A stretch of 64,000 nucleotides of DNA from contig NZ_PRLD01000004.1 of NCBI RefSeq assembly GCF_003287405.1, positions 1-64,000 of the forward strand. Reading direction: 5' to 3'. The first letter of the stretch is position 1, and each line of letters opens with the position of its first letter. A program made the translations under genes and the position numbers. The notes under the pieces are model-generated. The model did not search any database. It had not been told where the DNA came from and saw nothing but the letters and a program-made list of their open reading frames with translations. Below, piece by piece: positions 1 to 64,000 of this stretch. The stretch comes from Faecalibacterium prausnitzii (GTDB lineage: Bacteria; Bacillota; Clostridia; Oscillospirales; Ruminococcaceae).

Positions 1-4
1 AAAT

Positions 5-124
<120 letters not shown>

Positions 125-130
125 AATAAA

Positions 131-160
131 GAGCTCTGAGAGAAATCTCAGGGCTTTTTT
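131..160 (+). terminator. rRNA operon terminator
   Basis: GAGCTCTGAGA pairs with TCTCAGGGCTT and is followed by a run of six T, a typical intrinsic terminator directly after 5S rRNA. Confidence 0.85.
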
Positions 161-212
161 GTTGCATAAAAATATGGCATGATTTTTGGTTGTAATGCCA
201 ATAGGCCAGGAC

Positions 213-241
213 TTGACAGAAACACTACTATGTAATACAAT
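213..241 (+). promoter_or_regulatory. padR promoter
   Basis: A perfect -35 TTGACA (213-218) is separated by 17 nt from TACAAT (236-241). It reads into padR at 287. The -10 overlaps the dyad annotated as the PadR operator. Confidence 0.8.
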
Positions 242-267
242 GTAGATAAGCTACTACGCATTACATA
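229..267 (+). promoter_or_regulatory. Probable PadR autoregulatory operator
   Basis: TATGTAAT (229-236) and ATTACATA (260-267) form a perfect inverted repeat, with a nested GTAG (242-245) / CTAC (251-254) dyad. ATGTA/TACAT half-sites are typical of PadR-family operators. The position over the -10 and start site suggests repression of padR and its partner gene by PadR itself. Binding is inferred. Confidence 0.6.
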
Positions 268-286
268 CTAGCAGAGAGGAGGACTT

Positions 287-619
287 ATGGAAAACAATGC
301 ACAACTTTTAAAGGGTGTTCTGGAATACTGTGTACTGAAATTGATTGCGCAAGAGCCGACCTATGGCTATGAGATCGTGATGCATCTGAAACAGGTCGGA
401 TTTTCTGACTTGAGTGAAAGTACACTCTATCCGTTGCTATTGCGCTTGGAGCAGCAGGGAAAGGTTACGGTAGAACGCAGACCTTCTCCCAAGGGACCGA
501 GCCGAAAATACTACATTGTAACGGAAGAAGGACGGCTGGCGCTTCTTGAGTTTCGGCAGGATTGGAGCCAACTTTGCCAGCTGGTGAAAAAAATTTTTAA
601 GGAGGAGCCAGATGAATAA
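287..619 (+). CDS. padR: PadR family transcriptional regulator
   Basis: 110-aa winged-helix protein of normal PadR (short subfamily) length. The N-terminal half, KGVLEYCVLKLIAQEPTYGY followed by SESTLYPLLLRLEQQGKV and the wing RKYYIVTEEGR, is the diagnostic PadR pattern. PadR proteins are ligand-sensing repressors that usually control a neighbouring membrane or efflux protein. The start ATG has GAGGAGG eight bases upstream. The gene overlaps the next one by 8 nt, so the two are translationally coupled and share the promoter at 213-241. The dyad in that promoter suggests autoregulation. The inducing ligand is unknown. Confidence 0.9.
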   Translation: MENNAQLLKGVLEYCVLKLIAQEPTYGYEIVMHLKQVGFSDLSESTLYPLLLRLEQQGKVTVERRPSPKGPSRKYYIVTEEGRLALLEFRQDWSQLCQLVKKIFKEEPDE

Positions 620-1280
620 GTATTTTGCATTGCGAAAAACAAACCGGATGCGTACTAAGCTGCTTACCGAAGAAAGTCAGGCACAGCTTAAAGAAGTAAT
701 TCGCTATCTTCGCCGGGTCAGCTGGGACTTCTGTGGCATCGAACTGGTGCGCAGCGATTTGCTTGATATTGCCATCCAAGTCAACACGGAAAATCAGGAA
801 CTGTTTCATTCGATTTCGGACGCAAAGACCTTTGTGGAAGAGGTCAAGCCCAGCTTGAAAACACTGAGAGCCGGGGATTACTTCTGGTATGTTGCACCTC
901 TGTATTTCTTTTTTGGGTGGGGCATTGAAGGGTTGCTGCTCTATCCGATTATTGGAAATTGGGTTTTTGAGCTTTCGGTAGGCTATCTGATGCAGCTTGT
1001 TGTTGCAGTGGCGGCGTTTTGCATACTGTTCCGCCGGATGATGGAGCAGGTGGGCTTTCCGCCGCGAGAGCATTGGCTGAAATATGCTGCATGGCTGGTG
1101 CTTTATATCGTAATTTTGTATGGAACGGGCTGGTTCTTTACCCAGATCGCGGGCAATCTCGTGTTGCTGCGGCTTCCGATTCTTAGCTATTCAATCTTTT
1201 GTCTGCTTCTGGGTGCGGGACTGTATGCAATCCATTTCTGGCGATATGGAAACGACCCACGGCTGAGTGCTCGCATATAA
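612..1280 (+). CDS. PadR-coupled membrane protein of unknown function
   Basis: 222 aa. The first ~85 residues are a soluble helical region with many acidic and basic residues (a pattern seen in DUF1700/DUF1048-like partners of PadR). Four or five hydrophobic segments follow (about residues 93-112, 117-135, 158-175, 180-200, 203-215). The start ATG lies inside the padR stop region, 8 nt overlap, with GGAGGAG just upstream. The tight coupling to padR suggests that it is the regulated target, possibly a membrane-stress or envelope protein. I do not recognise a specific family, and no catalytic motif is visible. Confidence 0.7.
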   Translation: MNKYFALRKTNRMRTKLLTEESQAQLKEVIRYLRRVSWDFCGIELVRSDLLDIAIQVNTENQELFHSISDAKTFVEEVKPSLKTLRAGDYFWYVAPLYFFFGWGIEGLLLYPIIGNWVFELSVGYLMQLVVAVAAFCILFRRMMEQVGFPPREHWLKYAAWLVLYIVILYGTGWFFTQIAGNLVLLRLPILSYSIFCLLLGAGLYAIHFWRYGNDPRLSARI

Positions 1281-1288
1281 AACAAAAA

Positions 1289-1329
1289 GCGGCTCCGCTG
1301 CACTGTGCATAACAGTGCGGCGGGGCCGC
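1289..1329. terminator. Convergent bidirectional terminator
   Basis: A long imperfect hairpin (GCGGC...GCACTGT / ACAGTGC...GCCGC) lies between the convergent padR operon and fba. A-rich sequence on the left gives a U-tract for the minus-strand fba transcript. Confidence 0.7.
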
Positions 1330-1372
1330 ATACTTTATTGGGTGGTGTACCGGTTAGGATACGAGCTTTTGC

Positions 1373-2236
1373 TTAGCCCTTGCCTGCGCAGCCGAACAGC
1401 TCGATCTTCTCCTTGCACTTGGCCTCGATGGCCTTTGCGCCGGGAGCCAGCAGCTTGCGGGGGTCGAAGCCCTTGCCCTGCTGATCCTTGCCCTCTTCGA
1501 TGTACTTGCGGGTGGCCTCAGCAAACACCAGCTGGCACTCGGTGTTGATGTTGATCTTGGAAACGCCCAGGCTGATAGCCTTTGCGATCATCTCATCGGG
1601 GATGCCGGTGCCGCCGTGCAGAACCAGAGGAATGTTGTTGGTGGCCTTATGGATGCGGTCCAGAGCCTCGAAGTCCAGACCCTTCCAGTTTGCGGGGTAG
1701 ACGCCGTGGATGTTGCCGATGCCGGCAGCCAGGAAGTCGATGCCCAGAGCGGTGATCTTTGCGCACTCCTCGGGATCAGCGATCTCGCCAGCGCCTACAA
1801 CGCCGTCCTCAACGCCGCCGATGGAGCCAACCTCGGCTTCGATGCTCATGCCGTGAGCGTGTGCCAGAGCGACCAGCTCCTTGGTTTTTTCCACGTTCTC
1901 CTCGATGGAGTAGTGGCTGCCATCGAACATGATGGAAGAGAAGCCGGCCTCAACGCAGGCCTTGCAGCCCTCGTAGGTGCCGTGATCCAGATGCAGAGCA
2001 ACGGGAACAGTGATGCCCATGGAATCGACCATAGCGCTGACCATAGCGGCAACAGTCTTGAAGCCGGTCATGTACTTACCTGCACCCTCGGAAACACCCA
2101 GAATGACGGGGCTCTTCATTTCCTCGCAGGCGGTCAGGACTGCCTTGGTCCACTCCAGATTATTGATGTTGAACTGCGGCACACCGTAGTGGCCATCGCG
2201 TGCCTTGAGCAGCATTTCGGTTGCATTTACCAACAT
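1373..2236 (-). CDS. fba: Class II fructose-bisphosphate aldolase
   Basis: 287 aa, normal class II length. It catalyses reversible cleavage of fructose-1,6-bisphosphate to DHAP and glyceraldehyde-3-phosphate in cytoplasmic glycolysis. Zinc and substrate motifs are visible: LHLDHG (catalytic Asp and metal His), EAEVGSIGG, LVLHGGTG and INTECQ. Tagatose-bisphosphate and fructose-bisphosphate aldolases share these motifs, but the housekeeping context and single-gene unit favour Fba. The start ATG is preceded by GGAGGT. The gene has its own strong promoter (2318-2346) and ends at the convergent hairpin at 1289-1329. Confidence 0.93.
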   Translation of the reverse strand: MLVNATEMLLKARDGHYGVPQFNINNLEWTKAVLTACEEMKSPVILGVSEGAGKYMTGFKTVAAMVSAMVDSMGITVPVALHLDHGTYEGCKACVEAGFSSIMFDGSHYSIEENVEKTKELVALAHAHGMSIEAEVGSIGGVEDGVVGAGEIADPEECAKITALGIDFLAAGIGNIHGVYPANWKGLDFEALDRIHKATNNIPLVLHGGTGIPDEMIAKAISLGVSKININTECQLVFAEATRKYIEEGKDQQGKGFDPRKLLAPGAKAIEAKCKEKIELFGCAGKG

Positions 2237-2317
2237 TATTCATTACCTCCAAAAATTATCGGGGTTCCGGCTCTGCCACACACCGCATTGTGCATGGTTT
2301 AACGAGCCCACATGGTT

Positions 2318-2346
2318 AGTATACCCCAAACTGCGCCTAAAATCAA
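2318..2346 (-). promoter_or_regulatory. fba promoter
   Basis: On the minus strand TTGATT (2346-2341) and TATACT (2323-2318) are separated by 17 nt, about 80 nt upstream of the fba start. Confidence 0.75.
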
Positions 2347-2479
2347 TCCGAACAGGCGCTTTTTCTTGCATAGAGCTGCTGCGGAACAGGCACGGCACAA
2401 AGCGGCTCCAGCGGCTGCATCAGAAACTTATCATGTTTAGAGACAAAAATCCATATATGCCGCAACATCTGCCTTGTGC

Positions 2480-2790
2480 ATCGATGACGCGGGTTTTCAA
2501 CACATTTTAACATTCGTCAAAATGATGTTGGAGAAAATTGCAAAAGCGGACAATTTCCGGTTCAAAAAATTGTCATAATTCCGACTTGAATTTTACAAAT
2601 TGTAAGGCTTTTGCCAAGATGTGGAGGAACCTGCTGTTGAAAACCCGGTGGAAACTGTTTAATTCCGCCCGGAAAACGGGCGCTATGACTGGACTTTTAC
2701 ACACTTTCCACCGAGTTTTCAACTTGTGGAAAAACTACAGAGCGTTTACGGAATGTATAGACGTTTTTTGTGGAAAACTTTTGACCTTGG
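2480..2790. other. Gene-free region with DnaA-box-like cluster
   Basis: Between fba and rlmB about 680 nt have no convincing gene. An open frame reaching from 2538 into rlmB has no ribosome site and atypical composition before 3027. The region is more AT-rich than its surroundings. It holds two exact TTTTCCACA words (minus strand, 2725-2733 and 2769-2777), weaker relatives at 2648-2656 and 2704-2712, and three copies of GTTTTCAAC (2493-2501, 2636-2644 reversed, 2715-2723). The words resemble DnaA boxes (TTATCCACA). It could be a replication-linked site, but there is no dnaA, dnaN or rpmH in the window. Confidence 0.4.
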
Positions 2791-2941
2791 CAAAACGGCG
2801 GAATTGCACCCCGCCGACCGGGCAGCGGGCAAAACATTTTTACAGCTGCCGAAACCGGCAGGAAGGAACGCTTTTTACCGAAAAAATTTTAGCGCCGGGC
2901 AATAAAATCTCTGCAATTTGTGGCGAAGCCGGGCGAGATAT

Positions 2942-2949
2942 GGTATACT
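2942..2949 (+). promoter_or_regulatory. Extended -10 promoter of rlmB
   Basis: TGGTATACT matches an extended -10 (TGnTATAAT type) about 80 nt upstream of the rlmB start. No good -35 is visible. Confidence 0.5.
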
Positions 2950-3026
2950 TTATCTTGGATTATCATAAACAGAATAAAACGCTCCGGCGCGGCACCGCCC
3001 GCCCGGAACGGAAGGAGCATAAAAAG

Positions 3027-3833
3027 ATGGAAGAACGTAACCAGCCGCGCCGTCCGCGCCGCGATGCAGAGCAGCCGCAGCAGAAAAGCGAGAGCCTGAT
3101 CTACGGCAAAAACCCTGTGACCGAGCTGCTCAAGAGCGGCTCCGGTGTGGATACCGTGCTTATTGCCGAGGGGATGGCTCCGGCAGTGGCGGCATACTAT
3201 ACAGCGCTGGCCAAAGAGGCCGGTGCAACGGTCAAGCGGGTGCACCCCAACAAGCTGCGCCTGATGACCGGCACCGAGAGCCATCAGGGCGTGGCGGCCT
3301 TTGCAAGCGAGATCGAGTACGCGACCGTGGAGGATCTGCTGGCAGCAGCCAAAGCCAAGGGCGAGCCGCCCTTTTTGGTGCTGAGCGACGGCATTGAGGA
3401 TCCCCACAATCTGGGCGCAGTCATGCGCAGTGCCCTGCTATGCGGTGCCCACGGCATCGTCATCCCCAAGCGTGGCGGCGCATCCGTTACCCCCACCGTG
3501 ATCAAGTCCAGCGCAGGCGCTGCCGAGCGTCTGCCGGTGGCGCGTGTGGCCAACATCGGCGAGACCATCCGCCGCCTGAAGGAGCAGGGCGTGTTCGTCT
3601 ACTGCGCCGACATGGACGGTGTGTCCCTGCGCAAAAATAACCTGACCGGCCCCATCGCGCTGGTACTGGGCAGCGAGGGCAGCGGGGTATCCCAGCTGGT
3701 AAAGAAGCTGTGCGACGGTGTGGTGCGGCTGGATATGGCTGCACCCGGTACCGGCGTGGACAGTTATAACGTTTCGGTGGCGGCAGGCATCATTCTGTAC
3801 GAGATCCAGTCGCAGCGCGCCGTAGAAGAATAA
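3027..3833 (+). CDS. rlmB: TrmH/SpoU family 23S rRNA 2'-O-methyltransferase (RlmB-like)
   Basis: 268 aa. A basic, disordered N-terminal tail (about residues 1-25) precedes the substrate-binding domain beginning LIYGKNPVTELL and the SPOUT knot domain. The three SpoU motifs are visible: NLGAVMRSA, LVLGSEGSGVS and VDSYNVSVAAGI. RlmB methylates the ribose of G2251 (E. coli numbering) in the peptidyl-transferase P loop. RlmB versus a related TrmH-type enzyme is decided only by overall resemblance. The start ATG at 3027 was chosen because GAAGGAG lies at 3011-3017; the frame is open far upstream but without a ribosome site. The next gene begins 42 nt downstream and probably shares the transcript. 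Confidence 0.88.
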   Translation: MEERNQPRRPRRDAEQPQQKSESLIYGKNPVTELLKSGSGVDTVLIAEGMAPAVAAYYTALAKEAGATVKRVHPNKLRLMTGTESHQGVAAFASEIEYATVEDLLAAAKAKGEPPFLVLSDGIEDPHNLGAVMRSALLCGAHGIVIPKRGGASVTPTVIKSSAGAAERLPVARVANIGETIRRLKEQGVFVYCADMDGVSLRKNNLTGPIALVLGSEGSGVSQLVKKLCDGVVRLDMAAPGTGVDSYNVSVAAGIILYEIQSQRAVEE

Positions 3834-3875
3834 AACAAGCGGTAAACTCCATCCAGAACAGTGGGAGGGACAAGG

Positions 3876-6578
3876 ATGCCGAACAATAAAAATGAACGCA
3901 AGGGCAAGCAGACGGGAGAGCTCTCGGCTGAAGAGCGGTTCCGCAACTTTTTCAGCACCAGTGTGATCGATCTGCCCGAGGAGATGACCCACCGGGACGA
4001 GCCTGCCCCGGTGGAGGAAAAGCCCAAAGCCGGGCTGCTGGGCAAGCTGTTCGGCCACGATAAAGAAGAAACGCCCGCCGCGGCACAGCCGGTGCTGGAG
4101 ATCCCCACCGGCGAGATCCTGCTGGGGGCAGATGCAAAGCCGGTGCAGCCGGAGCAGGAGGACATGGCGCTGGAGCTGCGCACCGCAGACCCTGTTCCGG
4201 TAATGCCGATGCAGCCCGCCCACCCGGAGCCTGTCAAGGCCGTCCCGGCAGAGCCTGTGCCTGCACCCAAGGCGGCTGCTGCCGTGAAGCCACAGCCGAA
4301 AAAGTCTGCATCCCAGCCGGAGCCGCAGCCCGCTGCAGCGCCCCAAAAGCAGCCCAAGGCGAAGAACGCCCCGGAGATACTGCTGCCACAGGAGGAGCTG
4401 GAGCAGCGGGAGATGCAGCAGCTGAAGGATATGCTCAACGGCATGAGCGGCAAGGCAAAGCCTGCCCCGCAGCCGGCAAAGCCCGTGCAGGCAGTGCCGC
4501 AGCCCAAGGTGCAGCCCGCGCCTGCACAGCCTGCGGCAGAGCCGGAAAAAGCCCCGGCAAAGGCTGCACAAAAGGCCGCCGAGGAACTGCCGCCGGTGGT
4601 GTTTGCCAGCGCTCCGGCAGACCCGGAAACGCTGCCGAAAAAGCCTGAGAAAAAGTCGATTTTCCAGATGTTCGGCACGGCAGAGGACGAAAAGCCCGCT
4701 GCCCACAAGCCGGAAAAAGAGGATACCATGAGCCTGCCGCTGCTCCCGCTGGAGCAGGACGGCGCTCCTGCTGAACCGGCTCCCGCACCGGCAGATGCTG
4801 CCCCCGCCGCCCCGGCACAGCCGGAGACCGCGCCGGAAGCAGCTGTTCCTGCTGAGGAAGCTGTGCCGGAATCCACTACTGATAAACTGCACCACATGGC
4901 CGCAGAGCTGACCTTGCGCTGTGTGCTGGCGGGCATTCTGGCTGTGGTGCTGCTGCACCTTGGGCTGACGGCAGAGCGTCTGCTGCCGCCGCTTTCGGTG
5001 CTGGACCCGGACGCAGCCCCGGCGGCGTTCTATGCCGCCAATCTGCTGCTGTTTGCCGCCAGCCTGTTTGTGGGCTACCCGGTGCTGCGGGACGGTCTGA
5101 CCGGCTTGCGCGGCCGTCCCAGTGCAGACACCATGCCCGCGCTGGCTGCTGTGGCAGCGCTGCTGCAGGCAGTGGTGGCCATGCTGAATGCCAACGCCTA
5201 CCGCAGCACCGAGGGCATCGGTCTGCTGACCGGTATGGCGGCACTGGGACTGTTTCTGGCGCTGGTGGGCAGCCGGGTGATGTTGTCTGCCGTGCAGGGC
5301 GGCTACGCGCTGGCGGCAGAGGGCGGCGAACTGCGGGGTGCTTACCGTACCCGCGATAAAGACCTGATCCGCGCCCTCGCCCGGGATCTGGAGCAGAAGG
5401 ATCCGTGGGTGCTGCTGAGCCGCCCGGTGCAGACTGCCAGCGATGACTTTGTGGAGCAGAGTCTCAGCGAGCGCGCCAGCGAGCGCCGCGCCCGCAAGGT
5501 GGCCTGTGTTCTGCTGGCGGCAGCAGTGCTCAGCGGCGTAGCCTTCCTGCTGTTCGGCGGCGGCATCAACTGCGCTGTGGCTGCGGCTGCTGCCGTGCTG
5601 TGCATGGGCGCACCCCTTTCCTCGGTGCTGGTGCCGGGTCTGGCGGCGCTGCGGCTGCAAAGAGCTGCCGCCGCTGTGGGCGCTGTGGTGCCCGGCTGGG
5701 CAGCCATTGAGGAGCTGGGCGGCATCGACACCATTGAGCTGGATGCCGACGACCTGTTTACCGCTGACAGCGTGACGCTGGAGGATATTCGCATCTTCAA
5801 GGGCGGCCGCATCGACCGCGCCATCCTGTATGCGGCAAGTGTACTGAACGAGAGCTGCGACACCCTGCGCGGGCTGTTCCGCCAGATCATCGAGGATCGC
5901 ACCGATATCCTGTTCCCGGTCAAGGATCTGGAGCAGCACACCGGGCTGGGCTTCTCGGCATGGTGCGACAATAACCGCATCCTCATCGGCACCCGCCGCT
6001 ACATGGAGCAGGAGGGTGTTACCCTGCCGGAGCAGGATTACGAGGACAGCCACTCCAAAAATGGCGAGCTGCAAATTTTGTATCTGGCAGTGTCCGGCAA
6101 CCTGCACGCCATGTTTGTGCTGCGCTATGTGGGCGGCCGCAATGTGGCACGCAGTCTTGCTTCTCTGCAAAGGGAGAACATCCGTCTGCTGGTCACCAGC
6201 AAGGACCCCAGCCTGACGGCACGGCACATCACCGAGGCCTACCACCTGCCGGAGGGCATGGTCACGGTACTGGACGGCGACCAGTGTCAGGCTATTGAAG
6301 CCGCCGATGCAGCCCCGGCAAAGCCCAAGTGCTGCCTGTACCACCACAGGGGCTTTGCCAGCCTGACTGGCGGCTTGCAGGCCGCAGATCAGGCACAGAA
6401 TGCCGAGACCAGCGCCACAACGGTGCAGCTGGTGTCGGTGTGCTTCTCGGTGTTCATTGCGGTGCTGCTGACCTATGCGGGCAGCATCTGGCAGCTGTCC
6501 ATCGCCACGGTGCTGATGTATCAGGCCGCATGGAGCGCCTTGAGCATTGCTGTCTGCGCCCTGAAGCAGCATAGCTGA
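3876..6578 (+). CDS. Degenerate P-type-ATPase-like membrane protein (pseudo-ATPase)
   Basis: 900 aa from the ATG preceded by GGGAGGG. Residues ~1-335 are a Pro/Ala/Glu-rich, probably disordered cytoplasmic region. Residues ~340-600 hold about six membrane segments. The rest aligns by eye with heavy-metal P1-type ATPases: CMGAPLSSVLVP (~575) sits where CPCALGLATP belongs, and GGIDTIELDADDLFTADSVTL (split here, ~617-637) sits where the DKTGTLT phosphorylation loop belongs. FSAWCDNNRILIGTRR resembles the nucleotide-binding domain, and LLVTSKDPSLTAR resembles the TGD loop. The phosphorylated Asp in DKTGT, the TGD Asp and GDGxND are all lost, so ATP-driven transport is unlikely. It follows rlmB by 42 nt. 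The function is unknown; a scaffold or regulatory role is possible. Confidence 0.72.
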   Translation: MPNNKNERKGKQTGELSAEERFRNFFSTSVIDLPEEMTHRDEPAPVEEKPKAGLLGKLFGHDKEETPAAAQPVLEIPTGEILLGADAKPVQPEQEDMALELRTADPVPVMPMQPAHPEPVKAVPAEPVPAPKAAAAVKPQPKKSASQPEPQPAAAPQKQPKAKNAPEILLPQEELEQREMQQLKDMLNGMSGKAKPAPQPAKPVQAVPQPKVQPAPAQPAAEPEKAPAKAAQKAAEELPPVVFASAPADPETLPKKPEKKSIFQMFGTAEDEKPAAHKPEKEDTMSLPLLPLEQDGAPAEPAPAPADAAPAAPAQPETAPEAAVPAEEAVPESTTDKLHHMAAELTLRCVLAGILAVVLLHLGLTAERLLPPLSVLDPDAAPAAFYAANLLLFAASLFVGYPVLRDGLTGLRGRPSADTMPALAAVAALLQAVVAMLNANAYRSTEGIGLLTGMAALGLFLALVGSRVMLSAVQGGYALAAEGGELRGAYRTRDKDLIRALARDLEQKDPWVLLSRPVQTASDDFVEQSLSERASERRARKVACVLLAAAVLSGVAFLLFGGGINCAVAAAAAVLCMGAPLSSVLVPGLAALRLQRAAAAVGAVVPGWAAIEELGGIDTIELDADDLFTADSVTLEDIRIFKGGRIDRAILYAASVLNESCDTLRGLFRQIIEDRTDILFPVKDLEQHTGLGFSAWCDNNRILIGTRRYMEQEGVTLPEQDYEDSHSKNGELQILYLAVSGNLHAMFVLRYVGGRNVARSLASLQRENIRLLVTSKDPSLTARHITEAYHLPEGMVTVLDGDQCQAIEAADAAPAKPKCCLYHHRGFASLTGGLQAADQAQNAETSATTVQLVSVCFSVFIAVLLTYAGSIWQLSIATVLMYQAAWSALSIAVCALKQHS

Positions 6579-6595
6579 AAGTTTTAGCATATTAC

Positions 6596-6837
6596 AAAAC
6601 GGGCTGTTGCACATGGTCAGCGACCTCGCCCTCTCAGGCGCTAACGCGCCAGCTCTCCCAAAGGGAGAGCCTTTGGCAGTCCACGCAAACTTCATCTCTT
6701 TGCCAAGGCCTCTCCCTTTGGGAGAGGTGGATTTGCGAAGCAAAGACGGAGAGGGCGAGCAAGCTAAAGTAAAAGTATCTGTAAATAAATGCTGACTTTC
6801 TGGATTTAGGAGCGAATATAAAACGGGCTGTTGCACA
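6596..6837. repeat. 18-bp direct repeat flanking a palindromic element
   Basis: AAAACGGGCTGTTGCACA occurs exactly at 6596-6613 and 6820-6837. The second copy is the left arm of the terminator at 6821-6862; the first is an orphan arm. The ~206 nt between them hold the palindromic element at 6625-6759. This could be a target duplication or a duplicated terminator arm. Confidence 0.75.
6625..6759. repeat. REP/MITE-like palindromic element, copy 1
   Basis: Terminal inverted repeats CTCGCCCTCTC (6625-6635) and GAGAGGGCGAG (6749-6759) enclose a second pair, AGCTCTCCCAAAGGGAGAGC and CTCTCCCTTTGGGAGAG. No coding capacity. Related elements lie at 21037-21168 and 49014-49179. Confidence 0.75.
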
Positions 6838-6862
6838 GAACCTTGTGCAGCAGCCCGTTTTT
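6821..6862. terminator. Bidirectional terminator between the pseudo-ATPase and AGCS genes
   Basis: AAACGGGCTGTTGCACA pairs with TGTGCAGCAGCCCGTTT and is followed by T in both directions, as suits two convergent genes. Confidence 0.85.
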
Positions 6863-6868
6863 GTGGTC

Positions 6869-8254
6869 TTATTTTATTTTTTTGCGCTTTTCGTAGTCGT
6901 TTAGGGCGGTCAGCGCCTCGCCGGAAAGGGGAACGAGCGCCAGCATATTGAAGATGGTCATCAGTCCGATGCCCACATCGCCCAGATCCCACACCACGGT
7001 GTAGGCCTGTGTGCCGCCCACCAGCAGCATGGCCAGCGCCAGCAGCTTGTAGGCGGTCTGGCTCCACCAGTTGTCGCCGCACAGGTAGGCCACATTGCCC
7101 CGGGCGTAGTACAGCACCCCCAGAAAGGTGGAGAAGCTGAACAGCGCTAAGATCACCGCAATGAACACGATGCCAAAGCTGCCCAGATGGTACTGCATGG
7201 CAGTCTGTAAAAGGTTCATGCCGGTCAGCCCGGCGGTGATGTCCTGCGGCACCAGCAGCATCAGAAAGGCGGTGCAGCTGCAGATGACCACCGTGTCAAT
7301 CAATACGCCCAGCGCCTGTACAAGACCCATCTTTACCGGGTCGTCACACTCCGCAGCGGCAGCGGCGCAGGGGGCAGAGCCGCTGCCCGCTTCGTTGGAG
7401 AACAGCCCGCGCTTGACACCGTTCATCAGCACCGCGCCAAAGCCGCCTGCGGCCACCTGACGCAGGCCGAAGGCTTCGGCAAAGATGCGTGCCAGCACGG
7501 CGGGCAGCTGCCGGAGATTCAGCACCACGATGCCCACCGTGATGACAAAGTAGCACACCGCCATGACCGGCACGATAAAGTCAAGGCTTTTTACGGTGGC
7601 GTTTTTGCGCAGCACGATCAGCGCCGCCAGCAGGGTAAGCACCACGGTAGTGGCCAGCGGCGGGACGTGAAAGGCGTTTTCAAAGGCAGAACTGACCGAG
7701 TTGGAAATCACCTGACTGATGCCGCACCAGCAGATCAGACCGGACACTGCAAACAGCGCTGCGCACACCGAGCGCTTGAGCTTTTTGCCCCGCTTGCGCT
7801 CTGCCAGCACATGAAGGTAGTAGGCCGGGCCGCCCCGCCAGCCGCCGTACAGCGGGTCCGGCACGCGGTACTTCTGCGCCAGAGTGGACTCCACAAAGGA
7901 GGTGGAAGCACCCAGCAGGGCGGTGACCCACATCCAGAACACCGCGCCCGCACCGCCCGCCGAAACAGCGGCCACCACGCCCACAAGGTTGCCCATGCCT
8001 ACCCGGGTGGCGGTGGAGATGACCAGTGTCTGGAAGGAGGAAAGCCCGCCCGCAGCCTGCTTTTTTTCGCACACCGCGCCGATCATATCCCGGAACAGGC
8101 GCACCGGCAGCAGCCTTGTGCGCAGGGTAAAGCCGATACCGGCTGCAAACAGAAGCACCACCATGAAGGAGATGCCAATGCCGCCCGCCACTGGCAGGGT
8201 GAATAAATCGCCCCACAGCAGGCGGTAAAGCGCTTCGATCAGATCAACTATCAA
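6869..8254 (-). CDS. Alanine/glycine:cation symporter (AGCS family)
   Basis: 461 aa, typical AGCS length, with about ten membrane segments. Family signatures are clear: STATRVGMGNLVGVVAAVSAGG, AVFWMWVTALLGASTSFVES (both shown in part) and YGGWRGGPAYY. AGCS carriers bring in alanine or glycine with Na+. The start is TTG, supported by AGGAGG eight bases upstream; no in-frame ATG nearby has a ribosome site. It is a single-gene unit with a strong promoter (8298-8326) and ends at the convergent terminator at 6821-6862. Exact amino-acid preference cannot be read from sequence. Confidence 0.88.
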   Translation of the reverse strand: MIVDLIEALYRLLWGDLFTLPVAGGIGISFMVVLLFAAGIGFTLRTRLLPVRLFRDMIGAVCEKKQAAGGLSSFQTLVISTATRVGMGNLVGVVAAVSAGGAGAVFWMWVTALLGASTSFVESTLAQKYRVPDPLYGGWRGGPAYYLHVLAERKRGKKLKRSVCAALFAVSGLICWCGISQVISNSVSSAFENAFHVPPLATTVVLTLLAALIVLRKNATVKSLDFIVPVMAVCYFVITVGIVVLNLRQLPAVLARIFAEAFGLRQVAAGGFGAVLMNGVKRGLFSNEAGSGSAPCAAAAAECDDPVKMGLVQALGVLIDTVVICSCTAFLMLLVPQDITAGLTGMNLLQTAMQYHLGSFGIVFIAVILALFSFSTFLGVLYYARGNVAYLCGDNWWSQTAYKLLALAMLLVGGTQAYTVVWDLGDVGIGLMTIFNMLALVPLSGEALTALNDYEKRKKIK

Positions 8255-8297
8255 GAAAACAGCCTCCTGTACTTTTGAGTAATAAAGTTGCTACTTT

Positions 8298-8326
8298 ATT
8301 ATAGTACAGCACAGAAGAATTGTAAA
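8298..8326 (-). promoter_or_regulatory. AGCS symporter promoter
   Basis: Minus strand TTTACA (8326-8321), 17 nt, TATAAT (8303-8298), ending about 44 nt upstream of the TTG start. Confidence 0.75.
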
Positions 8327-8447
8327 ATCTAAAATATTGATAGAAAGAATCGATAGAACGGGATGACTCGACAAATCACATAGCTTCGATTATTCTACAA
8401 ACAGAAGGGGCGCTGACTGCAAGGGTCAGCTTTCCATCCTGTATGTC

Positions 8448-8496
8448 AAAAGATTGACCGCTCGAGTTGGGGAACTGTGGGGCGGTCAATCTTTTT
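8448..8496. terminator. Hairpin terminator between AGCS and thiC
   Basis: AAAAGATTGACCG (8448-8460) pairs with CGGTCAATCTTTT (8483-8495). U-tracts exist on both strands. The rest of 8327-8447 shows only a small GCTGAC/GTCAGC hairpin and no gene. Confidence 0.7.
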
Positions 8497-8512
8497 TGTT
8501 ATCAACATAAAA

Positions 8513-8535
8513 GCCGCCCGGTTATGCCGGGCGGC
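8513..8535 (-). terminator. thiC terminator
   Basis: GCCGCCCGG (8513-8521) pairs with CCGGGCGGC (8527-8535). Read on the minus strand, the hairpin is followed by TTTT, 34 nt after the thiC stop. Confidence 0.8.
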
Positions 8536-8568
8536 GGAGGAAGAAACGCCTTTCAGCGCGGGAAAAGC

Positions 8569-9879
8569 TTACAGAATGTCGATGTATTCACCGGCCAGCG
8601 CCTTGTTCATGCTGCGCACGGCGCAGAACTTGCCGCACATACTGCAGGTGTCGCTGTGGTCGTCCTCGGGCAGGCGGGCGTCGCGGATGGCCTTGGCGGT
8701 CTCGGGGTCCAGCGCACAGGCAAACTGTGCATCCCAGTCCAGTACGCGGCGGGCATCGCCCATCTTGTCGTCAATGTCCCGGGCGTGGGGGATGCCCTTG
8801 GCAATGTCGGCGGCGTGAGCGGCGATCTTGGAGGCCACGATGCCCTGCTTTACGTCCTCCACATTGGGCAGTGCCAGATGCTCGGCAGGGGTCACATAGC
8901 ACAGGAAGGCTGCACCGCTGGCGGCTGCCACTGCGCCGCCGATGGCAGCGGTGATGTGGTCGTAGCCGGGGGCGATATCGGTGACCAGAGGTCCCAGCAC
9001 ATAGAAGGGTGCGCCCATGCAGATGCTCTTCTGCACCTCCATGTTGGCGGCGACCTGATTCAGGGGCACATGGCCGGGACCCTCCACCATTACCTGCACG
9101 TTGTGTGCCCATGCGCGCTTGGTCAGCTCGCCCAGACGCACCAGCTCTTCGATCTGGCATACGTCGGTGGCGTCAGCCAGACAGCCGGGACGGCAGGCGT
9201 CGCCCAGGGAGATGGTCACATCATGCTCGGCGCAGATCTCGCAGATCTCGTCAAAGTGCTCGTAGAAGGGGTTCTCGTTGCCGGTCATGCTCATCCACGC
9301 AAACACCAGAGAGCCGCCGCGGCTCACGATGTTCATCTTGCGCTTGTGCTTGCGGATCTGCTCGATGGTCTTGCGGGTGATGCCGCAGTGCAGGGTAACA
9401 AAGTCCACGCCGTCCTCTGCGTGCAGGCGTACCACATCGATGAAGTCCTGTGCAGTCAGCTCAGCCAGATCCCGCTGGTAGTGGATGACCGAATCATACA
9501 CCGGCACAGTGCCGATCATCACCGGGCACTCGTGGGTCAGCTTCTGGCGGAAGGGCTGGGTGTTGCCGTGGCTGGACAGATCCATAATGGCTTCTGCGCC
9601 CATGTTCACGGCGCTCATCACCTTCTGCATCTCGATGTTGTAGTCCTTGCAGTCGCGGGAGACGCCAAGGTTCACGTTGATCTTGGTGCGCAGCATGGAG
9701 CCTACGCCCTCGGGGTTCAGGCACTTGTGGTGCTTGTTGGCGGGGATGGCTACCTTGCCCTCGGCGACCCACTGGCGGATCTCCTCGGTGGTGCGGTATT
9801 CCTTTTTGGCTACGATCTCCATCTCCGGGGTGATGATGCCCTTGCGGGCGGCATCCATCTGGGTGGTATAAGTCTGCAT
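8569..9879 (-). CDS. thiC: Phosphomethylpyrimidine synthase ThiC
   Basis: 436 aa, the length of the shorter bacterial ThiC type. It is a radical-SAM enzyme that rearranges aminoimidazole ribotide into HMP-phosphate, the pyrimidine half of thiamin. The C-terminal iron-sulfur motif CSMCGKFC (CX2CX4C) is intact, and ThiC blocks such as [23 protein letters not shown] and EGPGHVPL are all visible. The start ATG at 9879 has GGAGG upstream; the frame is open further upstream but runs through a structured-RNA repeat. It lies downstream of thiW-thiM-thiE in the same direction, separated by a ~460-nt spacer. No TPP riboswitch is present directly in front of thiC. Confidence 0.95.
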
Positions 9880-9986
9880 ACGCTGTGTTCCTCCAAATGA
9901 CAGTTTATCTCTGAACAGCAGGGTGCTGGTCATGCAGTGATACGGGGCAGCCTGTGTGCCGGGAGCTTTCTCCTCGAACACGAGTA

Positions 9987-10100
9987 CGGGTTGCGGCACC
10001 CAGCGGATGCTTCGTGCATTGAGCAGCACTCGCATCCTGCTGGCCGCTGCCCCAACAGCAACTTCCTGTTTCCGCCACTGGCGGCGGTCGTTGCTGTTGC
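9987..10100 (-). ncRNA. Dispersed structured-RNA candidate, copy A
   Basis: First of three related ~113-nt segments. Predicted helices: CAACAGCAAC/GTTGCTGTTG closing a CCGCC-AGT-GGCGG hairpin followed by GAAACAGG; then GCGG/CCGC, CCAGC/GCTGG, GGATGC/GCATCC and GTGC/GCAC nested to one hairpin. It lies between thiE and thiC on the strand of the thi genes. It is not a TPP riboswitch. See the copies at 20677-20786 and 21318-21431. Confidence 0.65.
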
Positions 10101-10190
10101 GGGCCATTCCATCGCCCGCCCTACTGCCTGCGGCAGCAGGGTCCCACCCCAGCGGACGGTCCTCGGAGAAACTCCCGACCCGCAGGCAAG
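10101..10190 (-). other. Structured 5' extension of RNA copy A
   Basis: On the minus strand TGCCTGCGG (10188-10180) pairs with CCGCAGGCA (10133-10125), and GCGGGC/GCCCGC form a hairpin next to the start of copy A. Copies B and C lack this segment. The rest of the thiE-thiC spacer (10191-10337 and 9880-9986) shows no gene. Confidence 0.45.
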
Positions 10191-10337
10191 GGTGGCAGAC
10201 AGGTAGCCGTCATTCAGAAAAAACAGTACGCTCTGGATGCCGGCACCTGCGCAAAATACGCTTTTCATGTTGGTTTTCTCCATGAATTTTGTAACGCGGC
10301 CCAAGGTGGTGCCCCCGGTTTGCCGCGGGATGATAGC

Positions 10338-10976
10338 TTACTTTATGATCTGCTCCGAAAGGGCGCGCAGCTCCCGGCACTCGGCCTCGATGTCCTTTGC
10401 GGCAAAGATGGCGCTTACCAATGCCACACCGTCCACGCCGGTGCCCTTGAGCTGCAGGATGTTCTCCTTGTGGATGCCGCCAATGGCCACCACCGGCACA
10501 TCCACGGCGTTGCAGATGTCCAGCAGGGTCTGCCGGGTCATCTCGCTCACGTCCGTCTTGGTGTGGGTGGCAAATACCGCACCCACGCCAAGGTAGTCCG
10601 CGCCGTGTGCCACAGCGTCCAGCGCTTCCTGTACCGTGTGGGCGGATACGCCGATCATCACGCCCTCGCCCACGCGCTGGCGCACCTGTGCGGCGGCCAT
10701 ATCGTCCTGCCCCACATGGATGCCCTCGGCGTGGCACTGCAAGGCCACCTCCACGTTATCGTTGATGAACAGCGGCACACCGTATTGCTGGCACAGAGCG
10801 TGGATCTGGATGGCTTCCTGTAAAAAATCTGCGTCGCCCAGCTGCTTTTCCCGCAGCTGCACACAGGTGGCACCGCCCTTCAGGGCGCTTTCCACCTGCT
10901 GATACAACGTCTGTTCGCCCACCCATGCACGGTCGGTCACCGCATACAGGAGCATAGTGTGTTTATCGCACTTCAT
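10338..10976 (-). CDS. thiE: Thiamine phosphate synthase ThiE
   Basis: 212 aa, normal length. It joins HMP-pyrophosphate and thiazole phosphate to give thiamin phosphate. TIM-barrel motifs are visible: LLYAVTDR at the N-terminus, CVQLREK (pyrophosphate binding), PLFINDN, GIHVGQDD, IGVSAHT, YLGVGAVF and VVAIGGI. The start overlaps the thiM stop region by 14 nt, so it is probably coupled to thiM. The products of ThiM (thiazole phosphate) and ThiC (HMP-phosphate) are its two substrate precursors. No thiD is present in the window to make HMP-pyrophosphate. Confidence 0.95.
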   Translation of the reverse strand: MKCDKHTMLLYAVTDRAWVGEQTLYQQVESALKGGATCVQLREKQLGDADFLQEAIQIHALCQQYGVPLFINDNVEVALQCHAEGIHVGQDDMAAAQVRQRVGEGVMIGVSAHTVQEALDAVAHGADYLGVGAVFATHTKTDVSEMTRQTLLDICNAVDVPVVAIGGIHKENILQLKGTGVDGVALVSAIFAAKDIEAECRELRALSEQIIK

Positions 10977-11784
10977 AGTTTGCGCCTTTCTCCAGCTGTT
11001 CGGGGGTCATGTTGTAAATGGCATCAATAATGTAATTGCGGTAGGTAGCGTTGCCATCCTGCGGAGTGAGCCGCTGGTGGGCGACCTCGCCCGCCAGACC
11101 CATGGCGCATACCGCCGCAGCGGCAGCTTCCAGCGGGTGGCCGGGGTTGGCGGTGACAAAAGCCGCCGTCAGGGCAGAAAGCTGACAGCCTGTGCCGGTG
11201 ATGCTGCTCATCATGGCGTTGCCGTTGCGGATGCAGTAGGCTTTTTGTGCATCGGCCACGATGTCGATAGCACCGGTAATGGCAACCACTGCGCCGGTGC
11301 GGGCGGCAAAGGCCTTGGCAAAGGCTACGGCGCTGTCCAAGTTCTCCTCGGTCACCTTGTCGGCTACGTCCGCATCCACGCCCTTGGTGGTGCCTGCGCC
11401 GGAGGCAAGGGTCTTGATCTCCGAGATGTTGCCCCGGATCACTGTGAACTGCACCTCCCGCAGCAGGCGGAAGGCGGTGTCGGTGCGCAGACGGGAAGCG
11501 CCGGCACCCACCGGGTCCAGTACCACCGGATGCCCCAGCTGATTGGCCTTTTTGCCCGCCAGCAGCATACTGGTGACGGTGCGGCTGTTCAGCGTGCCGA
11601 TGTTGATATTCAGTCCGCCACAGATGGCGGTGATCTCCTCCACCTCGGCGGCATCATCGGCCATGATGGGGGAGGCACCGCAGGCCAGCACCATGTTGGC
11701 GCAGTCGTTCACGGTGACGTAGTTGGTGATGTTGTGGATGAGAGGGCTGCGGCTGCGCAGGTTCTCAAAGGCGGTTTTGAGCAT
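10963..11784 (-). CDS. thiM: Hydroxyethylthiazole kinase ThiM
   Basis: 273 aa. It phosphorylates hydroxyethylthiazole for thiazole salvage. Ribokinase-fold motifs are present: PLIHNITNYVTVNDCAN at the N-terminus, PVVLDPVGAGASRLR, VIRGNISEI, VAITGAID, and the anion hole SSITGTGCQLSA with the catalytic Cys. The ATG at 11784 was chosen because GGAGG lies eight bases upstream; an in-frame GTG at 11793 sits on the ribosome site itself. It follows thiW by 15 nt, which fits import of the thiazole by ThiW and phosphorylation by ThiM. Confidence 0.95.
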   Translation of the reverse strand: MLKTAFENLRSRSPLIHNITNYVTVNDCANMVLACGASPIMADDAAEVEEITAICGGLNINIGTLNSRTVTSMLLAGKKANQLGHPVVLDPVGAGASRLRTDTAFRLLREVQFTVIRGNISEIKTLASGAGTTKGVDADVADKVTEENLDSAVAFAKAFAARTGAVVAITGAIDIVADAQKAYCIRNGNAMMSSITGTGCQLSALTAAFVTANPGHPLEAAAAAVCAMGLAGEVAHQRLTPQDGNATYRNYIIDAIYNMTPEQLEKGANYEVR

Positions 11785-11799
11785 TCCCGGCACCTCCGC

Positions 11800-12315
11800 T
11801 CAGGAAAGGCTGTTCTGCATGGAGCGCAGAGCGCCGGAGCGCTGCAGGCTGAACACCACAGCACCGGCAATCACCGCACCCACGGCGGTGGAGATGAGGA
11901 AGGGCACGATGTAGGCGTAGAAGGCGATATCCGCAGCACTCTTGCCCATCAGGAAGATGGCTACGGGCCATGCGCACAGGCCGCCCAGAATGCTGGTGCC
12001 GAACACCTCACCCACCACGGTGGCGATCAGGTTTTTGGTCTTGTGGTATGCAAGGCCGCACAGCAGCGCACCGAACATACTGCCCGGGAAAGCCATCAGG
12101 CTGCCCAGACCCAGCAGATTGCGCAGCAGGGAAGCCACAAAGGCTACACCGACGCCCCACCACGGCCCCAGCAGAACGGCGCACAGCACATTGACCATGT
12201 GCTGCACCGGGGCGCACTTGCTGCCGAACATGGGAAAGCTGAACACACTGCCCACCACGCACAGGGCACAGAACATACCGGCAAGGGCAAGCTTTTTGAC
12301 AGAGAGATTCTTCAT
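11800..12315 (-). CDS. thiW: ECF transporter S component ThiW (hydroxyethylthiazole uptake)
   Basis: 171 aa with five or six membrane segments. The N-terminus (KKLALAGMFCALCVVGSVFSFPMFG) and the HMVNVLCAVLLGPWWGVGVAF block are typical of ThiW, the thiazole-specific substrate-binding subunit of energy-coupling-factor transporters. The ATPase and T subunits must be encoded elsewhere. The start ATG at 12315 has AAGGAG upstream; the open frame before it lies in the riboswitch leader. It is the first gene behind the TPP riboswitch, so thiW-thiM-thiE should be switched off by thiamin pyrophosphate. Confidence 0.9.
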   Translation of the reverse strand: MKNLSVKKLALAGMFCALCVVGSVFSFPMFGSKCAPVQHMVNVLCAVLLGPWWGVGVAFVASLLRNLLGLGSLMAFPGSMFGALLCGLAYHKTKNLIATVVGEVFGTSILGGLCAWPVAIFLMGKSAADIAFYAYIVPFLISTAVGAVIAGAVVFSLQRSGALRSMQNSLS

Positions 12316-12537
12316 GATAAATTGGCTCCTTTTCAACCATCTGCGGCAACGCAGGACGAACACCGGCGCTCCCGCAACAAAACAGCCCGTGCCCGCCACA
12401 AGGCGGGAACAGGTACGGAAGGTGCGGTCGAAACTTACTGGTTTCCTCTCACGCCGGAACACGGCTTCCCATCGCTGCATTCATCCAAGGCTCAGGGCGC
12501 TCCCCCTCAGCCGGCTGCGGAACCTCCGCAGAGGTAC

Positions 12538-12573
12538 AAAAAAACAGGAGGAACCCGGCGCGGCTCCTCCTGC
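12538..12573 (-). terminator. TPP-riboswitch expression-platform terminator
   Basis: On the minus strand CAGGAGGAGCC and GGTTCCTCCTG form a hairpin followed by seven T, directly after the TPP aptamer and ahead of thiW. This indicates control by premature termination. The leader between it and thiW (12316-12537) holds one further CCCGCC/GGCGGG hairpin and no gene. Confidence 0.85.
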
Positions 12574-12593
12574 AAAAAATCATAAAGGATATG

Positions 12594-12680
12594 ACTTCCT
12601 ACGGCGGCATTATCCGCATCAGGTAAAAGGGTCGAAGCTTGCTATACTTCCTCTCAGCCCGCTGCACGAGCTCCCCTGTG
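12594..12680 (-). promoter_or_regulatory. TPP riboswitch (THI box)
   Basis: On the minus strand the conserved aptamer core is readable in order: ACAGGGGAGC, GGGCTGAGAGG, GACCC, then ACCTGATGCGGATAATGCC and GTAGGAAGT. This matches the thiamin pyrophosphate aptamer, and it precedes thiW-thiM-thiE. Confidence 0.95.
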
Positions 12681-12695
12681 TTTGATTGTGACTGT

Positions 12696-12724
12696 ATTCT
12701 ACACCTCTTTCCCCAAAAATGCAA
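12696..12724 (-). promoter_or_regulatory. thi operon promoter
   Basis: Minus strand TTGCAT (12724-12719), 17 nt, TAGAAT (12701-12696), just upstream of the TPP aptamer. Confidence 0.75.
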
Positions 12725-12735
12725 GAGGGAAGGGG

Positions 12736-12966
12736 ACGATTTGGAATGGCCTCCGCGGGGAGGCGAAAGGATTTGGAATGCGCTCCGCGTTGCTCTGCGC
12801 ATAGATAGCAGAATTATGATTTTAATTTGCATTTCAGCCAAGCCTGCGGAGCTTGTCGGGGCAAAGCCCCTCCATCTGCTAACGGCAGACCGCTCTGCCG
12901 CTTAAAAGCCCCACTGGGGCTTTCATTGCTGCGCAAACGCGGGCTTGGCTGAAATGCTTTTTTCAC
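12736..12966 (+). repeat. Composite repeat R1 (module plus hairpin with enlarged loop)
   Basis: The conserved module GGATTTGGAATGCGCTCCGC... (12769-12812) is preceded by a partial duplicate (12736-12765). The arms GCATTTCAGCCAAGCC (12829-12844) and GGGCTTGGCTGAAATGC (to 12957) follow, then a T run. The loop begins TGCG, as in other copies, but holds an extra ~95 nt with three small GC hairpins. Confidence 0.7.
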
Positions 12967-13041
12967 AGGAGGGGTCGTAGTGGTCAACTGCATTTGTGAT
13001 TCAGACCGCCCATTAACCATTGCAGCCCCACTTGTAAAAAT

Positions 13042-13140
13042 GCGTTTGGAGCGCTCCGCAGAGCGCGACAAACGCGAAATATTAAAATAACCTTTCCGCT
13101 GAAGATGCGCAGAGCAACGCGGAGCGCATTTTCAATCGTT
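13042..13140 (-). repeat. Composite repeat R2
   Basis: Reverse orientation. The module (13140-13083) contains GCGCTCCGCGTTGCTCTGCG. It is followed by the hairpin GCGTTTGTCGCGCTC-TGCG-GAGCGCTCCAAACGC (two mismatches; 13075-13042). Between R1 and R2 (12967-13041) I see no gene. Confidence 0.7.
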
Positions 13141-13157
13141 AAACTGTTCCATTATAA

Positions 13158-13197
13158 ACCAAAGCCGCCGTGCAGAGGTCTGCGCGGCGGCTTTGGT
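13158..13197 (-). terminator. Terminator of the GH94 phosphorylase gene
   Basis: ACCAAAGCCGCCG pairs with CGGCGGCTTTGGT, 42 nt after the stop on the minus strand, followed by TTTATAAT. Confidence 0.7.
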
Positions 13198-13238
13198 CAC
13201 AGAAAGGAGAATAATATGAAAAAGCAGAGAAAGTCGGT

Positions 13239-15674
13239 TTAACCCATGGTCACCTGCACCGTTACCTCAGTACCAGCGGCAGCCAGCGGTAGTACATTGC
13301 CGGAGATGGTCTTGCCGTCCACAGTAACGGCCTTGATGCCGTGCTGCACCCCGGCGGTGTTGTCCACCATAATGTGGTACACCGCACCGCGGAAGCGGCG
13401 GGTCACGGTGAAGCCGGACAGGGTGTGGGGGATGCAGGGGTCTACCTTCAGGCCGTCCAAGGTGGGTTGGATGCCCAGAATGTACTGACTGATATTGAAG
13501 AAGGTCCATGCCGCCGTGCCGGTCAGCCAGCTGTTTTTGGCTTCGCCGAAGGTGGGAGCGTCCTTACCGGCTACCATCTGGCTGTAAACGTAGGGCTCGG
13601 TGCGGTGGATCTCGGAGATGTCCTCGATATAGGCGGGGCAGGTCTTGCGGTACACCGCAAAGGCGCGGTCGCCGTGACCGAGCGTTGCCTCGGCGCAGCT
13701 GATCCACGGGTTGTTGTGGCAGAAGATACCGGCGTTCTCCTTGTATCCCGGAGGATAGCTGGAGATCTCGCCCAGATTCAGCTGATAGCTGGTGTAGGCG
13801 GGCTGCAACAGCACCACACCGTATTTGGTGTCCAGACGCTCCTCCACGCTGGCAAGCGCTTGCGCGGCCTGTCCGCTCTCCTTGCCGATGCCCGCCATGA
13901 CGCACATACCCTGCGGCTCAATAAAGATCTGACCCTCGGTGCACTCCTTGCTGCCGACGGGCTTGCCGAAAGCATCGTAGGCACGGCGGAACCATGCGCC
14001 GTCCCAACCGGCGGTCAGGGTGGCCTGCTCCACGGCATCAATGTGCTTGCGGGCGGCAGCGGCCTCCTCGGTCAGATTCAGATGGTCGCACAGTTGGGCG
14101 TATTCGTGGCCGTACTTGACGAACATACCGGCAATGAATACGCTTTCGGCCACGGGACCCTCGCTGGGGCCGGTGATCTGGAAGCTCTCGCCCGGGTGCT
14201 CGGAGAAGCAGTTCAGGTTCAGGCAGTCGTTCCAGTCGGCGCGGCCGATCAGCGGCAGGCCGTGGGGACCCAGATGGGTGCAGGTAAAGTTGAAGCTGCG
14301 GCGCAGGTGCTCCATCAGGGTCTGTGCCTTGGTGGCGTCATTGTCAAAGGGCACCTGCTCTTCCAGAATGGACCAGTCGCCGGTCTCCCGCAGGTAGGCG
14401 GCGGTACCGGCAATGAGCCACAGCGGGTCATCGTTGAAGCCGGTGCCGATATCCCGGTTGCCCTTTTTGGTCAGGGGCTGGTACTGGTGGTAGGCGCTGC
14501 CGTCCTCAAACTGGGTGGCGGCGATATCCAGAATGCGCTCCCGGGCGCGGGAGGGGATGATGTGCACAAAGCCCAGCAGATCCTGACAGCTGTCCCGGAA
14601 GCCCATGCCGCGCCCGGTACCGCTTTCAAAGTAGCTGGCAGAGCGGCTCATATTAAAGGTGACCATGCACTGGTACTGGTGCCAGATGTTGACCATGCGG
14701 TTCAGCTTTTCCTCGCCGGAGTCCAGATGGTAGGTGGACAGCAGCTGCTCCCAGTGGGTGCGCAGGGCGGCGCGGGCGGCATCGACCTGTGTATCCGTAG
14801 CGTAGCGCTCCATCATGGCATGGGCGCGGGTCTTGTTGATGACGCCCGGTGCAATGAACTTTTCCTGCTGCGGGTTCTCAATGTAGCCCAGACCGAACAG
14901 GACGCTGCGGCTCTCGCCGGGGGCGAGGGTCAGGTGGATGTGCAGTGCGCCCACCGGTGCCCAGCCGTGGGTAATGCTGCCGGAGCAGTGTCCGGCGCGG
15001 ACGGCCTGCGGGTCTGCCGGGCCGCCGTACACGCCGCAGAAGGCATCCCGGGTGGTGTCAAAGCTGTCCACCGGGCAGTTTGCCCAGAACACGGCGTAGT
15101 GGTCGCGGCGCTCGCGGTACTCGGTCTTGTGGTAGATGACGCTGCCCTCTACCTCCACCTCACCGGTGGAGAAGTTGCGCTGGAAGTTGGAGCCGTCGTC
15201 CACAGCATCCCACAGGCAGAACTCCACATAGCTGAACAGATCCAGCTCCTTGACGATGGTGCTGCCGTTGCACACCGTCACCCGGTCCAGCTCACAGGCA
15301 TCGCCCTTGGGGACGAACAGTTCCTGCCGAGCGGTCACGCCGTCCTTTTTGCCCTCCAAAATAGTGTAGCCCAGACCGTGGCGGCAGCTGTAACTGTCCA
15401 GCGGGGTCTTGGTGGGCTGCCAGCCCGGGTTCCACACGGTGTCGCCGTCCTTGATGTAGATCCGGTGGCCGTCCATGTCCAGCGGGGAGTTGTTGTAGCG
15501 GTAACGGGTCAGGCGGCGCATCCGGGCGTCCCGGTAAAAGCTGTAACCGCCCGCCGTGTTGGAGACCAGACTGAAGAAGTCCTCGCTGCCAAGGTAGTTG
15601 ATCCAGGGCAGGGGGGTCTGCGGGGTGGTGATGACATATTCCTTATTCTGGTCATCAAAATATCCGAACTTCAT
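13239..15674 (-). CDS. Cellobiose phosphorylase (GH94)
   Basis: 811 aa, the standard GH94 length. It cleaves cellobiose with phosphate to glucose-1-phosphate and glucose inside the cell, saving ATP. The N-terminus ([29 protein letters not shown], in part) is that of cellobiose rather than chitobiose or cellodextrin phosphorylases. The catalytic acid lies in [10 protein letters not shown] near residue 480. FRDSCQD and GHGDRAF are further family blocks. No signal peptide. The start has AAGGAGG. It is divergent from a LacI regulator and an ABC importer, which together form a cello-oligosaccharide uptake and phosphorolysis locus. It has its own promoter (15772-15800) with an operator immediately downstream. 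Confidence 0.9.
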
Positions 15675-15725
15675 AATGCTTCCTCCTTAAAACTGCGCCT
15701 TGTCGGGCGGGCAGTGCGTCGATGG

Positions 15726-15741
15726 GCGAAAACGATTAAGG
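15726..15741 (-). promoter_or_regulatory. LacI-type operator, phosphorylase side
   Basis: GCGAAAACGATTAAGG, identical to 16137-16152 on the regulator side. It lies about 30 nt downstream of the -10 of the phosphorylase promoter, suitable for repression. Confidence 0.6.
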
Positions 15742-15771
15742 CACTGCGAAAGAAGCAATCTCATCACGCTA

Positions 15772-15800
15772 AGCATACCGTATCCCACCAAAAAATGCAA
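15772..15800 (-). promoter_or_regulatory. Phosphorylase promoter
   Basis: Minus strand TTGCAT (15800-15795), 17 nt, TATGCT (15777-15772). Confidence 0.7.
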
Positions 15801-15894
15801 GAGCTTTTTGCAAAAATCTCGGCGGAAATTTTAAAATAATCTGCGCAGCCCCGGCGGTTTTCGACGGCTTTCGGTGCTGCGCATACCGGTGAAA

Positions 15895-16060
15895 GACAGA
15901 ACGAAGGACCCGAAACCCCATTTTAAAAGTAATATATACATACGGCCTTTGACACCGAAAACCATAACGAAACTGCAACGAAAATTTTTCTATTTTAATC
16001 GAAATGTAACGAAAGCGAATCGAAGTGCACAATTATTACAGGTGGAATTGAAACGAAATG
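15895..16060. repeat. ACGAA-rich regulatory region
   Basis: In the divergent promoter region the word ACGAA(A) or CGAA(A) recurs roughly every 10-20 nt (near 15900, 15968, 15978, 16002, 16010, 16019, 16054). The stretch is much more AT-rich than the genes. It may hold extra regulator sites; no gene is visible. Confidence 0.4.
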
Positions 16061-16101
16061 CCAAAAGTGATGCAGCTGAGCTAAAACTTTTACGTTTTCG
16101 C

Positions 16102-16130
16102 TTGATTTTTGGTGCAGAATGCGATATATT
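16102..16130 (+). promoter_or_regulatory. lacI-type regulator promoter
   Basis: TTGATT (16102-16107), 17 nt, TATATT (16125-16130), followed directly by the operator copy at 16137. Confidence 0.7.
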
Positions 16131-16136
16131 GAGATT

Positions 16137-16152
16137 GCGAAAACGATTAAGG
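16137..16152 (+). promoter_or_regulatory. LacI-type operator, regulator side
   Basis: GCGAAAACGATTAAGG exactly as at 15726-15741, placed over the expected transcription start of the regulator gene, implying autoregulation. Confidence 0.6.
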
Positions 16153-16202
16153 AACTCGCGAGAAACATTCCGCAGCTCCTTTCCTTGGAAGGAGGCCATA
16201 AG

Positions 16203-17210
16203 ATGCCGTCCCTGAAGGATCTGGCAAAAGAGTGCGGCGTATCCGTCGCAACTGTCAGTAAGGCGCTGAACAACCAGCCGGACATCGCACCGGCCACGCG
16301 GGAACGCATCCGTGCAGCGGCTCGCCGCGTAGGGTATCTGCCCAACGCAGCAGCCCGGGCGCTGAAAACCAACCGTACTTACAACCTTGGCGTTCTGTTC
16401 GTAGATGAAAAGCAGAGCGGCCTGACCCACGAATACTTCTCCGCAGTGCTGGACAGCTTCAAGGTAGAAGCAGAAAAGCGCGGCTATGATATCACCTTCA
16501 TCAACCACAACATCAGCGGCAAGTCCATGAGCTATCTGGAACATTGCCACTACCGGGGTGTGGACGGCGTGGTGATCGCCTGCGTGAACTTTTACGATCC
16601 GCAGGTGGTGGAGCTGGTCAACGGCGATGTGCCGGTGGTGACCATCGACCATGTGTTCAACAACCGGATGGCGATCCTTTCAGACAACGTGGTTGGCACA
16701 AAGGCTCTGGTACAGCAGGCATGGGCCTGCGGACACCGGCGCATCGCCTTCATCCACGGCGAAAAGACCGCCGTTACCGAGAACCGCTTGGCAGGCTTCT
16801 ATCAGGCCTGCGAGGAACTGGGGCTGAAGGTGCCGGAGGAGTACGTCCGCTGCGGTGTGTACCACGATGTGGATCGCTGCGCAGAGGAGACCCGGGCGCT
16901 GCTGGCACTGCCGCAGCGGCCCACCTGCATCATCTTCCCGGATGACTTTTCCGCACTGGGCGGCTACAACGCCCTGAGCGAAGCGGGTCTGAGCATCCCG
17001 GAGGACATCTCGGTGATGGGATACGATGGCATCTATCTCTCCCGGGTGGTCAAGCCCTCGCTGGTGACCTACCAGCAGAACACAAAATCCCTTGGTAGGC
17101 TGGCAGCGGATAAGCTGATCGAGCTGATCGAGCATCCGCGTGTGACCCTGCCGGAGCAGATCCGGGTGTCCGGCAAACTGCTGGACGGCGGCTCCGTCCG
17201 CATCCTTTAA
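16203..17210 (+). CDS. LacI family transcriptional regulator
   Basis: 335 aa, standard length. The N-terminal helix-turn-helix (SLKDLAKECGVSVATVSKAL) and hinge helix (NAAARALKT) are intact and a periplasmic-binding-protein-like sensor domain follows (YNLGVLFVDE onward). The ATG at 16203 was chosen: it has GGAAGGAGG and begins the canonical DNA-binding domain. It sits between the divergent GH94 phosphorylase and the sugar ABC genes, so it very likely controls both, with a cellobiose-related inducer. Two identical 16-mers in the divergent promoters are its likely operators. The binding protein gene starts 78 nt downstream. Confidence 0.92.
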   Translation: MPSLKDLAKECGVSVATVSKALNNQPDIAPATRERIRAAARRVGYLPNAAARALKTNRTYNLGVLFVDEKQSGLTHEYFSAVLDSFKVEAEKRGYDITFINHNISGKSMSYLEHCHYRGVDGVVIACVNFYDPQVVELVNGDVPVVTIDHVFNNRMAILSDNVVGTKALVQQAWACGHRRIAFIHGEKTAVTENRLAGFYQACEELGLKVPEEYVRCGVYHDVDRCAEETRALLALPQRPTCIIFPDDFSALGGYNALSEAGLSIPEDISVMGYDGIYLSRVVKPSLVTYQQNTKSLGRLAADKLIELIEHPRVTLPEQIRVSGKLLDGGSVRIL

Positions 17211-17288
17211 CAAAGGCCCACAACTCCCGGCGCGGAGTTTTTGAGTATGAATTTTTTAATTGGAAAACCATGAAGGAGGTTTACCCTT

Positions 17289-18734
17289 ATGAAAAAGATC
17301 TCTCGTCGTAATTTCCTGCTCGCTTCCGGTGTCGTGACGATTGGTGCTGCTCTGGCAGCCTGCGGCGGCGGCTCTTCCAGCAGCACTGCTGCTTCCTCTG
17401 CGGCTCCCGCATCCTCCGCTGCTGCTTCTGCTCCGGCTGCTGCCGAGGGCAAGGTGCTGAACATCTGGTGCTGGAATGATGAGTTCCAGAGCCGCTTCAA
17501 CGACTACTATCCCGAGGTCAAGGAGATCGCAGCCGACAAGTCCACCACCACCCTGAAGGACGGCACCACCGTGAAGTGGACCATCAACGCCAACGAGAAC
17601 AACAACTACCAGAACAAGCTGGACGAGGCTCTGCTGAATCAGGACTCCGCTGCCGATGATGACAAGATCGACATCTTCCTGATCGAGGCTGACTACGCTC
17701 TGAAGTATGTGGATTCCGACTATGTTCTGGATGTCAAGAAGGATATCGGCCTAACCGATTCCGATCTGGCCGGCCAGTACCAGTACACCAAGGATATCGT
17801 TTCTGTGGACGGCAGCCAGCGCGGCACCACCTGGCAGGCTACCCCGGGTCTGTTCGCATACCGCCGCAGCATTGCCAAGGAGGTGCTGGGCACCGATGAC
17901 CCCGCCGAAGTGCAGACCTACCTGTCCGACTGGGATAAGTTCAACGATGTAGCTGCCAAGGCTGCTGCCAAGGGCTACAAGATGCTGTCCGGCTTTGACG
18001 ATGCATACCGCACCTTCTCCAACAACGTCTCCGCACCCTGGGTCACCGGCACCACCGTTACCGTGGACGAGAACCTGATGAAGTGGGTGGATCAGACCAA
18101 GGAGTACACCGACAAGGGCTACAACAACAAGTCCAGCCTGTGGGACAGCCAGTGGGCTTCCGATCAGGGCCCCACCGGTAAGGTGTTCGGCTTCTTCTAC
18201 TCCACTTGGGGCATCAACTTCACCCTGCTGGGCAACTCTCTGGCAACTCCTACCGCTGAGGGCGGCAAGGAAGAGGTTGGCAACGGCATCTACGGCGACT
18301 ACGCTGTGTGCGAAGGCCCTCAGCCCTACTACTGGGGCGGCACCTGGATCTGCGGCGCAGCCGGCAGCGACAACCTTGAGACCATCAAGGACGTTATGCT
18401 GAAGCTGACCTGCGATGAAGCCATCATGAAGCAGATCACCATGGATACGCAGGATTACACCAACAACGAGAAGGCCATGAACGAGATCGCCAGCAGCGAT
18501 TACAAGTCCGACTTCCTCGGCGGCCAGAACCACATCGCTCTGTTTGCAGAGGCTGCAACCAAGATCGATATGTCCAACGCCGGCCCGTACGATCAGGGCC
18601 TGAACGAGAGCTTCCAGAACGCTTTCAAGGATTACTTCACCGGCAACGTGGAGGAGGATGCCGCCAAGGCAAACTTCGAGACCGCCATCAAGGAGAAGTA
18701 CCCCGAGCTGACCGATGTGGTCTGGCCCGCATAA
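17289..18734 (+). CDS. Carbohydrate ABC transporter substrate-binding lipoprotein
   Basis: 481 aa. A lipoprotein signal with twin-arginine-like SRRNFLL and lipobox LAAC (lipidated Cys at residue 25) is followed by a Ser/Ala-rich linker to about residue 53. The rest is a family-1 extracellular solute-binding protein (LNIWCWNDEFQSRF, then FGFFYSTWGINFTLLG and QPYYWGGTWICG). The ribosome site is GAAGGAGG. It binds sugar outside the membrane and delivers it to the two permeases encoded next. Placement beside cellobiose phosphorylase suggests cellobiose or short cellodextrins. A strong stem-loop just after the gene may keep its mRNA more abundant than the permease part. Confidence 0.92.
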   Translation: MKKISRRNFLLASGVVTIGAALAACGGGSSSSTAASSAAPASSAAASAPAAAEGKVLNIWCWNDEFQSRFNDYYPEVKEIAADKSTTTLKDGTTVKWTINANENNNYQNKLDEALLNQDSAADDDKIDIFLIEADYALKYVDSDYVLDVKKDIGLTDSDLAGQYQYTKDIVSVDGSQRGTTWQATPGLFAYRRSIAKEVLGTDDPAEVQTYLSDWDKFNDVAAKAAAKGYKMLSGFDDAYRTFSNNVSAPWVTGTTVTVDENLMKWVDQTKEYTDKGYNNKSSLWDSQWASDQGPTGKVFGFFYSTWGINFTLLGNSLATPTAEGGKEEVGNGIYGDYAVCEGPQPYYWGGTWICGAAGSDNLETIKDVMLKLTCDEAIMKQITMDTQDYTNNEKAMNEIASSDYKSDFLGGQNHIALFAEAATKIDMSNAGPYDQGLNESFQNAFKDYFTGNVEEDAAKANFETAIKEKYPELTDVVWPA

Positions 18735-18764
18735 GCGGTTTTACTCCGAACTGAAAATTGAAGC

Positions 18765-18798
18765 AAAGGGGCGGGCGGCGTATCTCGCCCGCCCCTTT
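18765..18798 (+). terminator. Intercistronic stem-loop between binding protein and permease
   Basis: AAAGGGGCGGGC (18765-18776) pairs perfectly with GCCCGCCCCTTT (18787-18798). Only GGTTTT follows, so it is more likely a partial terminator or mRNA-stabilising hairpin that lowers permease relative to binding-protein expression. Confidence 0.65.
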
Positions 18799-18831
18799 GG
18801 TTTTGCTGTGACCCGGCAGGAGGGAGATCTC

Positions 18832-19809
18832 ATGGGAGAAAAAACAAAAAAGAAAGGGTCGATCAGCTACGCGAAATGGGGTTATATCTTCATTGCACCG
18901 TTCTTTATCATCTTCGCGGTATTCCAGCTGATCCCTCTGGCATCCACCATCTATTACAGCTTTTTTGAGTATTACCGCAGCGGTCTGAAGATCATCGGAC
19001 CCAACTTTGTGGGTCTGAAAAACTACATCACCCTGTTCGCGACCGATCTACCCAAGTATTTCAGCAACACGCTGATCCTGTGGATCATCGGTTTTATCCC
19101 GCAGATCGTCGTCTCGCTGCTGCTGGCGGCATGGTTCACCGACCTGCGGCTGAAGCTGAAGGGACAGACCTTCTTCAAGACGGTCATCTATATGCCCAAC
19201 CTGATCATGGCCTCGGCCTTCGCAATGCTGTTCTTCGCCCTGTTCTCGGATAACGGCCCGGTGAACGCAGTGCTGCTGAGCATGGGCTGGATCAAGACCC
19301 CCATCAGCTTTTTGAATACCGTGTGGGGCAACCGTGGCCTTGTGGGCCTGATGAACTTCCTGATGTGGTTCGGCAACACCACCATCATGCTGATGGCAGC
19401 CATTATGGGCGTAGATCCCACCCTATACGAGGCTGCGGAGCTGGACGGCTGCACCCCGAACCAGATGTTCTGGAAGATCACCCTGCCCCTGATCCGTCCC
19501 ATTCTGGTCTATGTGATGATCACCTCCATGATCGGCGGCCTGCAAATGTTCGATGTGCCGCAGATCCTGACCAACGGCAAGGGCGGCCCCGACCGTACCT
19601 CCACCACCATGATCATGTACCTGAACAACCACCTGTTCAGCAAGAACTACGGCATGGCCGGTGCAGTATCTGTGGTGCTGTTCCTTGTGTGTGCAGTGCT
19701 GTGCGTCGTCGTGTACTTCTCGCTGACCAAGGAAGATGACGGCCTGACCAAGGCCCAGCGCAAGGAACTGAAAGCGGCCAAAAAGGCTGCTGCCAAAGGA
19801 GGGAAATAA
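18832..19809 (+). CDS. Sugar ABC transporter permease (MalF/UgpA type)
   Basis: 325 aa. Six membrane segments after a Lys-rich cytoplasmic start. The EAA loop that docks the ATPase is seen as YEAAELDGCTPNQMFWKITLP. The ATG at 18832 has GGCAGGAGGG upstream; the frame is open further upstream through the stem-loop. It pairs with the permease encoded 2 nt downstream. The C-terminus is a Lys/Ala-rich tail. No ATPase gene is in this operon, so a shared MsmX-like ATPase encoded elsewhere is expected. Confidence 0.92.
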   Translation: MGEKTKKKGSISYAKWGYIFIAPFFIIFAVFQLIPLASTIYYSFFEYYRSGLKIIGPNFVGLKNYITLFATDLPKYFSNTLILWIIGFIPQIVVSLLLAAWFTDLRLKLKGQTFFKTVIYMPNLIMASAFAMLFFALFSDNGPVNAVLLSMGWIKTPISFLNTVWGNRGLVGLMNFLMWFGNTTIMLMAAIMGVDPTLYEAAELDGCTPNQMFWKITLPLIRPILVYVMITSMIGGLQMFDVPQILTNGKGGPDRTSTTMIMYLNNHLFSKNYGMAGAVSVVLFLVCAVLCVVVYFSLTKEDDGLTKAQRKELKAAKKAAAKGGK

Positions 19810-19811
19810 GT

Positions 19812-20678
19812 ATGGCACATACGCCTAAAAACCAGTCCGAAAAGGCGATTCTGACCGCCCGCCGTGCGTGGTGCTATCTGGTGCTGGTGCTGATCAGCTT
19901 TCTGTGCCTGTTCTTCTTCTATGTGCTGATCATCAACTCCACCCGCACCCACTTCGAAATCCAGAAGGGCTTCTCGCTGATGCCGGGCAAGTCCATCATC
20001 ACAAACTTCCGCAATGTGCTTACGGACGCCAACATCCCTGTGGTAAGCGGCATCCGCAACAGCCTGCTGGTGTCTGCCTGCTCGGCAGCGCTCAGCGTTT
20101 ACTTCTCGGCACTGACGGCCTACGGCATCTACGCCTATAACTTCAAATTCAAAAAGGCTGCCTTTGCCCTGATCCTGCTCATCATGACCATGCCCACACA
20201 GGTGTCCGCACTGGGCTTTCTGCAGTTAATCTCCAAGATGGGCTTGAAAAACAGCTTCATCCCGCTGATCGTCCCCAGCATTGCGGCCCCCACTGTGTTC
20301 TTCTTCATGAAGCAGTATCTGGACGCCTCCCTTCCCATGGAGATCGTGGAAGCCGCCCGCATTGACGGCGCAGGCGAGTTCTATACCTTTAATAAGATCG
20401 TGCTGCCCATCATGAAGCCGGCTCTGGCTGTGCAGGCCATCTTCTCCTTCGTGGCAAGCTGGAACAACTACTTCATCCCGGCTCTGGTGCTGGACACCGC
20501 CGACAAAAAGACCCTGCCTATCCTCATCGCCCAGCTGCGCAGCGCGGACTTCCTGAAGTTCGATATGGGCAAGGTGTACATGATGGTGGCCATCGCCATT
20601 CTGCCGGTCATCATCGTCTACCTGCTGCTGTCCAAGTTCATCGTCCGCGGCGTTGCTCTTGGCGGCGTTAAAGGCTAA
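19812..20678 (+). CDS. Sugar ABC transporter permease (MalG type)
   Basis: 288 aa, six membrane segments, with the EAA loop VEAARIDGAGEFYTFNKIVLP (in part). It is the second half of the sugar channel, starting 2 nt after the preceding permease stop, with GGAGGGAAATAAGT as ribosome site. The stop codon touches the start of structured-RNA copy C, and a strong terminator follows at 20832. Confidence 0.92.
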   Translation: MAHTPKNQSEKAILTARRAWCYLVLVLISFLCLFFFYVLIINSTRTHFEIQKGFSLMPGKSIITNFRNVLTDANIPVVSGIRNSLLVSACSAALSVYFSALTAYGIYAYNFKFKKAAFALILLIMTMPTQVSALGFLQLISKMGLKNSFIPLIVPSIAAPTVFFFMKQYLDASLPMEIVEAARIDGAGEFYTFNKIVLPIMKPALAVQAIFSFVASWNNYFIPALVLDTADKKTLPILIAQLRSADFLKFDMGKVYMMVAIAILPVIIVYLLLSKFIVRGVALGGVKG

Positions 20679-20786
20679 AATTGCGACCGCCGCCTGCGGC
20701 GGAAACAGGGAGCAATTTTTGGCGCAGCGGTCTGCAAGACGCGAGACCCGCCCAAGGGTCGAAGCGGATGCAGGGCACCGCAAGAG
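20677..20786 (+). ncRNA. Dispersed structured-RNA candidate, copy C
   Basis: It begins at the permease stop codon. AAAATTGC/GCAATTTT closes CCGCC-TGC-GGCGG with GAAACAGGG behind it; then GCGG/CCGC, CTGC/GCAG and GACCC/GGGTC with loop GCCCAA. Relative to copies A and B, three of these helices differ in sequence but keep pairing. Confidence 0.65.
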
Positions 20787-20831
20787 GTTTTAAGCGAACA
20801 ATAACACCTTCATTTCTCTGTTACAGCATAG

Positions 20832-20866
20832 CAAAGCCCCCGGGGGTCACACCCTCGGGGGCTTTG
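20832..20866 (+). terminator. Sugar ABC operon terminator
   Basis: CAAAGCCCCCG pairs with CGGGGGCTTTG; the U-tract is short. It lies after RNA copy C. Confidence 0.7.
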
Positions 20867-20885
20867 TGCGTAAGTTGAAGAAAAA

Positions 20886-20990
20886 ACGATTTGGAATGCG
20901 CTCCGCGTTCGCTTTGCGCATAAATAGCGGAAAGAATATTTTTATGTTTGCAACTCTGGAAAATCTGCGGATTTTCCAGAGTTGCTTTTT
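20886..20990 (+). repeat. Composite repeat R3
   Basis: The module ACGATTTGGAATGCGCTCCG... continues to ATAAATAGCGGAAA, then the perfect hairpin GCAACTCTGGAAAATC-TGCG-GATTTTCCAGAGTTGC (20950-20985) and five T. It is the cleanest copy and can act as a terminator. Confidence 0.75.
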
Positions 20991-21036
20991 CAAGAGAGGG
21001 ACGTAGCCGGAAACTTTCCCGCCATGCCAAAGGCCA

Positions 21037-21168
21037 CCCCCTCAGGCTCACTACGTTCGCGAGCTCCCCCAAGGGGACGCCTTTGCGCTATGCCGAAAAC
21101 TTTCCCGCCACTGCCAAAAGCCGTCCCCTTGGGGAAGGTGGCATCGCCGCAGGCGATGACGGAAGGGG
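21037..21168. repeat. REP/MITE-like palindromic element, copy 2
   Basis: CCCCCTCAGG...AGCTCCCCCAAGGGGA and TCCCCTTGGGGAAGG...GGAAGGGG form nested inverted repeats related to those at 6625-6759 and 49014-49179. No coding capacity. Confidence 0.65.
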
Positions 21169-21240
21169 TATCCCCGCAGCGCCGCGCTTTCACAGAAAGC
21201 GGTGCTGCAAATGCTGCTGCCCTTCACGCCCCACCCGTGA

Positions 21241-21457
21241 AAAGGGGATTCAGAAACGCCCGCAGGCGTTTCTGAATCCCGAATTAAAAATAATTTTCCG
21301 CTGAAAATGGCTAGAGTGCAACAACGACGACCGCCACCAGCGGTGGAAACAGGGAGGAGTTGTTGGGGCAGCGGCCAGCAAGACGCGAGTGCCGCCCAAG
21401 GCACGATGCGGATGCTGGGTGCCGCAACCCGATAGCGGAAGCCATTCAAAATCGTCC
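21241..21457 (-). repeat. Composite repeat R4, interrupted by RNA copy B
   Basis: The hairpin GGGATTCAGAAACGCC-TGCG-GGCGTTTCTGAATCCC (21280-21245) and the TTTTCCGCT part of the module (to ~21303) lie on one side. The remaining CATTCAAAATCGTCC part (21443-21457) lies on the other. RNA copy B sits between them, bounded by AATGGCT (21306-21312) and AGCCATT (21440-21446). Confidence 0.6.
21318..21431 (+). ncRNA. Dispersed structured-RNA candidate, copy B
   Basis: CAACAAC/GTTGTTG closes CCACC-AGC-GGTGG and GAAACAGGG; then GCGG/CCGC, CCAGC/GCTGG and GTGCC/GGCAC with loop GCCCAA. It is about 80 percent identical by eye to copies A and C outside the stems. It reads toward the 3' end of def, which is on the other strand. 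Confidence 0.65.
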
Positions 21458-21481
21458 CACGCGGGGGAGTGTGCGATGGGG

Positions 21482-21892
21482 TCAAATCAAGATCCCATCG
21501 CAATGGTCGATCTCGTGCTGGATGATCTGCGCTGTCCAGCCGGTAAAGGTCTTGATGCGCAGCTTGCCGTCCAAGGTCTGGTACTGCACCTTGATGCTCT
21601 GCCAGCGCTTTGTTTTCCGCACACCTTCCAGCGAAAGACAGCCCTCTTCGGCTTCGTACTGGCCGGACTTTTTCAGGATGACCGGGTTGAACAGCACTAA
21701 ATACCCGTCCTCAGCTTCCACCGCGATGATGCGCTTGCGCACGCCGATCATGTTGGCAGCCATGCCCACACAGCCGTCGGCGTGGGCGGTCAGGGTGTCC
21801 AGTAAGTCCAGCGCAACAGGGGCATCCTCCGGGGTGGCAGGGGCGGACTTCTGCGCCAGAAACAGCGGGTCGTGCATGATGGGCTGGATCAT
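21482..21892 (-). CDS. def: Peptide deformylase
   Basis: 136 aa, at the short end for the family. It removes the N-formyl group from new proteins. All three metal motifs are present: GCVGMAANMIG (a variant of GxGLAAPQIG seen in some Firmicutes), EGCLS with the metal Cys, and QHEIDH (HExxH). The C-terminal helix after HEIDH is very short, as in type-3-like or minimal forms, so activity is probable but not certain. It starts 14 nt after brnQ and probably shares that transcript. Confidence 0.87.
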   Translation of the reverse strand: MIQPIMHDPLFLAQKSAPATPEDAPVALDLLDTLTAHADGCVGMAANMIGVRKRIIAVEAEDGYLVLFNPVILKKSGQYEAEEGCLSLEGVRKTKRWQSIKVQYQTLDGKLRIKTFTGWTAQIIQHEIDHCDGILI

Positions 21893-21906
21893 AGTAAAAT
21901 CTCCTA

Positions 21907-23187
21907 TTATTTTTTAGTTCTGCTTAAAAGAATGCCTGCCAGCAGCCCGGCGGCAGCCGGGAGCACCCAGCCAAAGCCCAGTGCCGCTAGTGGCAGGGCG
22001 TTGGCAAGGGCAGAAAGTGCGCCAAGCGGCAGCGCAGCGGCAATGCTCTGCACGGCGGTGCAGCCAATGCACAGCGGGTAGACCCGGCGGCGCTGCTCCA
22101 GCCCGGGCACGAAGGAAAGCGCAATCAGCACAATGGCTACCGGGTACAGCGCGTTGAGCACCGGGACGGACAGACGCAGGATCTCTGCCAGCCCCAGATT
22201 TGCGATCAGCATACTGGCAACGGCAAAAAAGGCGGCAAGAGCAGGGTAGGGGATGCGGGGCAGCAGGGTGTGGAAATACTCTCCCACACAGGCGATCAGC
22301 CCCACACAGGTGTTGAAGCAGGCCAGCATAAAGATGGCCGCAAGCAGCACCAGCCCCGCTTTACCGAACAGCCGCTCCGCCAGCACGGTCAGCACCTCGG
22401 CACCGGTGGCAAGGCCGGGCACGGCGGCACCGGTCAACGCTCCGGCGTGCCCCAGCATGGCATAGACCGCCAGCAGCAGCCCGCCCGCCACAAGACCGGC
22501 ACGGATGGCACTGCGCTGCACGTCCTGCTCCCGGGCAACGCCCTGCGCCCGGATGTTCATGGCGATGACCGCGCCAAAGTTCAGTGCGGCAAGGGCGTCC
22601 ATGGTCTGGTAACCGTACAATACGCCTTGTAAAATGACCGCTGAACTATACGCATCGGTGGGCGCACCGTACTGCGCCGCCAGCGGGTGTAGCAAACAGC
22701 CGCCGAACAGGATCAAAATCAGAACCAGCAGGCAGGGGCAGAGCAGCCTGCCCAGCCAGCGGGTGAGCCTGTCCGGGCGCAGCGCTACCAGAAAGGCCGC
22801 GCCGAAGAACAGCACGGAGTACCCCAGCTGCAGCCTGGCGCTGCTGCCCAGCAGCGGGGTGAGCATGGCAAACGAGGTGCTTGCGGTGCGCGGAATGGCC
22901 AGACACGGCCCGATGGACAGGTAGATCAAAATCATGAACACCTGCGCGAACACCGGATGCACCCGCCCGGCAAGCTTATCCAGACCGTCAGCCCGTGCCA
23001 CCGCGATGACCCCTGCAACCGGCAGACCCACGGCACTGAGGGCAAGCCCCAGAAAGGCGGGCCAGAAGTTTACCTCCGCCTTTGCACCCAGATCGGGTGG
23101 GAAGATCAGGTTGCCCGCCCCGAAAAACATGGAAAATAACGTAAAACCGACAAGCAGCAGCTTGCGGCCCTTGAGCGCTTTTGTCAA
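21907..23187 (-). CDS. brnQ: Branched-chain amino acid:cation symporter (LIVCS)
   Basis: 426 aa, normal length, about twelve membrane segments. The opening GFTLFSMFFGAGNLIFPP is the family signature, and AIPRTASTSFAM and GYQTMDALAAL are further conserved blocks. It imports Leu, Ile and Val with Na+ or H+. TTG at 23187 was chosen as start because it directly precedes the conserved N-terminus and has GAGAGG upstream. A longer open frame begins at 23217 with an Arg-rich extension that has no ribosome site. The promoter is at 23240-23268. Confidence 0.88.
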   Translation of the reverse strand: MTKALKGRKLLLVGFTLFSMFFGAGNLIFPPDLGAKAEVNFWPAFLGLALSAVGLPVAGVIAVARADGLDKLAGRVHPVFAQVFMILIYLSIGPCLAIPRTASTSFAMLTPLLGSSARLQLGYSVLFFGAAFLVALRPDRLTRWLGRLLCPCLLVLILILFGGCLLHPLAAQYGAPTDAYSSAVILQGVLYGYQTMDALAALNFGAVIAMNIRAQGVAREQDVQRSAIRAGLVAGGLLLAVYAMLGHAGALTGAAVPGLATGAEVLTVLAERLFGKAGLVLLAAIFMLACFNTCVGLIACVGEYFHTLLPRIPYPALAAFFAVASMLIANLGLAEILRLSVPVLNALYPVAIVLIALSFVPGLEQRRRVYPLCIGCTAVQSIAAALPLGALSALANALPLAALGFGWVLPAAAGLLAGILLSRTKK

Positions 23188-23239
23188 TACCGTCCTCTCT
23201 TTCCTGCGCCGGCGCAAAGATGCACCGTATACTGTACCC

Positions 23240-23268
23240 AGTTTACACTGGATGCAAATTCATGTCAA
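23240..23268 (-). promoter_or_regulatory. brnQ-def promoter
   Basis: Minus strand perfect TTGACA (23268-23263), 17 nt, TAAACT (23245-23240). Confidence 0.8.
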
Positions 23269-23354
23269 TCATACGACGGTTGAATAAAAGTATATACAAA
23301 GCGAGCCGACCCGCCGCAGGTGGTGCACAGGTCATTCCCCTTTGCGGGACGGTA

Positions 23355-23363
23355 TGGTATACT
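23355..23363 (+). promoter_or_regulatory. Extended -10 promoter for the orphan ABC pair
   Basis: ATGGTATACT fits an extended -10; no clear -35. It is 35 nt upstream of the permease start. Confidence 0.5.
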
Positions 23364-23397
23364 ATACCTTATAATGGGAAGCGGAAGAGGGCAGTTT

Positions 23398-24168
23398 ATG
23401 AAGCAGAACAAGCAGTTTTTCCGCCGTCTGCTGGCGGTGGCGTTCTGGCTGACGGTCTGGCAGGCCGCAGCCATGGCCATCGGGCAGGAGGTGTTTCTGG
23501 TATCGCCGGTGCAGGCGCTGCGCACTTTGGTGCAATTGCTGCCAAGGGCAGATTTCTGGCAGCGGGTGGGCTTCAGCTCAGGGCGCATTTTGCTGGGTTT
23601 TGTGCTGGGCGCAGTGGTCAGCGTGGTGCTGGCGGTGTGCGCCGCCCGGTGGAGCGCCGCCGATGCGCTGCTGGCTCCGGTGATGCAGCTGGTCAAGGCC
23701 ACGCCGGTGGCAAGCTTTATCATTCTGGCGCTGGTCTGGGTGCGGGGCAGTGCCCTTTCGGTGCTCATCAGCTTTCTGATGGTGTTGCCGGTGCTGTACG
23801 GCGCGGTGCGCACCGGCATTGCCGGGGCAGACGTGCAGCTGCTGGAGATGGCAGCGGTATTCCGTCTGCCGCCGGGTCGCCGCCTGCGGTCAATCTGGCT
23901 GCCTGCGGTGCTGCCGGCATTCCGGCAGGGGTGCAGCGTAGCGCTGGGCATTTGCTGGAAAAGCGGCGTGGCGGCCGAGGTCATTGGCCTGCCCAACGGC
24001 AGCATCGGCGATGCGCTCTACCGCGCCAAGATCACCCTTTCCACCGGGGAGTTGTTTGCGTGGACCTTTGTCATCATCCTGCTGAGCGCAGGCTTTGAAA
24101 AGCTGTTCCTGTTTGCATTGGATAAGGCCGTTGGCGCAGTGCTGGGAGAGGAGGGGACAAAATGCTGA
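23398..24168 (+). CDS. ABC transporter permease (SsuC/TauC/ThiX type)
   Basis: 256 aa with six membrane segments in the pattern of the nitrate/sulfonate/taurine permease family: FWQRVGFSSGRILLGFVLG, LLAPVMQLVKATPVASFIIL and GICWKSGVAAEVIG. The ATG at 23398 has GGAAGAGGGC upstream. It overlaps the ATPase gene by 7 nt. No substrate-binding protein is encoded nearby, so the substrate cannot be inferred from context; sulfonates, nitrate, pyrimidine precursors or similar are possible. Confidence 0.85.
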   Translation: MKQNKQFFRRLLAVAFWLTVWQAAAMAIGQEVFLVSPVQALRTLVQLLPRADFWQRVGFSSGRILLGFVLGAVVSVVLAVCAARWSAADALLAPVMQLVKATPVASFIILALVWVRGSALSVLISFLMVLPVLYGAVRTGIAGADVQLLEMAAVFRLPPGRRLRSIWLPAVLPAFRQGCSVALGICWKSGVAAEVIGLPNGSIGDALYRAKITLSTGELFAWTFVIILLSAGFEKLFLFALDKAVGAVLGEEGTKC

Positions 24169-24755
24169 AGCTTCAACACCTGACAAAGCGGTTCGGCACA
24201 GCGCCGCTCTTCACCGACCTGTGCATGGAGGTGAACACCCCTGTGGTGCTGTGGGCACCCAGCGGCTGGGGCAAGACCACCCTGCTGCGCATCCTGATGG
24301 GGCTGGAACGCCCCACCGCCGGCAGTGTGGAGGGTGCGGGCCGGGTGGCAGCGGTCTTTCAGGAAGACCGCCTTTGTCCCCAGCTGAACGCCGTGCAGAA
24401 CGTCACCTTGGTGCTTCCGGGGGCAGAAAACCAGTACAAAGAGCAAATTATAAGCGATTTTCAACAACTTGGAATGGACATTGCAGCCTTGCAGCTGCCT
24501 GCCCGCAGGCTTTCCGGCGGGCAAAAGCGGCGGGTGGCGCTGCTGCGGGCGCTGTGGGCACCCAGCGACACCCTGCTATTGGACGAGCCCTTTACCGGCA
24601 TGGACCCGGACACCTTGCAGCGGGCAGCGGCACTGCTGCGGCAGCGCTGCGCGGGCAAGCCGGTGCTGCTGGCCACCCACGATGAAAGCGCTATCCGCGC
24701 CCTTGGCTGGCGGGTGGTGGAACTGGAAAAGCTGGGGACAAGAGCCAAAGCCTGA
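24162..24755 (+). CDS. ABC transporter ATP-binding protein (SsuB/TauB type)
   Basis: 197 aa, shorter than the usual ~250 of this family. Walker A APSGWGKTT, signature LSGGQKRRVALLRAL, Walker B TLLLDEPF and switch His ATHD are all intact, so it should hydrolyse ATP. The C-terminal extension common in SsuB is missing. It overlaps the permease gene by 7 nt and is convergent with hemW, whose stop lies 6 nt beyond its own. Confidence 0.87.
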   Translation: MLKLQHLTKRFGTAPLFTDLCMEVNTPVVLWAPSGWGKTTLLRILMGLERPTAGSVEGAGRVAAVFQEDRLCPQLNAVQNVTLVLPGAENQYKEQIISDFQQLGMDIAALQLPARRLSGGQKRRVALLRALWAPSDTLLLDEPFTGMDPDTLQRAAALLRQRCAGKPVLLATHDESAIRALGWRVVELEKLGTRAKA

Positions 24756-24761
24756 GAGGGC

Positions 24762-25844
24762 TTACAGCAGCTGGGCAAGGATGCTGTTCTGAACAATAAG
24801 CCCGGCGGGGGTCAGAGCGAGGGTACTGCCATCGAAGGTGGCATACCCGGCGCGGACGCAGTTTTGCACAAAGGCCAGCTGTGCGGTGGAAAACTGCTTG
24901 CCGTATATGGCTTTGTAGGCTGCAAGGTCAAGCCCCTTGCGCAGCCGCAGCTGTAAGATCAGGTAGTCCTCTGCGCCGCAATTGCCGTCCATGATGGGCG
25001 CGGCGGCGTCCTGCAGAAAGGCGGCGGTGTCCGGTGCGTAGCAGAACCGCTTGCCGCCCATGCAGGAGTGCGCCGCAGGGCCAAGGCCAAGATAGTCGCC
25101 GCAGTCCCAGTAGATGAGGTTGTGCCTGCCCTCATAGCCCGGCTTTGCAAAGTTGGAGATCTCGTACTGGCGGTAGCCGTGGTGCTCCAGCTGCTCCACG
25201 GCGTAAAGGTAGAAATCGGCGGCTTCATCGCCGGTGGGCAGCCCCTCCGGCGGGTGCTTGCCGAAGGCAGAGTCCGGCTCTATCTTTAAAAGGTAGGCCG
25301 AGATGTGGGTGGCACCGCCTTTTTCGATCAGCTCCAATGTCTCGTCAAACTCGGCCTGCGTATAATGGGGCAGCGCCAGCATGATATCGCCGCTGATGTT
25401 CTCGAACCCGGCGCGCCGGGCGGCGGCAAAGGCTGCCCGCGCCTGCTTGGCGCTGTGGGGACGGCCAAGGGTGCGCAGCTGGGTGTCCCGGGCAGACTGC
25501 ACCCCGAAGGAGATGCGGTTCACCCCCGCCGCCCGGAAGCCCCGCAGGCTCTCCTCGGTGACGGTCTCGGGGTTTGCTTCCAAGGTGATCTCTGCACCAG
25601 GCACAGGCTCTGCTGCCCGGATGAGCCGCTCTGCCTGCGCCGGGGTGAGCAGGCTGGGCGTGCCGCCGCCGAAATAAACGGTATCCGGCCGCAGGGGCGC
25701 GTTTGGCGCAAAGCGGTGCAGCTCCCGCAGAAGCGCGTCCACATAAGCATCCGGCACGCCCCGCTCCCCGGGGTGGGAATAAAAATCACAGTACCGGCAT
25801 TTGGAAAAGCAGTAGGGAATATGCAGATAAAGTCCAAGGGACAT
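24762..25844 (-). CDS. hemW: Radical SAM heme chaperone HemW
   Basis: 360 aa. The iron-sulfur motif is YCFSKCRYCDF (CX3CX2C) near the N-terminus, followed by YFGGGTPSLL and ITLEANPET. The C-terminal winged-helix part resembles the HemN tail. Spacing and length indicate HemW, which hands heme to target proteins, rather than the oxygen-independent coproporphyrinogen oxidase HemN (~450 aa, extra N-terminal arm). Its ribosome site is weak (AAAGG). Confidence 0.88.
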   Translation of the reverse strand: MSLGLYLHIPYCFSKCRYCDFYSHPGERGVPDAYVDALLRELHRFAPNAPLRPDTVYFGGGTPSLLTPAQAERLIRAAEPVPGAEITLEANPETVTEESLRGFRAAGVNRISFGVQSARDTQLRTLGRPHSAKQARAAFAAARRAGFENISGDIMLALPHYTQAEFDETLELIEKGGATHISAYLLKIEPDSAFGKHPPEGLPTGDEAADFYLYAVEQLEHHGYRQYEISNFAKPGYEGRHNLIYWDCGDYLGLGPAAHSCMGGKRFCYAPDTAAFLQDAAAPIMDGNCGAEDYLILQLRLRKGLDLAAYKAIYGKQFSTAQLAFVQNCVRAGYATFDGSTLALTPAGLIVQNSILAQLL

Positions 25845-25953
25845 ACAATATCACAGCCTTTTTCATGAAACGTTCATTTCTATGCAGTATACTATATTCC
25901 GTAGACCGGAGCAAGAGAGAAATGCTCCTGCAGAATAGACTGGAGGAACCCAG

Positions 25954-26658
25954 ATGAGTTACAACAATTACAACCGTGGCTATGCAGAGCCTACAATGAC
26001 CTCGGCTGATTATATGACCCGCACCTACCGCTGGATGGCGCTGGGACTGCTGATCACCTTTGCGGCGGCGTTTGTCACCGCCACCACCCCGCTGTTCTAT
26101 GTGGTCAACTCGCTGTACCTGCTGTTCACCATTGCCGAGCTGGCGCTGGTGTTCGTGCTGAGCGCCCGGGTGCAGAATATGTCCGTGGGCGCGGCAAGAG
26201 GAGTATTTTTAGGCTACGCCCTGCTCAACGGCATGGTGCTGAGCTATTATTTCCTTGCCTTTGATCTGGGTACGCTGGTGCTGGCCTTCCTTGCCACATC
26301 GCTGTATTTCGGCCTGATGGCAGTTTACGGCACCACCACCCACAAGGATCTGTCCGGCTGGGGTCCCAAGCTGATGATGGCGCTGTTTGCGCTGCTTATC
26401 ACCGGTTTCGTCGGTGTGCTGTTCGGCATGGGCTTTATGAGCACGGTGCTGTATTCCGGCATCGGTCTGGTGGTGTTCATGCTGCTGACCGCCTACGATA
26501 CCCAGAAGCTGAGCCAGATGTACTCCTACTACGCAGGGGACAGCGAGCTGGCGGAAAAGGCTTCCATCTACGGTGCACTGACGCTGTATCTGGACTTCAT
26601 CAACATCTTCTTGTATGTGGTTCGTCTGCTGGGTCTGAACAGCCGCCGCCGCGACTAA
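25954..26658 (+). CDS. Bax inhibitor-1/YccA family membrane protein
   Basis: 234 aa. A polar N-terminus of ~25 residues is followed by seven membrane segments. MTRTYRWMALGLLITF, ALLNGMVLSYYF and the C-terminal GALTLYLDFINIFLYVVRLLG are typical of BI-1/YbhL/YetJ proteins, which in bacteria act as pH-sensitive calcium leak channels or bind membrane proteases. YDTQKL contains the conserved Asp of the pH sensor. GGAGG precedes the start. It is a single gene with a hairpin terminator. Confidence 0.9.
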   Translation: MSYNNYNRGYAEPTMTSADYMTRTYRWMALGLLITFAAAFVTATTPLFYVVNSLYLLFTIAELALVFVLSARVQNMSVGAARGVFLGYALLNGMVLSYYFLAFDLGTLVLAFLATSLYFGLMAVYGTTTHKDLSGWGPKLMMALFALLITGFVGVLFGMGFMSTVLYSGIGLVVFMLLTAYDTQKLSQMYSYYAGDSELAEKASIYGALTLYLDFINIFLYVVRLLGLNSRRRD

Positions 26659-26683
26659 GCGCAGAAAGAACTTTATGATCTGT

Positions 26684-26721
26684 AAATCAGCCAAGCCCGC
26701 GGGCTTGGCTGATTTATTTTT
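26684..26721 (+). terminator. Terminator after the BI-1 gene (repeat-family hairpin)
   Basis: AAATCAGCCAAGCCCG is followed by its exact reverse complement (26684-26715), then ATTTTTC. The CAGCCAAGCC arm is shared with R1 and with 35871-35901, so a dispersed hairpin serves here as terminator. Confidence 0.8.
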
Positions 26722-26822
26722 CGCTGTCTTTTTTATCCCTTTGTATAAACTGCCCGCCGCTGTCCCACACTAAACCCAGAAAAAGACCCCGTACACAAAA
26801 CGGACAGATGGGAGTAACAAGC

Positions 26823-27587
26823 ATGGAGCAGATCAAAAAATTTCTGCACGGCAAGGGCTTTGCTCTGCTGCTGACCGCAAGCCTGCTGGCTGCGGCTGCG
26901 GCGGGGGTGTGGGCGGTGCGCGCCCTGCGGGCAGAACTGCAAAAAAGTCTGGATGGGCTGAACGCCCCCGGCACCACCCAACAGACCACCCCGGAAACAG
27001 AACCGGACTGGGACGCACAGGAGGACACCACATGGCAGCAGCCCGTGACCGACGTTGCAAACAGCAAGGCAGATGTGCCGCAGCAGACGCCCTCTGGGGC
27101 GTCCTCTGGTGCGCAGTCTGGCTCTGGTTCGCTGCGCGAACCCTCGGCACTGCAAGGCGCATCCTCGCCTGCCAGCAGTTCGGCGCAGCCTGCCGCCGCG
27201 CCCTCTGTGCCGGGGCGCGTGCTCAACGCCTTCAGCGGCGATGAGCTGGTGTATAACAAGACACTTGGGGACTGGCGCACCCACAACGGCGTGGACTACG
27301 CCTGCACGCAGGGCGCTGCGGTAGCGGCACCCGTGGCGGGCAAGGTGGTCTCTGCCGGGGCAGAGGGAAACTGGGGCACCGTGGTGGTGCTGGAGGATAC
27401 CGCTGGTCGCCTTTGGCGGCTGTGCGGCGTGGCAGACCCTGCCGTAAAGGCCGGGGAGACCGTGACCGCCGGGCAGAAGCTGGGCACGGTGGGCACTGTC
27501 GGCTGCGAGTGCGCCGAGGAAAGCCACATCCATGTAGAGGTAAAGCAGGGCGAAAGCTACCTCGACCCGGCAAAGCTGCCGGAGTAA
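26823..27587 (+). CDS. M23 family peptidase, SpoIIQ-like
   Basis: 254 aa. One N-terminal membrane anchor (about residues 12-30) is followed by a Gln/Ser/Ala-rich linker to about residue 130 and a C-terminal LytM/M23 domain. VYNKTLGDWRTHNGVDYA matches the SpoIIQ subgroup. Zinc ligands are intact: HNGVD and HIHVE. B. subtilis SpoIIQ lacks one His, so this one may be an active endopeptidase. SpoIIQ works in engulfment with SpoIIIAH; Faecalibacterium-like organisms are not known to make spores, so a cell-wall role in vegetative cells is equally possible. The ATG at 26823 was preferred over 26808 because GGGAG lies between them at the right distance. Confidence 0.82.
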   Translation: MEQIKKFLHGKGFALLLTASLLAAAAAGVWAVRALRAELQKSLDGLNAPGTTQQTTPETEPDWDAQEDTTWQQPVTDVANSKADVPQQTPSGASSGAQSGSGSLREPSALQGASSPASSSAQPAAAPSVPGRVLNAFSGDELVYNKTLGDWRTHNGVDYACTQGAAVAAPVAGKVVSAGAEGNWGTVVVLEDTAGRLWRLCGVADPAVKAGETVTAGQKLGTVGTVGCECAEESHIHVEVKQGESYLDPAKLPE

Positions 27588-27597
27588 GCAAACCATA

Positions 27598-27626
27598 AAA
27601 GGGGCTGCAATAGCGGCTCCTTTTTT
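27598..27626. terminator. Convergent terminator
   Basis: AAAGGGGCTGC pairs with GCGGCTCCTTTT between the M23 gene and the MFS gene, with T on the plus strand. Confidence 0.75.
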
Positions 27627-27632
27627 GCTGCG

Positions 27633-28826
27633 TCAGGCGGTACGGCGCGTTTGCAGCAGCCAGAGAACCAGCGCCGAAAGCACCCCGGCTGCCAGCAGTA
27701 CATCTGCCGGGTGCGCAGCCCAGTGCTGGAAGGCACTGCCATAGGCTGCCTGCCCGATGGGCTGGGTCAGGCAGGCCAGCACGGAGATGCACGCGGTCGT
27801 CTTGCCCAGCTGTGCCTGCGGTACTAGCATTTGCAGCTGCGCAAAGAACCACACGTTGAACAGTGCCGCCACGGCCATAAACACGGCTCCCAGCACCAGA
27901 ATGCTGCCGAACTGGAGCGTGGGCACCCGGAGGGCAAGACCCAGCGCGGCGCACACGCCGCTGAGCGCCAGCAAAAGACCTGTGCCGCTGCGGATGGGAT
28001 GCCGGACAAAGACGGTTCCCGCCAGCACGCCGCCTAAAATGCCGCCTGCGCTCAGCACCGCCTGCACAAGACCAAGGGAGGCATCACTTTTCTGCAAAGT
28101 CTGCACCACCAGCACCGGAACCCCCACGGTGAGGGCGGGGACTTCCAGCAGGTTTACAGCCGCCATGGCGGCGGCTAATTGCAGCACCGCAGCCTGCCCG
28201 GTGAGGAACCGCGCACTTTCCCGCAGGTCGGTACACAGAGAACGGACGGAGAGCCTTGTGTCCGATGGGACATCCTGTGGGATGCGCAGGCAGAGCTCCA
28301 TCCCGGCGGAAAATGCAAAGCAGCCGCCGCAGAGCGCCAGCAGACCCCGGATGCCGAAGTGCTCCAGCAGAACAGCACCCAGCAAGGGGCCGAGAAGTTC
28401 GTCCACGGTATCCATCAGCTGGATGACCGCGTTGCCGCGCAGCAGCTGGGTGCCGTTCAGCAGCAGGGGCAGACAGGCGCGTACTACAGGCTGGTAAAGC
28501 CCCTGAATGGCGTACAGACTGCCCAGCACGGTCAGGATCAGCGGAAGCAGGGGCAGATGCGGCAACCCGGCAGCGGCTGCCGCCGAAATACCGGCGGTTA
28601 CCAGATCCAGCAGCGCCATCAGGCGGGCTTTACGGCAACGGTCTGCCAGCGCGCCGCCGGTCAGCATTCCGGCCAGAGCAGGCAGCATAGCCAGCGCGGT
28701 GATGCCGCCGTACAGCGCAGCGGAACCGGTCTGCCGCAGCAGATACAGCGGCAGCGCAAACCGCAGGGCGGCATTGCCGAACAGGGAGATGATCTGCCCG
28801 AGGACGATGAGGAAAAATGTGTTCAT
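27633..28826 (-). CDS. MFS transporter (drug-efflux type)
   Basis: 397 aa, about twelve membrane segments. The loop GGALADRCRKARLM between segments 2 and 3 is the MFS motif A. The closest general type is the MFS_3/enterobactin-exporter-like group. It is preceded by a TetR gene in the same direction, and both upstream regions carry the same 19-bp operator, so efflux of a compound sensed by the TetR protein is likely. The ribosome site is AGGAGG. Substrate unknown. Confidence 0.85.
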   Translation of the reverse strand: MNTFFLIVLGQIISLFGNAALRFALPLYLLRQTGSAALYGGITALAMLPALAGMLTGGALADRCRKARLMALLDLVTAGISAAAAAGLPHLPLLPLILTVLGSLYAIQGLYQPVVRACLPLLLNGTQLLRGNAVIQLMDTVDELLGPLLGAVLLEHFGIRGLLALCGGCFAFSAGMELCLRIPQDVPSDTRLSVRSLCTDLRESARFLTGQAAVLQLAAAMAAVNLLEVPALTVGVPVLVVQTLQKSDASLGLVQAVLSAGGILGGVLAGTVFVRHPIRSGTGLLLALSGVCAALGLALRVPTLQFGSILVLGAVFMAVAALFNVWFFAQLQMLVPQAQLGKTTACISVLACLTQPIGQAAYGSAFQHWAAHPADVLLAAGVLSALVLWLLQTRRTA

Positions 28827-28848
28827 GGGAACCTCCTGTTTTTTTGTT

Positions 28849-28867
28849 TACAAACCGTTGGTCTGTA
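28849..28867 (-). promoter_or_regulatory. TetR operator in front of the MFS gene
   Basis: TACAAACCGTTGGTCTGTA, an imperfect palindrome whose counterpart TACAAACTAACGGTCTGTA precedes the tetR gene (15 of 19 identical). Confidence 0.7.
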
Positions 28868-28876
28868 TCTGCGTAT

Positions 28877-28900
28877 AAAAAAGGGCGGAGCGTTCCGCCC
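28877..28900 (-). terminator. tetR terminator
   Basis: GGGCGGAGCG/TTCCGCCC-type hairpin (28883-28900) followed on the minus strand by six T, so the MFS gene probably also has its own promoter. Confidence 0.8.
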
Positions 28901-28907
28901 GGAAAAT

Positions 28908-29552
28908 TCAGCCTTTGATCGGTGTGCACAGCTGCACCAGCTGTGCAGCCTGTGCATCCGTCAAAAGATCCAGCCCAAGCGCATGGGTCATTTGCTGAAA
29001 CACGAGATTCCGCGCCCGCTGCTGGGCCGGCGTGGTGGGGCGCGTCTGGGGGGAAAGCCAGATGTCTGCCAGCACGAACAGCGCTTCCGCCAGCGCATTG
29101 GCATCGGCGGTGTGGATGGAGCCGTCCGCCATGCCCTGCCGGATCATGGGTGCAATACATTCCGGGGCCAGATGCGCTTCAATGTTGGTCAGCTCCATGG
29201 CAAGGAACTGCGGGTTGCTGCACAGGTGCGGCAAGGTCTGCGCGATCTGCTGCTGCCGCTGCCCGGCAAAGGATGCTGCAAACACCGCCTGCAGCTTTTG
29301 CAGCCCGGTCAGGGACGGGTCGTCCCGGATATGGCGCAGCGGCTCCCACATCTGGTCGCCCAAACGGTCACCGACGCGCTGCGCGATCTCCTCCTTGGAG
29401 CGGAAGTGATGGTACACTGCCCCTTTGGAAAGCTTTGTGGCATCAATGATGTCCTGCAGGGTGGTATTCTGGTAGCCCTTCTGGGTGAAGAGCAGGGCAG
29501 CGGCGTCTAAGATCTTTTCCACAGTCTGTTCCGGGTATTTGTTGCGCGGCAT
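28908..29552 (-). CDS. TetR/AcrR family transcriptional regulator
   Basis: 214 aa. The N-terminal DNA-binding domain is canonical: ILDAAALLFTQKGYQNTTLQ, then DIIDATKLSKGAVYHHFRSKEEI (in part). The variable C-terminal domain should bind the inducer. ATG at 29552 was chosen because AAAGGAGC lies upstream. An upstream operator overlapping its promoter region and a second copy before the MFS gene indicate autoregulation and control of efflux. Confidence 0.9.
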   Translation of the reverse strand: MPRNKYPEQTVEKILDAAALLFTQKGYQNTTLQDIIDATKLSKGAVYHHFRSKEEIAQRVGDRLGDQMWEPLRHIRDDPSLTGLQKLQAVFAASFAGQRQQQIAQTLPHLCSNPQFLAMELTNIEAHLAPECIAPMIRQGMADGSIHTADANALAEALFVLADIWLSPQTRPTTPAQQRARNLVFQQMTHALGLDLLTDAQAAQLVQLCTPIKG

Positions 29553-29569
29553 GGCAGATGCTCCTTTTT

Positions 29570-29588
29570 TACAAACTAACGGTCTGTA
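29570..29588 (-). promoter_or_regulatory. TetR operator in front of tetR
   Basis: TACAAACTAACGGTCTGTA, 18 nt upstream of the tetR start; see the twin site at 28849-28867. Confidence 0.7.
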
Positions 29589-29664
29589 AAAAGAATACCG
29601 CAGCCCGGCGGCTTTGTCAAGAGGGCATGGAACCGAAAATCCATTCATTTCCTGCGGCGCTGCA

Positions 29665-29693
29665 TTGCTTTTGTGCGGGGTTTCTGGTATGAT
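29665..29693 (+). promoter_or_regulatory. Promoter of the HI0933-family gene
   Basis: TTGCTT (29665-29670), 17 nt, TATGAT (29688-29693) with an extended TGG. Confidence 0.7.
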
Positions 29694-29730
29694 ACAATAG
29701 AATTAACAGGCGATTTTGGGAGGATGACAG

Positions 29731-31023
29731 ATGGCAAGGGTTTTGATCGTGGGAGCCGGGGCAGCCGGACTGATGGCGGCGGGTGCCGCCGTGCGGCAGG
29801 GACATCAGGTAACGGTGCTGGAGCATACCGATAAGCCCGGGCAGAAGATCCTTGTCACAGGCAAGGGGCGCTGCAACGTGACCAACGACTGCCCGGCAGA
29901 AGAGTTTTTACGCCATGTGCGCACGAACCCGCGCTTTTTGTACTCCTCGCTGGGGGCGTTTCCCCCGGCAAAGACCATGGAGCTGTTCGAAGCTTTGGGC
30001 GTGGAGCTGAAGGTGGAGCGCGGACGCCGGGTGTTCCCGGTATCAGATAAGGCCGAGGAGATCCGGCAGGCGCTGCTGCGCTATGCGCAGGATGCGGACA
30101 TCGTCTACGACGGCGCAAAAAAGCTGCTGCTGGAGGACATCGTGCCCGAGGCAGAGCCCGCCCCGGCGGCAGCGGAAAACCCGCGTCACCCCAAAAAGAA
30201 AAAGGCGGGCCCGGCGCTGCGCTGCGTGGGCGTGCGGGGCACTTCCGGCAGGGAATACCGGGCGGACGCGGTGCTGGTGGCCACCGGCGGCGTGAGCTAC
30301 CCTACCACCGGCTCTACCGGTGACGGCTATAAGCTGGCGCAGCAGGCAGGACACACCCTTGTGGAGCCGGTGCCCAGTCTGGTCAGCCTTGTCAGCCGGG
30401 ACCCGGACTGCAAAAAGATGATGGGTCTGGCACTGAAAAACGTCACCCTGACCCTGCTGGAGGACGGCAAGGCCATCTTTGACGAGCAGGGCGAGATGCT
30501 GTTTACCCACTTTGGCATCAGCGGGCCGCTGACCCTGAGCGCGTCCAGCCATCTGGGGGACATGAAAAAGCACAGGTACATCGCGGAGATCGACCTGAAG
30601 CCCGCCCTGAGCGAGGAGCAGCTGTACGACCGCATCACCCGGGACTTTGCCCTGCTGGCAAACCACGCAGCGCAGGGGGCGCTGGTCAAGCTGCTGCCCT
30701 CCAGTATGCAGCCGGTGATGGTGGCGCGCTGGGGCATCGACCCCGCCACCAAGGCAAACCAGATCACCCGGGAGCAGAAGCGGGAACTGGTGCAGCTGGT
30801 CAAGCACTGGCAGGTGTCCATTGACGCCCGGGGCGACCTTGCCCACGCAGTCATCACCAGCGGCGGCGTATCGGTGCGGGAGGTAGACCCCAAAACCATG
30901 CAGAGCAAAAAGGCACTGGGGCTGTACTTTGCGGGCGAGGTGCTGGACGTGGACGCCTACACCGGCGGCTACAATCTGCAAATTGCTTTCTGCACCGCAC
31001 AAAGCTTTGCGAATAACCTGTAA
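29731..31023 (+). CDS. HI0933/BaiN-family flavoprotein oxidoreductase
   Basis: 430 aa. N-terminal FAD-binding GxGxxG motif VLIVGAGAAGLMAA, the family block KILVTGKGRCNVTN, VATGGVSYPTTGSTGDGY and the C-terminal FAGEVLDVDAYTGGYNLQIAF all match the HI0933 family (BaiN is a bile-acid 3-dehydro reductase member). A ~25-residue Pro/Ala/Lys-rich insertion at about 148-172 is unusual. The actual substrate is unknown; annotation as BaiN by resemblance alone would be too specific. It begins the run leading to cmk 54 nt downstream. Confidence 0.87.
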   Translation: MARVLIVGAGAAGLMAAGAAVRQGHQVTVLEHTDKPGQKILVTGKGRCNVTNDCPAEEFLRHVRTNPRFLYSSLGAFPPAKTMELFEALGVELKVERGRRVFPVSDKAEEIRQALLRYAQDADIVYDGAKKLLLEDIVPEAEPAPAAAENPRHPKKKKAGPALRCVGVRGTSGREYRADAVLVATGGVSYPTTGSTGDGYKLAQQAGHTLVEPVPSLVSLVSRDPDCKKMMGLALKNVTLTLLEDGKAIFDEQGEMLFTHFGISGPLTLSASSHLGDMKKHRYIAEIDLKPALSEEQLYDRITRDFALLANHAAQGALVKLLPSSMQPVMVARWGIDPATKANQITREQKRELVQLVKHWQVSIDARGDLAHAVITSGGVSVREVDPKTMQSKKALGLYFAGEVLDVDAYTGGYNLQIAFCTAQSFANNL

Positions 31024-31077
31024 AAAACAGCACCATCCATTCTGCTGTGTACTATATATAAATAAGGAGAACATATC

Positions 31078-31743
31078 ATGGTATCTGTTGCAATTGATGG
31101 GCCTGCGGGTGCGGGCAAATCCACTCTGGCACGCCGTCTGGCGGCAGAGCTGGGCTATATCTATGTGGACACCGGTGCAATGTACCGCGCCATCGGCCTG
31201 TACGCCCTGCGCGCGGGCAAGGACCCCAAGGACAACGCAGCGGTGGACGCTCTGCTGCCGGAAATTGAGCTGCGGCTGGCCTCCATTGCGGGCGAGCAGC
31301 ACATCTACTTGAAGGACGAGGACGTGAGCACCGCCATCCGCACCGAGCAGGCGGGTATGGCAGCCTCTGCCGTGGGTGCAAACCCCGCCGTGCGGGCATT
31401 TCTGCTGGACTTGCAGCGCAGCATGGCCAAAAAGCAGGATGTGCTGATGGATGGCCGGGACATCGGCACGGTGGTGCTGCCGGACGCTACGGTGAAGATC
31501 TTCCTGACTGCCAGCCCGGAGGCACGCGCCACCCGCCGCTGGAAGGAGTATCAGGCCAAGGGCATCGACACTCCCTACGAGGAAGTGCTGGCAGACGTGA
31601 AGCAGCGGGACTATCAGGACACCCACCGCGCCGCCGCCCCGCTGAAGCAGGCGGAGGACGCCGTGCTGCTGGATACCTCGGAACTGGACTTTGAGCAGAG
31701 CCTTGACGCCATGAAGCAGATCATTGCCAAGAAGATCGGCTGA
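31078..31743 (+). CDS. cmk: Cytidylate kinase
   Basis: 221 aa. It phosphorylates CMP and dCMP with ATP. P-loop AIDGPAGAGKSTLARRLA, the YVDTGAMYRA substrate block, DGRDIGTVVLPDA and the LID Arg segment ASPEARATRRW are intact. The ribosome site is AAGGAG. The order cmk-plsC-ispH/rpsA is a classical Clostridia arrangement. Confidence 0.95.
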   Translation: MVSVAIDGPAGAGKSTLARRLAAELGYIYVDTGAMYRAIGLYALRAGKDPKDNAAVDALLPEIELRLASIAGEQHIYLKDEDVSTAIRTEQAGMAASAVGANPAVRAFLLDLQRSMAKKQDVLMDGRDIGTVVLPDATVKIFLTASPEARATRRWKEYQAKGIDTPYEEVLADVKQRDYQDTHRAAAPLKQAEDAVLLDTSELDFEQSLDAMKQIIAKKIG

Positions 31744-31769
31744 TAAAACAAACAGGACAGGAATAGAAA

Positions 31770-32381
31770 ATGGTACTATATTATATTCTGGTGCCCCTTG
31801 CGTGGCTTGTGTGGCACATCGGCTTTCGCATCCGGGTGGAGGGGCGCGAAAACCTGAAAAAAGTGCAGACGAAGGGCTATATCCTTGCGCCCACCCATGT
31901 ATCTGCTATCGACCCGGTGTTCATCGTTGTCACCCGGTGGGGCAGGCGGATGGTGGTATTCGCCAAAAAGGAGCTGTTCGAGATCAACGCCTTTCTGACA
32001 TGGTTCTTCCGCTGCTGCGGCGGCGTGTGCGTCCGCGGCACCAAGGACGAGATGGCGGTCATCTCCCAGACGGTGGAGGCCTGCAAGCAGGGCAGAACAC
32101 TGCTCATCTTCCCGGAGGGCACCCGCGAAAGGGAGGGCAAACTGCTGCCCCCCAAGAGCGGTCTTTTTGTCATTGCCGCCGAAGCCGGGGTGGACGTTGT
32201 GCCCTGCCGCATCTTCTACGACACCCCGGACGGAAAAATGCACCTGTTCTGCAGGGTGCGGGTGATCTACGGCGAGCCGATGCCCGCAGCACAGTTTGCC
32301 ATGGAAAGCCGCCGGGACACCAAAAAACTCCGTGCCAACAAGCAGGCATTGCTGGAAGCATGGGAAAAGATGGGAGCGTAA
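31770..32381 (+). CDS. plsC: 1-acyl-sn-glycerol-3-phosphate acyltransferase
   Basis: 203 aa. One N-terminal membrane segment, then the HX4D motif as THVSAIDP and the FPEGTRE block, both needed for acyl transfer to lysophosphatidic acid. It makes phosphatidic acid at the inner membrane face. It lies 26 nt after cmk and 3 nt before the ispH-rpsA fusion, so it is co-transcribed with them. Confidence 0.93.
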   Translation: MVLYYILVPLAWLVWHIGFRIRVEGRENLKKVQTKGYILAPTHVSAIDPVFIVVTRWGRRMVVFAKKELFEINAFLTWFFRCCGGVCVRGTKDEMAVISQTVEACKQGRTLLIFPEGTREREGKLLPPKSGLFVIAAEAGVDVVPCRIFYDTPDGKMHLFCRVRVIYGEPMPAAQFAMESRRDTKKLRANKQALLEAWEKMGA

Positions 32382-32384
32382 AAA

Positions 32385-34295
32385 ATGGAGATCCGTTTGG
32401 CTAAAACGGCGGGATTCTGCTTCGGCGTGAACCGTGCCGTGGAACTGACCTATAAGCTGCTGGACGAGGGGCACAGGGTAGCAACGCTGGGCCCGCTGAT
32501 CCACAACCCACAGGCGGTGGAGGATATGCGGCGCAAGGGTGCACAGGTGGTAAACACCGTGCAGGATGTGCCTGCCGGGTGCGAGGTGGTCATCCGCAGC
32601 CACGGGGTGCCCCGCAGCATCTACGACGAGCTGGAGTCGCGCGGCATCCCTTACCACGACGCCACCTGTCCCTTTGTGCAGAAGATCCAGCGCATTGCCG
32701 CACAGGCCGAAAAAGAGGGCGCAGTGCTGCTGGTGGCGGGTGATAAGACCCACCCGGAGGTGCAGGGCATCGTGGGACACACCCGGGGCGAGGTGTTCGT
32801 TTTTGCCGATTTAGCCGAATTGGAGGCGTGGAACGGCCCTTCTGACCCCCAAAAACCCCTTTTTGCAGTTGCACAGACCACATTTCAGGTAACAAAATGG
32901 AAAGAAAGTTCGGAGTTTCTCAAAAAAGCCTATACAAACGCCCGAATTTTTGATACAATATGTAATGCGACGTGGGCGAGGCAACAGGAAGCGGAAGACC
33001 TCAGCCAAAAATGCGACATTGTTGTTGTCATTGGCGGTCATCATTCTTCCAATACCCAAAAGCTGGTACAGGTCGCCGCAAAACACACGCGTGCCGTAAC
33101 GGTCGAGACAGCGAGCGAACTTCGGCCGGAATGGTTTGCAGATGTTAAAGTGGCGGGCGTGACAGCCGGGGCTTCAACGCCATCGTCTATTATTGAGGAG
33201 GTACTTAACAGTATGAGCGCAGAAATCAATGACAGCATGAGCTTTGAGGAGATGCTGAACGCATCCGAAGAAAAGCGGGTTCATGCAGGCAGTATTGTGA
33301 AAGGAATCGTGACCAGCATCTCTGCCAACGAGATCCAGGTGGATATCGGTGCGAAGCAGACCGGCTTTGTCAAGCTGAGCGAGCTGACCGATGATTCCTC
33401 CGCCAAGGTCGAAGACCTGGTGAAGGTTGGCGATGAGCTGGACCTCATCGTCGAGAAGGTTATGGATCAGGATGGCGTCATCCAGCTCTCCCGCAAGAAG
33501 CTCGCATCTCGCAAGGGCATGGAAGAGATCGCCAAGGCAGCAGAATCCGGTGAAGTCGTCGAGGGCGATGTTACCGAGTTCAATAAGGGCGGCGTTGTCG
33601 TCAACGTCAAGGGCGTCAAGGTGTTCGTTCCCCGTTCTCAGGCCACTATGCGCCGCGACGAGGACTACACTGCTCTGGTCGGCCAGCACGTTCAGCTGGT
33701 CGTCACCGAGTGCTCTGGCCGCAAGATCGTGGGCAGCATCAACAAGGTGACCGCTGAGCAGAACAAGGCTAAGCGCGAGGAGTTCTGGGCAAACGTTGAG
33801 GTGGGCAAGACCTACACCGGCGTTGTCAAGAGCCTGACCTCTTATGGTGCATTCGTTGACATCGGTGGTGTTGACGGCCTGTGCCACATCAGCGAGCTGA
33901 GCTGGAACCGCATCAAGCACCCCTCCGAGGTCGTCTCCGTTGGTGACACCATCGAAGTGTATGTCAAGGACATCGACACCGAGAACCACAAGGTTTCTCT
34001 GGGCTACAAGAAGTCCGAGGACAACCCCTGGGAGCAGCTGAAGAACAACTACCCCATCGGCAGCACCTTCCACGCTCCGGTCGTTTCTCTGACCAAGTTT
34101 GGTGCATTCGTCCGCATCCTGCCGGGTGTTGACGGTCTGGTCCACATCAGCGAGATCAGCAATGACCGCGTTGAGAAGGTCTCCGACGCACTGAAGGTCG
34201 GCGATATGGTCGATGTGAAGCTGCTGGATGTTGACTTCGACAAGAAGCGCATCAGCCTGTCCATGAAGGCTCTGCTGAACGACGACGCTGAGTAA
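32385..34295 (+). CDS. ispH: IspH-ribosomal protein S1 fusion
   Basis: 636 aa. Residues ~1-285 are HMB-PP reductase, the last enzyme of the MEP isoprenoid pathway; three iron-sulfur Cys lie at 12 ([11 protein letters not shown]), ~96 (DATCPFV) and ~193 (TICNATW). Residues ~297-636 hold four S1 RNA-binding domains, for example [20 protein letters not shown]. The fusion is known in many Clostridia. The S1 half uses more GTT/GTC/TCT codons than the IspH half, as expected for a highly expressed ribosomal segment, and a possible internal start ATGAGCGCAGAA at ~33214 follows GAGGAGG, so free S1 may also be made. Confidence 0.93.
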
Positions 34296-34340
34296 TCAGC
34301 CCATCGTGCAAAAGCATAGCTTCTGACACAATGCGATCTG

Positions 34341-34379
34341 CAGCCCCGTTGCCGGGAAAACGGCGGCGGGGCTGTTTTT
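34341..34379 (+). terminator. Terminator after ispH-rpsA
   Basis: CAGCCCCG...CGGGGCTG hairpin (34341-34374) followed by TTTTT, ending only 12 nt before gtrA. Confidence 0.85.
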
Positions 34380-34391
34380 GTTAACAAAGCC

Positions 34392-35012
34392 ATGATGAAA
34401 TTTTTAAAAAAGCACTGGGAAGTGCTCAGTTACCTGATCTTTGGCGTGCTGACCACCCTGCTGAACATCCTGCTGTACGCGCTGTTCAGCCGGCTGTTCG
34501 GCTATACTGCCGCCAACAGCTGGGGCAATGTGCTGGATAACGCTTTATGCATCCTGTTTGCCTACTGCACCAACCGGGCGTTCGTGTTCCGCAGCAAGAC
34601 CACCGGCAAAGCGATGGCGAAAGAGTTCGGCACCTTTGTCACCTGCCGTCTGGGCACTATGGTGCTGGATGCCGTCATCATGATCGTGGGCGGCAACTTG
34701 CTGGCCGCGCAGGGCGCGGCGCTGGTGGACACCGCCATGCAGGGTCTGCTGGGCGCCGTGGCGGGCTGGCTGGGTCCGGATACTACCCTCTACATGGCAA
34801 ACAGCTTTGCCGGGAGCCATGCCGCCGTGGCAGATGGCTCCGCTGCCATTGCCGTCATCGGCGGGGCGGACGGCCCCACAGCCATCTTCGTCACCAGCGC
34901 CTACGATGCTCAGGCAATGTGGGGCCTTGCCGTGAAGGTCTTTTCCAATGTACTGGTGATCTTGCTGAACTATGTGTTCAGCAAGCTCATTATCTTTAAA
35001 AAGAAACAATAA
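34392..35012 (+). CDS. GtrA-like membrane protein with inserted IGGADGPTAIF motif
   Basis: 206 aa. The N-terminal ~95 residues (LSYLIFGVLTTLLNILLYAL, NALCILFAYCTNRAFVF) and the last segment (VFSNVLVILLNYVFSKLIIF) form a GtrA/DPMS-like fold of four membrane helices, used for lipid-linked sugar movement. Between helices 3 and 4 lies an extra ~70 residues with AVIGGADGPTAIFVTSAYD (~152-170), a motif characteristic of Na+-pumping decarboxylase beta subunits. The ATG pair at 34392 follows a terminator directly and has no clear Shine-Dalgarno site, so the start is uncertain. Confidence 0.75.
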   Translation: MMKFLKKHWEVLSYLIFGVLTTLLNILLYALFSRLFGYTAANSWGNVLDNALCILFAYCTNRAFVFRSKTTGKAMAKEFGTFVTCRLGTMVLDAVIMIVGGNLLAAQGAALVDTAMQGLLGAVAGWLGPDTTLYMANSFAGSHAAVADGSAAIAVIGGADGPTAIFVTSAYDAQAMWGLAVKVFSNVLVILLNYVFSKLIIFKKKQ

Positions 35013-35032
35013 TTTTCAGGAGGTACGGTATT

Positions 35033-35167
35033 ATGAAACGTGGTCTGAAAGGGTTCGCATTCCTGGTTTCCGGTCTGGTGCTGGGCATCATTGGTGCAAC
35101 GGCATCGGTGACTGCGATCGCACTGAGTGCTGTGGGCATGGCAAAGGTGCGCCGTGCCAGCAAGTAA
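35033..35167 (+). CDS. Small single-span membrane protein (44 aa)
   Basis: The frame encodes 44 residues: a short basic start (MKRGLKG), a hydrophobic Gly/Ala-rich helix of ~28 residues and a basic end (KVRRASK). A strong AGGAGGT lies nine bases before the ATG, and codon use matches neighbours. It lies between gtrA and deoC with 18 nt to deoC, suggesting one transcript. No family recognised. Confidence 0.7.
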   Translation: MKRGLKGFAFLVSGLVLGIIGATASVTAIALSAVGMAKVRRASK

Positions 35168-35185
35168 AATAACGGAGGAACGAGC

Positions 35186-35851
35186 ATGAACCGCGAAGAG
35201 ATCCTGTCCCATGTCGATCATACCCTGCTGAAGCCGGAGGCTACCTGGCCCCAGATCCAGCAGCTGTGTGACGAAGCCATTGCAAACCACACTGCATCTG
35301 TCTGCATCAACACCTGCTACGTCAAGCAGGCTGTGGAGTATATGGCAGGCCGCATCCCCGTGTGCTGCGTGGTGGGCTTCCCTCTGGGTGCTATGGATAC
35401 CGCCAGCAAGGCCTTTGAAGCCAAGACTGCCATTGAGAACGGCGCAGCCGAGGTGGATATGGTCATCAACATCGGCCGCCTGAAGAACAAGGAGTACGAT
35501 GCTGTCCGCGAGGACATCCGTGCCGTGAAGCAGGCTGTGGGCGATAAGATTTTGAAGGTCATCATTGAGACCTGTCTGCTGACCGAGGAAGAGAAGGAAA
35601 AGATGTGCGACATCGTTTGCGAGGCCGGTGCCGACTATATCAAGACCAGCACCGGCTTCTCCACCGCCGGTGCCAACTTCCATGATGTAGAGCTGATGGT
35701 CAAGGGCGTGCGTGGCCGCTGCAAGGTCAAGGCTGCCGGCGGCATTTCCACCGTGGAGGATATGGAGACCTTCCTTGCACTGGGCGCTGACCGTCTGGGC
35801 ACCTCCCGCGCTGTCAAGATCCTGAACGGCGAGCAGGCAAAGGGCTATTAA
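35186..35851 (+). CDS. deoC: Deoxyribose-phosphate aldolase
   Basis: 221 aa, normal length. It splits 2-deoxyribose-5-phosphate into glyceraldehyde-3-phosphate and acetaldehyde. HVDHTLLKPEAT, the Schiff-base lysine region LKVIIETCLLTEEE and ADYIKTSTGFSTAGA (second Lys) and KAAGGI are all present. The ribosome site is GGAGG. The gene probably supports deoxynucleoside salvage; no other deo gene is nearby. Confidence 0.95.
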   Translation: MNREEILSHVDHTLLKPEATWPQIQQLCDEAIANHTASVCINTCYVKQAVEYMAGRIPVCCVVGFPLGAMDTASKAFEAKTAIENGAAEVDMVINIGRLKNKEYDAVREDIRAVKQAVGDKILKVIIETCLLTEEEKEKMCDIVCEAGADYIKTSTGFSTAGANFHDVELMVKGVRGRCKVKAAGGISTVEDMETFLALGADRLGTSRAVKILNGEQAKGY

Positions 35852-35870
35852 GTTTTCTGCAAAAAAATGT

Positions 35871-35901
35871 ATTTCGGCAAAGCCTCTGGGCTTGGCTGAA
35901 C
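35871..35901 (+). repeat. Repeat-family hairpin
   Basis: TTTCGGCAAAGCC and GGGCTTGGCTGAA form an imperfect hairpin related to the arms of R1 and of the terminator at 26684. Confidence 0.5.
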
Positions 35902-35920
35902 TGCAAAGGATGATCCCCCC

Positions 35921-35957
35921 AAGGGCTGCTGCACAAATTGCTGTGCAGCGGCCTTTT
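35921..35957 (+). terminator. deoC terminator
   Basis: AAGGGCTGCTGCACA pairs with TGTGCAGCGGCCTT, followed by TTT. Confidence 0.8.
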
Positions 35958-36068
35958 TGCGTCCAAGCCTTGCAAGCAGGGTGCAGCAGGGTGTATAATA
36001 AAATAGATACTGTATAAAACAGGAGGCTGCCCGCTTTATGGGGTAAGGCGGGCAGAGGAGGAAACGCA

Positions 36069-37238
36069 ATGAATATACCCGAGATCCTTGTGGCCAATGG
36101 CACAGGGGCGGTGCTGGTAAGCTTTCTGCTTTTGCTGCGGGTGCGCGGCGAGAGCAAAAACAGCGTGGGAACAGAGCTGTTCTGCCGGATTCTGGTGGTG
36201 ACGCTGCTGGCACAGGCAACAGAGACGATCAGCTTTCTGTTGGACGGCGTGCCCGGCGCGGCAAGCCGGTTCTGGCTGTACCTGACCAACACCGTCTGCA
36301 CCGGCGCTACCGTGAGCGTGGGCTATGCGTGGTGTTTGTATGTGGACTTCCGGGTTTACCGCAGCATTGGACGCCTGCGCAGAAGACACTTTCTGCTGGG
36401 CGCGCCGCTGCTGGCGCTTTTGGTGCTGCTGGTGGCAAACCTTTTTGGCACGGGGTGGATCTTTGCCATCTCGGCGGACAACGCTTACCATCGGGGCCCG
36501 CTGAACATTTTGCTGTATCTGCTGCTGTTCAGCTATTACGCCGAGAGCGTGTGGCAGGTGCATAAGGCCAAGCGCGATGGCGTTACGGTGGAGTTTTTCC
36601 CGGTGTACTACTTCGTGGTTACCTGTGCGGTGGGCACGCTGCTGCAGGGCGCATTCTACGGCATGGCCTTTGGCTGGCTGTCAGTAGCCATCGCTTTTGT
36701 GCTTGTGGACAGTCAGACCCGCAGCCTGCGCGGCTATACCGATGAACTGTCCGGCCTGTTTGGGCGCAAGTACATGAACTACTGTCTGGACCGCATCCAC
36801 GCCACGCAGGAGAAGGACGTTTACGGCATCATGATGGACGTGAACTGCTTCAAGGAGATCAATGATACCTACGGTCACGCCGAGGGCGACCGCGCCATTC
36901 AGGAGATCGGGCACATCCTGTCCGGGGCGCTGGCAGCAAACTCGGTAGCCATCCGCATGAGCGGCGACGAGTTCATGGTGCTGATCCGTCATGGCTCGGA
37001 GGAGCTTTTGGATAAGACCTGCGCCGCCATCGAGCGGCGGGTGCAGCACTATAACGAAACCGCTCCGGCGGGCAGCTTTCAGCTGTCCTTCTCTACCGGC
37101 GTGGCAAAGTACGAGGGCGGCAGCGTGGAGAAGTTTCTGGTGGAGCTGGATCAGCGGATGTACGCGGAAAAGCGCGCTTTCCACGCCGCCCGGGATAGCC
37201 ATGCAGCACCGGAGCAGGGAAATGCTCCATCAATTTAA
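36069..37238 (+). CDS. Membrane diguanylate cyclase (GGDEF domain)
   Basis: 389 aa. Residues ~1-215 form six or seven membrane segments; ~225-380 is a GGDEF domain that makes cyclic di-GMP from two GTP. DELSGLFGRKYMN, MMDVNCFKEINDTYGHAEGD (in part) and the active-site loop as MSGDEFMVL (SGDEF instead of GGDEF, at ~296) are present. The Gly-to-Ser change at the first position is found in some active enzymes, but activity is unproven here. GGAGG precedes the start. Single-gene unit. Confidence 0.87.
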   Translation: MNIPEILVANGTGAVLVSFLLLLRVRGESKNSVGTELFCRILVVTLLAQATETISFLLDGVPGAASRFWLYLTNTVCTGATVSVGYAWCLYVDFRVYRSIGRLRRRHFLLGAPLLALLVLLVANLFGTGWIFAISADNAYHRGPLNILLYLLLFSYYAESVWQVHKAKRDGVTVEFFPVYYFVVTCAVGTLLQGAFYGMAFGWLSVAIAFVLVDSQTRSLRGYTDELSGLFGRKYMNYCLDRIHATQEKDVYGIMMDVNCFKEINDTYGHAEGDRAIQEIGHILSGALAANSVAIRMSGDEFMVLIRHGSEELLDKTCAAIERRVQHYNETAPAGSFQLSFSTGVAKYEGGSVEKFLVELDQRMYAEKRAFHAARDSHAAPEQGNAPSI

Positions 37239-37268
37239 AAGGAATGTCTAAAATAAGTGAGACTTATC

Positions 37269-37297
37269 TTGACAATCTGACGCTGCAATGATAGAAT
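37269..37297 (+). promoter_or_regulatory. metK promoter
   Basis: Perfect TTGACA (37269-37274), 17 nt, TAGAAT (37292-37297), 25 nt before the riboswitch. Confidence 0.85.
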
Positions 37298-37321
37298 ATG
37301 GAGCGTACCAATTGAATACCG

Positions 37322-37417
37322 ACTTATCAAGAGCGGCTGAGGGGACAGGCCCTGTGAAGCCCGACAACCTGCGCGAGAGCGTAAGGTGCCAAATCCTGCG
37401 GGAAACCGGAAGATAAG
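37322..37417 (+). promoter_or_regulatory. SAM-I riboswitch (S box)
   Basis: S-box core readable in order: ACTTATCAAGAGCGG, CTGAGGGGACAGGCCC, GAAGCCCGACAACC, AGGTGCCAAATCC, GGGAAACCGGAAGATAAG (in part). The first and last segments pair (CTTATC/GATAAG). It controls metK. Confidence 0.96.
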
Positions 37418-37424
37418 AGTGCAA

Positions 37425-37456
37425 CGCTCAGAGCTTTCGGCTCTGGGCGCTTTTAT
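37425..37456 (+). terminator. SAM riboswitch terminator
   Basis: CGCTCAGAGC (37425-37434) pairs with GCTCTGGGCG (37440-37449) followed by a T-rich run; forms when SAM is bound. Confidence 0.88.
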
Positions 37457-37518
37457 TTTTCAGAACAAACTTGATGGAATGGTAAATACAAGCAACTGCA
37501 ACATTTAGGAGGCAAAAA

Positions 37519-38673
37519 ATGGCTAGACACCTGTTTACTTCGGAGTCCGTTACCGAGGGACATCCTGACAAGATCTGCGACCAGATCTCTGATGCGATCC
37601 TTGACGAGATCCTGACCCACGACCCTGATGCCCGCGTGGCCTGCGAGACCTGCGCATCCACCGGCCTTGTGCACATCATGGGCGAGATCACCACCAGCTG
37701 CTATGTGGACTTCCAGAAGGTCGTCCGCGAGGTGGTGGCAGATATCGGCTACACCCGCGCAAAGTTCGGCTTTGACGCCGACACCTGCGCCGTCATCTCC
37801 AACATTGACGGCCAGAGCCCCGATATTGCACTGGGCACCAACGATCAGGTGGGCGGTGCAGGCGATCAGGGCATGATGTTCGGTTATGCCTGCGACGAGA
37901 CCCCCGAGCTGATGCCCATGCCCATCAGCCTTGCCCACAAGCTGGCAAAGCGCCTGACTGAGGTGCGCAAGAGCGGCGAGATGGACTACCTGCGCCCGGA
38001 CGGCAAGAGCCAGGTGACCGTGGAGTACGACGAGAACAACAAGCCCGTGCGCGTGGATGCCGTGGTCATCTCCAGCCAGCACAGCGAGAGCGTGAGCATG
38101 GAGCAGCTGCGGGCAGACGTGATGGAAAAGGTCATCAAGGCCACCATCCCCGCCGAGCTGCTGGACGAGAACACCAAGTACTACATCAACCCCACCGGCC
38201 GCTTTGTTGTGGGCGGCCCGCAGGGCGATACCGGCCTGACCGGCCGTAAGATCATCGTGGACACCTACGGCGGCTATGCACGCCACGGCGGCGGCGCTTT
38301 CTCCGGCAAGGACCCCAGCAAGGTGGACCGCAGCGCAGCCTACGCTACCCGCTGGGTGGCAAAGAACATCGTGGCTGCGGGTCTGGCAAAGCAGTGCGAG
38401 GTGCAGGTGGCCTACGCCATCGGTGTGGCAAAGCCCGTGTCCATCATGGTGGATACCTTCGGCACCGGCACTGTGGCAGACGAGAAGATCGAGCAGGCTG
38501 TGGAGAAGGTGTTTGACCTGACCCCCGCCGCCATCATCCGCGAGCTGGATCTGCGCAAGCCCATCTACCGCCAGCTGGCCGCCTACGGCCACATGGGCCG
38601 CGAGGATCTGGGCGTGAAGTGGGAGAACACCGACCGCGTGGATGCCCTGAAGGCTGCCGTGGCTGCCCTGTAA
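37519..38673 (+). CDS. metK: S-adenosylmethionine synthetase
   Basis: 384 aa, normal length. It makes SAM from ATP and methionine. The N-terminal [20 protein letters not shown], flexible-loop [18 protein letters not shown], the P-loop-like [19 protein letters not shown] (in part) and the C-terminal FDLTP blocks are all intact. GGAGG precedes the start. Controlled by its own product through the riboswitch at 37322. Confidence 0.97.
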
Positions 38674-38704
38674 AAAGCGTTTTTCCATAGAAGGTAAGTG
38701 AAGA

Positions 38705-38742
38705 AAAAAGCCGCTGCACCTGACCGTGCGGCGGCTTTTTTG
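38705..38742 (+). terminator. metK terminator
   Basis: AAAAAAGCCGC...GCGGCTTTTTT hairpin 32 nt after the stop. Confidence 0.85.
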
Positions 38743-38796
38743 CGGGTGCGGCAGCGCTTGCCCAAAACGGTACTGTAAAATACATAACTCCGGTTC

Positions 38797-38825
38797 TTGC
38801 CCGGCGGCGCTGGCTGTGTTACACT
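38797..38825 (+). promoter_or_regulatory. Promoter of the SpoIID-like gene
   Basis: TTGCCC (38797-38802), 17 nt, TACACT (38820-38825). Confidence 0.65.
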
Positions 38826-38874
38826 AAGGTCATATCAAACTGCAAGAATATGCCCACAAGGAGGGAACCGGACT

Positions 38875-39921
38875 TTGAAACATCTGCATTCTTTTGCCCG
38901 CCGTGCGGCGGCTTTTCTGCTGGCGGCGGTGCTGTGCGTCTGCATCCCGGCGGCAGCGGCTTCGGCTGCCACCACCATCGGCGGGGCCGATACCACCCTG
39001 ATCCCCGCAGAGGACGAAAACTGTCTCAGCTGGCTGTTTGGCTCCAAGGATAAGATCACCATGCCCTACCTGAACATCAAGGGGCAGGGGCTCAAGCGCA
39101 ATGTCACACTGGATCTGGTGGATTGTCTGGTGGGCATCACCTACACCGAGCTTGGCTCCATTGGCAGCTATGTCAGCGCCAGCGCTGCGCAGCAGGCGTG
39201 GAAGGCGCAGGCGGTGGCCATCCACTCTTATCTGGAATACCACAAACAGTACGGCTCGTCCGCCAATGCGCTGATCTACACCCCGGTCAGCCAGATCCCG
39301 TCCTCCACCCGCAGCGCCATCCGCAAGGCGGTGCAGGCGGTCAGGGATGAGGTGCTGGTGTACAACGGCAGCGTGTGCGATGCGGTATGGTCGGCCAGTG
39401 CGGGCTACAACACCCAGACCGGCGTGTACGGCACCTGCGCCAGTCTGGACGCATGGGGCACGGACGTGCCCTACCTGCAAAGCGTGGAAAGCCCCTACGA
39501 GGAGCAGTACCACAACCTGCTGCGCCGGGTGATCGGCAAGGACTACACCTATATAGAATACAACGACAGCCGCACCGGCGAGCCCTACCAGAGCGCCGAC
39601 ACCACCCACAAGGATCTGGGCGGCTTTGTACAGTACAACACACTGGTGTCCAACGGGCGCAGCTACCGGTACATCAACCAGTTCGTTTCCTCCCGCTACT
39701 GCTTCGATTTCGGCACCGATGCCGGCGGCACCCCCTGCATGACCTATTACGGCTATGGTCACGGCGTGGGCATGAGCCAGTGCGGCGCAGTGGGCTACGC
39801 CGCCGAGGAAGGCATGAACTACAAGCAGATCTTACAGCACTACTACACCGGGGCGCAGATCCGTACCCGCACTACCCGCAGCGGCGGGCTGTTCGGCTGG
39901 CTTACGGGGTTGTTCCGCTGA
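38875..39921 (+). CDS. SpoIID/LytB-domain protein
   Basis: 348 aa from a TTG start supported by AAGGAGGG eight bases upstream. A signal peptide (LHSFARRAAAFLLAAVLCVC...) is followed by the SpoIID domain: LVDCLVGITYTELGS, AWKAQAVAIHSYLEY, DAVWSASAGYNT and the hallmark YGYGHGVGMSQCGA. SpoIID is a lytic transglycosylase that trims glycan strands stripped of peptides during engulfment; LytB-type relatives act in cell-wall turnover. Together with the SpoIIQ-like gene it is a second engulfment-type enzyme in an organism that may not sporulate. Confidence 0.88.
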   Translation: MKHLHSFARRAAAFLLAAVLCVCIPAAAASAATTIGGADTTLIPAEDENCLSWLFGSKDKITMPYLNIKGQGLKRNVTLDLVDCLVGITYTELGSIGSYVSASAAQQAWKAQAVAIHSYLEYHKQYGSSANALIYTPVSQIPSSTRSAIRKAVQAVRDEVLVYNGSVCDAVWSASAGYNTQTGVYGTCASLDAWGTDVPYLQSVESPYEEQYHNLLRRVIGKDYTYIEYNDSRTGEPYQSADTTHKDLGGFVQYNTLVSNGRSYRYINQFVSSRYCFDFGTDAGGTPCMTYYGYGHGVGMSQCGAVGYAAEEGMNYKQILQHYYTGAQIRTRTTRSGGLFGWLTGLFR

Positions 39922-40049
39922 GCGGCTATTTGACTGAAATTTTGGAAAAACCTTCTCAAACGCCGTAGGATTTGGTATACTATATCCGTTTGTGAAAAAT
40001 GAACGGGAAACATAACTGCGCAGAAAAACGCACGGATTGGAGTATCAGC

Positions 40050-42464
40050 ATGGAGTTGGATCAGGAAAAGCAGAATCAGGAGGCCGCCGAGCGCTGCCGT
40101 GCACTGGCACAGCGCATCGTGCGGGAACTGGCACCCCGCAGTGTGCAGGTGCTGGAGAACAGCGGCCTGCTGGAAGAGGCTTTTGGCAAAATGAATACCA
40201 CGGTGGTGCAAAGCAGCCCGGAGCTGCTGGTGGTGGCAGACCCTCAGTGGGTCACCCTGCCCGCCGTGCAGGCCGAAAAGGTGATGCTGGTGTGCGATGA
40301 GTACACCGGTATGGCAGACTGCGCAAAGCAGCTTGCCGCACAGGGCTTTTGCCGGGAGTTTGCATGGAAGGACAGCGGCAAGGAGCAGCTGACGGCGCTG
40401 TTCTGCCGCATGGCTGCCCCGGAGCTGCCGGAGCTGGAGACGGGCTATGAGCAGCAGCTGGACGTTTTGCGGGAGCGTACTGCGCAGGCCGAGCGCACCG
40501 CCGCCGAACAGGCTGCCCAGCTGGAGCGGCTGCGCAGCGACCTTTCCCTGAGCCGCAGCCACGAGCAGGACTTGGAAAAGACCCTGAACAGTGTGGTCAA
40601 CTCCACCTTCTGGAGGGCCAGCTGGCCGCTGCGGTATCTGGTAAGCAAGTGCCGCCAACTGTGGCGCAGCTTCCCGCTCTTCGTCTTTTTTGCCACCCTG
40701 CGCCGGGTGGGCTTTGCGGGCGTAATGGCACAGGCCAAGGCCAAGCGGGAGTATAAAAAGCTGTTCCCGGGCAAGGCCATGCCCGCCGACCGCTTTGCGG
40801 ACGTGGAACTGCTGGTAAAGCAGGCCGCAGACCAGCCCGCTGCACCGTGCATCAGCATCGTGGTGCCGCTGTACAACACCCCCCACGATTTTCTGGTGGA
40901 GCTGCTGGACTCGGTGCAGAACCAGACCTACCGCAACTGGGAGCTGTGCATGGTGGATGCCGGACAGGACGCGGACGTGGGTGTCCTTGTGCAGGAGCGT
41001 GCCCGCACCGACAGCCGCATCCGCTACCGGAAACTGGACAGCAACGAGGGCATTGCGGGCAACACCAATCAGGGCTTTGCCCTTGCCACGGGTGAATATA
41101 TCGCTCTGCTGGACCATGACGACATCCTGCACCCCTGTGCACTGTGGTATGTGGCGGAAGCCATTGCCAAGCAGGGCGCGGACTTTGTGTACACCGACGA
41201 AGTGACCTTTGAAGGGGACATCGACCACCTGACGGTCTACCACTTCAAGCCGGATTATATGCTGGATAACCTGCGCTCCAACAACTATATCTGCCACCTG
41301 AGCGTGTTCAGCGCGGCGCTGCTGGCAAAGGTGGGCGGCGACGAGCGGGCAGAGTTCAACGGCAGTCAGGATTACGACCTCTACCTGCGCCTGACCGAGC
41401 AGGCAGAGAAGATCGTGCACATCCCGCATCTGCTGTACTACTGGCGTTCCAGCCCCGCAAGCGTGGCCAGCAACATCTCCGCCAAGACCTACTGTCTGGA
41501 AGCAGCTATGAAGGCGCTGCGCGCCCACTACGACCGCATGGGCGTGCCGGTGGACGCAGTGACCATGGTGCCCAACACCCCGGGCTTTTATAAGACCGAT
41601 TACACCATCACAAAGCCCGGGCGGGTCAGCGTGCTGATCCCCAGCTGCGACCATTCGGGCGACCTGCGGGTGTGCGTGGAGTCCATCTACCGCAAGACCA
41701 CCTACCCGGATTTTGAAGTGATCATCATCGAGAACAACAGCAAGGAGCCTGCCACCTTCCGCTGCTACGAGCAGCTGCAAAAGGAGTACCAGGACACTCT
41801 GCATCTGCTCACATGGCAGGGCACCGGCTTCAATTACAGCGCCCTGAACAACTTTGGCGCAAAGGCTGCCACCGGCGAGTATCTGCTGCTGCTCAACAAC
41901 GACACCGAGGTCATCTCTCCCCGCTGGATGGAAGAGATGGTCATGTACGCCCAGCAGGATCGCGTGGGCTGCGTAGGCGCAAAGCTGCTCTACCCGGACA
42001 ACACCATCCAGCACGCAGGCATCGGCTTTGGTTTCCGGACGCTGGCGGCGCATATGCACAAGAACTTCCCTGTGGGACACCCCGGCTATATGGGACGGCT
42101 TTCCTACGCGCAGGACGTGTACGCGGTGACCGCCGCCTGCCTGATGGTGCGCAAGGATGTGTACGAGCAGGTGGGCGGGCTGGACGAGAGCTTTGCCGTG
42201 GCCTTCAACGACGTGGACTTCTGCGTCCGTGTGCGGGAGGCAGGCTACACCAATGTGTTCACCCCCTTTGCGCAGCTGTACCACTACGAGAGCAAGAGCC
42301 GCGGCTTGGACGAGAGCCCGGTCAAGCGCAAGCGCTTTGTCTCCGAGGTGGAGCGCTTCCAGAAGCGGTGGGCAAAGCAGCTGGCTGCGGGCGACCCCTG
42401 CATGAACCCCAACTTTGATCTGATGAAGGAGGACTTCAGCTTTGACATCAAGCCGCTGGAGTGA
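40050..42464 (+). CDS. Two-domain family-2 glycosyltransferase
   Basis: 804 aa. Residues ~1-140 are an unrecognised N-terminal region, ~145-185 a coiled coil rich in Glu, Arg and Ala, followed by a basic linker. GT2 domain 1 starts at CISIVVPLYN (~268) with ALLDHDD as the nucleotide-sugar DxD site. GT2 domain 2 starts at VSVLIPSCDH (~530) with LLLNNDTE. This architecture is common in rhamnan/O-antigen-like polysaccharide synthases (WsaE/RgpF neighbours). The ATG at 40050 follows TTGGAG; an earlier in-frame ATG at 39999 has no ribosome site. The neighbouring rhamnose genes suggest transfer of rhamnose-containing chains. Confidence 0.85.
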   Translation: MELDQEKQNQEAAERCRALAQRIVRELAPRSVQVLENSGLLEEAFGKMNTTVVQSSPELLVVADPQWVTLPAVQAEKVMLVCDEYTGMADCAKQLAAQGFCREFAWKDSGKEQLTALFCRMAAPELPELETGYEQQLDVLRERTAQAERTAAEQAAQLERLRSDLSLSRSHEQDLEKTLNSVVNSTFWRASWPLRYLVSKCRQLWRSFPLFVFFATLRRVGFAGVMAQAKAKREYKKLFPGKAMPADRFADVELLVKQAADQPAAPCISIVVPLYNTPHDFLVELLDSVQNQTYRNWELCMVDAGQDADVGVLVQERARTDSRIRYRKLDSNEGIAGNTNQGFALATGEYIALLDHDDILHPCALWYVAEAIAKQGADFVYTDEVTFEGDIDHLTVYHFKPDYMLDNLRSNNYICHLSVFSAALLAKVGGDERAEFNGSQDYDLYLRLTEQAEKIVHIPHLLYYWRSSPASVASNISAKTYCLEAAMKALRAHYDRMGVPVDAVTMVPNTPGFYKTDYTITKPGRVSVLIPSCDHSGDLRVCVESIYRKTTYPDFEVIIIENNSKEPATFRCYEQLQKEYQDTLHLLTWQGTGFNYSALNNFGAKAATGEYLLLLNNDTEVISPRWMEEMVMYAQQDRVGCVGAKLLYPDNTIQHAGIGFGFRTLAAHMHKNFPVGHPGYMGRLSYAQDVYAVTAACLMVRKDVYEQVGGLDESFAVAFNDVDFCVRVREAGYTNVFTPFAQLYHYESKSRGLDESPVKRKRFVSEVERFQKRWAKQLAAGDPCMNPNFDLMKEDFSFDIKPLE

Positions 42465-42501
42465 GCCTTTGACCCAAATTGAAACGAAAGGGGAAACGCA
42501 G

Positions 42502-43293
42502 ATGGAGCTTTCGGCCTGCATCGTGGTGTATAACGGCGCACAGGAAGCCATCAAGGCCGCGCAGACCGTGCTGGACTGCACCCGCCGCTACCCGCTTACG
42601 CTGTATCTGGTGGATAACGCCAGCCCGGACGACAGCGGCAAGCGGCTGACCGCTGCCGCAAAGGACGGCACTCTGCGCACCGCCCCCGGGCAGACCGTGC
42701 AGGTGCTCTGCCGGCTGGAGAACGGCGGCTTCGGCACCGGGCACAACACGGTGCTCTCGCTGCTGCACAGCCGGGTGCACTTTATCCTGAACCCGGATAT
42801 CCAGCTGACCGCAGATACCCTGAGCGACCTTGCCGACTGGATGGCGGCGCACCCCGGCGTGGTGATGACCCGCCCTGGGCTGACCTTCCCGGACGGCAGA
42901 CCCCAGCAGCTGCCGCTGCGCCGGTGCAATGTGCGCGCTATGGTCTACCGTCAGCTGCCCTGTCTGCGCTTTTGGGCAAAGTACAACGACCGCTACCTGA
43001 TGGCAGACAAGGATCTGACAAAGCCTACCGAGATCGAGTTCTGCACCGGCAGCTTTTCGGCGGTGGACACTGCCGCCTTCAAGGCCGTGGGCGGCTTTGA
43101 CGAGGGGTACTTTATGTATGTGGAGGACGCCGATCTTACCCAAAAAATGCGCACGCAGGGCAAGGCATATCTGGTGCCCCAGTACACCGCCATCCACGCA
43201 TGGCACCGCGCGGCGCACCGCAGCCTGAAGCCTTTTCTGTGGCAGCTGCGCAGCCTGCTGCGCTACTTTTCCAAATGGGGTTTTGCGTGGTGA
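42502..43293 (+). CDS. Family-2 glycosyltransferase, rhamnosyltransferase-like
   Basis: 263 aa. GT2 fold: LSACIVVYNG, LVDNASPDDS, RLENGGFGTGHN, FILNPDIQ (DxD-like), FCTGSFSAVD and FDEGYFMYVEDADLTQKM. The last block and length match WbbL-type dTDP-Rha:glycolipid rhamnosyltransferases. The ATG at 42502 has AAAGGGGA upstream. It follows the two-domain enzyme by 37 nt and precedes rfbA, so it probably uses the dTDP-rhamnose made next door. The acceptor is unknown. Confidence 0.85.
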   Translation: MELSACIVVYNGAQEAIKAAQTVLDCTRRYPLTLYLVDNASPDDSGKRLTAAAKDGTLRTAPGQTVQVLCRLENGGFGTGHNTVLSLLHSRVHFILNPDIQLTADTLSDLADWMAAHPGVVMTRPGLTFPDGRPQQLPLRRCNVRAMVYRQLPCLRFWAKYNDRYLMADKDLTKPTEIEFCTGSFSAVDTAAFKAVGGFDEGYFMYVEDADLTQKMRTQGKAYLVPQYTAIHAWHRAAHRSLKPFLWQLRSLLRYFSKWGFAW

Positions 43294-43323
43294 GCGGGGA
43301 CGAAAAATATTGTTTTTGATCCG

Positions 43324-43358
43324 CAGAAAGCGGCGTGCCATCGGCACGCCGCTTTCTG
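43324..43358 (+). terminator. Terminator after glycosyltransferases
   Basis: CAGAAAGCGGCGTGCC pairs with GGCACGCCGCTTTCTG; only a weak U-tract (GTTT) follows. Confidence 0.65.
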
Positions 43359-43371
43359 ACGTTTCACCCTC

Positions 43372-43400
43372 TTGCATTTTGCGTGCTTTCATAGTAAAAT
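43372..43400 (+). promoter_or_regulatory. rfbA promoter
   Basis: TTGCAT (43372-43377), 17 nt, TAAAAT (43395-43400). Confidence 0.7.
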
Positions 43401-43526
43401 AAAGTGTACTGCTATCGTCTTTTGCAAAAATACGGACGCGGCAGACCCAAAATTGTTTACAGCGGACGCAGCTCCGCTTTGAATTAAGCTGCACATCTTT
43501 TTATAAGAAAAAAGGAGTGCACAAGT

Positions 43527-44414
43527 ATGAAAGGCATTATTCTCGCCGGCGGTGCCGGCACACGGCTCTATCCTTTGACCATGGTCACCAGCAAACAGCT
43601 GCTGCCGGTCTACGACAAGCCGATGATCTACTATCCGCTGTCCACCCTTATGCTGGCGGGCATTCAGGATATCCTGATCATCTCTACCCCTACCGATACG
43701 CCCCGCTTTGAGGCGCTGCTGGGCGATGGCAGCCAGTACGGCATCCATCTGCAGTATAAGGTGCAGCCCTCCCCGGACGGTCTGGCACAGGCCTTTATTC
43801 TGGGCGAAGAGTTCATTGGCGATGACTGCTGCGCCATGATCCTGGGCGATAACATTTTCTACGGCAACGGCTTCTCCAAGCTGCTCAAGAGCGCTGCGGC
43901 CAATGCAGAGAACAAGGGTCGCTGCACCGTGTTCGGCTACTATGTGCAGGATCCCGAGCGCTTTGGCATCGTGGAGTTCGACAAGGACGGCAAGGTGCTC
44001 AGCGTGGAGGAAAAGCCCCAGCATCCCAAGTCCAACTATGCCATCACCGGTCTGTACTTCTACAACAAGGAAGTGGTGGAGATGGCAAAGCAGGTAAAGC
44101 CCTCTGCCCGCGGCGAGCTGGAGATCACCACCCTGAACGATATGTACCTGAAGAAGGACGAGCTGGATGTGCAGCTGCTGGGCCGCGGCTTTGCATGGCT
44201 GGATACCGGCACGATGGAAAGCCTTGTGGAGGCTGCCGACTTTGTGCACATGATCGAAAAGCGTCAGGGCATCAAGATCAGCGCACCGGAGGAGATCGCC
44301 TTTAAGTACGGCTGGATCGACCGCGACACCCTGCTGGAAAGCGCCCAGCGCTATGGCAAGAGCCCCTACGGCCAGCACCTGAAAAACGTGGCCGAAGGCA
44401 AGCTGCGCTACTAA
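43527..44414 (+). CDS. rfbA: Glucose-1-phosphate thymidylyltransferase
   Basis: 295 aa, normal length. First step of dTDP-L-rhamnose synthesis. [11 protein letters not shown] nucleotide loop, [17 protein letters not shown] (in part), LGDNIFYG and FAWLDTGTM are all intact. AAAGGAG precedes the start. It heads a transcript with rfbD 22 nt downstream. Confidence 0.96.
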
Positions 44415-44436
44415 GCATAAGGAAAGGCACATTGGT

Positions 44437-45351
44437 ATGAAAATCATTGTCACAGGCTGCAAAGGGCAGCTGGGCACGGAGCTGCTCAAGCAGCTGCAGG
44501 AGGGCCGCAGCGAGCTGGGCCCCATCCCCGAAAAGCTGCTCAACGCTACGGTGATCCCGGTGGATCTGCCGGAGCTGGATATCTCCAACTACAAGATGGT
44601 GGACGAGTTCGTGCGGCGCAACCGCCCGGATATCATCATCAACTGCGCCGCCTACACCAACGTGGACGGGTGCGAAGTGCACCACGACGATGCCTTTAAG
44701 GCAAACGCCCTTGGCCCCCGCAATCTGGCGCAGGCTGCCGAAAAGACCGGCGCACGGTTGGTGCACGTTTCCACCGACTATGTGTTTTCCGGCCGGGAAA
44801 ACGGCGGCATTCCGCAGGATGAAGCCACCCTGCCCGGGCCCATCAGCGCCTACGGCTCTACCAAGCTCATGGGTGAAAAGTATGTGGAGCAGTTCTGCCA
44901 CCGCCACTTCATCGTGCGTACCGCATGGCTGTACAGCTACTACGGCAAAAACTTTGTCAAGACCATCGTGAATGCCGGCAAAAAGTTCGGTAAGCTGGAG
45001 GTGGTCAACGACCAGTGCGGCAACCCCACCAACGCAGTCGACCTTGCCCACGAGATCCTGCAGCTGTGCGTGACCCACGAGTACGGCTTGTACCACTGCA
45101 CCGGCGAGGGCATCTGCTCGTGGTACGATTTTGCTGCCGAGATCATCCGCCTTTCCGGCGTAGATGCTACCGTAGCCCCCTGCACCAGCGAGGAGTACAA
45201 GGCAAAACACCCGGACAGCGCCGACCGCCCCAAGTGGAGCGCACTGGACAACCGGATGCTGCGCTGCACTGTGGGCAACGATGTCCGCGACTGGAAGGAC
45301 GCACTGGCCTGCTTCTTCGCCAACTGGGACGGCGAAAACGGCATGAAGTAA
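44437..45351 (+). CDS. rfbD: dTDP-4-dehydrorhamnose reductase
   Basis: 304 aa. NAD(P)H-binding TGCKGQLGTEL, the STDYVFSG block and catalytic YGSTKLMGEKYV (YxxxK) mark a RmlD short-chain reductase making dTDP-L-rhamnose. It lies between rfbA and a small membrane protein gene. The epimerase rfbC, which must act just before it, is not in the window. Confidence 0.95.
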   Translation: MKIIVTGCKGQLGTELLKQLQEGRSELGPIPEKLLNATVIPVDLPELDISNYKMVDEFVRRNRPDIIINCAAYTNVDGCEVHHDDAFKANALGPRNLAQAAEKTGARLVHVSTDYVFSGRENGGIPQDEATLPGPISAYGSTKLMGEKYVEQFCHRHFIVRTAWLYSYYGKNFVKTIVNAGKKFGKLEVVNDQCGNPTNAVDLAHEILQLCVTHEYGLYHCTGEGICSWYDFAAEIIRLSGVDATVAPCTSEEYKAKHPDSADRPKWSALDNRMLRCTVGNDVRDWKDALACFFANWDGENGMK

Positions 45352-45354
45352 AGA

Positions 45355-45394
45355 AGCCGTTTTCATAAGCGCACCGCTTACGAAAACAGCTTTT
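45355..45394 (+). terminator. Hairpin after rfbD
   Basis: AGCCGTTTTCATAAGCG pairs with CGCTTACGAAAACAGCT, followed by TTTAAAAC. Weak terminator or mRNA-processing hairpin between rfbD and the next gene. Confidence 0.55.
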
Positions 45395-45431
45395 AAAACA
45401 ACACCCCCTGCGGAAGAACTGAGGATGTATC

Positions 45432-45902
45432 ATGTTTGATGCGATTTTTAGCAGATCTGTCAAGATATTAAAGATCTTTGCAAAGGTGCAGTGTGTGCTG
45501 TCCTTTGTGCTTGCGGCCATGCTGTGCGGTTCGATCCATGAAGCACTGAAGCCCTTCAGCCAGTTTTCAGCCATCGTGGTGGGGCTGGTGGCCGCTGTGG
45601 TGCTGTGGGTGCTGCAGATGTTCCTTGCATGGGCACTGTATGCCTTTGCGGAGCTGGTGGAGTACACCAAAGAGACTCACAAGGAGCTCAGCAACATGAG
45701 CGAGGGTCTGGCACGGTACACCCAAGCCACCTATGAGGAAATCCACAGCATGAACAAAGGGCTGGAAGCATACGCCAAGGCCATGGGCAAGACCATGAAC
45801 AGCATGAACAAGAACCTCTACCTTGTGGCAAAGTACTGCTGCGCCGAGGAGGAACGCGCCCGCGCCGCAGCCCGCCCGCAGTCCGGGAACAACAACAAAT
45901 AA
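45432..45902 (+). CDS. Membrane protein with coiled-coil tail, unknown function
   Basis: 156 aa. Two membrane segments (about residues 21-42 and 47-70) are followed by a helical region ~75-140 with repeated (N)SMN/IHSMN-type words at 14-22-residue spacing, which suggests a coiled coil. It ends in a basic, Arg/Ala-rich tail. It lies between rfbD and rfbB, 20 nt before rfbB, hence in the rhamnose transcript. No family recognised; a scaffold for the glycan enzymes is conceivable but unproven. Confidence 0.7.
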   Translation: MFDAIFSRSVKILKIFAKVQCVLSFVLAAMLCGSIHEALKPFSQFSAIVVGLVAAVVLWVLQMFLAWALYAFAELVEYTKETHKELSNMSEGLARYTQATYEEIHSMNKGLEAYAKAMGKTMNSMNKNLYLVAKYCCAEEERARAAARPQSGNNNK

Positions 45903-45922
45903 ATAAAGGGGAATACTGACCT

Positions 45923-46987
45923 ATGAAAACCTATCTGATCACCGGCTGCGCCGGTTTTATCGGTTCCAACTTTGTGCACTATATGCTCAAAAAATACCCG
46001 GAGATCCTGCTGGTCAATCTGGATAAGCTGACCTACGCAGGCAATCTGGAAAACCTGAAGGACGTGGAGGGCGACCCCCGCCATGTGTTCGTGCAGGGCG
46101 ATATCTGCGATAAGGAGCTGGTGGAGAGCCTGTTTGCAAAGTACGATTTCGACTACGTCATCAACTTTGCCGCCGAGAGCCATGTGGACCGCTCCATCAA
46201 GAACCCCGAGATCTTTGTGCAGAGCAACGTGATGGGCACCGTCAACCTGCTGCAGCGCGCCAAGGAGGCATGGTACGACGCCGATGCCAAGACTTGGAAA
46301 GAGGGCAAGAAGTACCTGCAGGTCTCCACCGATGAGGTGTACGGCGCTCTGGGCGCAGACGGCTTCTTTATGGAGACCACGCCCCTGTGCCCCCACAGCC
46401 CCTACTCCTCCTCCAAGGCCAGCGCCGATATGTTCGTCATGGCCTTCCACGACACCTACGGGATGCCGGTGAACATCACCCGCTGCTCCAACAACTACGG
46501 CCCCTACCAGTTCCCGGAGAAGCTGATCCCCCTGATGATCAACAACGTCAAGCACCACAAGCAGCTGCCTGTCTACGGTGATGGTATGCAGATCCGCGAC
46601 TGGCTGTATGTGGAGGATCACTGCAAGGCCATTGATATGGTGGCCAACGGCGGCAAGATCGGCGAGGTGTACAACGTGGGCGGCCACAACGAGCGCCCCA
46701 ACATCTTCATCGTCAAGACCATCATCGCTCAGCTCCACGACCGTCTGCAGGACGAGGGCATCAGCGAGGAGCTGATCAAGCACGTTGCCGACCGTCTGGG
46801 TCACGACCGCCGCTACGGCATCGACCCCACCAAGATTAAGAACGATCTGGGCTGGTACCCCGAAACTCCCTTTGAGAAGGGCATCGTGCTGACCATTGAC
46901 TGGTACCTGAACCACGAGGAGTGGATGAACCACGTCACCAGCGGCGACTACCAGAACTACTATCAGGATATGTACAAGAATAAGTAA
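45923..46987 (+). CDS. rfbB: dTDP-glucose 4,6-dehydratase
   Basis: 354 aa. Second enzyme of dTDP-rhamnose synthesis. NAD-binding TGCAGFIGSNFV, AAESHVDRSI, STDEVYG and catalytic YSSSKASADMFV (YxxxK), then NNYGPYQFPEKLIPL, are intact. AAAGGGG precedes the start. Strong terminator follows at 47002. Confidence 0.96.
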   Translation: MKTYLITGCAGFIGSNFVHYMLKKYPEILLVNLDKLTYAGNLENLKDVEGDPRHVFVQGDICDKELVESLFAKYDFDYVINFAAESHVDRSIKNPEIFVQSNVMGTVNLLQRAKEAWYDADAKTWKEGKKYLQVSTDEVYGALGADGFFMETTPLCPHSPYSSSKASADMFVMAFHDTYGMPVNITRCSNNYGPYQFPEKLIPLMINNVKHHKQLPVYGDGMQIRDWLYVEDHCKAIDMVANGGKIGEVYNVGGHNERPNIFIVKTIIAQLHDRLQDEGISEELIKHVADRLGHDRRYGIDPTKIKNDLGWYPETPFEKGIVLTIDWYLNHEEWMNHVTSGDYQNYYQDMYKNK

Positions 46988-47001
46988 CAGACTGTAAATT
47001 T

Positions 47002-47039
47002 AAACTCCCCCTGCATCTCACGGTGCAGGGGGAGTTTTT
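47002..47039 (+). terminator. rfbB terminator
   Basis: AAACTCCCCCTGCA pairs with TGCAGGGGGAGTTT, followed by TTTTT. Confidence 0.9.
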
Positions 47040-47063
47040 GGTTCAAGTACAGCGCTTGCTTTC

Positions 47064-47096
47064 CCTGCGGAGCGGAGCGCATTTCAAATCGTCCCG
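47064..47096 (-). repeat. Partial composite-repeat module R7
   Basis: GGAGCGGAGCGCATTTCAAATCGTCC is a truncated module without its hairpin; it overlaps the last codons of the uridine-kinase-like gene. Confidence 0.5.
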
Positions 47097-47683
47097 CCTG
47101 CGGTGGTGTCCACCACAAAATCCGCGCTTTCGGCAACGCCATACTGCGCAAAATAACCCTCCTCCAGCGGCACCCACCGGGCGGCAAAATCCGCGTAGCG
47201 TGCGCCCTCCCGCGCTTGTAAGCGCCGGGTCTGCTCGGGCTTTGCGCAGGTCACGAATACCCGCAGCGTCTCGTAGGGGCGCAGCAGCGGGTGGTGGCTG
47301 TAACTGCCCTCTAAAATCACCAGCGGCTGCGCGGGCAGCTGCACCGGGGGTAGATAAGCCCCCTCCCGGCAGCTGTACGCCCGGTAGGCCACCGTCTGCC
47401 CCGCGTAGGCCAGGCGCAGCGCTTCGTCCCGCAGACGGGTAAGATCCATGTTGGCGCAGGGGGTGTGCGCCCAGTCCGGGATGCGCTGCGCGGGCGGCAG
47501 ATAGAAATCATCCGTGCGCAGCAGGGTGCAGCCGGGCAGCTGCGCCGCCAGCCCGTTGGCAAGGGTGGTCTTGCCGCTGCCGCAGCGGCCGTCCAGCGCC
47601 AGCACCAGCGGGCGGGTGGGCTTTTGCGCCAGCGCGGCGCTCAGCAGCGCAGACAGGGTGGACGCGGTGATGGGTGTGGGCAT
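47084..47683 (-). CDS. Uridine-kinase-like P-loop protein
   Basis: 199 aa. P-loop LALDGRCGSGKTTLANGLA, RTDDFYLP (substrate DDFY as in uridine kinase) and VILEGSYSHHP fit the uridine kinase/phosphoribulokinase group; similar proteins are annotated as uridine kinase or (d)NTP kinase-like in Clostridia. The true substrate is uncertain. The ATG at 47683 has AGGAGG nine bases upstream. Its 3' end runs into a partial copy of the dispersed repeat module, which supplies the final codons. Confidence 0.78.
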   Translation of the reverse strand: MPTPITASTLSALLSAALAQKPTRPLVLALDGRCGSGKTTLANGLAAQLPGCTLLRTDDFYLPPAQRIPDWAHTPCANMDLTRLRDEALRLAYAGQTVAYRAYSCREGAYLPPVQLPAQPLVILEGSYSHHPLLRPYETLRVFVTCAKPEQTRRLQAREGARYADFAARWVPLEEGYFAQYGVAESADFVVDTTAGGTI

Positions 47684-47812
47684 GGGGGTGAACCTCCTTG
47701 GCAGGGTGCGCCCCAAGGGGCAGACCCGAGAATATCCCCATTATACCACGACTGCCACCGGAAGGGTAGAGCGGGTGTGGTTTGTTATAAATAACTTTTT
47801 TGTCATAAAGGC

Positions 47813-47842
47813 TTGACACAGCCGGTGGTGCTGTGGTACACT
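47813..47842 (+). promoter_or_regulatory. Promoter of the DUF3793 gene
   Basis: TTGACA (47813-47818), 18 nt, TACACT (47837-47842). Confidence 0.75.
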
Positions 47843-47848
47843 ACTGAC

Positions 47849-47864
47849 GTTAGAAATAACTAAC
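47849..47864 (+). promoter_or_regulatory. Iron-regulator operator-like dyad
   Basis: GTTAGAAATAACTAAC, a GTTAG/CTAAC palindrome over the expected start site; related words occur before feoA and the DtxR-like gene. A second GGTTAGCTATG lies at ~47926. The rest of the 160-nt leader holds no gene. Confidence 0.55.
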
Positions 47865-48003
47865 CACATAAGACCCCACCGGCAGTGCCCGCAGCCCGAG
47901 CGTGCTGCTTCTTTTTTGAAGTGCTGGTTAGCTATGTCTTACTCATAACAGCCCGGCATCCGGGGCACACTGACCCTGACACCGCCGCCAAAGGAGAACC
48001 GCC

Positions 48004-48591
48004 ATGGAGCGTGATTTTGAGACCGTAATGATCGAACAATGTGCCCCGGTACTGGCGGGGCTGAAGCCTGCGGGGCTGTTCCGCTACGAAACGCGCGACC
48101 GTGCCGACCTTGCCCGGCGGGTGGCGGGCTGGAACGCCCAGCTGAACCCTAAGGGCTTGCAGGTGCGGGTGCTGCGGGGGTGCATCGCTACCCGGCAGTA
48201 TCTGGTGTACGTCTACCGCGCCGCCAAGCTGCAAACGGTGCTGGCAGATGCCGCCGTGCGCGGCTTTTTAGCCCGGGAGGGCTACCGTCTGCCGGAAGAT
48301 GCCGCGGACTGCGGTGCCTTGCTCGACCAGCTCAGCCTGCGTCTGTGCTGTGCGGCAGAGGCGGCGGATTTCCCCCACGAGATCGGGGTATTTCTGGGCT
48401 ATCCGCTGGAGGACGTCGTGGGCTTTATCCGGCACCGGGGCAAGTGCTTTACCTGCTGCGGATGCTGGAAATCCTACGGCGACCCCGCCGCCGCCCAGCA
48501 GCACTTTGACCAGCTGGCCAAGTGCACAGCGGTGTATCTGCGGCTGTTCCACAGCGGCACGCCCATTTTAAAGCTGGCAGTCGCCGCCTGA
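48004..48591 (+). CDS. DUF3793 family protein
   Basis: 195 aa. The C-terminal block FPHEIGVFLGYPLEDVVGFI followed by GKCFTCCGCWKSYGDPAAA is the DUF3793 signature. Biochemical role unknown; the family is commonly found beside ferrous-iron transport and flavodoxin genes in Clostridia, and here it shares operator-like TTAG/CTAA sites with feo. Three Cys (CFTCCGC) could bind metal. GGAGAAC precedes the start. Confidence 0.85.
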   Translation: MERDFETVMIEQCAPVLAGLKPAGLFRYETRDRADLARRVAGWNAQLNPKGLQVRVLRGCIATRQYLVYVYRAAKLQTVLADAAVRGFLAREGYRLPEDAADCGALLDQLSLRLCCAAEAADFPHEIGVFLGYPLEDVVGFIRHRGKCFTCCGCWKSYGDPAAAQQHFDQLAKCTAVYLRLFHSGTPILKLAVAA

Positions 48592-48689
48592 AAAATTGAT
48601 ATTCTCTTTTCAAATACTCTCTTTTATCCTGGCAACTCTCCTATGCTTCCGACACAGGAGAGAGCGATCCTCCTTTTTACACATGACCG

Positions 48690-48922
48690 CCCGGTGCAGT
48701 TTTGACCCCTGCGCCGGGCAGTCGTGCGTTTGGGGGAATGCGCTCCCGCGCGGGGTGGGACGATTGGGAATGCGCTGCGCTCCGCGGGGGAAGTTTCTGC
48801 CTGCCTTCAGCGTGCAGGGACGCTCCGCTGGGCCAGAGGCAGGGAGGGGTGTTCCGACTCCCCCCTCCCTACCTCTGGACTCCACCCACCCCGCAACGGG
48901 TCAAGGGCTGCTCGCCCTTGAC
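48690..48922 (+). repeat. Hairpin-rich repeat tract
   Basis: Between DUF3793 and feoA about 860 nt have no gene. This part holds GCCCGGTGCAG/CTGCGCCGGGC (48690-48720), a partial module GACGATTGGGAATGCGCTGC (48759-48786, R8), a long hairpin with CCAGAGGCAGGGAGGG and CCCTCCCTACCTCTGG arms (48833-48877) and GTCAAGGGC/GCCCTTGAC (48900-48922). 48592-48689 shows nothing. Confidence 0.55.
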
Positions 48923-49013
48923 AAACCTAAAGAAGAAGTCGAAGCACAAAAAAGCTAGCGCTGCGCCAGTCGGCGCTATCGCTTTAACGCTTTTTTCGCT
49001 TCTCCATTAAAAG

Positions 49014-49179
49014 CCCCTCAGTCGCTGCGCGACAGCTCCCCCAAGGGGGAGCGAGCACGCCCGCACACTTTGCGCTTGAGCCGGGAAGTGTACCGCTATG
49101 CCAAGGGCCCCATCCCAGAGGGGGCTGGCACGGCGATAGCCGTGACTGGGGGAGTTTAGCGCGTTAGCGCCTGAGAGGG
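49014..49179. repeat. REP/MITE-like palindromic element, copy 3
   Basis: CCCCTCAGTCGCTGCGCGACAGCTCCCCCAAGGGGG-type left end (49014-49049) and CTGGGGGAGTTTAGCG...CCTGAGAGGG right end form nested inverted repeats similar to copies 1 and 2. Confidence 0.65.
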
Positions 49180-49239
49180 TTTTCTCCGTCACCCTGCCCT
49201 ATAAAACTGCAAAACACTCCCTAAAAATGTAAACATTAG

Positions 49240-49267
49240 CTAACTTTATTTCAAAAAATAAAGTTAG
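49240..49267. promoter_or_regulatory. Palindromic operator-like site upstream of feo
   Basis: CTAACTTTATTT (49240-49251) and AAATAAAGTTAG (49256-49267) are exact inverted repeats. The second 12-mer recurs exactly upstream of the DtxR-like gene (52561-52572). Confidence 0.6.
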
Positions 49268-49355
49268 TCATTGATGATTTTGATAAAAATGCAGAGCGAT
49301 GCCGGCATAAAATTTGTTTGTTCATATAAACTAACTATGAGATATGAAAAATCTA

Positions 49356-49414
49356 TTGACAAGCTTGGTTAGCAGCGGTAAACTATCTACGCTGATAGTT
49401 ACGGCTGACTAACC
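49356..49414 (+). promoter_or_regulatory. feo promoter with overlapping operator
   Basis: TTGACA (49356-49361), 17 nt, TAAACT (49379-49384). Across it lie nested dyads GGTTAGCAGC/GCTGACTAACC-like (49367-49414) and AACTATC/GATAGTT. This fits control by a DtxR-family iron regulator. Confidence 0.7.
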
Positions 49415-49456
49415 ACCGCAGCATCACATATTTTTCAAGGGAAGGGGAGCACAGCG

Positions 49457-49672
49457 ATGATGCCTTTGACGATGACAAAAGCAGGCGAGACCGTCACCAT
49501 CCGCAGGATCAGCGGTAAGGACGAGGTGCGGCTGCATCTGGCCGAGCTGGGGTTCGTGGTTGGCAGCGAGGTGACCGTGGTCAACGAGATCGCGGGCAAC
49601 CTGATCGTGCAGGTCAAGCAGAGCCGTCTGGCACTGGATAAGACCATGGCAAGCCGCATCATGGTGTCCTGA
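49457..49672 (+). CDS. feoA: FeoA domain protein (first copy)
   Basis: 71 aa, a single SH3-like FeoA domain (ETVTIRRISGKDEVRLHLAELGFVVGSEV in part). FeoA assists the FeoB ferrous-iron channel from the cytoplasm. Start preceded by AAGGGGAG. Followed by a second feoA 51 nt on and then feoB. Confidence 0.92.
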   Translation: MMPLTMTKAGETVTIRRISGKDEVRLHLAELGFVVGSEVTVVNEIAGNLIVQVKQSRLALDKTMASRIMVS

Positions 49673-49723
49673 GCAGCGCCTTCCCGGTGCTGCATGAAAT
49701 ACTGCAAGGGAGGAACGAGTACG

Positions 49724-49945
49724 ATGAAAACACTGAAAGACGTAAAGGTGGGCGAAACCGCCACCGTGGCACGGCTGCACGGCGAAGGCCCGGTGAAGCG
49801 CCGCATCATGGATATGGGCATCACCAAGGGGGTGCAGATCTATGTGCGCAAGGTGGCACCGCTGGGCGACCCCATGGAGCTGACCGTGCGCAACTACGAG
49901 CTGAGCGTGCGCAAGGCCGACGCTGAGATGATCGAAGTGGTCTGA
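49724..49945 (+). CDS. feoA: FeoA domain protein (second copy)
   Basis: 73 aa. The FeoA domain block GPVKRRIMDMGITKGVQIYV is better conserved than in the first copy. The ATG at 49724 has AAGGGAGG; an in-frame ATG at 49694 precedes that site and is unlikely. 29 nt before feoB. Two tandem feoA genes are common in Firmicutes. Confidence 0.93.
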   Translation: MKTLKDVKVGETATVARLHGEGPVKRRIMDMGITKGVQIYVRKVAPLGDPMELTVRNYELSVRKADAEMIEVV

Positions 49946-49974
49946 TAAGACCAAAGGGAGGAAAGGTATCCGCA

Positions 49975-52161
49975 ATGAGCATTAAAATTGCACTGGCCGG
50001 CAACCCGAACTGCGGCAAAACGACCCTGTTCAACAACCTGACCGGCTCCAACCAGTATGTGGGCAACTGGCCCGGCGTTACTGTGGAAAAAAAGGAAGGC
50101 AAACTCAAGGGCGATAAGGACGTAATCATTCAGGATCTGCCCGGCATCTACTCGCTGTCCCCCTACACGCTGGAGGAAGTTGTCTCCCGTACTTACCTTG
50201 TAAAGGAGAAGCCCGACGCCATCCTGAACATCATCGACGGCACCAACATCGAGCGCAACCTCTACCTGACCACCCAGCTGATCGAGCTGGGCATCCCGGT
50301 GGTGATGGCTGTGAACATGATCGATCTGGTGCGCAAGAACGGCGATAAGATCGACCTGAAGAAGCTGAGCGCAGAGCTGGGCTGTCAGGCAGTGGAGATC
50401 AGCGCCCTGAAGGGCGAGGGCACCGAGGCAGCCGCAAAGGCTGCGGTAGCCGCCGCCAAGGCCGCCAAGACCGGCGAGCTGCCCCATGTGTTCACCGGCA
50501 GCGTGGAGCACGCCATTGCCCACATCGAAGAGTCCATTCAGGGCAAGGTGGATGACCGCTTCCTGCGCTGGTACGCCGTCAAGCTGTTCGAGCGCGACGA
50601 CAAGGTGCAGGATGAGCTGAAGCTGGACAAGACCCTGATGGATCACATCGACGAGCACATTCAGGACTGCGAAAAAGAGATGGACGATGACGCCGAGAGC
50701 ATCATCACCAACCAGCGCTATGCATACATCAACACCGTGGTGGGCAAGGCTGTCAAGAAGAAGGCCCGCGTGGAGCACCTGACCGTTTCCGATAAGATCG
50801 ACCGGATCGTTACCAACCGTGTGCTGGCACTGCCCATCTTTGCAGTGGTGATGTACCTGATGTACTCCCTGTCCATGGGCACCTCCATTGCGGACGGCGG
50901 CTGGGCCATCGGTACCTTTGCCACCGACTGGACCAACGATGTGCTCTTCGGTGAGATCGTTCCCAATGCGCTGGGCGGCTTTTTGGAAGGCATCGGCGTG
51001 GCGGGCTGGCTGTACGGCCTGATCATGGACGGCATCGTGGCCGGTGTGGGCGCGGTGCTGGGCTTTGTGCCCCAGATGCTGGTGCTGTTCTTCCTGCTGT
51101 CTATCCTGGAGGACGTGGGCTATATGTCCCGCGTGGCCTTTATCATGGACCGTATCTTCCGCAAGTTCGGCCTTTCCGGCAAGAGCTTCATCCCGGTGCT
51201 GGTGGGCACCGGCTGCGGCGTGCCGGGCGTTATGGCAAGCCGTACCATCGAGAACGAGCGTGACCGCCGCATGACCATCATGACCACCTGCTTTATCCCC
51301 TGCGGCGCAAAGATGCCCATCATCGGCCTGATCGCCGGTGCAATGTTCGGCGGCTCCTCGCTGGTGGCAGTGTCTGCCTACTTCATCGGCATGGCAGCCA
51401 TCATCTGCTCCGGCATCATGCTGAAAAAGACCAAGCTCTTCGCAGGTGATCCCGCTCCCTTCGTCATGGAGCTGCCCGCCTACCATGTGCCCGCATGGGG
51501 CAACGTGCTGCGGGCAACCTGGGAGCGCGGCTGGTCCTTCATCAAGCGCGCAGGCTCTGTGATTTTGCTCGCTACCGTTGTGCTGTGGTTTATGCAGGGC
51601 TTCGGCTTCGAGAACGGTGCCTTCGGTATGGTCGAGGATCAGGACAACTCCGTGCTGGCTGCTATCGCTACCAAGGTCGCATGGATCTTTGCACCTCTGG
51701 GCTTCGGCAACTGGCGTGCAACCGTCGCTTCCGTCTCCGGCCTGATTGCAAAGGAGAACGTGGTTGGTACCTTCGGTGTTCTGTATCACTTCGGCGGCGA
51801 GCTGTCTGAGAACGGCGACGAGATCTGGGCTGCTGTTGCGAAGGACTACACCGCCCTGTCCGCTTACGCCTTCATGATCTTCAACCTGCTGTGCGCTCCC
51901 TGCTTCGCTGCTATGGGCGCCATCAAGCGCGAGATGAATAACGGCAAGTGGACGGCCATCGCCATTGGTTACATGTGTGCTCTGGCCTACTGCTCTGCGC
52001 TGGTGGTGTATCAGCTGGGCGGCCTTATCACCGGCGAGGTGCACTTTGGCCTGTTCACCGTGGTGGCTGTTGTGGTGCTGGCAGCGTTTATCTACCTGAT
52101 GGTGCGCCCCAACAAGTACGCAAACAACAACGAAGTAAAGCTGGATACTTCCCGCATCTGA
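49975..52161 (+). CDS. feoB: Ferrous iron transporter FeoB
   Basis: 728 aa, full length. N-terminal GTPase: G1 GNPNCGKTT, G3 DLPG and G4 NMID; helical GDI region to ~270; then membrane Gate 1 and Gate 2 with GCGVPGVMASRT and FIPCGAKMPI. It imports Fe2+ across the cytoplasmic membrane. GGGAGGAAAGG precedes the start. Operon with two feoA genes and a Cys-rich peptide, behind an iron-type operator. Confidence 0.97.
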   Translation: MSIKIALAGNPNCGKTTLFNNLTGSNQYVGNWPGVTVEKKEGKLKGDKDVIIQDLPGIYSLSPYTLEEVVSRTYLVKEKPDAILNIIDGTNIERNLYLTTQLIELGIPVVMAVNMIDLVRKNGDKIDLKKLSAELGCQAVEISALKGEGTEAAAKAAVAAAKAAKTGELPHVFTGSVEHAIAHIEESIQGKVDDRFLRWYAVKLFERDDKVQDELKLDKTLMDHIDEHIQDCEKEMDDDAESIITNQRYAYINTVVGKAVKKKARVEHLTVSDKIDRIVTNRVLALPIFAVVMYLMYSLSMGTSIADGGWAIGTFATDWTNDVLFGEIVPNALGGFLEGIGVAGWLYGLIMDGIVAGVGAVLGFVPQMLVLFFLLSILEDVGYMSRVAFIMDRIFRKFGLSGKSFIPVLVGTGCGVPGVMASRTIENERDRRMTIMTTCFIPCGAKMPIIGLIAGAMFGGSSLVAVSAYFIGMAAIICSGIMLKKTKLFAGDPAPFVMELPAYHVPAWGNVLRATWERGWSFIKRAGSVILLATVVLWFMQGFGFENGAFGMVEDQDNSVLAAIATKVAWIFAPLGFGNWRATVASVSGLIAKENVVGTFGVLYHFGGELSENGDEIWAAVAKDYTALSAYAFMIFNLLCAPCFAAMGAIKREMNNGKWTAIAIGYMCALAYCSALVVYQLGGLITGEVHFGLFTVVAVVVLAAFIYLMVRPNKYANNNEVKLDTSRI

Positions 52162-52185
52162 TAGAAACGAAAGGGTGTATGCTGT

Positions 52186-52341
52186 ATGATGGAATTTATT
52201 GCAACAAACTTTAATCTGCCCACCATCATCGTGGCAGCGCTGGTATTCGGCGCGCTGGGCTGGGTCGTATGGCACACCCATAAGCACGGCGGCGGCTGCA
52301 GCTGCGGTGGCGATTGCAGCCACTGCAAGGGCTGCCACTGA
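52186..52341 (+). CDS. FeoB-associated Cys-rich membrane peptide
   Basis: 51 aa. One membrane span (about residues 12-30: LPTIIVAALVFGALGWVVW), then a His/Gly/Cys tail with CSCGGDCSHCKGCH, five Cys and four His able to bind iron. It matches the FeoB-associated Cys-rich protein family found after feoB in many Firmicutes. AAAGGGTG lies upstream, 24 nt after feoB. Confidence 0.88.
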   Translation: MMEFIATNFNLPTIIVAALVFGALGWVVWHTHKHGGGCSCGGDCSHCKGCH

Positions 52342-52352
52342 GCACTGAACCA

Positions 52353-52513
52353 GGGTGCATCTGAAAAGTCGAAAATTTAGTCTATTTCTACAAGCACAGC
52401 TGGCTTTTGCGTTAAACAGCCTTGAAATCCACAAAGGATTCCTGCGGCTATTTGCCTTAAATCCCGCTTGTGCTTGCGAAATATTCGTCATTTTCTTTGT
52501 TTTCAGATACACC
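52353..52513. repeat. MITE-like 161-bp imperfect palindrome
   Basis: Ends GGTGCATCTGAAAA (52353-52366) and TTTTCAGATACACC (52500-52513) are inverted repeats (13 of 14), and pairing continues inward through GAAAAT, TATTTC and CAAGCACA blocks. No open frame. Confidence 0.6.
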
Positions 52514-52515
52514 TT

Positions 52516-52555
52516 AGGAGCGCGGGCTGAAACTCTCGGCTCGCGCTCCTTTTTT
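52516..52555 (+). terminator. feo operon terminator
   Basis: AGGAGCGCGGGC...GCTCGCGCTCCT followed by six T. Confidence 0.88.
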
Positions 52556-52560
52556 AAGTA

Positions 52561-52572
52561 AAATAAAGTTAG
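52561..52572 (+). promoter_or_regulatory. Operator-like 12-mer before the DtxR-like gene
   Basis: AAATAAAGTTAG is identical to 49256-49267; it lies 52 nt upstream of the regulator start. Confidence 0.5.
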
Positions 52573-52623
52573 CTTATGATAACACCGGGCAAGCCCCGGC
52601 GCGTAAAAAGGAGAGTGACCGGT

Positions 52624-53013
52624 ATGCAGCTGACCGCAGCGCATCTGCGCTATCTGCTGGCCATCTACGAGGTAAGCCGCACCCATCTGGACATCAGCTC
52701 CCGCAGCATTGCGGAAAAGCTGGGGGTGACAAAACCCTCGGTGGTGCGCATTCTGAACCTGCTCATGGAGCAGGGCATGATCGTAAAGGAATACTACGGT
52801 AAAATTTACCTGACCGACCGCGGCATCTGGGTGGCAAAGCGGGTGCAGCAGGAGCTGGACGCCATTCTGGCGCACTTTCCGCCGGTAAGCGGGGAGCTGA
52901 CAGGCGAGGAAAAGTGGAACGCCGCCCTTGCCATGACCAGCGCTTTGCCCCAGCGCCTTTTTACCGCCGACTATGAGCGGATGGTGGAAGGGGAAGAGGA
53001 GAAACACCCATGA
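52624..53013 (+). CDS. DtxR/MntR-like metal-dependent regulator (short)
   Basis: 129 aa, shorter than DtxR (~226) and slightly shorter than MntR (~140). The winged helix is clear: YLLAIYEVSR, ISSRSIAEKLGVTKPSVVRIL and KIYLTDRGIWVAKRV. The metal-binding dimerisation helices after residue ~85 are poorly recognisable; usual E/H/C ligands are few, so metal sensing is unproven. Likely controls feo, DUF3793 and the ABC pair through TTAG/CTAA sites. AAGGAGAG precedes the ATG. Its stop overlaps the ABC exporter start by 4 nt (ATGA). Confidence 0.8.
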   Translation: MQLTAAHLRYLLAIYEVSRTHLDISSRSIAEKLGVTKPSVVRILNLLMEQGMIVKEYYGKIYLTDRGIWVAKRVQQELDAILAHFPPVSGELTGEEKWNAALAMTSALPQRLFTADYERMVEGEEEKHP

Positions 53014-54740
53014 TAAACAAAAAACTGCTGTCCTTCGACCGGGCGGCGCTGCGCTATGTGGGAGCAAACGTGGCGTTCCAGTGGCTGGGGCTGGTGTGTA
53101 ATATCATCTTTGTCCGAGCGGTTGCCCGGCTGGTGGGTGCAGCCTTTGCGGGCAGCCTGACCGCTGCCGCACTGCGGCAGAATATCTTGCTCTGCCTTGG
53201 CACGGTGCCGCTGCGCTTTGCCTTTACCATGCTGGCCTCCGGCATGAGCGATCAGGCCTCGCGGGATGTCAAGCGCACCCTGCGCAGCAAAATTTATGAA
53301 AAACTTACCCGCCTTGGCCCCGGCTATACCGGCACGGTGGCTACCAGCGAGGTGGTCATGCTGGCCAGCGAGGGCGTGGAGCAGATCGACACTTACTTTG
53401 CAAAATATCTGCCGCAGCTGTTTTACAGCCTGCTGGCACCCGTCACCCTGTTTGCGCTGCTGGTGGGGGTGCACGCGCGGTCAGCGGTCATTCTGCTGTG
53501 CTGTGTGCCGCTGATCCCCATGTCCATCGTGGCGGTGCAGAAGTTTGCCAAAAAGCTGCTGGCAAGCTACTGGAGCGAGTACACCACGCTGGGCGACAGC
53601 TTTCTGGAGAATATTCAGGGACTGACCACCCTGAAAATTTATCAGGCCGACGGCTGGAAGCACGAACAGATGAACGCCGAAGCCGAGCGCTTCCGCAAAA
53701 TCACCATGCGGGTGCTGACCATGCAGCTGAACTCTGTCACCCTGATGGACCTGATGGCCTACGGCGGCGCAGGGCTGGGCATCATCAGCGCCGTGGCAGC
53801 CTTTGCTGCTGGGCAGCTGGAACTGACCGCCACCTTGACCATTTTGCTGCTGGCGGCAGACTTTTTCCTGCCGCTGCGGCTGCTGGGCAGCTACTTCCAC
53901 ATTGCCATGAACGGCGCAGCTTCAGCGGAGAAAATTTTCCGTCTGCTGGCAGCCGAGGAGCCGCAGGACGGCGCACAGAACGCCCCGGCGGATACCACGC
54001 TGACGCTGGAAAAAGTGACCTTTGGCTACGAGACCGGCCGCACCGTGCTGAAAGACGTATCCTTTACCGTGCCGCAGGGCAGCTTTGTCTCGCTGGTGGG
54101 TGCTTCCGGCAGCGGCAAAAGTACCATCGCCGCCCTGCTGGCGGGGCGCTGCACCGGGTATACCGGGCAGGTGACCATAGGCGGCGTGCCGGTACAGCAG
54201 CTGCAGCGGGCTGCGCGGCAGCGCGCGCTGACCGTTGTGCCCCATGATTCCACCATCTTTAAGGGCACGGTGGAAAACAACCTGCGCATGGCAAAGCCGC
54301 AGGCGACGGAGAGCGAGCTCTGGGCGGCGCTGGAAGAGGTGAACCTTGCGGACTTCTGCCGCAGCCAGAACGGCTTGCAGACCGCCGTGCACGAGGGCGG
54401 CAGCAACCTTTCCGGCGGGCAGCGGCAGCGCCTTGCCATGGCGCGCGCTTTGCTGCACGATACCCCCATCTACCTCTTCGATGAAGCTACCTCCAATGTG
54501 GACGCCGAGAGCGAGAACGACATCATGGCGGCCATCCGGGGTCTGGCGGGGAAAAAGACGGTGATCCTGATCTCCCACCGGCTGGCAAACGTGGTGGACA
54601 GCGACTGCATCTATGTGCTGGAAAACGGCGGCATTGCCGAGCACGGCACCCACCCGCAGCTGCTGGCGCAGGGGGGCGCTTACTGCCGCCTGTACACCGC
54701 CCAGAAGCAGCTGGAGACCCTTGCAAAGGAGGATGCCTGA
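53010..54740 (+). CDS. ABC exporter half, CydD-like
   Basis: 576 aa. Six-helix ABC-exporter membrane domain (~15-315), then ATPase domain: Walker A GASGSGKST, signature LSGGQRQRLAMARAL, Walker B IYLFDEATS (Glu present), switch His ISHRL. Sequence style is CydD/thiol-ABC-like. It overlaps the DtxR-like gene by 4 nt and the partner exporter by 1 nt, so the three are one operon. In that setting a role in metal, heme or thiol homeostasis is likely; cydAB is not in the window. Confidence 0.87.
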   Translation: MINKKLLSFDRAALRYVGANVAFQWLGLVCNIIFVRAVARLVGAAFAGSLTAAALRQNILLCLGTVPLRFAFTMLASGMSDQASRDVKRTLRSKIYEKLTRLGPGYTGTVATSEVVMLASEGVEQIDTYFAKYLPQLFYSLLAPVTLFALLVGVHARSAVILLCCVPLIPMSIVAVQKFAKKLLASYWSEYTTLGDSFLENIQGLTTLKIYQADGWKHEQMNAEAERFRKITMRVLTMQLNSVTLMDLMAYGGAGLGIISAVAAFAAGQLELTATLTILLLAADFFLPLRLLGSYFHIAMNGAASAEKIFRLLAAEEPQDGAQNAPADTTLTLEKVTFGYETGRTVLKDVSFTVPQGSFVSLVGASGSGKSTIAALLAGRCTGYTGQVTIGGVPVQQLQRAARQRALTVVPHDSTIFKGTVENNLRMAKPQATESELWAALEEVNLADFCRSQNGLQTAVHEGGSNLSGGQRQRLAMARALLHDTPIYLFDEATSNVDAESENDIMAAIRGLAGKKTVILISHRLANVVDSDCIYVLENGGIAEHGTHPQLLAQGGAYCRLYTAQKQLETLAKEDA

Positions 54741-56413
54741 TGCATAAAACAACGAACCACCGCACCCCCGCCGCCATCGTGGCGCGGCTGATCGTGCTGG
54801 TAAAGCCCATGCTGCCCATCATGGTGGCAGCCATCGTTATGGGCGTGGCGGGGCACTTCTGCGCTACCTTCATCACCATTTTCGGCGGCTTTGCCATCCT
54901 GACCGCTGCCGGGCTGCAAAGTCCGCTGCCCGCCGTGGGCACAGCCTTCGGGTGCATTCTGGTGTTTGCCCTGCTGCGCGGCGTGCTGCGCTATGCGGAG
55001 CAGGCGTCCAACCACTATATCGCCTTCCGGCTGCTGGCGCTCATCCGGGATAAGGTGTTCGGCGCACTGCGCCGCCTGACCCCCGCAAAGCTGGAAGGCC
55101 GCGACCGGGGCGACCTGATCTCCCTGATCACCGCCGACATCGAAGCGCTGGAAGTGTTCTACGCCCACACCATCTCGCCGGTGTGCATCGCCGTGCTCTG
55201 GGCGGCGGGCATGGCCGCCTTTACCGCGCACTGGCACATCCTGCCCGCGCTGGCGCTGCTGGCGGGTTATCTGCTGGTGGGCGCGGCGCTGCCGGTGTGG
55301 AGCGCAAAGCGCGGACAGGCCGTTGCCCGGGAATACCGGCAGGCGCTGGCCGATACCAACAGCTATGTGCTGGAAAGCCTGCGCGGCCTGCGGGATACCC
55401 TGCAGTATCAGGACACCGCCGCCCGGGCGGTGGGCATCACCGCCCACAGCGAGACGCTGGGCGCAAAGCAGACGGCGCTGAAGTACCGCGAGGGGCTTAT
55501 TGTTGCCGTGACCAACACCCTGATCCTGTTTACCACGCTGGCGGTGCTGGGCGTGAGCCTGTGGCTGTACCAGCGCGGTGAACTGGCGGCGCAGGGGGTG
55601 CTGGTGTGCACCCTGACCGCCCTGAGCTCCTTCGGGCCGGTGGTGGCGCTGGCGAACCTTGGCGCAGGGCTGACGCAGGTATTTGCCAGCGCAGACCGTG
55701 TGCTGGCGCTGCTGGACGAAGCACCGGTGACCCCCGAGGTGACCGACGGCGAAAACACTCCCTTTGCGGGTGCCGAGGTGCGCGGCGTCAGCTTTGGCTA
55801 TGGGGGGGAGCAGGTGCTGCGGGAGATCAGCCTGACCATCCCGGAAAAAAAGATCGTGGGCATCACCGGACGCTCCGGCAGCGGCAAAAGCACCCTGCTG
55901 CGGCTGTTGATGCGCTTCTGGGACGTGCAGACCGGCAGCATCCGGTTCGGCGCAGAGGACATCCGGCGGGTGAACACCGCCGCCCTGCGCGCACAGGAAA
56001 GCCTTGTGACGCAGGAGACCGAGCTGTTTGCGGATACCATCGGCAACAACATCCGCATCGCAAAGCGCGATGCTGCGCAGGAAGAGGTGGAGGCCGCCTG
56101 CAAAAAGGCCGCGCTGGATGACTTTATCCGCAGCCTGCCCAAGGGCTACGACACCCCTGTGGGCGAGCTGGGCGGCACCCTTTCCGGTGGCGAGCGGCAG
56201 CGCATCGGCGTGGCGCGGGCATTTTTGCACGATGCGCCTTTCCTGCTGCTGGACGAGCCTACCTCCAACCTTGACAGCCTGAACGAGGGCATCATCCTGC
56301 GCGCCGTCCGCGCCGAGTGCAAGGACCGCACGGTGCTGCTAGTATCCCACCGCAAGTCCACCATGGCTGCGGCAGATGTCAGTTTCTCGGTAGAGAGCGG
56401 AAGAGTAAGTTAA
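54740..56413 (+). CDS. ABC exporter half, CydC-like
   Basis: 557 aa. Six membrane helices, then ATPase domain: Walker A GRSGSGKST, signature LSGGERQRIGVARAF, Walker B LLLDEPTS, switch VSHRK. Partner of the preceding half (TGATG overlap), so a heterodimer. The change of the residue after the Walker B Asp-Glu pair (DEPTS versus DEATS) shows the two halves are paralogous, not duplicates. GGAGG lies before the start. Confidence 0.87.
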   Translation: MHKTTNHRTPAAIVARLIVLVKPMLPIMVAAIVMGVAGHFCATFITIFGGFAILTAAGLQSPLPAVGTAFGCILVFALLRGVLRYAEQASNHYIAFRLLALIRDKVFGALRRLTPAKLEGRDRGDLISLITADIEALEVFYAHTISPVCIAVLWAAGMAAFTAHWHILPALALLAGYLLVGAALPVWSAKRGQAVAREYRQALADTNSYVLESLRGLRDTLQYQDTAARAVGITAHSETLGAKQTALKYREGLIVAVTNTLILFTTLAVLGVSLWLYQRGELAAQGVLVCTLTALSSFGPVVALANLGAGLTQVFASADRVLALLDEAPVTPEVTDGENTPFAGAEVRGVSFGYGGEQVLREISLTIPEKKIVGITGRSGSGKSTLLRLLMRFWDVQTGSIRFGAEDIRRVNTAALRAQESLVTQETELFADTIGNNIRIAKRDAAQEEVEAACKKAALDDFIRSLPKGYDTPVGELGGTLSGGERQRIGVARAFLHDAPFLLLDEPTSNLDSLNEGIILRAVRAECKDRTVLLVSHRKSTMAAADVSFSVESGRVS

Positions 56414-56421
56414 ACAAATGC

Positions 56422-56454
56422 AAAAACCGGACAGCCCGCGGGCTGCCCGGTTTT
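56422..56454. terminator. Convergent terminator
   Basis: AAAAACCGG-ACAGCCCG / CGGGCTG-CCCGGTTTT hairpin with T-runs on both sides, between the ABC exporter and oppF. Confidence 0.85.
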
Positions 56455-56460
56455 GTTTTG

Positions 56461-57393
56461 TCAGTTCGTCCCGCTTCCAGCGAGCCACTGCGCCGCTTCT
56501 GCGTCATTGCACAGCACCCAGTGCTGCGGGCGCAGCTGGCGCCACGCGGGCGGCGCTGCGGTGTAATCGTGCATGGCGGGGTCGTACACCAGCAGCTGCT
56601 TCTCCCGCTCCCGGCGCGGGTCCGGCATGGGGATGGCAGAAAGCAGGCTGCGGGTGTAGGGGTGCAGCGGGTGGGTGACCAGCTCCTCGGCGTCCGCAAG
56701 CTCCAGGATATTGCCCTTGCGGATGACGGCAATGCGGTCGGAAATATAGCGCATCACCGAAAGGTCGTGGGCGATGAACAGGTAGGTGATGCCGCGCTGC
56801 TTTTGCAGTTGGCGCAGCAGGTTGAGCACCTGCGCCCGGATGGACATATCCAGTGCACTGATAGGCTCGTCTGCCACGATGAACTCCGGCTCTACGATCA
56901 GCGCCCGGGCAATGCCGATGCGCTGGCGCTGCCCGCCGGAAAATTCGTGGGGGAAGCGGGAAGCAAACTCCGGCAGCAGACCCACGTCCAACAGCGCCTG
57001 CCGCACCTTTTCCTCCCGCTGCGCGGCGGTAAGCTCCGGGCGCACGTTCTGCAAACCCTCGCCTACGATGTAGCTTACCTTGGCGCGTTCGTTCAGGGAG
57101 GATTGCGGGTCCTGAAAGATCATCTGAATTTCGCGCGTGAGCTGCTTATCCAGCGCACGGGAAATTTTGCCGTTGATGCGCTGACCTTTGTATAAAATCT
57201 CGCCGCCGGTGGTGGGCAGGATACGCAGAATGGCGCGGCCGATGGTGGTTTTACCGGAGCCGCTCTCGCCCACAAGACCGAAAGTCTCGCCTTTATAGAT
57301 GGTGAAACTGGCGTTCTGCACCGCAGAATAGGCTTTGCGCCCGCTGCCGTAGGCCACCTGCAGATTTTTTACTTCCAGTAACGGCTCTGCCAT
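56461..57393 (-). CDS. oppF: Oligopeptide ABC transporter ATPase OppF
   Basis: 310 aa. Walker [11 protein letters not shown]-loop [14 protein letters not shown], signature [15 protein letters not shown], Walker [10 protein letters not shown] and the oligopeptide-specific C-terminal extension ([13 protein letters not shown]). Last gene of the operon, 1 nt after oppD. Supplies energy for peptide uptake. Dipeptide (Dpp) or nickel systems look alike, so specificity rests on the general Opp pattern. Confidence 0.9.
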
Positions 57394-57394
57394 A

Positions 57395-58444
57395 TCACAG
57401 CCCCTCCTTTTGCAGCTTTTTCACCGCAGCGGGCGGCTCGATGCGGGGTGCGCGGGGATCCAGCAGCCATGTGCGCGCTTTGTGGGTGGGCGACACTGCA
57501 AAGTAGGGCGGCCGCTTGACAAAATCGATCTTCAGCGCCTGCGGGTTGCGGGGCGCAAAGGCATCGCCGCGGATCTCGGCAAACAGGTTGGGCGGCGTGC
57601 CCGGGATACTGAACAGATCCTCGCCCTTCACGCCCATCTGGGGCATACTGGACAGCAGCGCCCATGTGTAGGGGTGGCGGGGGTCGTAGTAGATTTCGTC
57701 TGCTGTGCCGATCTCCACGATGTCGCCTGCGTACATCACCGCCACCCGGTCGGCAAGGTTTGCCACCACGCCAAGGTCGTGGGTGATGAGCACGATGGTC
57801 AGGTGGTACTTTGCCCGCATCTGCCGCAGCAGCTGTAAGATCTGCGCCTGAATGGTCACATCCAGCGCGGTGGTGGGCTCATCGCAGAGCAGAATTTTCG
57901 GGTTGCACGCCAGCGCAATGGCAATGACCACCCGCTGCCGCATTCCGCCGGAGAACTCGTGGGGGTACTGCTTGTACCGCAGCGCGGGGTCCGGGATGCC
58001 CACGTCCCGCAGGTATTCCAGCGTCTTTTCCCGCGCAGCAGCGCCCTTTAAGCCCTGATGCAGGGTGACGGCTTCGGTGATCTGCTCGCCGATGGTCTTG
58101 AGCGGGTTCAGGCTGGTCATGGGGTCCTGCATCACCATGGCGATCTCCCGCCCGCGGACGGCAAGCCACTCTTTTTCAGTTTTCAGCGCCGCAAGGTGCA
58201 GCGGGACGCAGCCAGGGGTGGGGTAGTAGTCGATGCTGCCGCCGGTGATGCTGCCGTTCGCGTCCAGCAGGCCCATAAAGCTTTTGGTGAACACACTTTT
58301 GCCGGAGCCGCTCTCGCCCACAAGGGCAAGCACCTCGCCCCGGTAAAGGTCAAGATCGATGTCCCGGATGGCGTGCAGGGTGCGCCCGCGCAGCCCGAAC
58401 CGGATCTGCAAGCCGCGCACCGAGAGGATGGGGTCTTGGGTCAT
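57395..58444 (-). CDS. oppD: Oligopeptide ABC transporter ATPase OppD
   Basis: 349 aa. Walker [10 protein letters not shown]-loop [11 protein letters not shown], signature [15 protein letters not shown], Walker [12 protein letters not shown], and the C-terminal OppD domain with [12 protein letters not shown] and the later Cys-poor region. GGAGG precedes the start, 10 nt after oppC. Pairs with OppF. Confidence 0.92.
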
Positions 58445-58454
58445 GGCTTCCTCC

Positions 58455-59477
58455 TTACTGCAGATGGTTCTTGGGGTCGGCGGCGTCCGAGAAGGCGTTG
58501 CCGATCAGGTAAAAGGCGATGGTGACAAAGCTTAAAATCAGGGTGGGGTAGAGCAGCTGGTACCGCAGTCCTGCCTGCATCATCACCTTGCGGCCATCGT
58601 TCACCAGATTGCCCAGAGAGGGCGTTTCCACCGAGAGACCAAGGCCGATATAGGTGATGAACACCTCGTTGCCGATGGCTTCCGGGATGGTAAGTGCCAT
58701 GCGCAGCATGATGACCGAAACCAGATACGGCAGCAGGTTGCGCAGCACGATGCGCAAAGTGGGCGTGCCGATGCAGCGGGAGGCGACGTTATAGTCCCGG
58801 TCGCGGATAATTAAGATCTGGTTGCGGATGAACCGCGCCATCTCGATCCAGCCCTTGATAGACATACCAAGGATCATCGTCCAGATGCTGGGGGTAGCCA
58901 CATAGGAGATGAGGATGAGCACAATGGCGGTGGGGATGTTATCGAAGATGTTGTACAGCTCGGTAAAGAGGAAATCCAGCCCACGCACATAGCCCCACAG
59001 CACACCGGCGGTAATGCCCACGGCGGCTTCGATGACCGCCACGAAAAAGGCGATGGTCAGGCTGGTGCGCGCCCCCGCCCAGATGCGCGCCCATAAATCC
59101 TGCCCGATGGAGTTGGAGCCCCAGAGAAAGCCCTGCTGCCCCGGGGCGATGTTGCGGTACTGGATGCCGGTGGCGGGGTCTACAGCGCAAAGGTTCGGGT
59201 TTGCCTGCCCGGGCAGCAGCGGCTGCGCAAAGGCGAACACCACCACCGCCGCCAGCGCTGCCAGCAGCGCCACGGCAAGCTTGTTTTTAAAAAAGGCACG
59301 GAAAGTGCTGCCCCAGTAGCTGTAACTGGTGCTGGCAGTGGCTTCGGCCTGCTGGCTGCTGAACCCGGCGGGGGTGAACAGTTCCTCCTCCGGCAGGGCA
59401 GCCCACGCGGCGGGGCCGTCCTTTTGCAGGGTGTTCAGCTGCGTTTCCAGCTGACGGGAACACGCGCGTTTGAACAT
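58455..59477 (-). CDS. oppC: Oligopeptide ABC transporter permease OppC
   Basis: 340 aa, with a long N-terminal cytoplasmic tail (~70 residues) before six membrane segments. LGSNSIGQDLWARIWAGARTSL-type block and the EAA loop ASRCIGTPTLRIVLRNLLPY are typical of OppC/DppC. Start overlaps the oppB stop (TGATG). Confidence 0.92.
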   Translation of the reverse strand: MFKRACSRQLETQLNTLQKDGPAAWAALPEEELFTPAGFSSQQAEATASTSYSYWGSTFRAFFKNKLAVALLAALAAVVVFAFAQPLLPGQANPNLCAVDPATGIQYRNIAPGQQGFLWGSNSIGQDLWARIWAGARTSLTIAFFVAVIEAAVGITAGVLWGYVRGLDFLFTELYNIFDNIPTAIVLILISYVATPSIWTMILGMSIKGWIEMARFIRNQILIIRDRDYNVASRCIGTPTLRIVLRNLLPYLVSVIMLRMALTIPEAIGNEVFITYIGLGLSVETPSLGNLVNDGRKVMMQAGLRYQLLYPTLILSFVTIAFYLIGNAFSDAADPKNHLQ

Positions 59478-60418
59478 CAGCGGCCACCTTCCTTCTTACC
59501 AAAATTGATGCGGGGGTCAATGAGCACCATCAAAATATCGCCCAGTATCAGCCCCACGATGCCCACGCAGGCGTACAGCAGCACGATGCCCTGCACCATG
59601 GTGTTGTCGTGGCGCTGCACACAGGTGACCAGCAGCCCGCCCATGCCGGGGATGCTGTACAGGCTCTCGATATAGATGGAACCCACCACTGTGTTGAGGA
59701 ACGCCGAGGGGATATACTGCACCAGCGGCACCATGGCATTGCGGAACACATGATGCAGCGCGATATCCCGCCCGCACACGCCCTTGGCGCGGGCAAGACG
59801 GACGTAGTCCTTGTTGCTTTCGTCCACCATGTAGCGGCGCAGCCACATGGCGTAAAAGGCAAGGTTTGCAAGGCTCATGCTGCACACCGGCAGCACCCAG
59901 TAGCGCCAGTTTGCGGCGTTGAACAAAAGCCCCACGCCCACCGCCGCCGTGCCGTACATCTGGATGTACAAAAAGTACACCGCAGCGGGCACAGCCTGAA
60001 TGAGCACGATCAGCGCCGTACCCAGCTTATCCGGCCAGCGGCCCTTGTACTGCCCCATCACAAGCCCCAGCGGGATGCCCAGCACAAGGCTGAGCAGCAT
60101 GGCCAGCACGCCCATCTGGATGGAGATGGGCAGCTTCTGGGCTAAGATCTGGGTGACCGGGGCGTTTACCTTATAGATATGGCTCACGCCAAGGTCGCCG
60201 TGCAGAGCGTTTCTCCAAAAGCGCCCCACCTGCACCGGCAGGGGGTCTAAAAGTCCCATGGCCTGCAGCCCAGCTTGGATCTGCGCCTCGGACATTTTTT
60301 CGTAGTTTGCAAAGTAGCCCTCCACCGGCATGAGCCGCAGCAGGCAGAACACCAGCGTCACGATGATAAACAGCGTCAGCACTGAGCGCCCGATGCGCTT
60401 TGCAAGATATTGCACCAT
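59477..60418 (-). CDS. oppB: Oligopeptide ABC transporter permease OppB
   Basis: 313 aa, six membrane segments; VQYLAKRIGRSVLTLFIIV start and the EAA-like RLARAKGVCGRDIALHHVFRNA block identify OppB/DppB. ATG at 60418 was chosen: GAGAGG lies nine bases upstream, while the in-frame GTG at 60427 abuts that site. It follows oppA by 27 nt. Confidence 0.92.
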   Translation of the reverse strand: MVQYLAKRIGRSVLTLFIIVTLVFCLLRLMPVEGYFANYEKMSEAQIQAGLQAMGLLDPLPVQVGRFWRNALHGDLGVSHIYKVNAPVTQILAQKLPISIQMGVLAMLLSLVLGIPLGLVMGQYKGRWPDKLGTALIVLIQAVPAAVYFLYIQMYGTAAVGVGLLFNAANWRYWVLPVCSMSLANLAFYAMWLRRYMVDESNKDYVRLARAKGVCGRDIALHHVFRNAMVPLVQYIPSAFLNTVVGSIYIESLYSIPGMGGLLVTCVQRHDNTMVQGIVLLYACVGIVGLILGDILMVLIDPRINFGKKEGGR

Positions 60419-60445
60419 GGTGTGCACCTCTCTTTTTTCTAGCCC

Positions 60446-62473
60446 TTACCGTGCATCCCGGTTGTGGTTATACTCGTCCATGGAAACGTAGTGGTCGAGG
60501 ATATGGATGCCCTTCAGGCGGTTCGAGGAGAAGCCGGTGGGGGCGTACTGTCCCTCCCACAGGTTCAGCCGGGTGGCGATGTAGGGCGGCACCGGCAGAC
60601 TGAGCGGGATGACCAGCGCATTCTCGATGAGGTACGCCTCGGCCTCGGCAAAGGCGGCGTACCGGGCGTCAAGGTCGGCAGTGATGGCCTTGGCCTTTTC
60701 CACCATGTCCATGTAGGTCATGACATAGCCGGCGGTCTCGCCGGTGATGATGCCGTCCTCCACGCCGGTGCGCAGAAAGGCGTAGCAGGTGCCCCGGTCG
60801 CCCGCTTCCTGATAGAAGGGGTACACCTCGGTCTCGGGGTCGGAGTAGTCCGCGCCCCAGTAGTAGGACATGAACTCGTAGGCACCCGCGCGGCGCACTG
60901 CATTCAGGAAGTTATCGGACGGCCCCTGCGTGATGATGATCTCCACAAAGTCGAAACCGTCGTTCAGTACGCCCTCCACCTGCTGTTTGAACACCTGACA
61001 CTGCTTGTCCCAGTCCACCACGGCGGGGTTGTAGGGGTACTGTACCTTGATGGGGAAGGTAGCCCCCGCAGCGGTCAGTTCCTGCACGGCGGCGTCGCGG
61101 TACTGCTTGGCGGTGGCTTCGTTAAAGTGGTCGGTCACGTTAGCAAGCGCACCGCATTCGGTGTAGTCCACGCCCTTGCTGTCGGCGCAGAAGGAGGGCG
61201 GGGTGATGGTGTGCAGCTTGTAGTTCTCGTACCCTTCCGGCGCAGTGACCGCCAGCGTGACGGCGGGGTTGATGGCGTAGAGGAACGCCTTGCGGAAGTT
61301 GGTGCTGTTCACCGCCTTGGCCCAGTTGTCCGGCTGGTACTGGGCGTCCACGCCGGTGGTGTTCCAGTTGGGGAACTGGTGGGCGTAGGGCAGGAAGTTG
61401 AAGAAATAGAAGTAGCTCTTGCCGGTCTCCGGGCGCTCCATGGACACCATGTCCTTGGTGGTATCGTCCGCCAGCCAGCTGTCCAGAATGTCCGAGCTGA
61501 TGGTGGCCTGGTCGATCTCGCCGCGCCGCACCATCTCCGGGCCGCTGATGAGCGCCTCCTGATTGTAGATGTAGCGGATGGTGTCGATGTACACGTTGTC
61601 CTTATCGTAGTTTTCGGGGTTTTTCTTCATCACCCAGCTTTCCAGCGGGGTGTACTCCGCCAGATAGAACGCACCGCAGTTGCAGGCGGTCTCGGCGCTG
61701 GTGCAGAACTGGTCGCCCAGCTCTGCCAGCATGGGGCCGTAGGCGGGCTCGAAGGGGGCATAGTTCAGAAGGCTCAAAAAGCCCGGGAAGTCGTAGTTCA
61801 GAGTATAGGTCAGGGTGTGCTCGTCCACGGCAGCCACGCCCACGGAGGAAAAATCCACGGCGGGGCAGGTGGTGGTGCTGCCGTCGGCGGCGGTCAGGGT
61901 CACGGTGCCTGCGGCGTCGATGGTGTAGGTGGTGCCGTCCTCGGCCACAGTGCCGTTGTTGGCATTGTTGCGCCAGACGCAGTAGTTATAGTAGTCCTCA
62001 GCCCCGGCCACATAGGGGGTGACAAGGCTGGCAGTGCCGGAAGCGTAGTCTGGGTCCAGCAGATAAGCCAGCGCGTCCACAAAGTCCTGCGCGGTCACGG
62101 GGCCCAGCACTGCGCCGGTATAGTCCACCCAGTTCTCGTCCCGCAGGTGGAAAGTCCATGTCAGGGTGTCGGCGTCCCACTCCCAGCTGGTGGCAAGACC
62201 TTCGCGGATCTTGCCGCGGCTGTCGTACTCCACCAGCGTGTCTACGCAGTGGGTGCCGTGGTACAGGTCCGGGTCGGCAGAGCAGATCAGGTAGTTCAGG
62301 GAGGCGGGCTGACGGGCATACAGTACGGTGTAGGTGGTGCTGTCGCCGGTTGCGGCAGTGCCGCCCGCAGAGGAGCCGCCGCAGCTGCTCAGCAGCCCGG
62401 CAGCAGCGGTGGAAAGGGCTGCTGCACCGCCGGCCTTTAAGAACTGACGGCGGGAAAAAGCATGATGCATCAT
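60446..62473 (-). CDS. oppA: Oligopeptide-binding lipoprotein OppA
   Basis: 675 aa. Lipoprotein signal with SRRQFLK and lipobox LLSSC (lipidated Cys at residue 31), then a family-5 solute-binding protein (YARQPASLNYL, GLATSWEWDADTLTWTFHLRD in part, FRKAFLYAINP). Longer than typical OppA (~540), with an expansion around residues 160-230 rich in Thr, Ala and Asp. First gene of oppABCDF. The leader carries a terminator-like hairpin. Confidence 0.9.
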   Translation of the reverse strand: MMHHAFSRRQFLKAGGAAALSTAAAGLLSSCGGSSAGGTAATGDSTTYTVLYARQPASLNYLICSADPDLYHGTHCVDTLVEYDSRGKIREGLATSWEWDADTLTWTFHLRDENWVDYTGAVLGPVTAQDFVDALAYLLDPDYASGTASLVTPYVAGAEDYYNYCVWRNNANNGTVAEDGTTYTIDAAGTVTLTAADGSTTTCPAVDFSSVGVAAVDEHTLTYTLNYDFPGFLSLLNYAPFEPAYGPMLAELGDQFCTSAETACNCGAFYLAEYTPLESWVMKKNPENYDKDNVYIDTIRYIYNQEALISGPEMVRRGEIDQATISSDILDSWLADDTTKDMVSMERPETGKSYFYFFNFLPYAHQFPNWNTTGVDAQYQPDNWAKAVNSTNFRKAFLYAINPAVTLAVTAPEGYENYKLHTITPPSFCADSKGVDYTECGALANVTDHFNEATAKQYRDAAVQELTAAGATFPIKVQYPYNPAVVDWDKQCQVFKQQVEGVLNDGFDFVEIIITQGPSDNFLNAVRRAGAYEFMSYYWGADYSDPETEVYPFYQEAGDRGTCYAFLRTGVEDGIITGETAGYVMTYMDMVEKAKAITADLDARYAAFAEAEAYLIENALVIPLSLPVPPYIATRLNLWEGQYAPTGFSSNRLKGIHILDHYVSMDEYNHNRDAR

Positions 62474-62495
62474 AAAAACCTCTTTCGCTCTTTGT

Positions 62496-62530
62496 AAAAA
62501 AGAGGTAACGGAACCACATCCGTTACCTCT
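62496..62530 (-). terminator. Leader attenuator of the opp operon
   Basis: On the minus strand AGAGGTAACGGA pairs with TCCGTTACCTCT, then six T, 23 nt before oppA and downstream of the opp promoter. An upstream GTTACC (62562-62557) could pair with GGTAAC in the left arm and prevent the hairpin. Confidence 0.65.
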
Positions 62531-62571
62531 CTGTAACAAGTCCATCGGCTACCAACGGTAACTTTAAGCCC

Positions 62572-62600
62572 AGTATAGCATTGTTTGGGCGCAACGTCAA
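62572..62600 (-). promoter_or_regulatory. opp promoter
   Basis: Minus strand TTGACG (62600-62595), 17 nt, TATACT (62577-62572). Confidence 0.8.
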
Positions 62601-62642
62601 ATAGTTTCCACCGGGGCAGGGGCTGACCCCTCCCGTGAAAAT

Positions 62643-62750
62643 GGGATAGCGGAGCGCCCGCAGGCGCTCCGCTATCCCGAAAATAAAAATCTTTTTTCCG
62701 CTATTTATGCGCAAAGCAACGCGGAGCGCATTCTGAATCGTCAAATCGTC
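62643..62750 (-). repeat. Composite repeat R5
   Basis: Full module (62750-62690; GCGCTCCGCGTTGCTTTGCG core) followed by perfect hairpin GGGATAGCGGAGCGCC-TGCG-GGCGCTCCGCTATCCC (62678-62643). It begins seven bases past the end of the ferredoxin-like gene and may terminate it. Confidence 0.75.
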
Positions 62751-62756
62751 CGGCTA

Positions 62757-64000
62757 TTATTCGGAAACCTGCTTTCCGAGACTGGGCGCAGTGACGTTGG
62801 CAGGGGAAGCGCTCTGCCCGGCGGGGATGGTGTCGGGCAGGGCGGCAGCGGCGGTCTCTGCGGTCTGAGCGGCAGCTTCGGCGGTGGATTCCACAGCGTT
62901 TTCCGCTGCCTTGGCGGCATCCTCTGCGGCCTTGGCGGCGCGTTCGGCTTTCAGCTGCTCGGCACGCAGACGCGCTTCCTCCTGCCGCTTCTGGGTGCGT
63001 GCCTTGATGCGGCACACCGAGCACAGTCCCTCGGCGCTGTCCGGGGCAATGGGTTTGCCGCACTGTTTGCACAGGGTCTTGGTGCACTTGTGCAGCACCA
63101 CGGGGCCAAGGGTGGTAAGCTGGTACAGCTTCATGCCGTCAAAGCCCTTGTTGGAGCACACGTTCATGCACACGCCGCACTCACTGCACTTCCACGGGGT
63201 AAGTACGATGCGGGTCTGGCCGTTCGGCATATCCTCAAACTTCATAGCGTTGGCACGGCAGGCTTTTTCGCACCGGCCGCAGCCAAAGCAGTTATCGGTG
63301 AATTTGGGCATATAGTAGCCGTACTGCAGGGGCGTCTCCATGGCGGCCTTCAGCTGCTTTGTGCGCTGGTGCAGCAGCAGACGGAAGTCCACCCCGCTGT
63401 CCTCTTCGCTGCGCAGGCCGGGCAGCATCTGCAGCAGCTTTTTGGTGCCGCTCTTGGAGCCGTGGCTCACCTGCTCCAGCATCTCACGGCGGGTCAATTC
63501 CTGCACATGGTAGGGGTACTCTTTTTCCTCATACGCCAGCGAGAACCGCGCTTCGAACATCGGCTGACCGAAAAAGTCCACAAGGCGGGTCAGTTCCTTG
63601 CGCAGCTGCTCGGCGCACAGATCGTTCTCGCACTGTCCGCAGGGGGTCAGGTCCAGCACGATCTTTTTGTTCAGCGCCAGATACGCCAGCGCTTCCCACG
63701 AGAGCGCACAGATGCAGCTGCGCACCACGGTGTTTTTGCGGGTGGATCTTTCACAGCCGATCCAGATGGTATCGCTGTCGGAGTCCGCTGCGGCGGTATC
63801 CCGCTGCACCTGCTCCGGCGAGGGTGCAATGCAGCCGCTGCGGCAGGCGGAAACGCACAGCCCGCAGTCGGTGCAGGGGTCCCAGTCCTTGACAAGGTTC
63901 GGGCGGGAGAAAATTTCCTCACCGTAGGGGCAGATATCCTTGCAGGTGGTGCAGGGCTTGCGGTGGGGGTGCAAATTCCAGCATTGGCGGCGGTTGATCT
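62757..64000 (-). CDS. 4Fe-4S ferredoxin-like protein (partial, runs off right edge)
   Basis: At least 413 aa remain; the frame is open to the window edge, so the true start is outside. A Cys-rich opening (CTTCKDICP) precedes cluster motif CTDCGLCVSACRSGC, a middle domain with CERS and CGQCENDLC, then a second ferredoxin pair CFGCGRCEKACRANA and CSECGVCMNVC, and a zinc-like CKQCGKP...CSVC. The last ~80 residues are an Ala/Glu-rich, low-complexity tail. It is probably an electron-transfer protein; the partner is unknown. Confidence 0.8.
   Translation of the reverse strand, partial: INRRQCWNLHPHRKPCTTCKDICPYGEEIFSRPNLVKDWDPCTDCGLCVSACRSGCIAPSPEQVQRDTAAADSDSDTIWIGCERSTRKNTVVRSCICALSWEALAYLALNKKIVLDLTPCGQCENDLCAEQLRKELTRLVDFFGQPMFEARFSLAYEEKEYPYHVQELTRREMLEQVSHGSKSGTKKLLQMLPGLRSEEDSGVDFRLLLHQRTKQLKAAMETPLQYGYYMPKFTDNCFGCGRCEKACRANAMKFEDMPNGQTRIVLTPWKCSECGVCMNVCSNKGFDGMKLYQLTTLGPVVLHKCTKTLCKQCGKPIAPDSAEGLCSVCRIKARTQKRQEEARLRAEQLKAERAAKAAEDAAKAAENAVESTAEAAAQTAETAAAALPDTIPAGQSASPANVTAPSLGKQVSE

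What the first reader, a model, noticed from the sequence alone, without database searches (positions are those of the whole stretch)
9987..10100. Three-copy structured RNA family with compensatory changes (copies A, B, C)
Seen in sequence: ~113-nt segments at 9987-10100 (minus), 21318-21431 (plus) and 20677-20786 (plus) share GACCGCC, GAAACAGG, GGGGCAGCGG, the GCGAG turn and GCGGATGC...CCGCAA in the same order. Stems change in step: CAACAGCAAC/GTTGCTGTTG versus AAAATTGC/GCAATTTT; CCGCC/GGCGG versus CCACC/GGTGG; CCAGC/GCTGG versus CTGC/GCAG; GTGC/GCAC, GTGCC/GGCAC and GACCC/GGGTC. Such covariation points to selection on RNA (or ssDNA) structure. No protein is linked, and the contexts differ (thiE-thiC spacer, sugar operon 3' end, def 3' side), so it looks like a mobile or multi-copy RNA. 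I cannot assign it to a family; a stand-alone omega-RNA/HEARO-type element is one idea only.
Basis: partly seen in the sequence, partly recalled or inferred. Interest (0 to 1): 0.8.

Follow-up and report, generated by a model that had tools for sequence, protein, structure and literature searches.

The report
Mobile folded element near tRNA genes
The three similar segments belong to an apparently undescribed family of short gene-less mobile sequences with a strictly conserved fold, scattered in many copies through gut Clostridia and often sitting inside broken copies of tRNA genes; what moves them and what they do is unknown.

Summary
A covariance model found 15 copies at E<1e-10 in the window's own genome (a Faecalibacterium), copies in 29 of 41 genomes including its own (up to 68 in one) and in 135 of 394 genomes of the order. 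No Rfam 15 family matches at gathering score. Covariation is overwhelming: 262 two-sided changes against 68±7 in shuffles. The ~114-bp core looks like a precise insertion: one locus has a clean empty site in two related genomes. In other Clostridia copies cluster beside tRNA genes, nearly always in the tRNA's orientation (40 of 86 within 300 bp, 40/40 same strand, 6% expected; 37/40). Of 54 copies downstream of a tRNA, 37 carry the rest of that tRNA right after the element and 21 an antisense piece before it (controls 0.8 and 1.1). Others sit at the stop codon of guaA or ABC-permease genes. G·U pairs are rare (1.9%; tRNAs 7.2%), which leans towards selection on folded DNA. IscB, Y1 and IS110 do not track it. 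The mobiliser is unknown.

The parts
9984..10104 (-). copy A of the element (model R2 match), between thiE and thiC
   Evidence: E 3e-20
9934..10200 (-). whole stretch that holds copy A; absent from the thiE-thiC spacer of genomes G005 and G009; outer arms include GGGAGTTTCTCC...GGAGAAAGCTCCC inverted ends
   Evidence: L256 against L257, L258; limits worked out by hand; same outer arms around a copy in G006 (L034)
20670..20790 (+). copy C; begins within the 3' end of an ABC permease gene, whose stop codon TAA lies in stem P1
   Evidence: (E 4.7e-22)
21314..21434 (+). copy B (model match), 3' of peptide deformylase (gene on the other strand)
   Evidence: (E 1.1e-22)
21320..21433 (+). inserted core of copy B (114 nt), limits set by analogy with the empty site of a sister copy
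21319..21365 (+). domain 1 of copy B: stem P1 (21319-21325 with 21359-21365) with inner hairpin P1b (21334-21338 with 21342-21346)
   Evidence: alignment columns converted to window positions by hand
21371..21425 (+). domain 2 of copy B: P2 (21371-21375/21421-21425), P3 (21376-21380/21413-21417), P4 (21389-21393/21400-21404)
21245..21280 (+). variable hairpin of the outer repeat upstream of copy B
21298..21311 (+). outer repeat, 5' strands CCGCT (21298-21302) and AATGGC (21306-21311) of a proposed H-type pseudoknot
21434..21446 (+). outer repeat, 3' strands AGCGG (21434-21438) and GCCATT (21441-21446)
20890..20932 (-). core-less copy of the outer pseudoknot repeat
   Evidence: found in L271, which covers this place

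Best explanation
This is a family of short (~114 nt), non-coding, non-autonomous mobile elements with a conserved two-domain fold. Domain 1 is P1 with inner hairpin P1b and a CGACC/GGGAG internal motif. Domain 2 is P2-P3-P4. The domains are linked by a Watson-Crick pair between the junction base X and the first base after CAA. Copies start immediately 3' of a GG/GGG or GC, with no target duplication at the one clean empty site. They lie in places often flanked by inverted repeats: arms of tRNA genes, other palindromic or pseudoknot-like repeats, and at the 3' ends of guaA and ABC-permease genes. Shown: the family, its fold, the copy numbers, one clean empty site, the tRNA architecture and the fixed positions at gene ends. 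Inferred: the element moves as a folded single strand (most likely DNA) recognised by a recombinase or transposase supplied in trans, which I could not identify.
For: Copies and spread. Covariation. Clean empty site in two genomes against the filled site; nine core-less outer repeats; presence/absence at thiE-thiC and at the permease 3' end. Recent spread, of core plus outer repeat together: four identical cores in G006 and four in G011 at different places. X:N1 pair covaries as C:G (GAG, 124 of 124), G:C (CCC, 32 of 33) and T:A (ACG, 9 of 11). Flanks complementary across the core more than swapped flanks (135 copies, p=3e-9) and than displaced flanks of the same copy (129 copies, p=0.006). 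G·U only 115 of 5954 standard pairs against 230 of 3188 in tRNAs. Copy B has no blastn match in the plasmid collection; two exact patterns found only three model-confirmed places on two viral contigs.
Against: No mobilising protein found: in the 25 largest ORF clusters around 161 loci (some the same place twice) none is general. Recombinases occur at a few: a tyrosine-integrase cluster and a serine-recombinase cluster at 3 places each, the latter 7 bp from one copy, and a resolvase between two copies of L153. Y1_Tnp, IscB and IS110 do not track copy number. Only one of three compared loci gave a clean empty site; the other two core-less sites differ more widely. A first test of flank pairing was not significant (p 0.07 and 0.16). 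No replication-strand bias among the copies listed for five single-contig genomes, if ori lies at base 1 (51 of 89, p 0.2). G·U exceeds A·C in P1 (50 to 8), which fits RNA; in P2-P4 they are close (48 to 38).
Confidence: 0.5

Rival explanations
1. It is a functional RNA (for example an RNA processed from tRNA or mRNA transcripts) kept by selection at 3' ends of genes; its presence in tRNA and guaA/permease transcripts is the point and mobility is incidental.
For: Strand-fixed position with respect to tRNA genes (40/40; 37/40) and fixed offset to the stop codon of guaA and permease genes in different genomes. Conserved unpaired motifs (alignments). MFE z-scores -6.0, -4.7, -2.4. G·U over A·C in P1.
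Against: Copy number varies from 0 (G007, 83% complete) to 68 (G014) within one genus. A precise empty site. Scarce G·U pairs. Many copies lie inside other repeats.
Confidence: 0.25
2. It is a satellite of tyrosine-integrase elements: small circles carrying a tRNA 3' end that integrate at tRNA genes and guaA.
For: tRNA 3' remainder repeated after the element in 37/54 copies. Tandem units of ~203-290 bp, each with the tRNA piece. tRNA and guaA 3' ends are known targets of tyrosine-integrase ICEs in streptococci (PMC4701971, passages seen). A tyrosine-integrase gene lies within 4 kb at 3 places.
Against: No direct repeat of the guaA or permease 3' end within the downstream stretch held, up to 800 bp (best 6-10 nt in ten loci, two of them with under 100 bp held), whereas those ICEs have repeats of 12-54 bp (PMC4701971). 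Sixteen copies lie upstream of the tRNA, 13 with its 5' part. Many Faecalibacterium copies sit in other repeats.
Confidence: 0.15
3. RNA-guided insertion: the antisense tRNA-arm segment 5' of the core is a guide, as in omega-RNA, bridge-RNA or CAST homing (these recalled).
For: 21 of 54 downstream-type copies hold >=10 nt antisense to the neighbouring tRNA (control 1.1), overlapping the arm in which the sense copy resumes.
Against: No IscB over cut-off; IS110 absent from several high-copy genomes. No guide is evident in the Faecalibacterium outer repeats. The antisense can equally be one arm of a fold-back.
Confidence: 0.07
4. Non-autonomous relatives of IS200/IS605 (Y1 transposase) hairpin elements.
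For: No target duplication at the clean site, imperfect hairpins at both ends, a junction base pairing with a base near the 3' end, reminiscent (recalled) of guide/cleavage-site pairing.
Against: Y1_Tnp absent from G001 (57 copies), G014 (68), G004 (42), G023 (45) and from G005 and G020 (single-contig assemblies); the one in G000 holds a stop codon. No strand bias.
Confidence: 0.03

Closest known systems
Small interspersed structured repeats / MITEs of bacteria (ERIC, RUP, BOX, Correia, REP; all recalled)
   Same: Short, gene-less, multi-copy, palindromic, mostly intergenic, no protein in the unit
   Different: Elaborate fold with conserved unpaired motifs kept across families of Clostridia; no duplication at the one clean empty site; recurrent position in tRNA arms and at gene 3' ends
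E. coli tyrT repeats / rtT RNA (recalled; one search gave no paper on it that I used)
   Same: Tandem units downstream of a tRNA gene, each carrying a piece of the tRNA 3' end
   Different: No Rfam hit to it; the element here is found at many tRNAs, carries antisense arm pieces, and also occurs away from tRNAs
HEARO / omega-RNA of IscB
   Same: Multi-copy structured element, often with no attached gene; inserted without duplication (recalled)
   Different: No Rfam hit; no IscB over cut-off in 41 genomes
Integron attC sites (recalled)
   Same: Folded single strand recognised through structure, sequence variable, arrays
   Different: attC core sites and integron integrases were not searched for; the conserved inner motifs seen here are not ones I recall from attC
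ICEs integrating at tRNA and guaA 3' ends (PMC4701971, passages)
   Same: Same kinds of target site
   Different: No integrase in the unit, no direct repeat at guaA

Membership tests
any Rfam 15 family | match at gathering score | tested here: not met
   Searches (whole window; E-value mode): none reaches gathering at a copy; the strongest overlap is P15 in L056 (35.2 bits, gathering 70)
HEARO / IscB omega-RNA | Rfam HEARO model match | tested here: not met
HEARO / IscB omega-RNA | IscB (RRXRR) present in the genome | tested here: not met
   0 of 41 genomes over cut-off; no control genome rang, so sensitivity is unproven
IS200/IS605 non-autonomous element | Y1 transposase in genomes with the most copies | tested here: not met
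IS200/IS605 non-autonomous element | no target-site duplication, terminal imperfect hairpins | tested here: met
   (one clean site)
IS110 bridge RNA | IS110 recombinase in genomes with many copies | tested here: not met
   14 of 41 genomes have it; none in G000, G005, G001, G014, G010, G016, G023
tyrosine-integrase element | direct repeat of the target gene 3' end at the far end | tested here: inconclusive
   tRNA sites 37/54; guaA and permease sites none over 10 nt
classical MITE | terminal inverted repeats plus target-site duplication | tested here: not met
   no duplication at the clean site; the larger unit of copy A has inverted ends
integron attC site | attC core sites and integron integrase | not tested
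   no search made
structured RNA acting in trans or cis | stable transcript | not testable with these tools
   no RNA-seq held

The most novel reading that the evidence does not exclude
A new class of homing element: a ~114-nt folded core that carries swappable target-complementary arms (antisense pieces of tRNA anticodon or T arms, or arms matching other repeats) and uses them to place itself at GGG sites in tRNA genes and conserved gene ends, driven by a still unknown enzyme.
Probability: 0.12. Interest if true: 0.92.

Novelty: new variant of a known kind. Interest (0 to 1): 0.7.

Why it matters
If right, gut Clostridia, including the abundant commensal Faecalibacterium, carry a widespread mobile sequence with no gene of its own that repeatedly lands in tRNA genes and at conserved gene ends. 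It would account for part of the variable intergenic DNA of these genomes; many copies lie at contig ends, which suggests that it also breaks assemblies. It offers natural present/absent pairs for finding an unknown recombinase, and it makes testable whether strong covariation marks RNA function or folded-DNA recognition.

Tried and rejected
HEARO/omega-RNA, Y1 transposase and IS110 were tested by family searches in 41 genomes and do not track the element. A shared neighbouring protein: 1401 ORFs (>=100 aa, within 4 kb) around 161 loci were clustered and the 25 largest clusters read. The largest (17 loci) begins with an ABC-transporter/FtsX protein and looks generic; the ones tied to the element were guaA (with frames antisense to it) and reading frames through the element or tRNA itself. 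A tyrosine integrase (Phage_integrase, L105) and a large serine recombinase (L060, 7 bp from its copy) belong to clusters found at 3 places each, and a resolvase lies between two copies of L153; I did not pursue these as mobiliser candidates beyond naming them. The spaces of 350-5000 bp between neighbouring copies hold no common cargo. Pairing of flanks by duplex energy in 45-nt windows was not significant; exact complementary runs were; both are reported. Replication-strand bias: none (51/89).

In model R2 the junction base was paired with the third base after CAA; one search showed that the first base is the better partner. The 13 G·U cells of that pair are in the 115; without that pair G·U is 102 of 5780. 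Alignments A2 and A3 were useless because some copies were given on the wrong strand and were replaced by A4. The ARAGORN bracket parser failed once and was corrected. Paper searches listed no paper that I recognised as describing this family; only their listings were seen, plus passages of PMC8040213 and PMC4701971. The library lacks preprints and most subscription papers, so 'not in print' is not claimed beyond these searches.

Full report
Check of the observation. The ordered motif GACCGCC..GAAACAGG..CAGCGG occurs 3 times in the window and never in 100 shuffles, and 10 times in the window's genome, 0 for the reversed control pattern. A covariance model from eight copies (R1) finds 15 copies at E<1e-10 in the genome (a sixteenth match, E 0.22, is dropped as chance). 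A second model from 41 diverse matches (R2) finds the three window copies (E 1e-22 to 3e-20) and one chance-level match, E 0.42. E-values of these models are rough (short calibration).

Fold. On the 41-row alignment (40 distinct), 95.8% of cells pair, 29 of 34 pairs have changes on both sides, and 262 cells changed on both sides against 68±7 in shuffles and at most 66 in slid controls. Domain 1 is P1 with inner hairpin P1b and a CGACC/GGGAG internal motif; domain 2 is P2-P3-P4. The junction base X in 'G-X-GC' before P2 covaries with the first base after CAA at the 3' end: GAG goes with C (124 of 124), CCC with G (32 of 33), ACG with T (9 of 11); among the rarer triplets listed three single copies (CTT, TCC, CAA) do not fit. 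This alignment was fitted to the model structure, so part of the pairing is built in; the slid and shuffled controls are the safeguard.

DNA or RNA. Over 196 distinct copies, G·U makes up 115 of 5954 standard pairs (1.9%; P1b 1 of 965), or 102 of 5780 without the junction pair, which R2 had drawn to the wrong partner. In 144 tRNAs of the same loci it is 230 of 3188 (7.2%). A·C mismatches nearly match G·U in P2-P4 (38 to 48), but not in P1 (8 to 50), where related Faecalibacterium copies share a G·U column. This leans towards selection on DNA strands but does not settle it. ARAGORN brackets only pairs it accepts, so the tRNA figure is a yardstick, not a perfect control.

Spread. 24 of 25 genomes of the window's genus, its own included, have copies (E<=0.01), with 0 to 68 per genome, and 5 of 16 other genomes of the order do. 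Order-wide 135 of 394 genomes and 63 of 168 genera have one at E<=0.001 (only 9 candidates per genome were scored, so misses are likely). Class: 49 of 391 at E<=1e-4. Phylum: 5 of 398, three of them the window's own genome or from its family or order. G009 has the exact length of NZ_CP094466.1, Faecalibacterium sp. I4-3-84, hence the genus name for the window (one search gives its lineage). Copy B has no blastn match among plasmids and matches 19 phage records, the eight listed being unannotated faecal contigs; diverged copies were not tried there. Viral contigs: 21 stretches by two exact patterns, of which 3 places on two contigs are real by the model.

Mobility. Of 15 thiC loci only the window's genome shows the element upstream; G005 and G009 share the thiE-thiC spacer and lack the ~267-bp stretch; the other loci have other sequences there. 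The same outer arms surround a copy elsewhere in G006. Of 13 permease loci, G000 and G015 have the element at the 3' end, G005 has it with ~50 extra nt in P1b, G006 lacks exactly P2-P4, eight have none (G004 and G009 among them), and one was not read. For three other copies I compared sister sites in G005 and G022. One gives a clean empty site in both, AGAGCGC|AGCGG, against AGAGTGC|~114 nt|AGCGG, without duplication; at the other two a site without the core exists but is more rearranged. Nine core-less copies of that outer repeat were found; its paired strands (CCGCT/AGCGG crossed with AATGGC/GCCATT, changing in step to ATGCCC/GGGCAT and ATGCGC/GCGCAT) would form an H-type pseudoknot, and the core sits just before its AGCGG strand. 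Four copies in G006 and four in G011 have identical cores at different places, with similar outer sequence, a sign of recent spread of the composite.

tRNA genes. Among 84 distinct copies taken as outside the genus, 40 lie within 300 bp of a tRNA gene, 37 of 40 on the same strand (one weak in-genus match, L054, slipped into the 84). In the named-genome scan, which shares some places with that set, 40 of 86 lie within 300 bp and 40/40 are on the same strand, against 6.4% of random positions in the same loci. Over all loci, 70 copies have a same-strand tRNA within 120 bp. Of 54 downstream of it, 37 carry >=12 nt of that tRNA right after the element (control with a tRNA of another kind 0.8), and 21 carry >=10 nt antisense to it just before (control 1.1). 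Of 16 upstream, 13 carry >=12 nt of its 5' part right before the element (control 0.2) (two rows, L199 and L216, had no usable tRNA letters and count as misses; related genomes count separately). The antisense piece overlaps the arm in which the sense copy resumes (for example Met 28-46, Asn 26-39, Ser 65-75, Trp 51-61), so in these the element sits at the apex of a fold-back made from a truncated tRNA gene. Five loci hold two tandem units of ~203-290 bp with the tRNA piece repeated; these include duplicated DNA outside the tRNA (upstream region or terminator), so the duplication happened at DNA level.

Other sites. Copies sit at the 3' end of guaA with the same offset to the stop codon in six loci checked, which are five places (L075 and L096 are one), and at ABC-permease genes in three loci plus the window. 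NCBIfam names guaA in the three that I submitted; Pfam gives BPD_transp_1 for the permeases submitted. There is no direct repeat of the gene end over 10 nt in the downstream stretch held, up to 800 bp (ten loci), unlike tyrosine-integrase ICEs in streptococci, which have repeats of 12-54 bp (passages of PMC4701971). The base just before P1 is G in 98% of 200 copies, the next two outward G in 76% and 61%. Across 135 non-redundant copies the two flanks are complementary more often than swapped flanks (>=8 bp runs 17% against 3.6%, p=3e-9) and than displaced flanks of the same copies (129 copies, p=0.006), while an earlier energy-based test was not significant.

Mobiliser. None identified. Y1_Tnp (16 of 41 genomes) and IS110 (14 of 41) are missing from several high-copy genomes and IscB from all 41. 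Around the copies only scattered recombinases were seen. The enzyme may be host-encoded, a common recombinase, or present only in some strains.

Verdict. A real family of structured, apparently mobile elements, unknown to Rfam 15 at gathering score and not met in my paper searches. Its existence and the tRNA architecture are well supported; the mechanism is inferred. I file it as a new variant of small non-autonomous interspersed repeats and not as a member of any tested family.

Noticed in passing
window 21245-21446 and 20890-20932 (-); L003, L008, L027, L257, L286, L288, L289: A second Faecalibacterium repeat: CCGTGAAAA, a variable hairpin with CCGCAG-like loop, AT-rich linker, then a proposed H-type pseudoknot TTCCGCT..AATGGC..AGCGG..GCCATT with compensatory changes; it hosts many core copies but also occurs without core.
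   Followed up: partly
L333-L336 (G011): Another outer repeat around identical cores with crossed inverted repeats (GCTAGCCGCTGCGCTAA..TTAGCGCAGCGGCTAGC and GAAGCACAAAAA..TTTTTGTGCTTC), again pseudoknot-like.
   Followed up: no
L329-L332 against L347: Similar outer sequences flank the core in swapped order (5' arm of one is 3' arm of the other), as if circularly permuted; could hint at a circular intermediate.
   Followed up: no
L021 (G000:C50:161644-162020): Tandem array of three element units of ~130 bp behind an ABC permease, in two of which domain 1 is replaced by another sequence while domain 2 is identical.
   Followed up: no
L275 (G006), L272 (G005): Variant elements at the permease site: one lacks exactly the P2-P4 domain, one has ~50 extra nt in P1b; natural domain variants.
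   Followed up: partly
L060 / L093 (G220), L153, L105: A large serine recombinase gene ends 7 bp before one copy; a resolvase gene lies between two copies of L153; a tyrosine integrase lies near the copy of L105 (Pfam).
   Followed up: partly
window 12579-12687 (-), 37321-37419 (+), 7-123 (+): TPP and SAM riboswitches and 5S rRNA.
   Followed up: no
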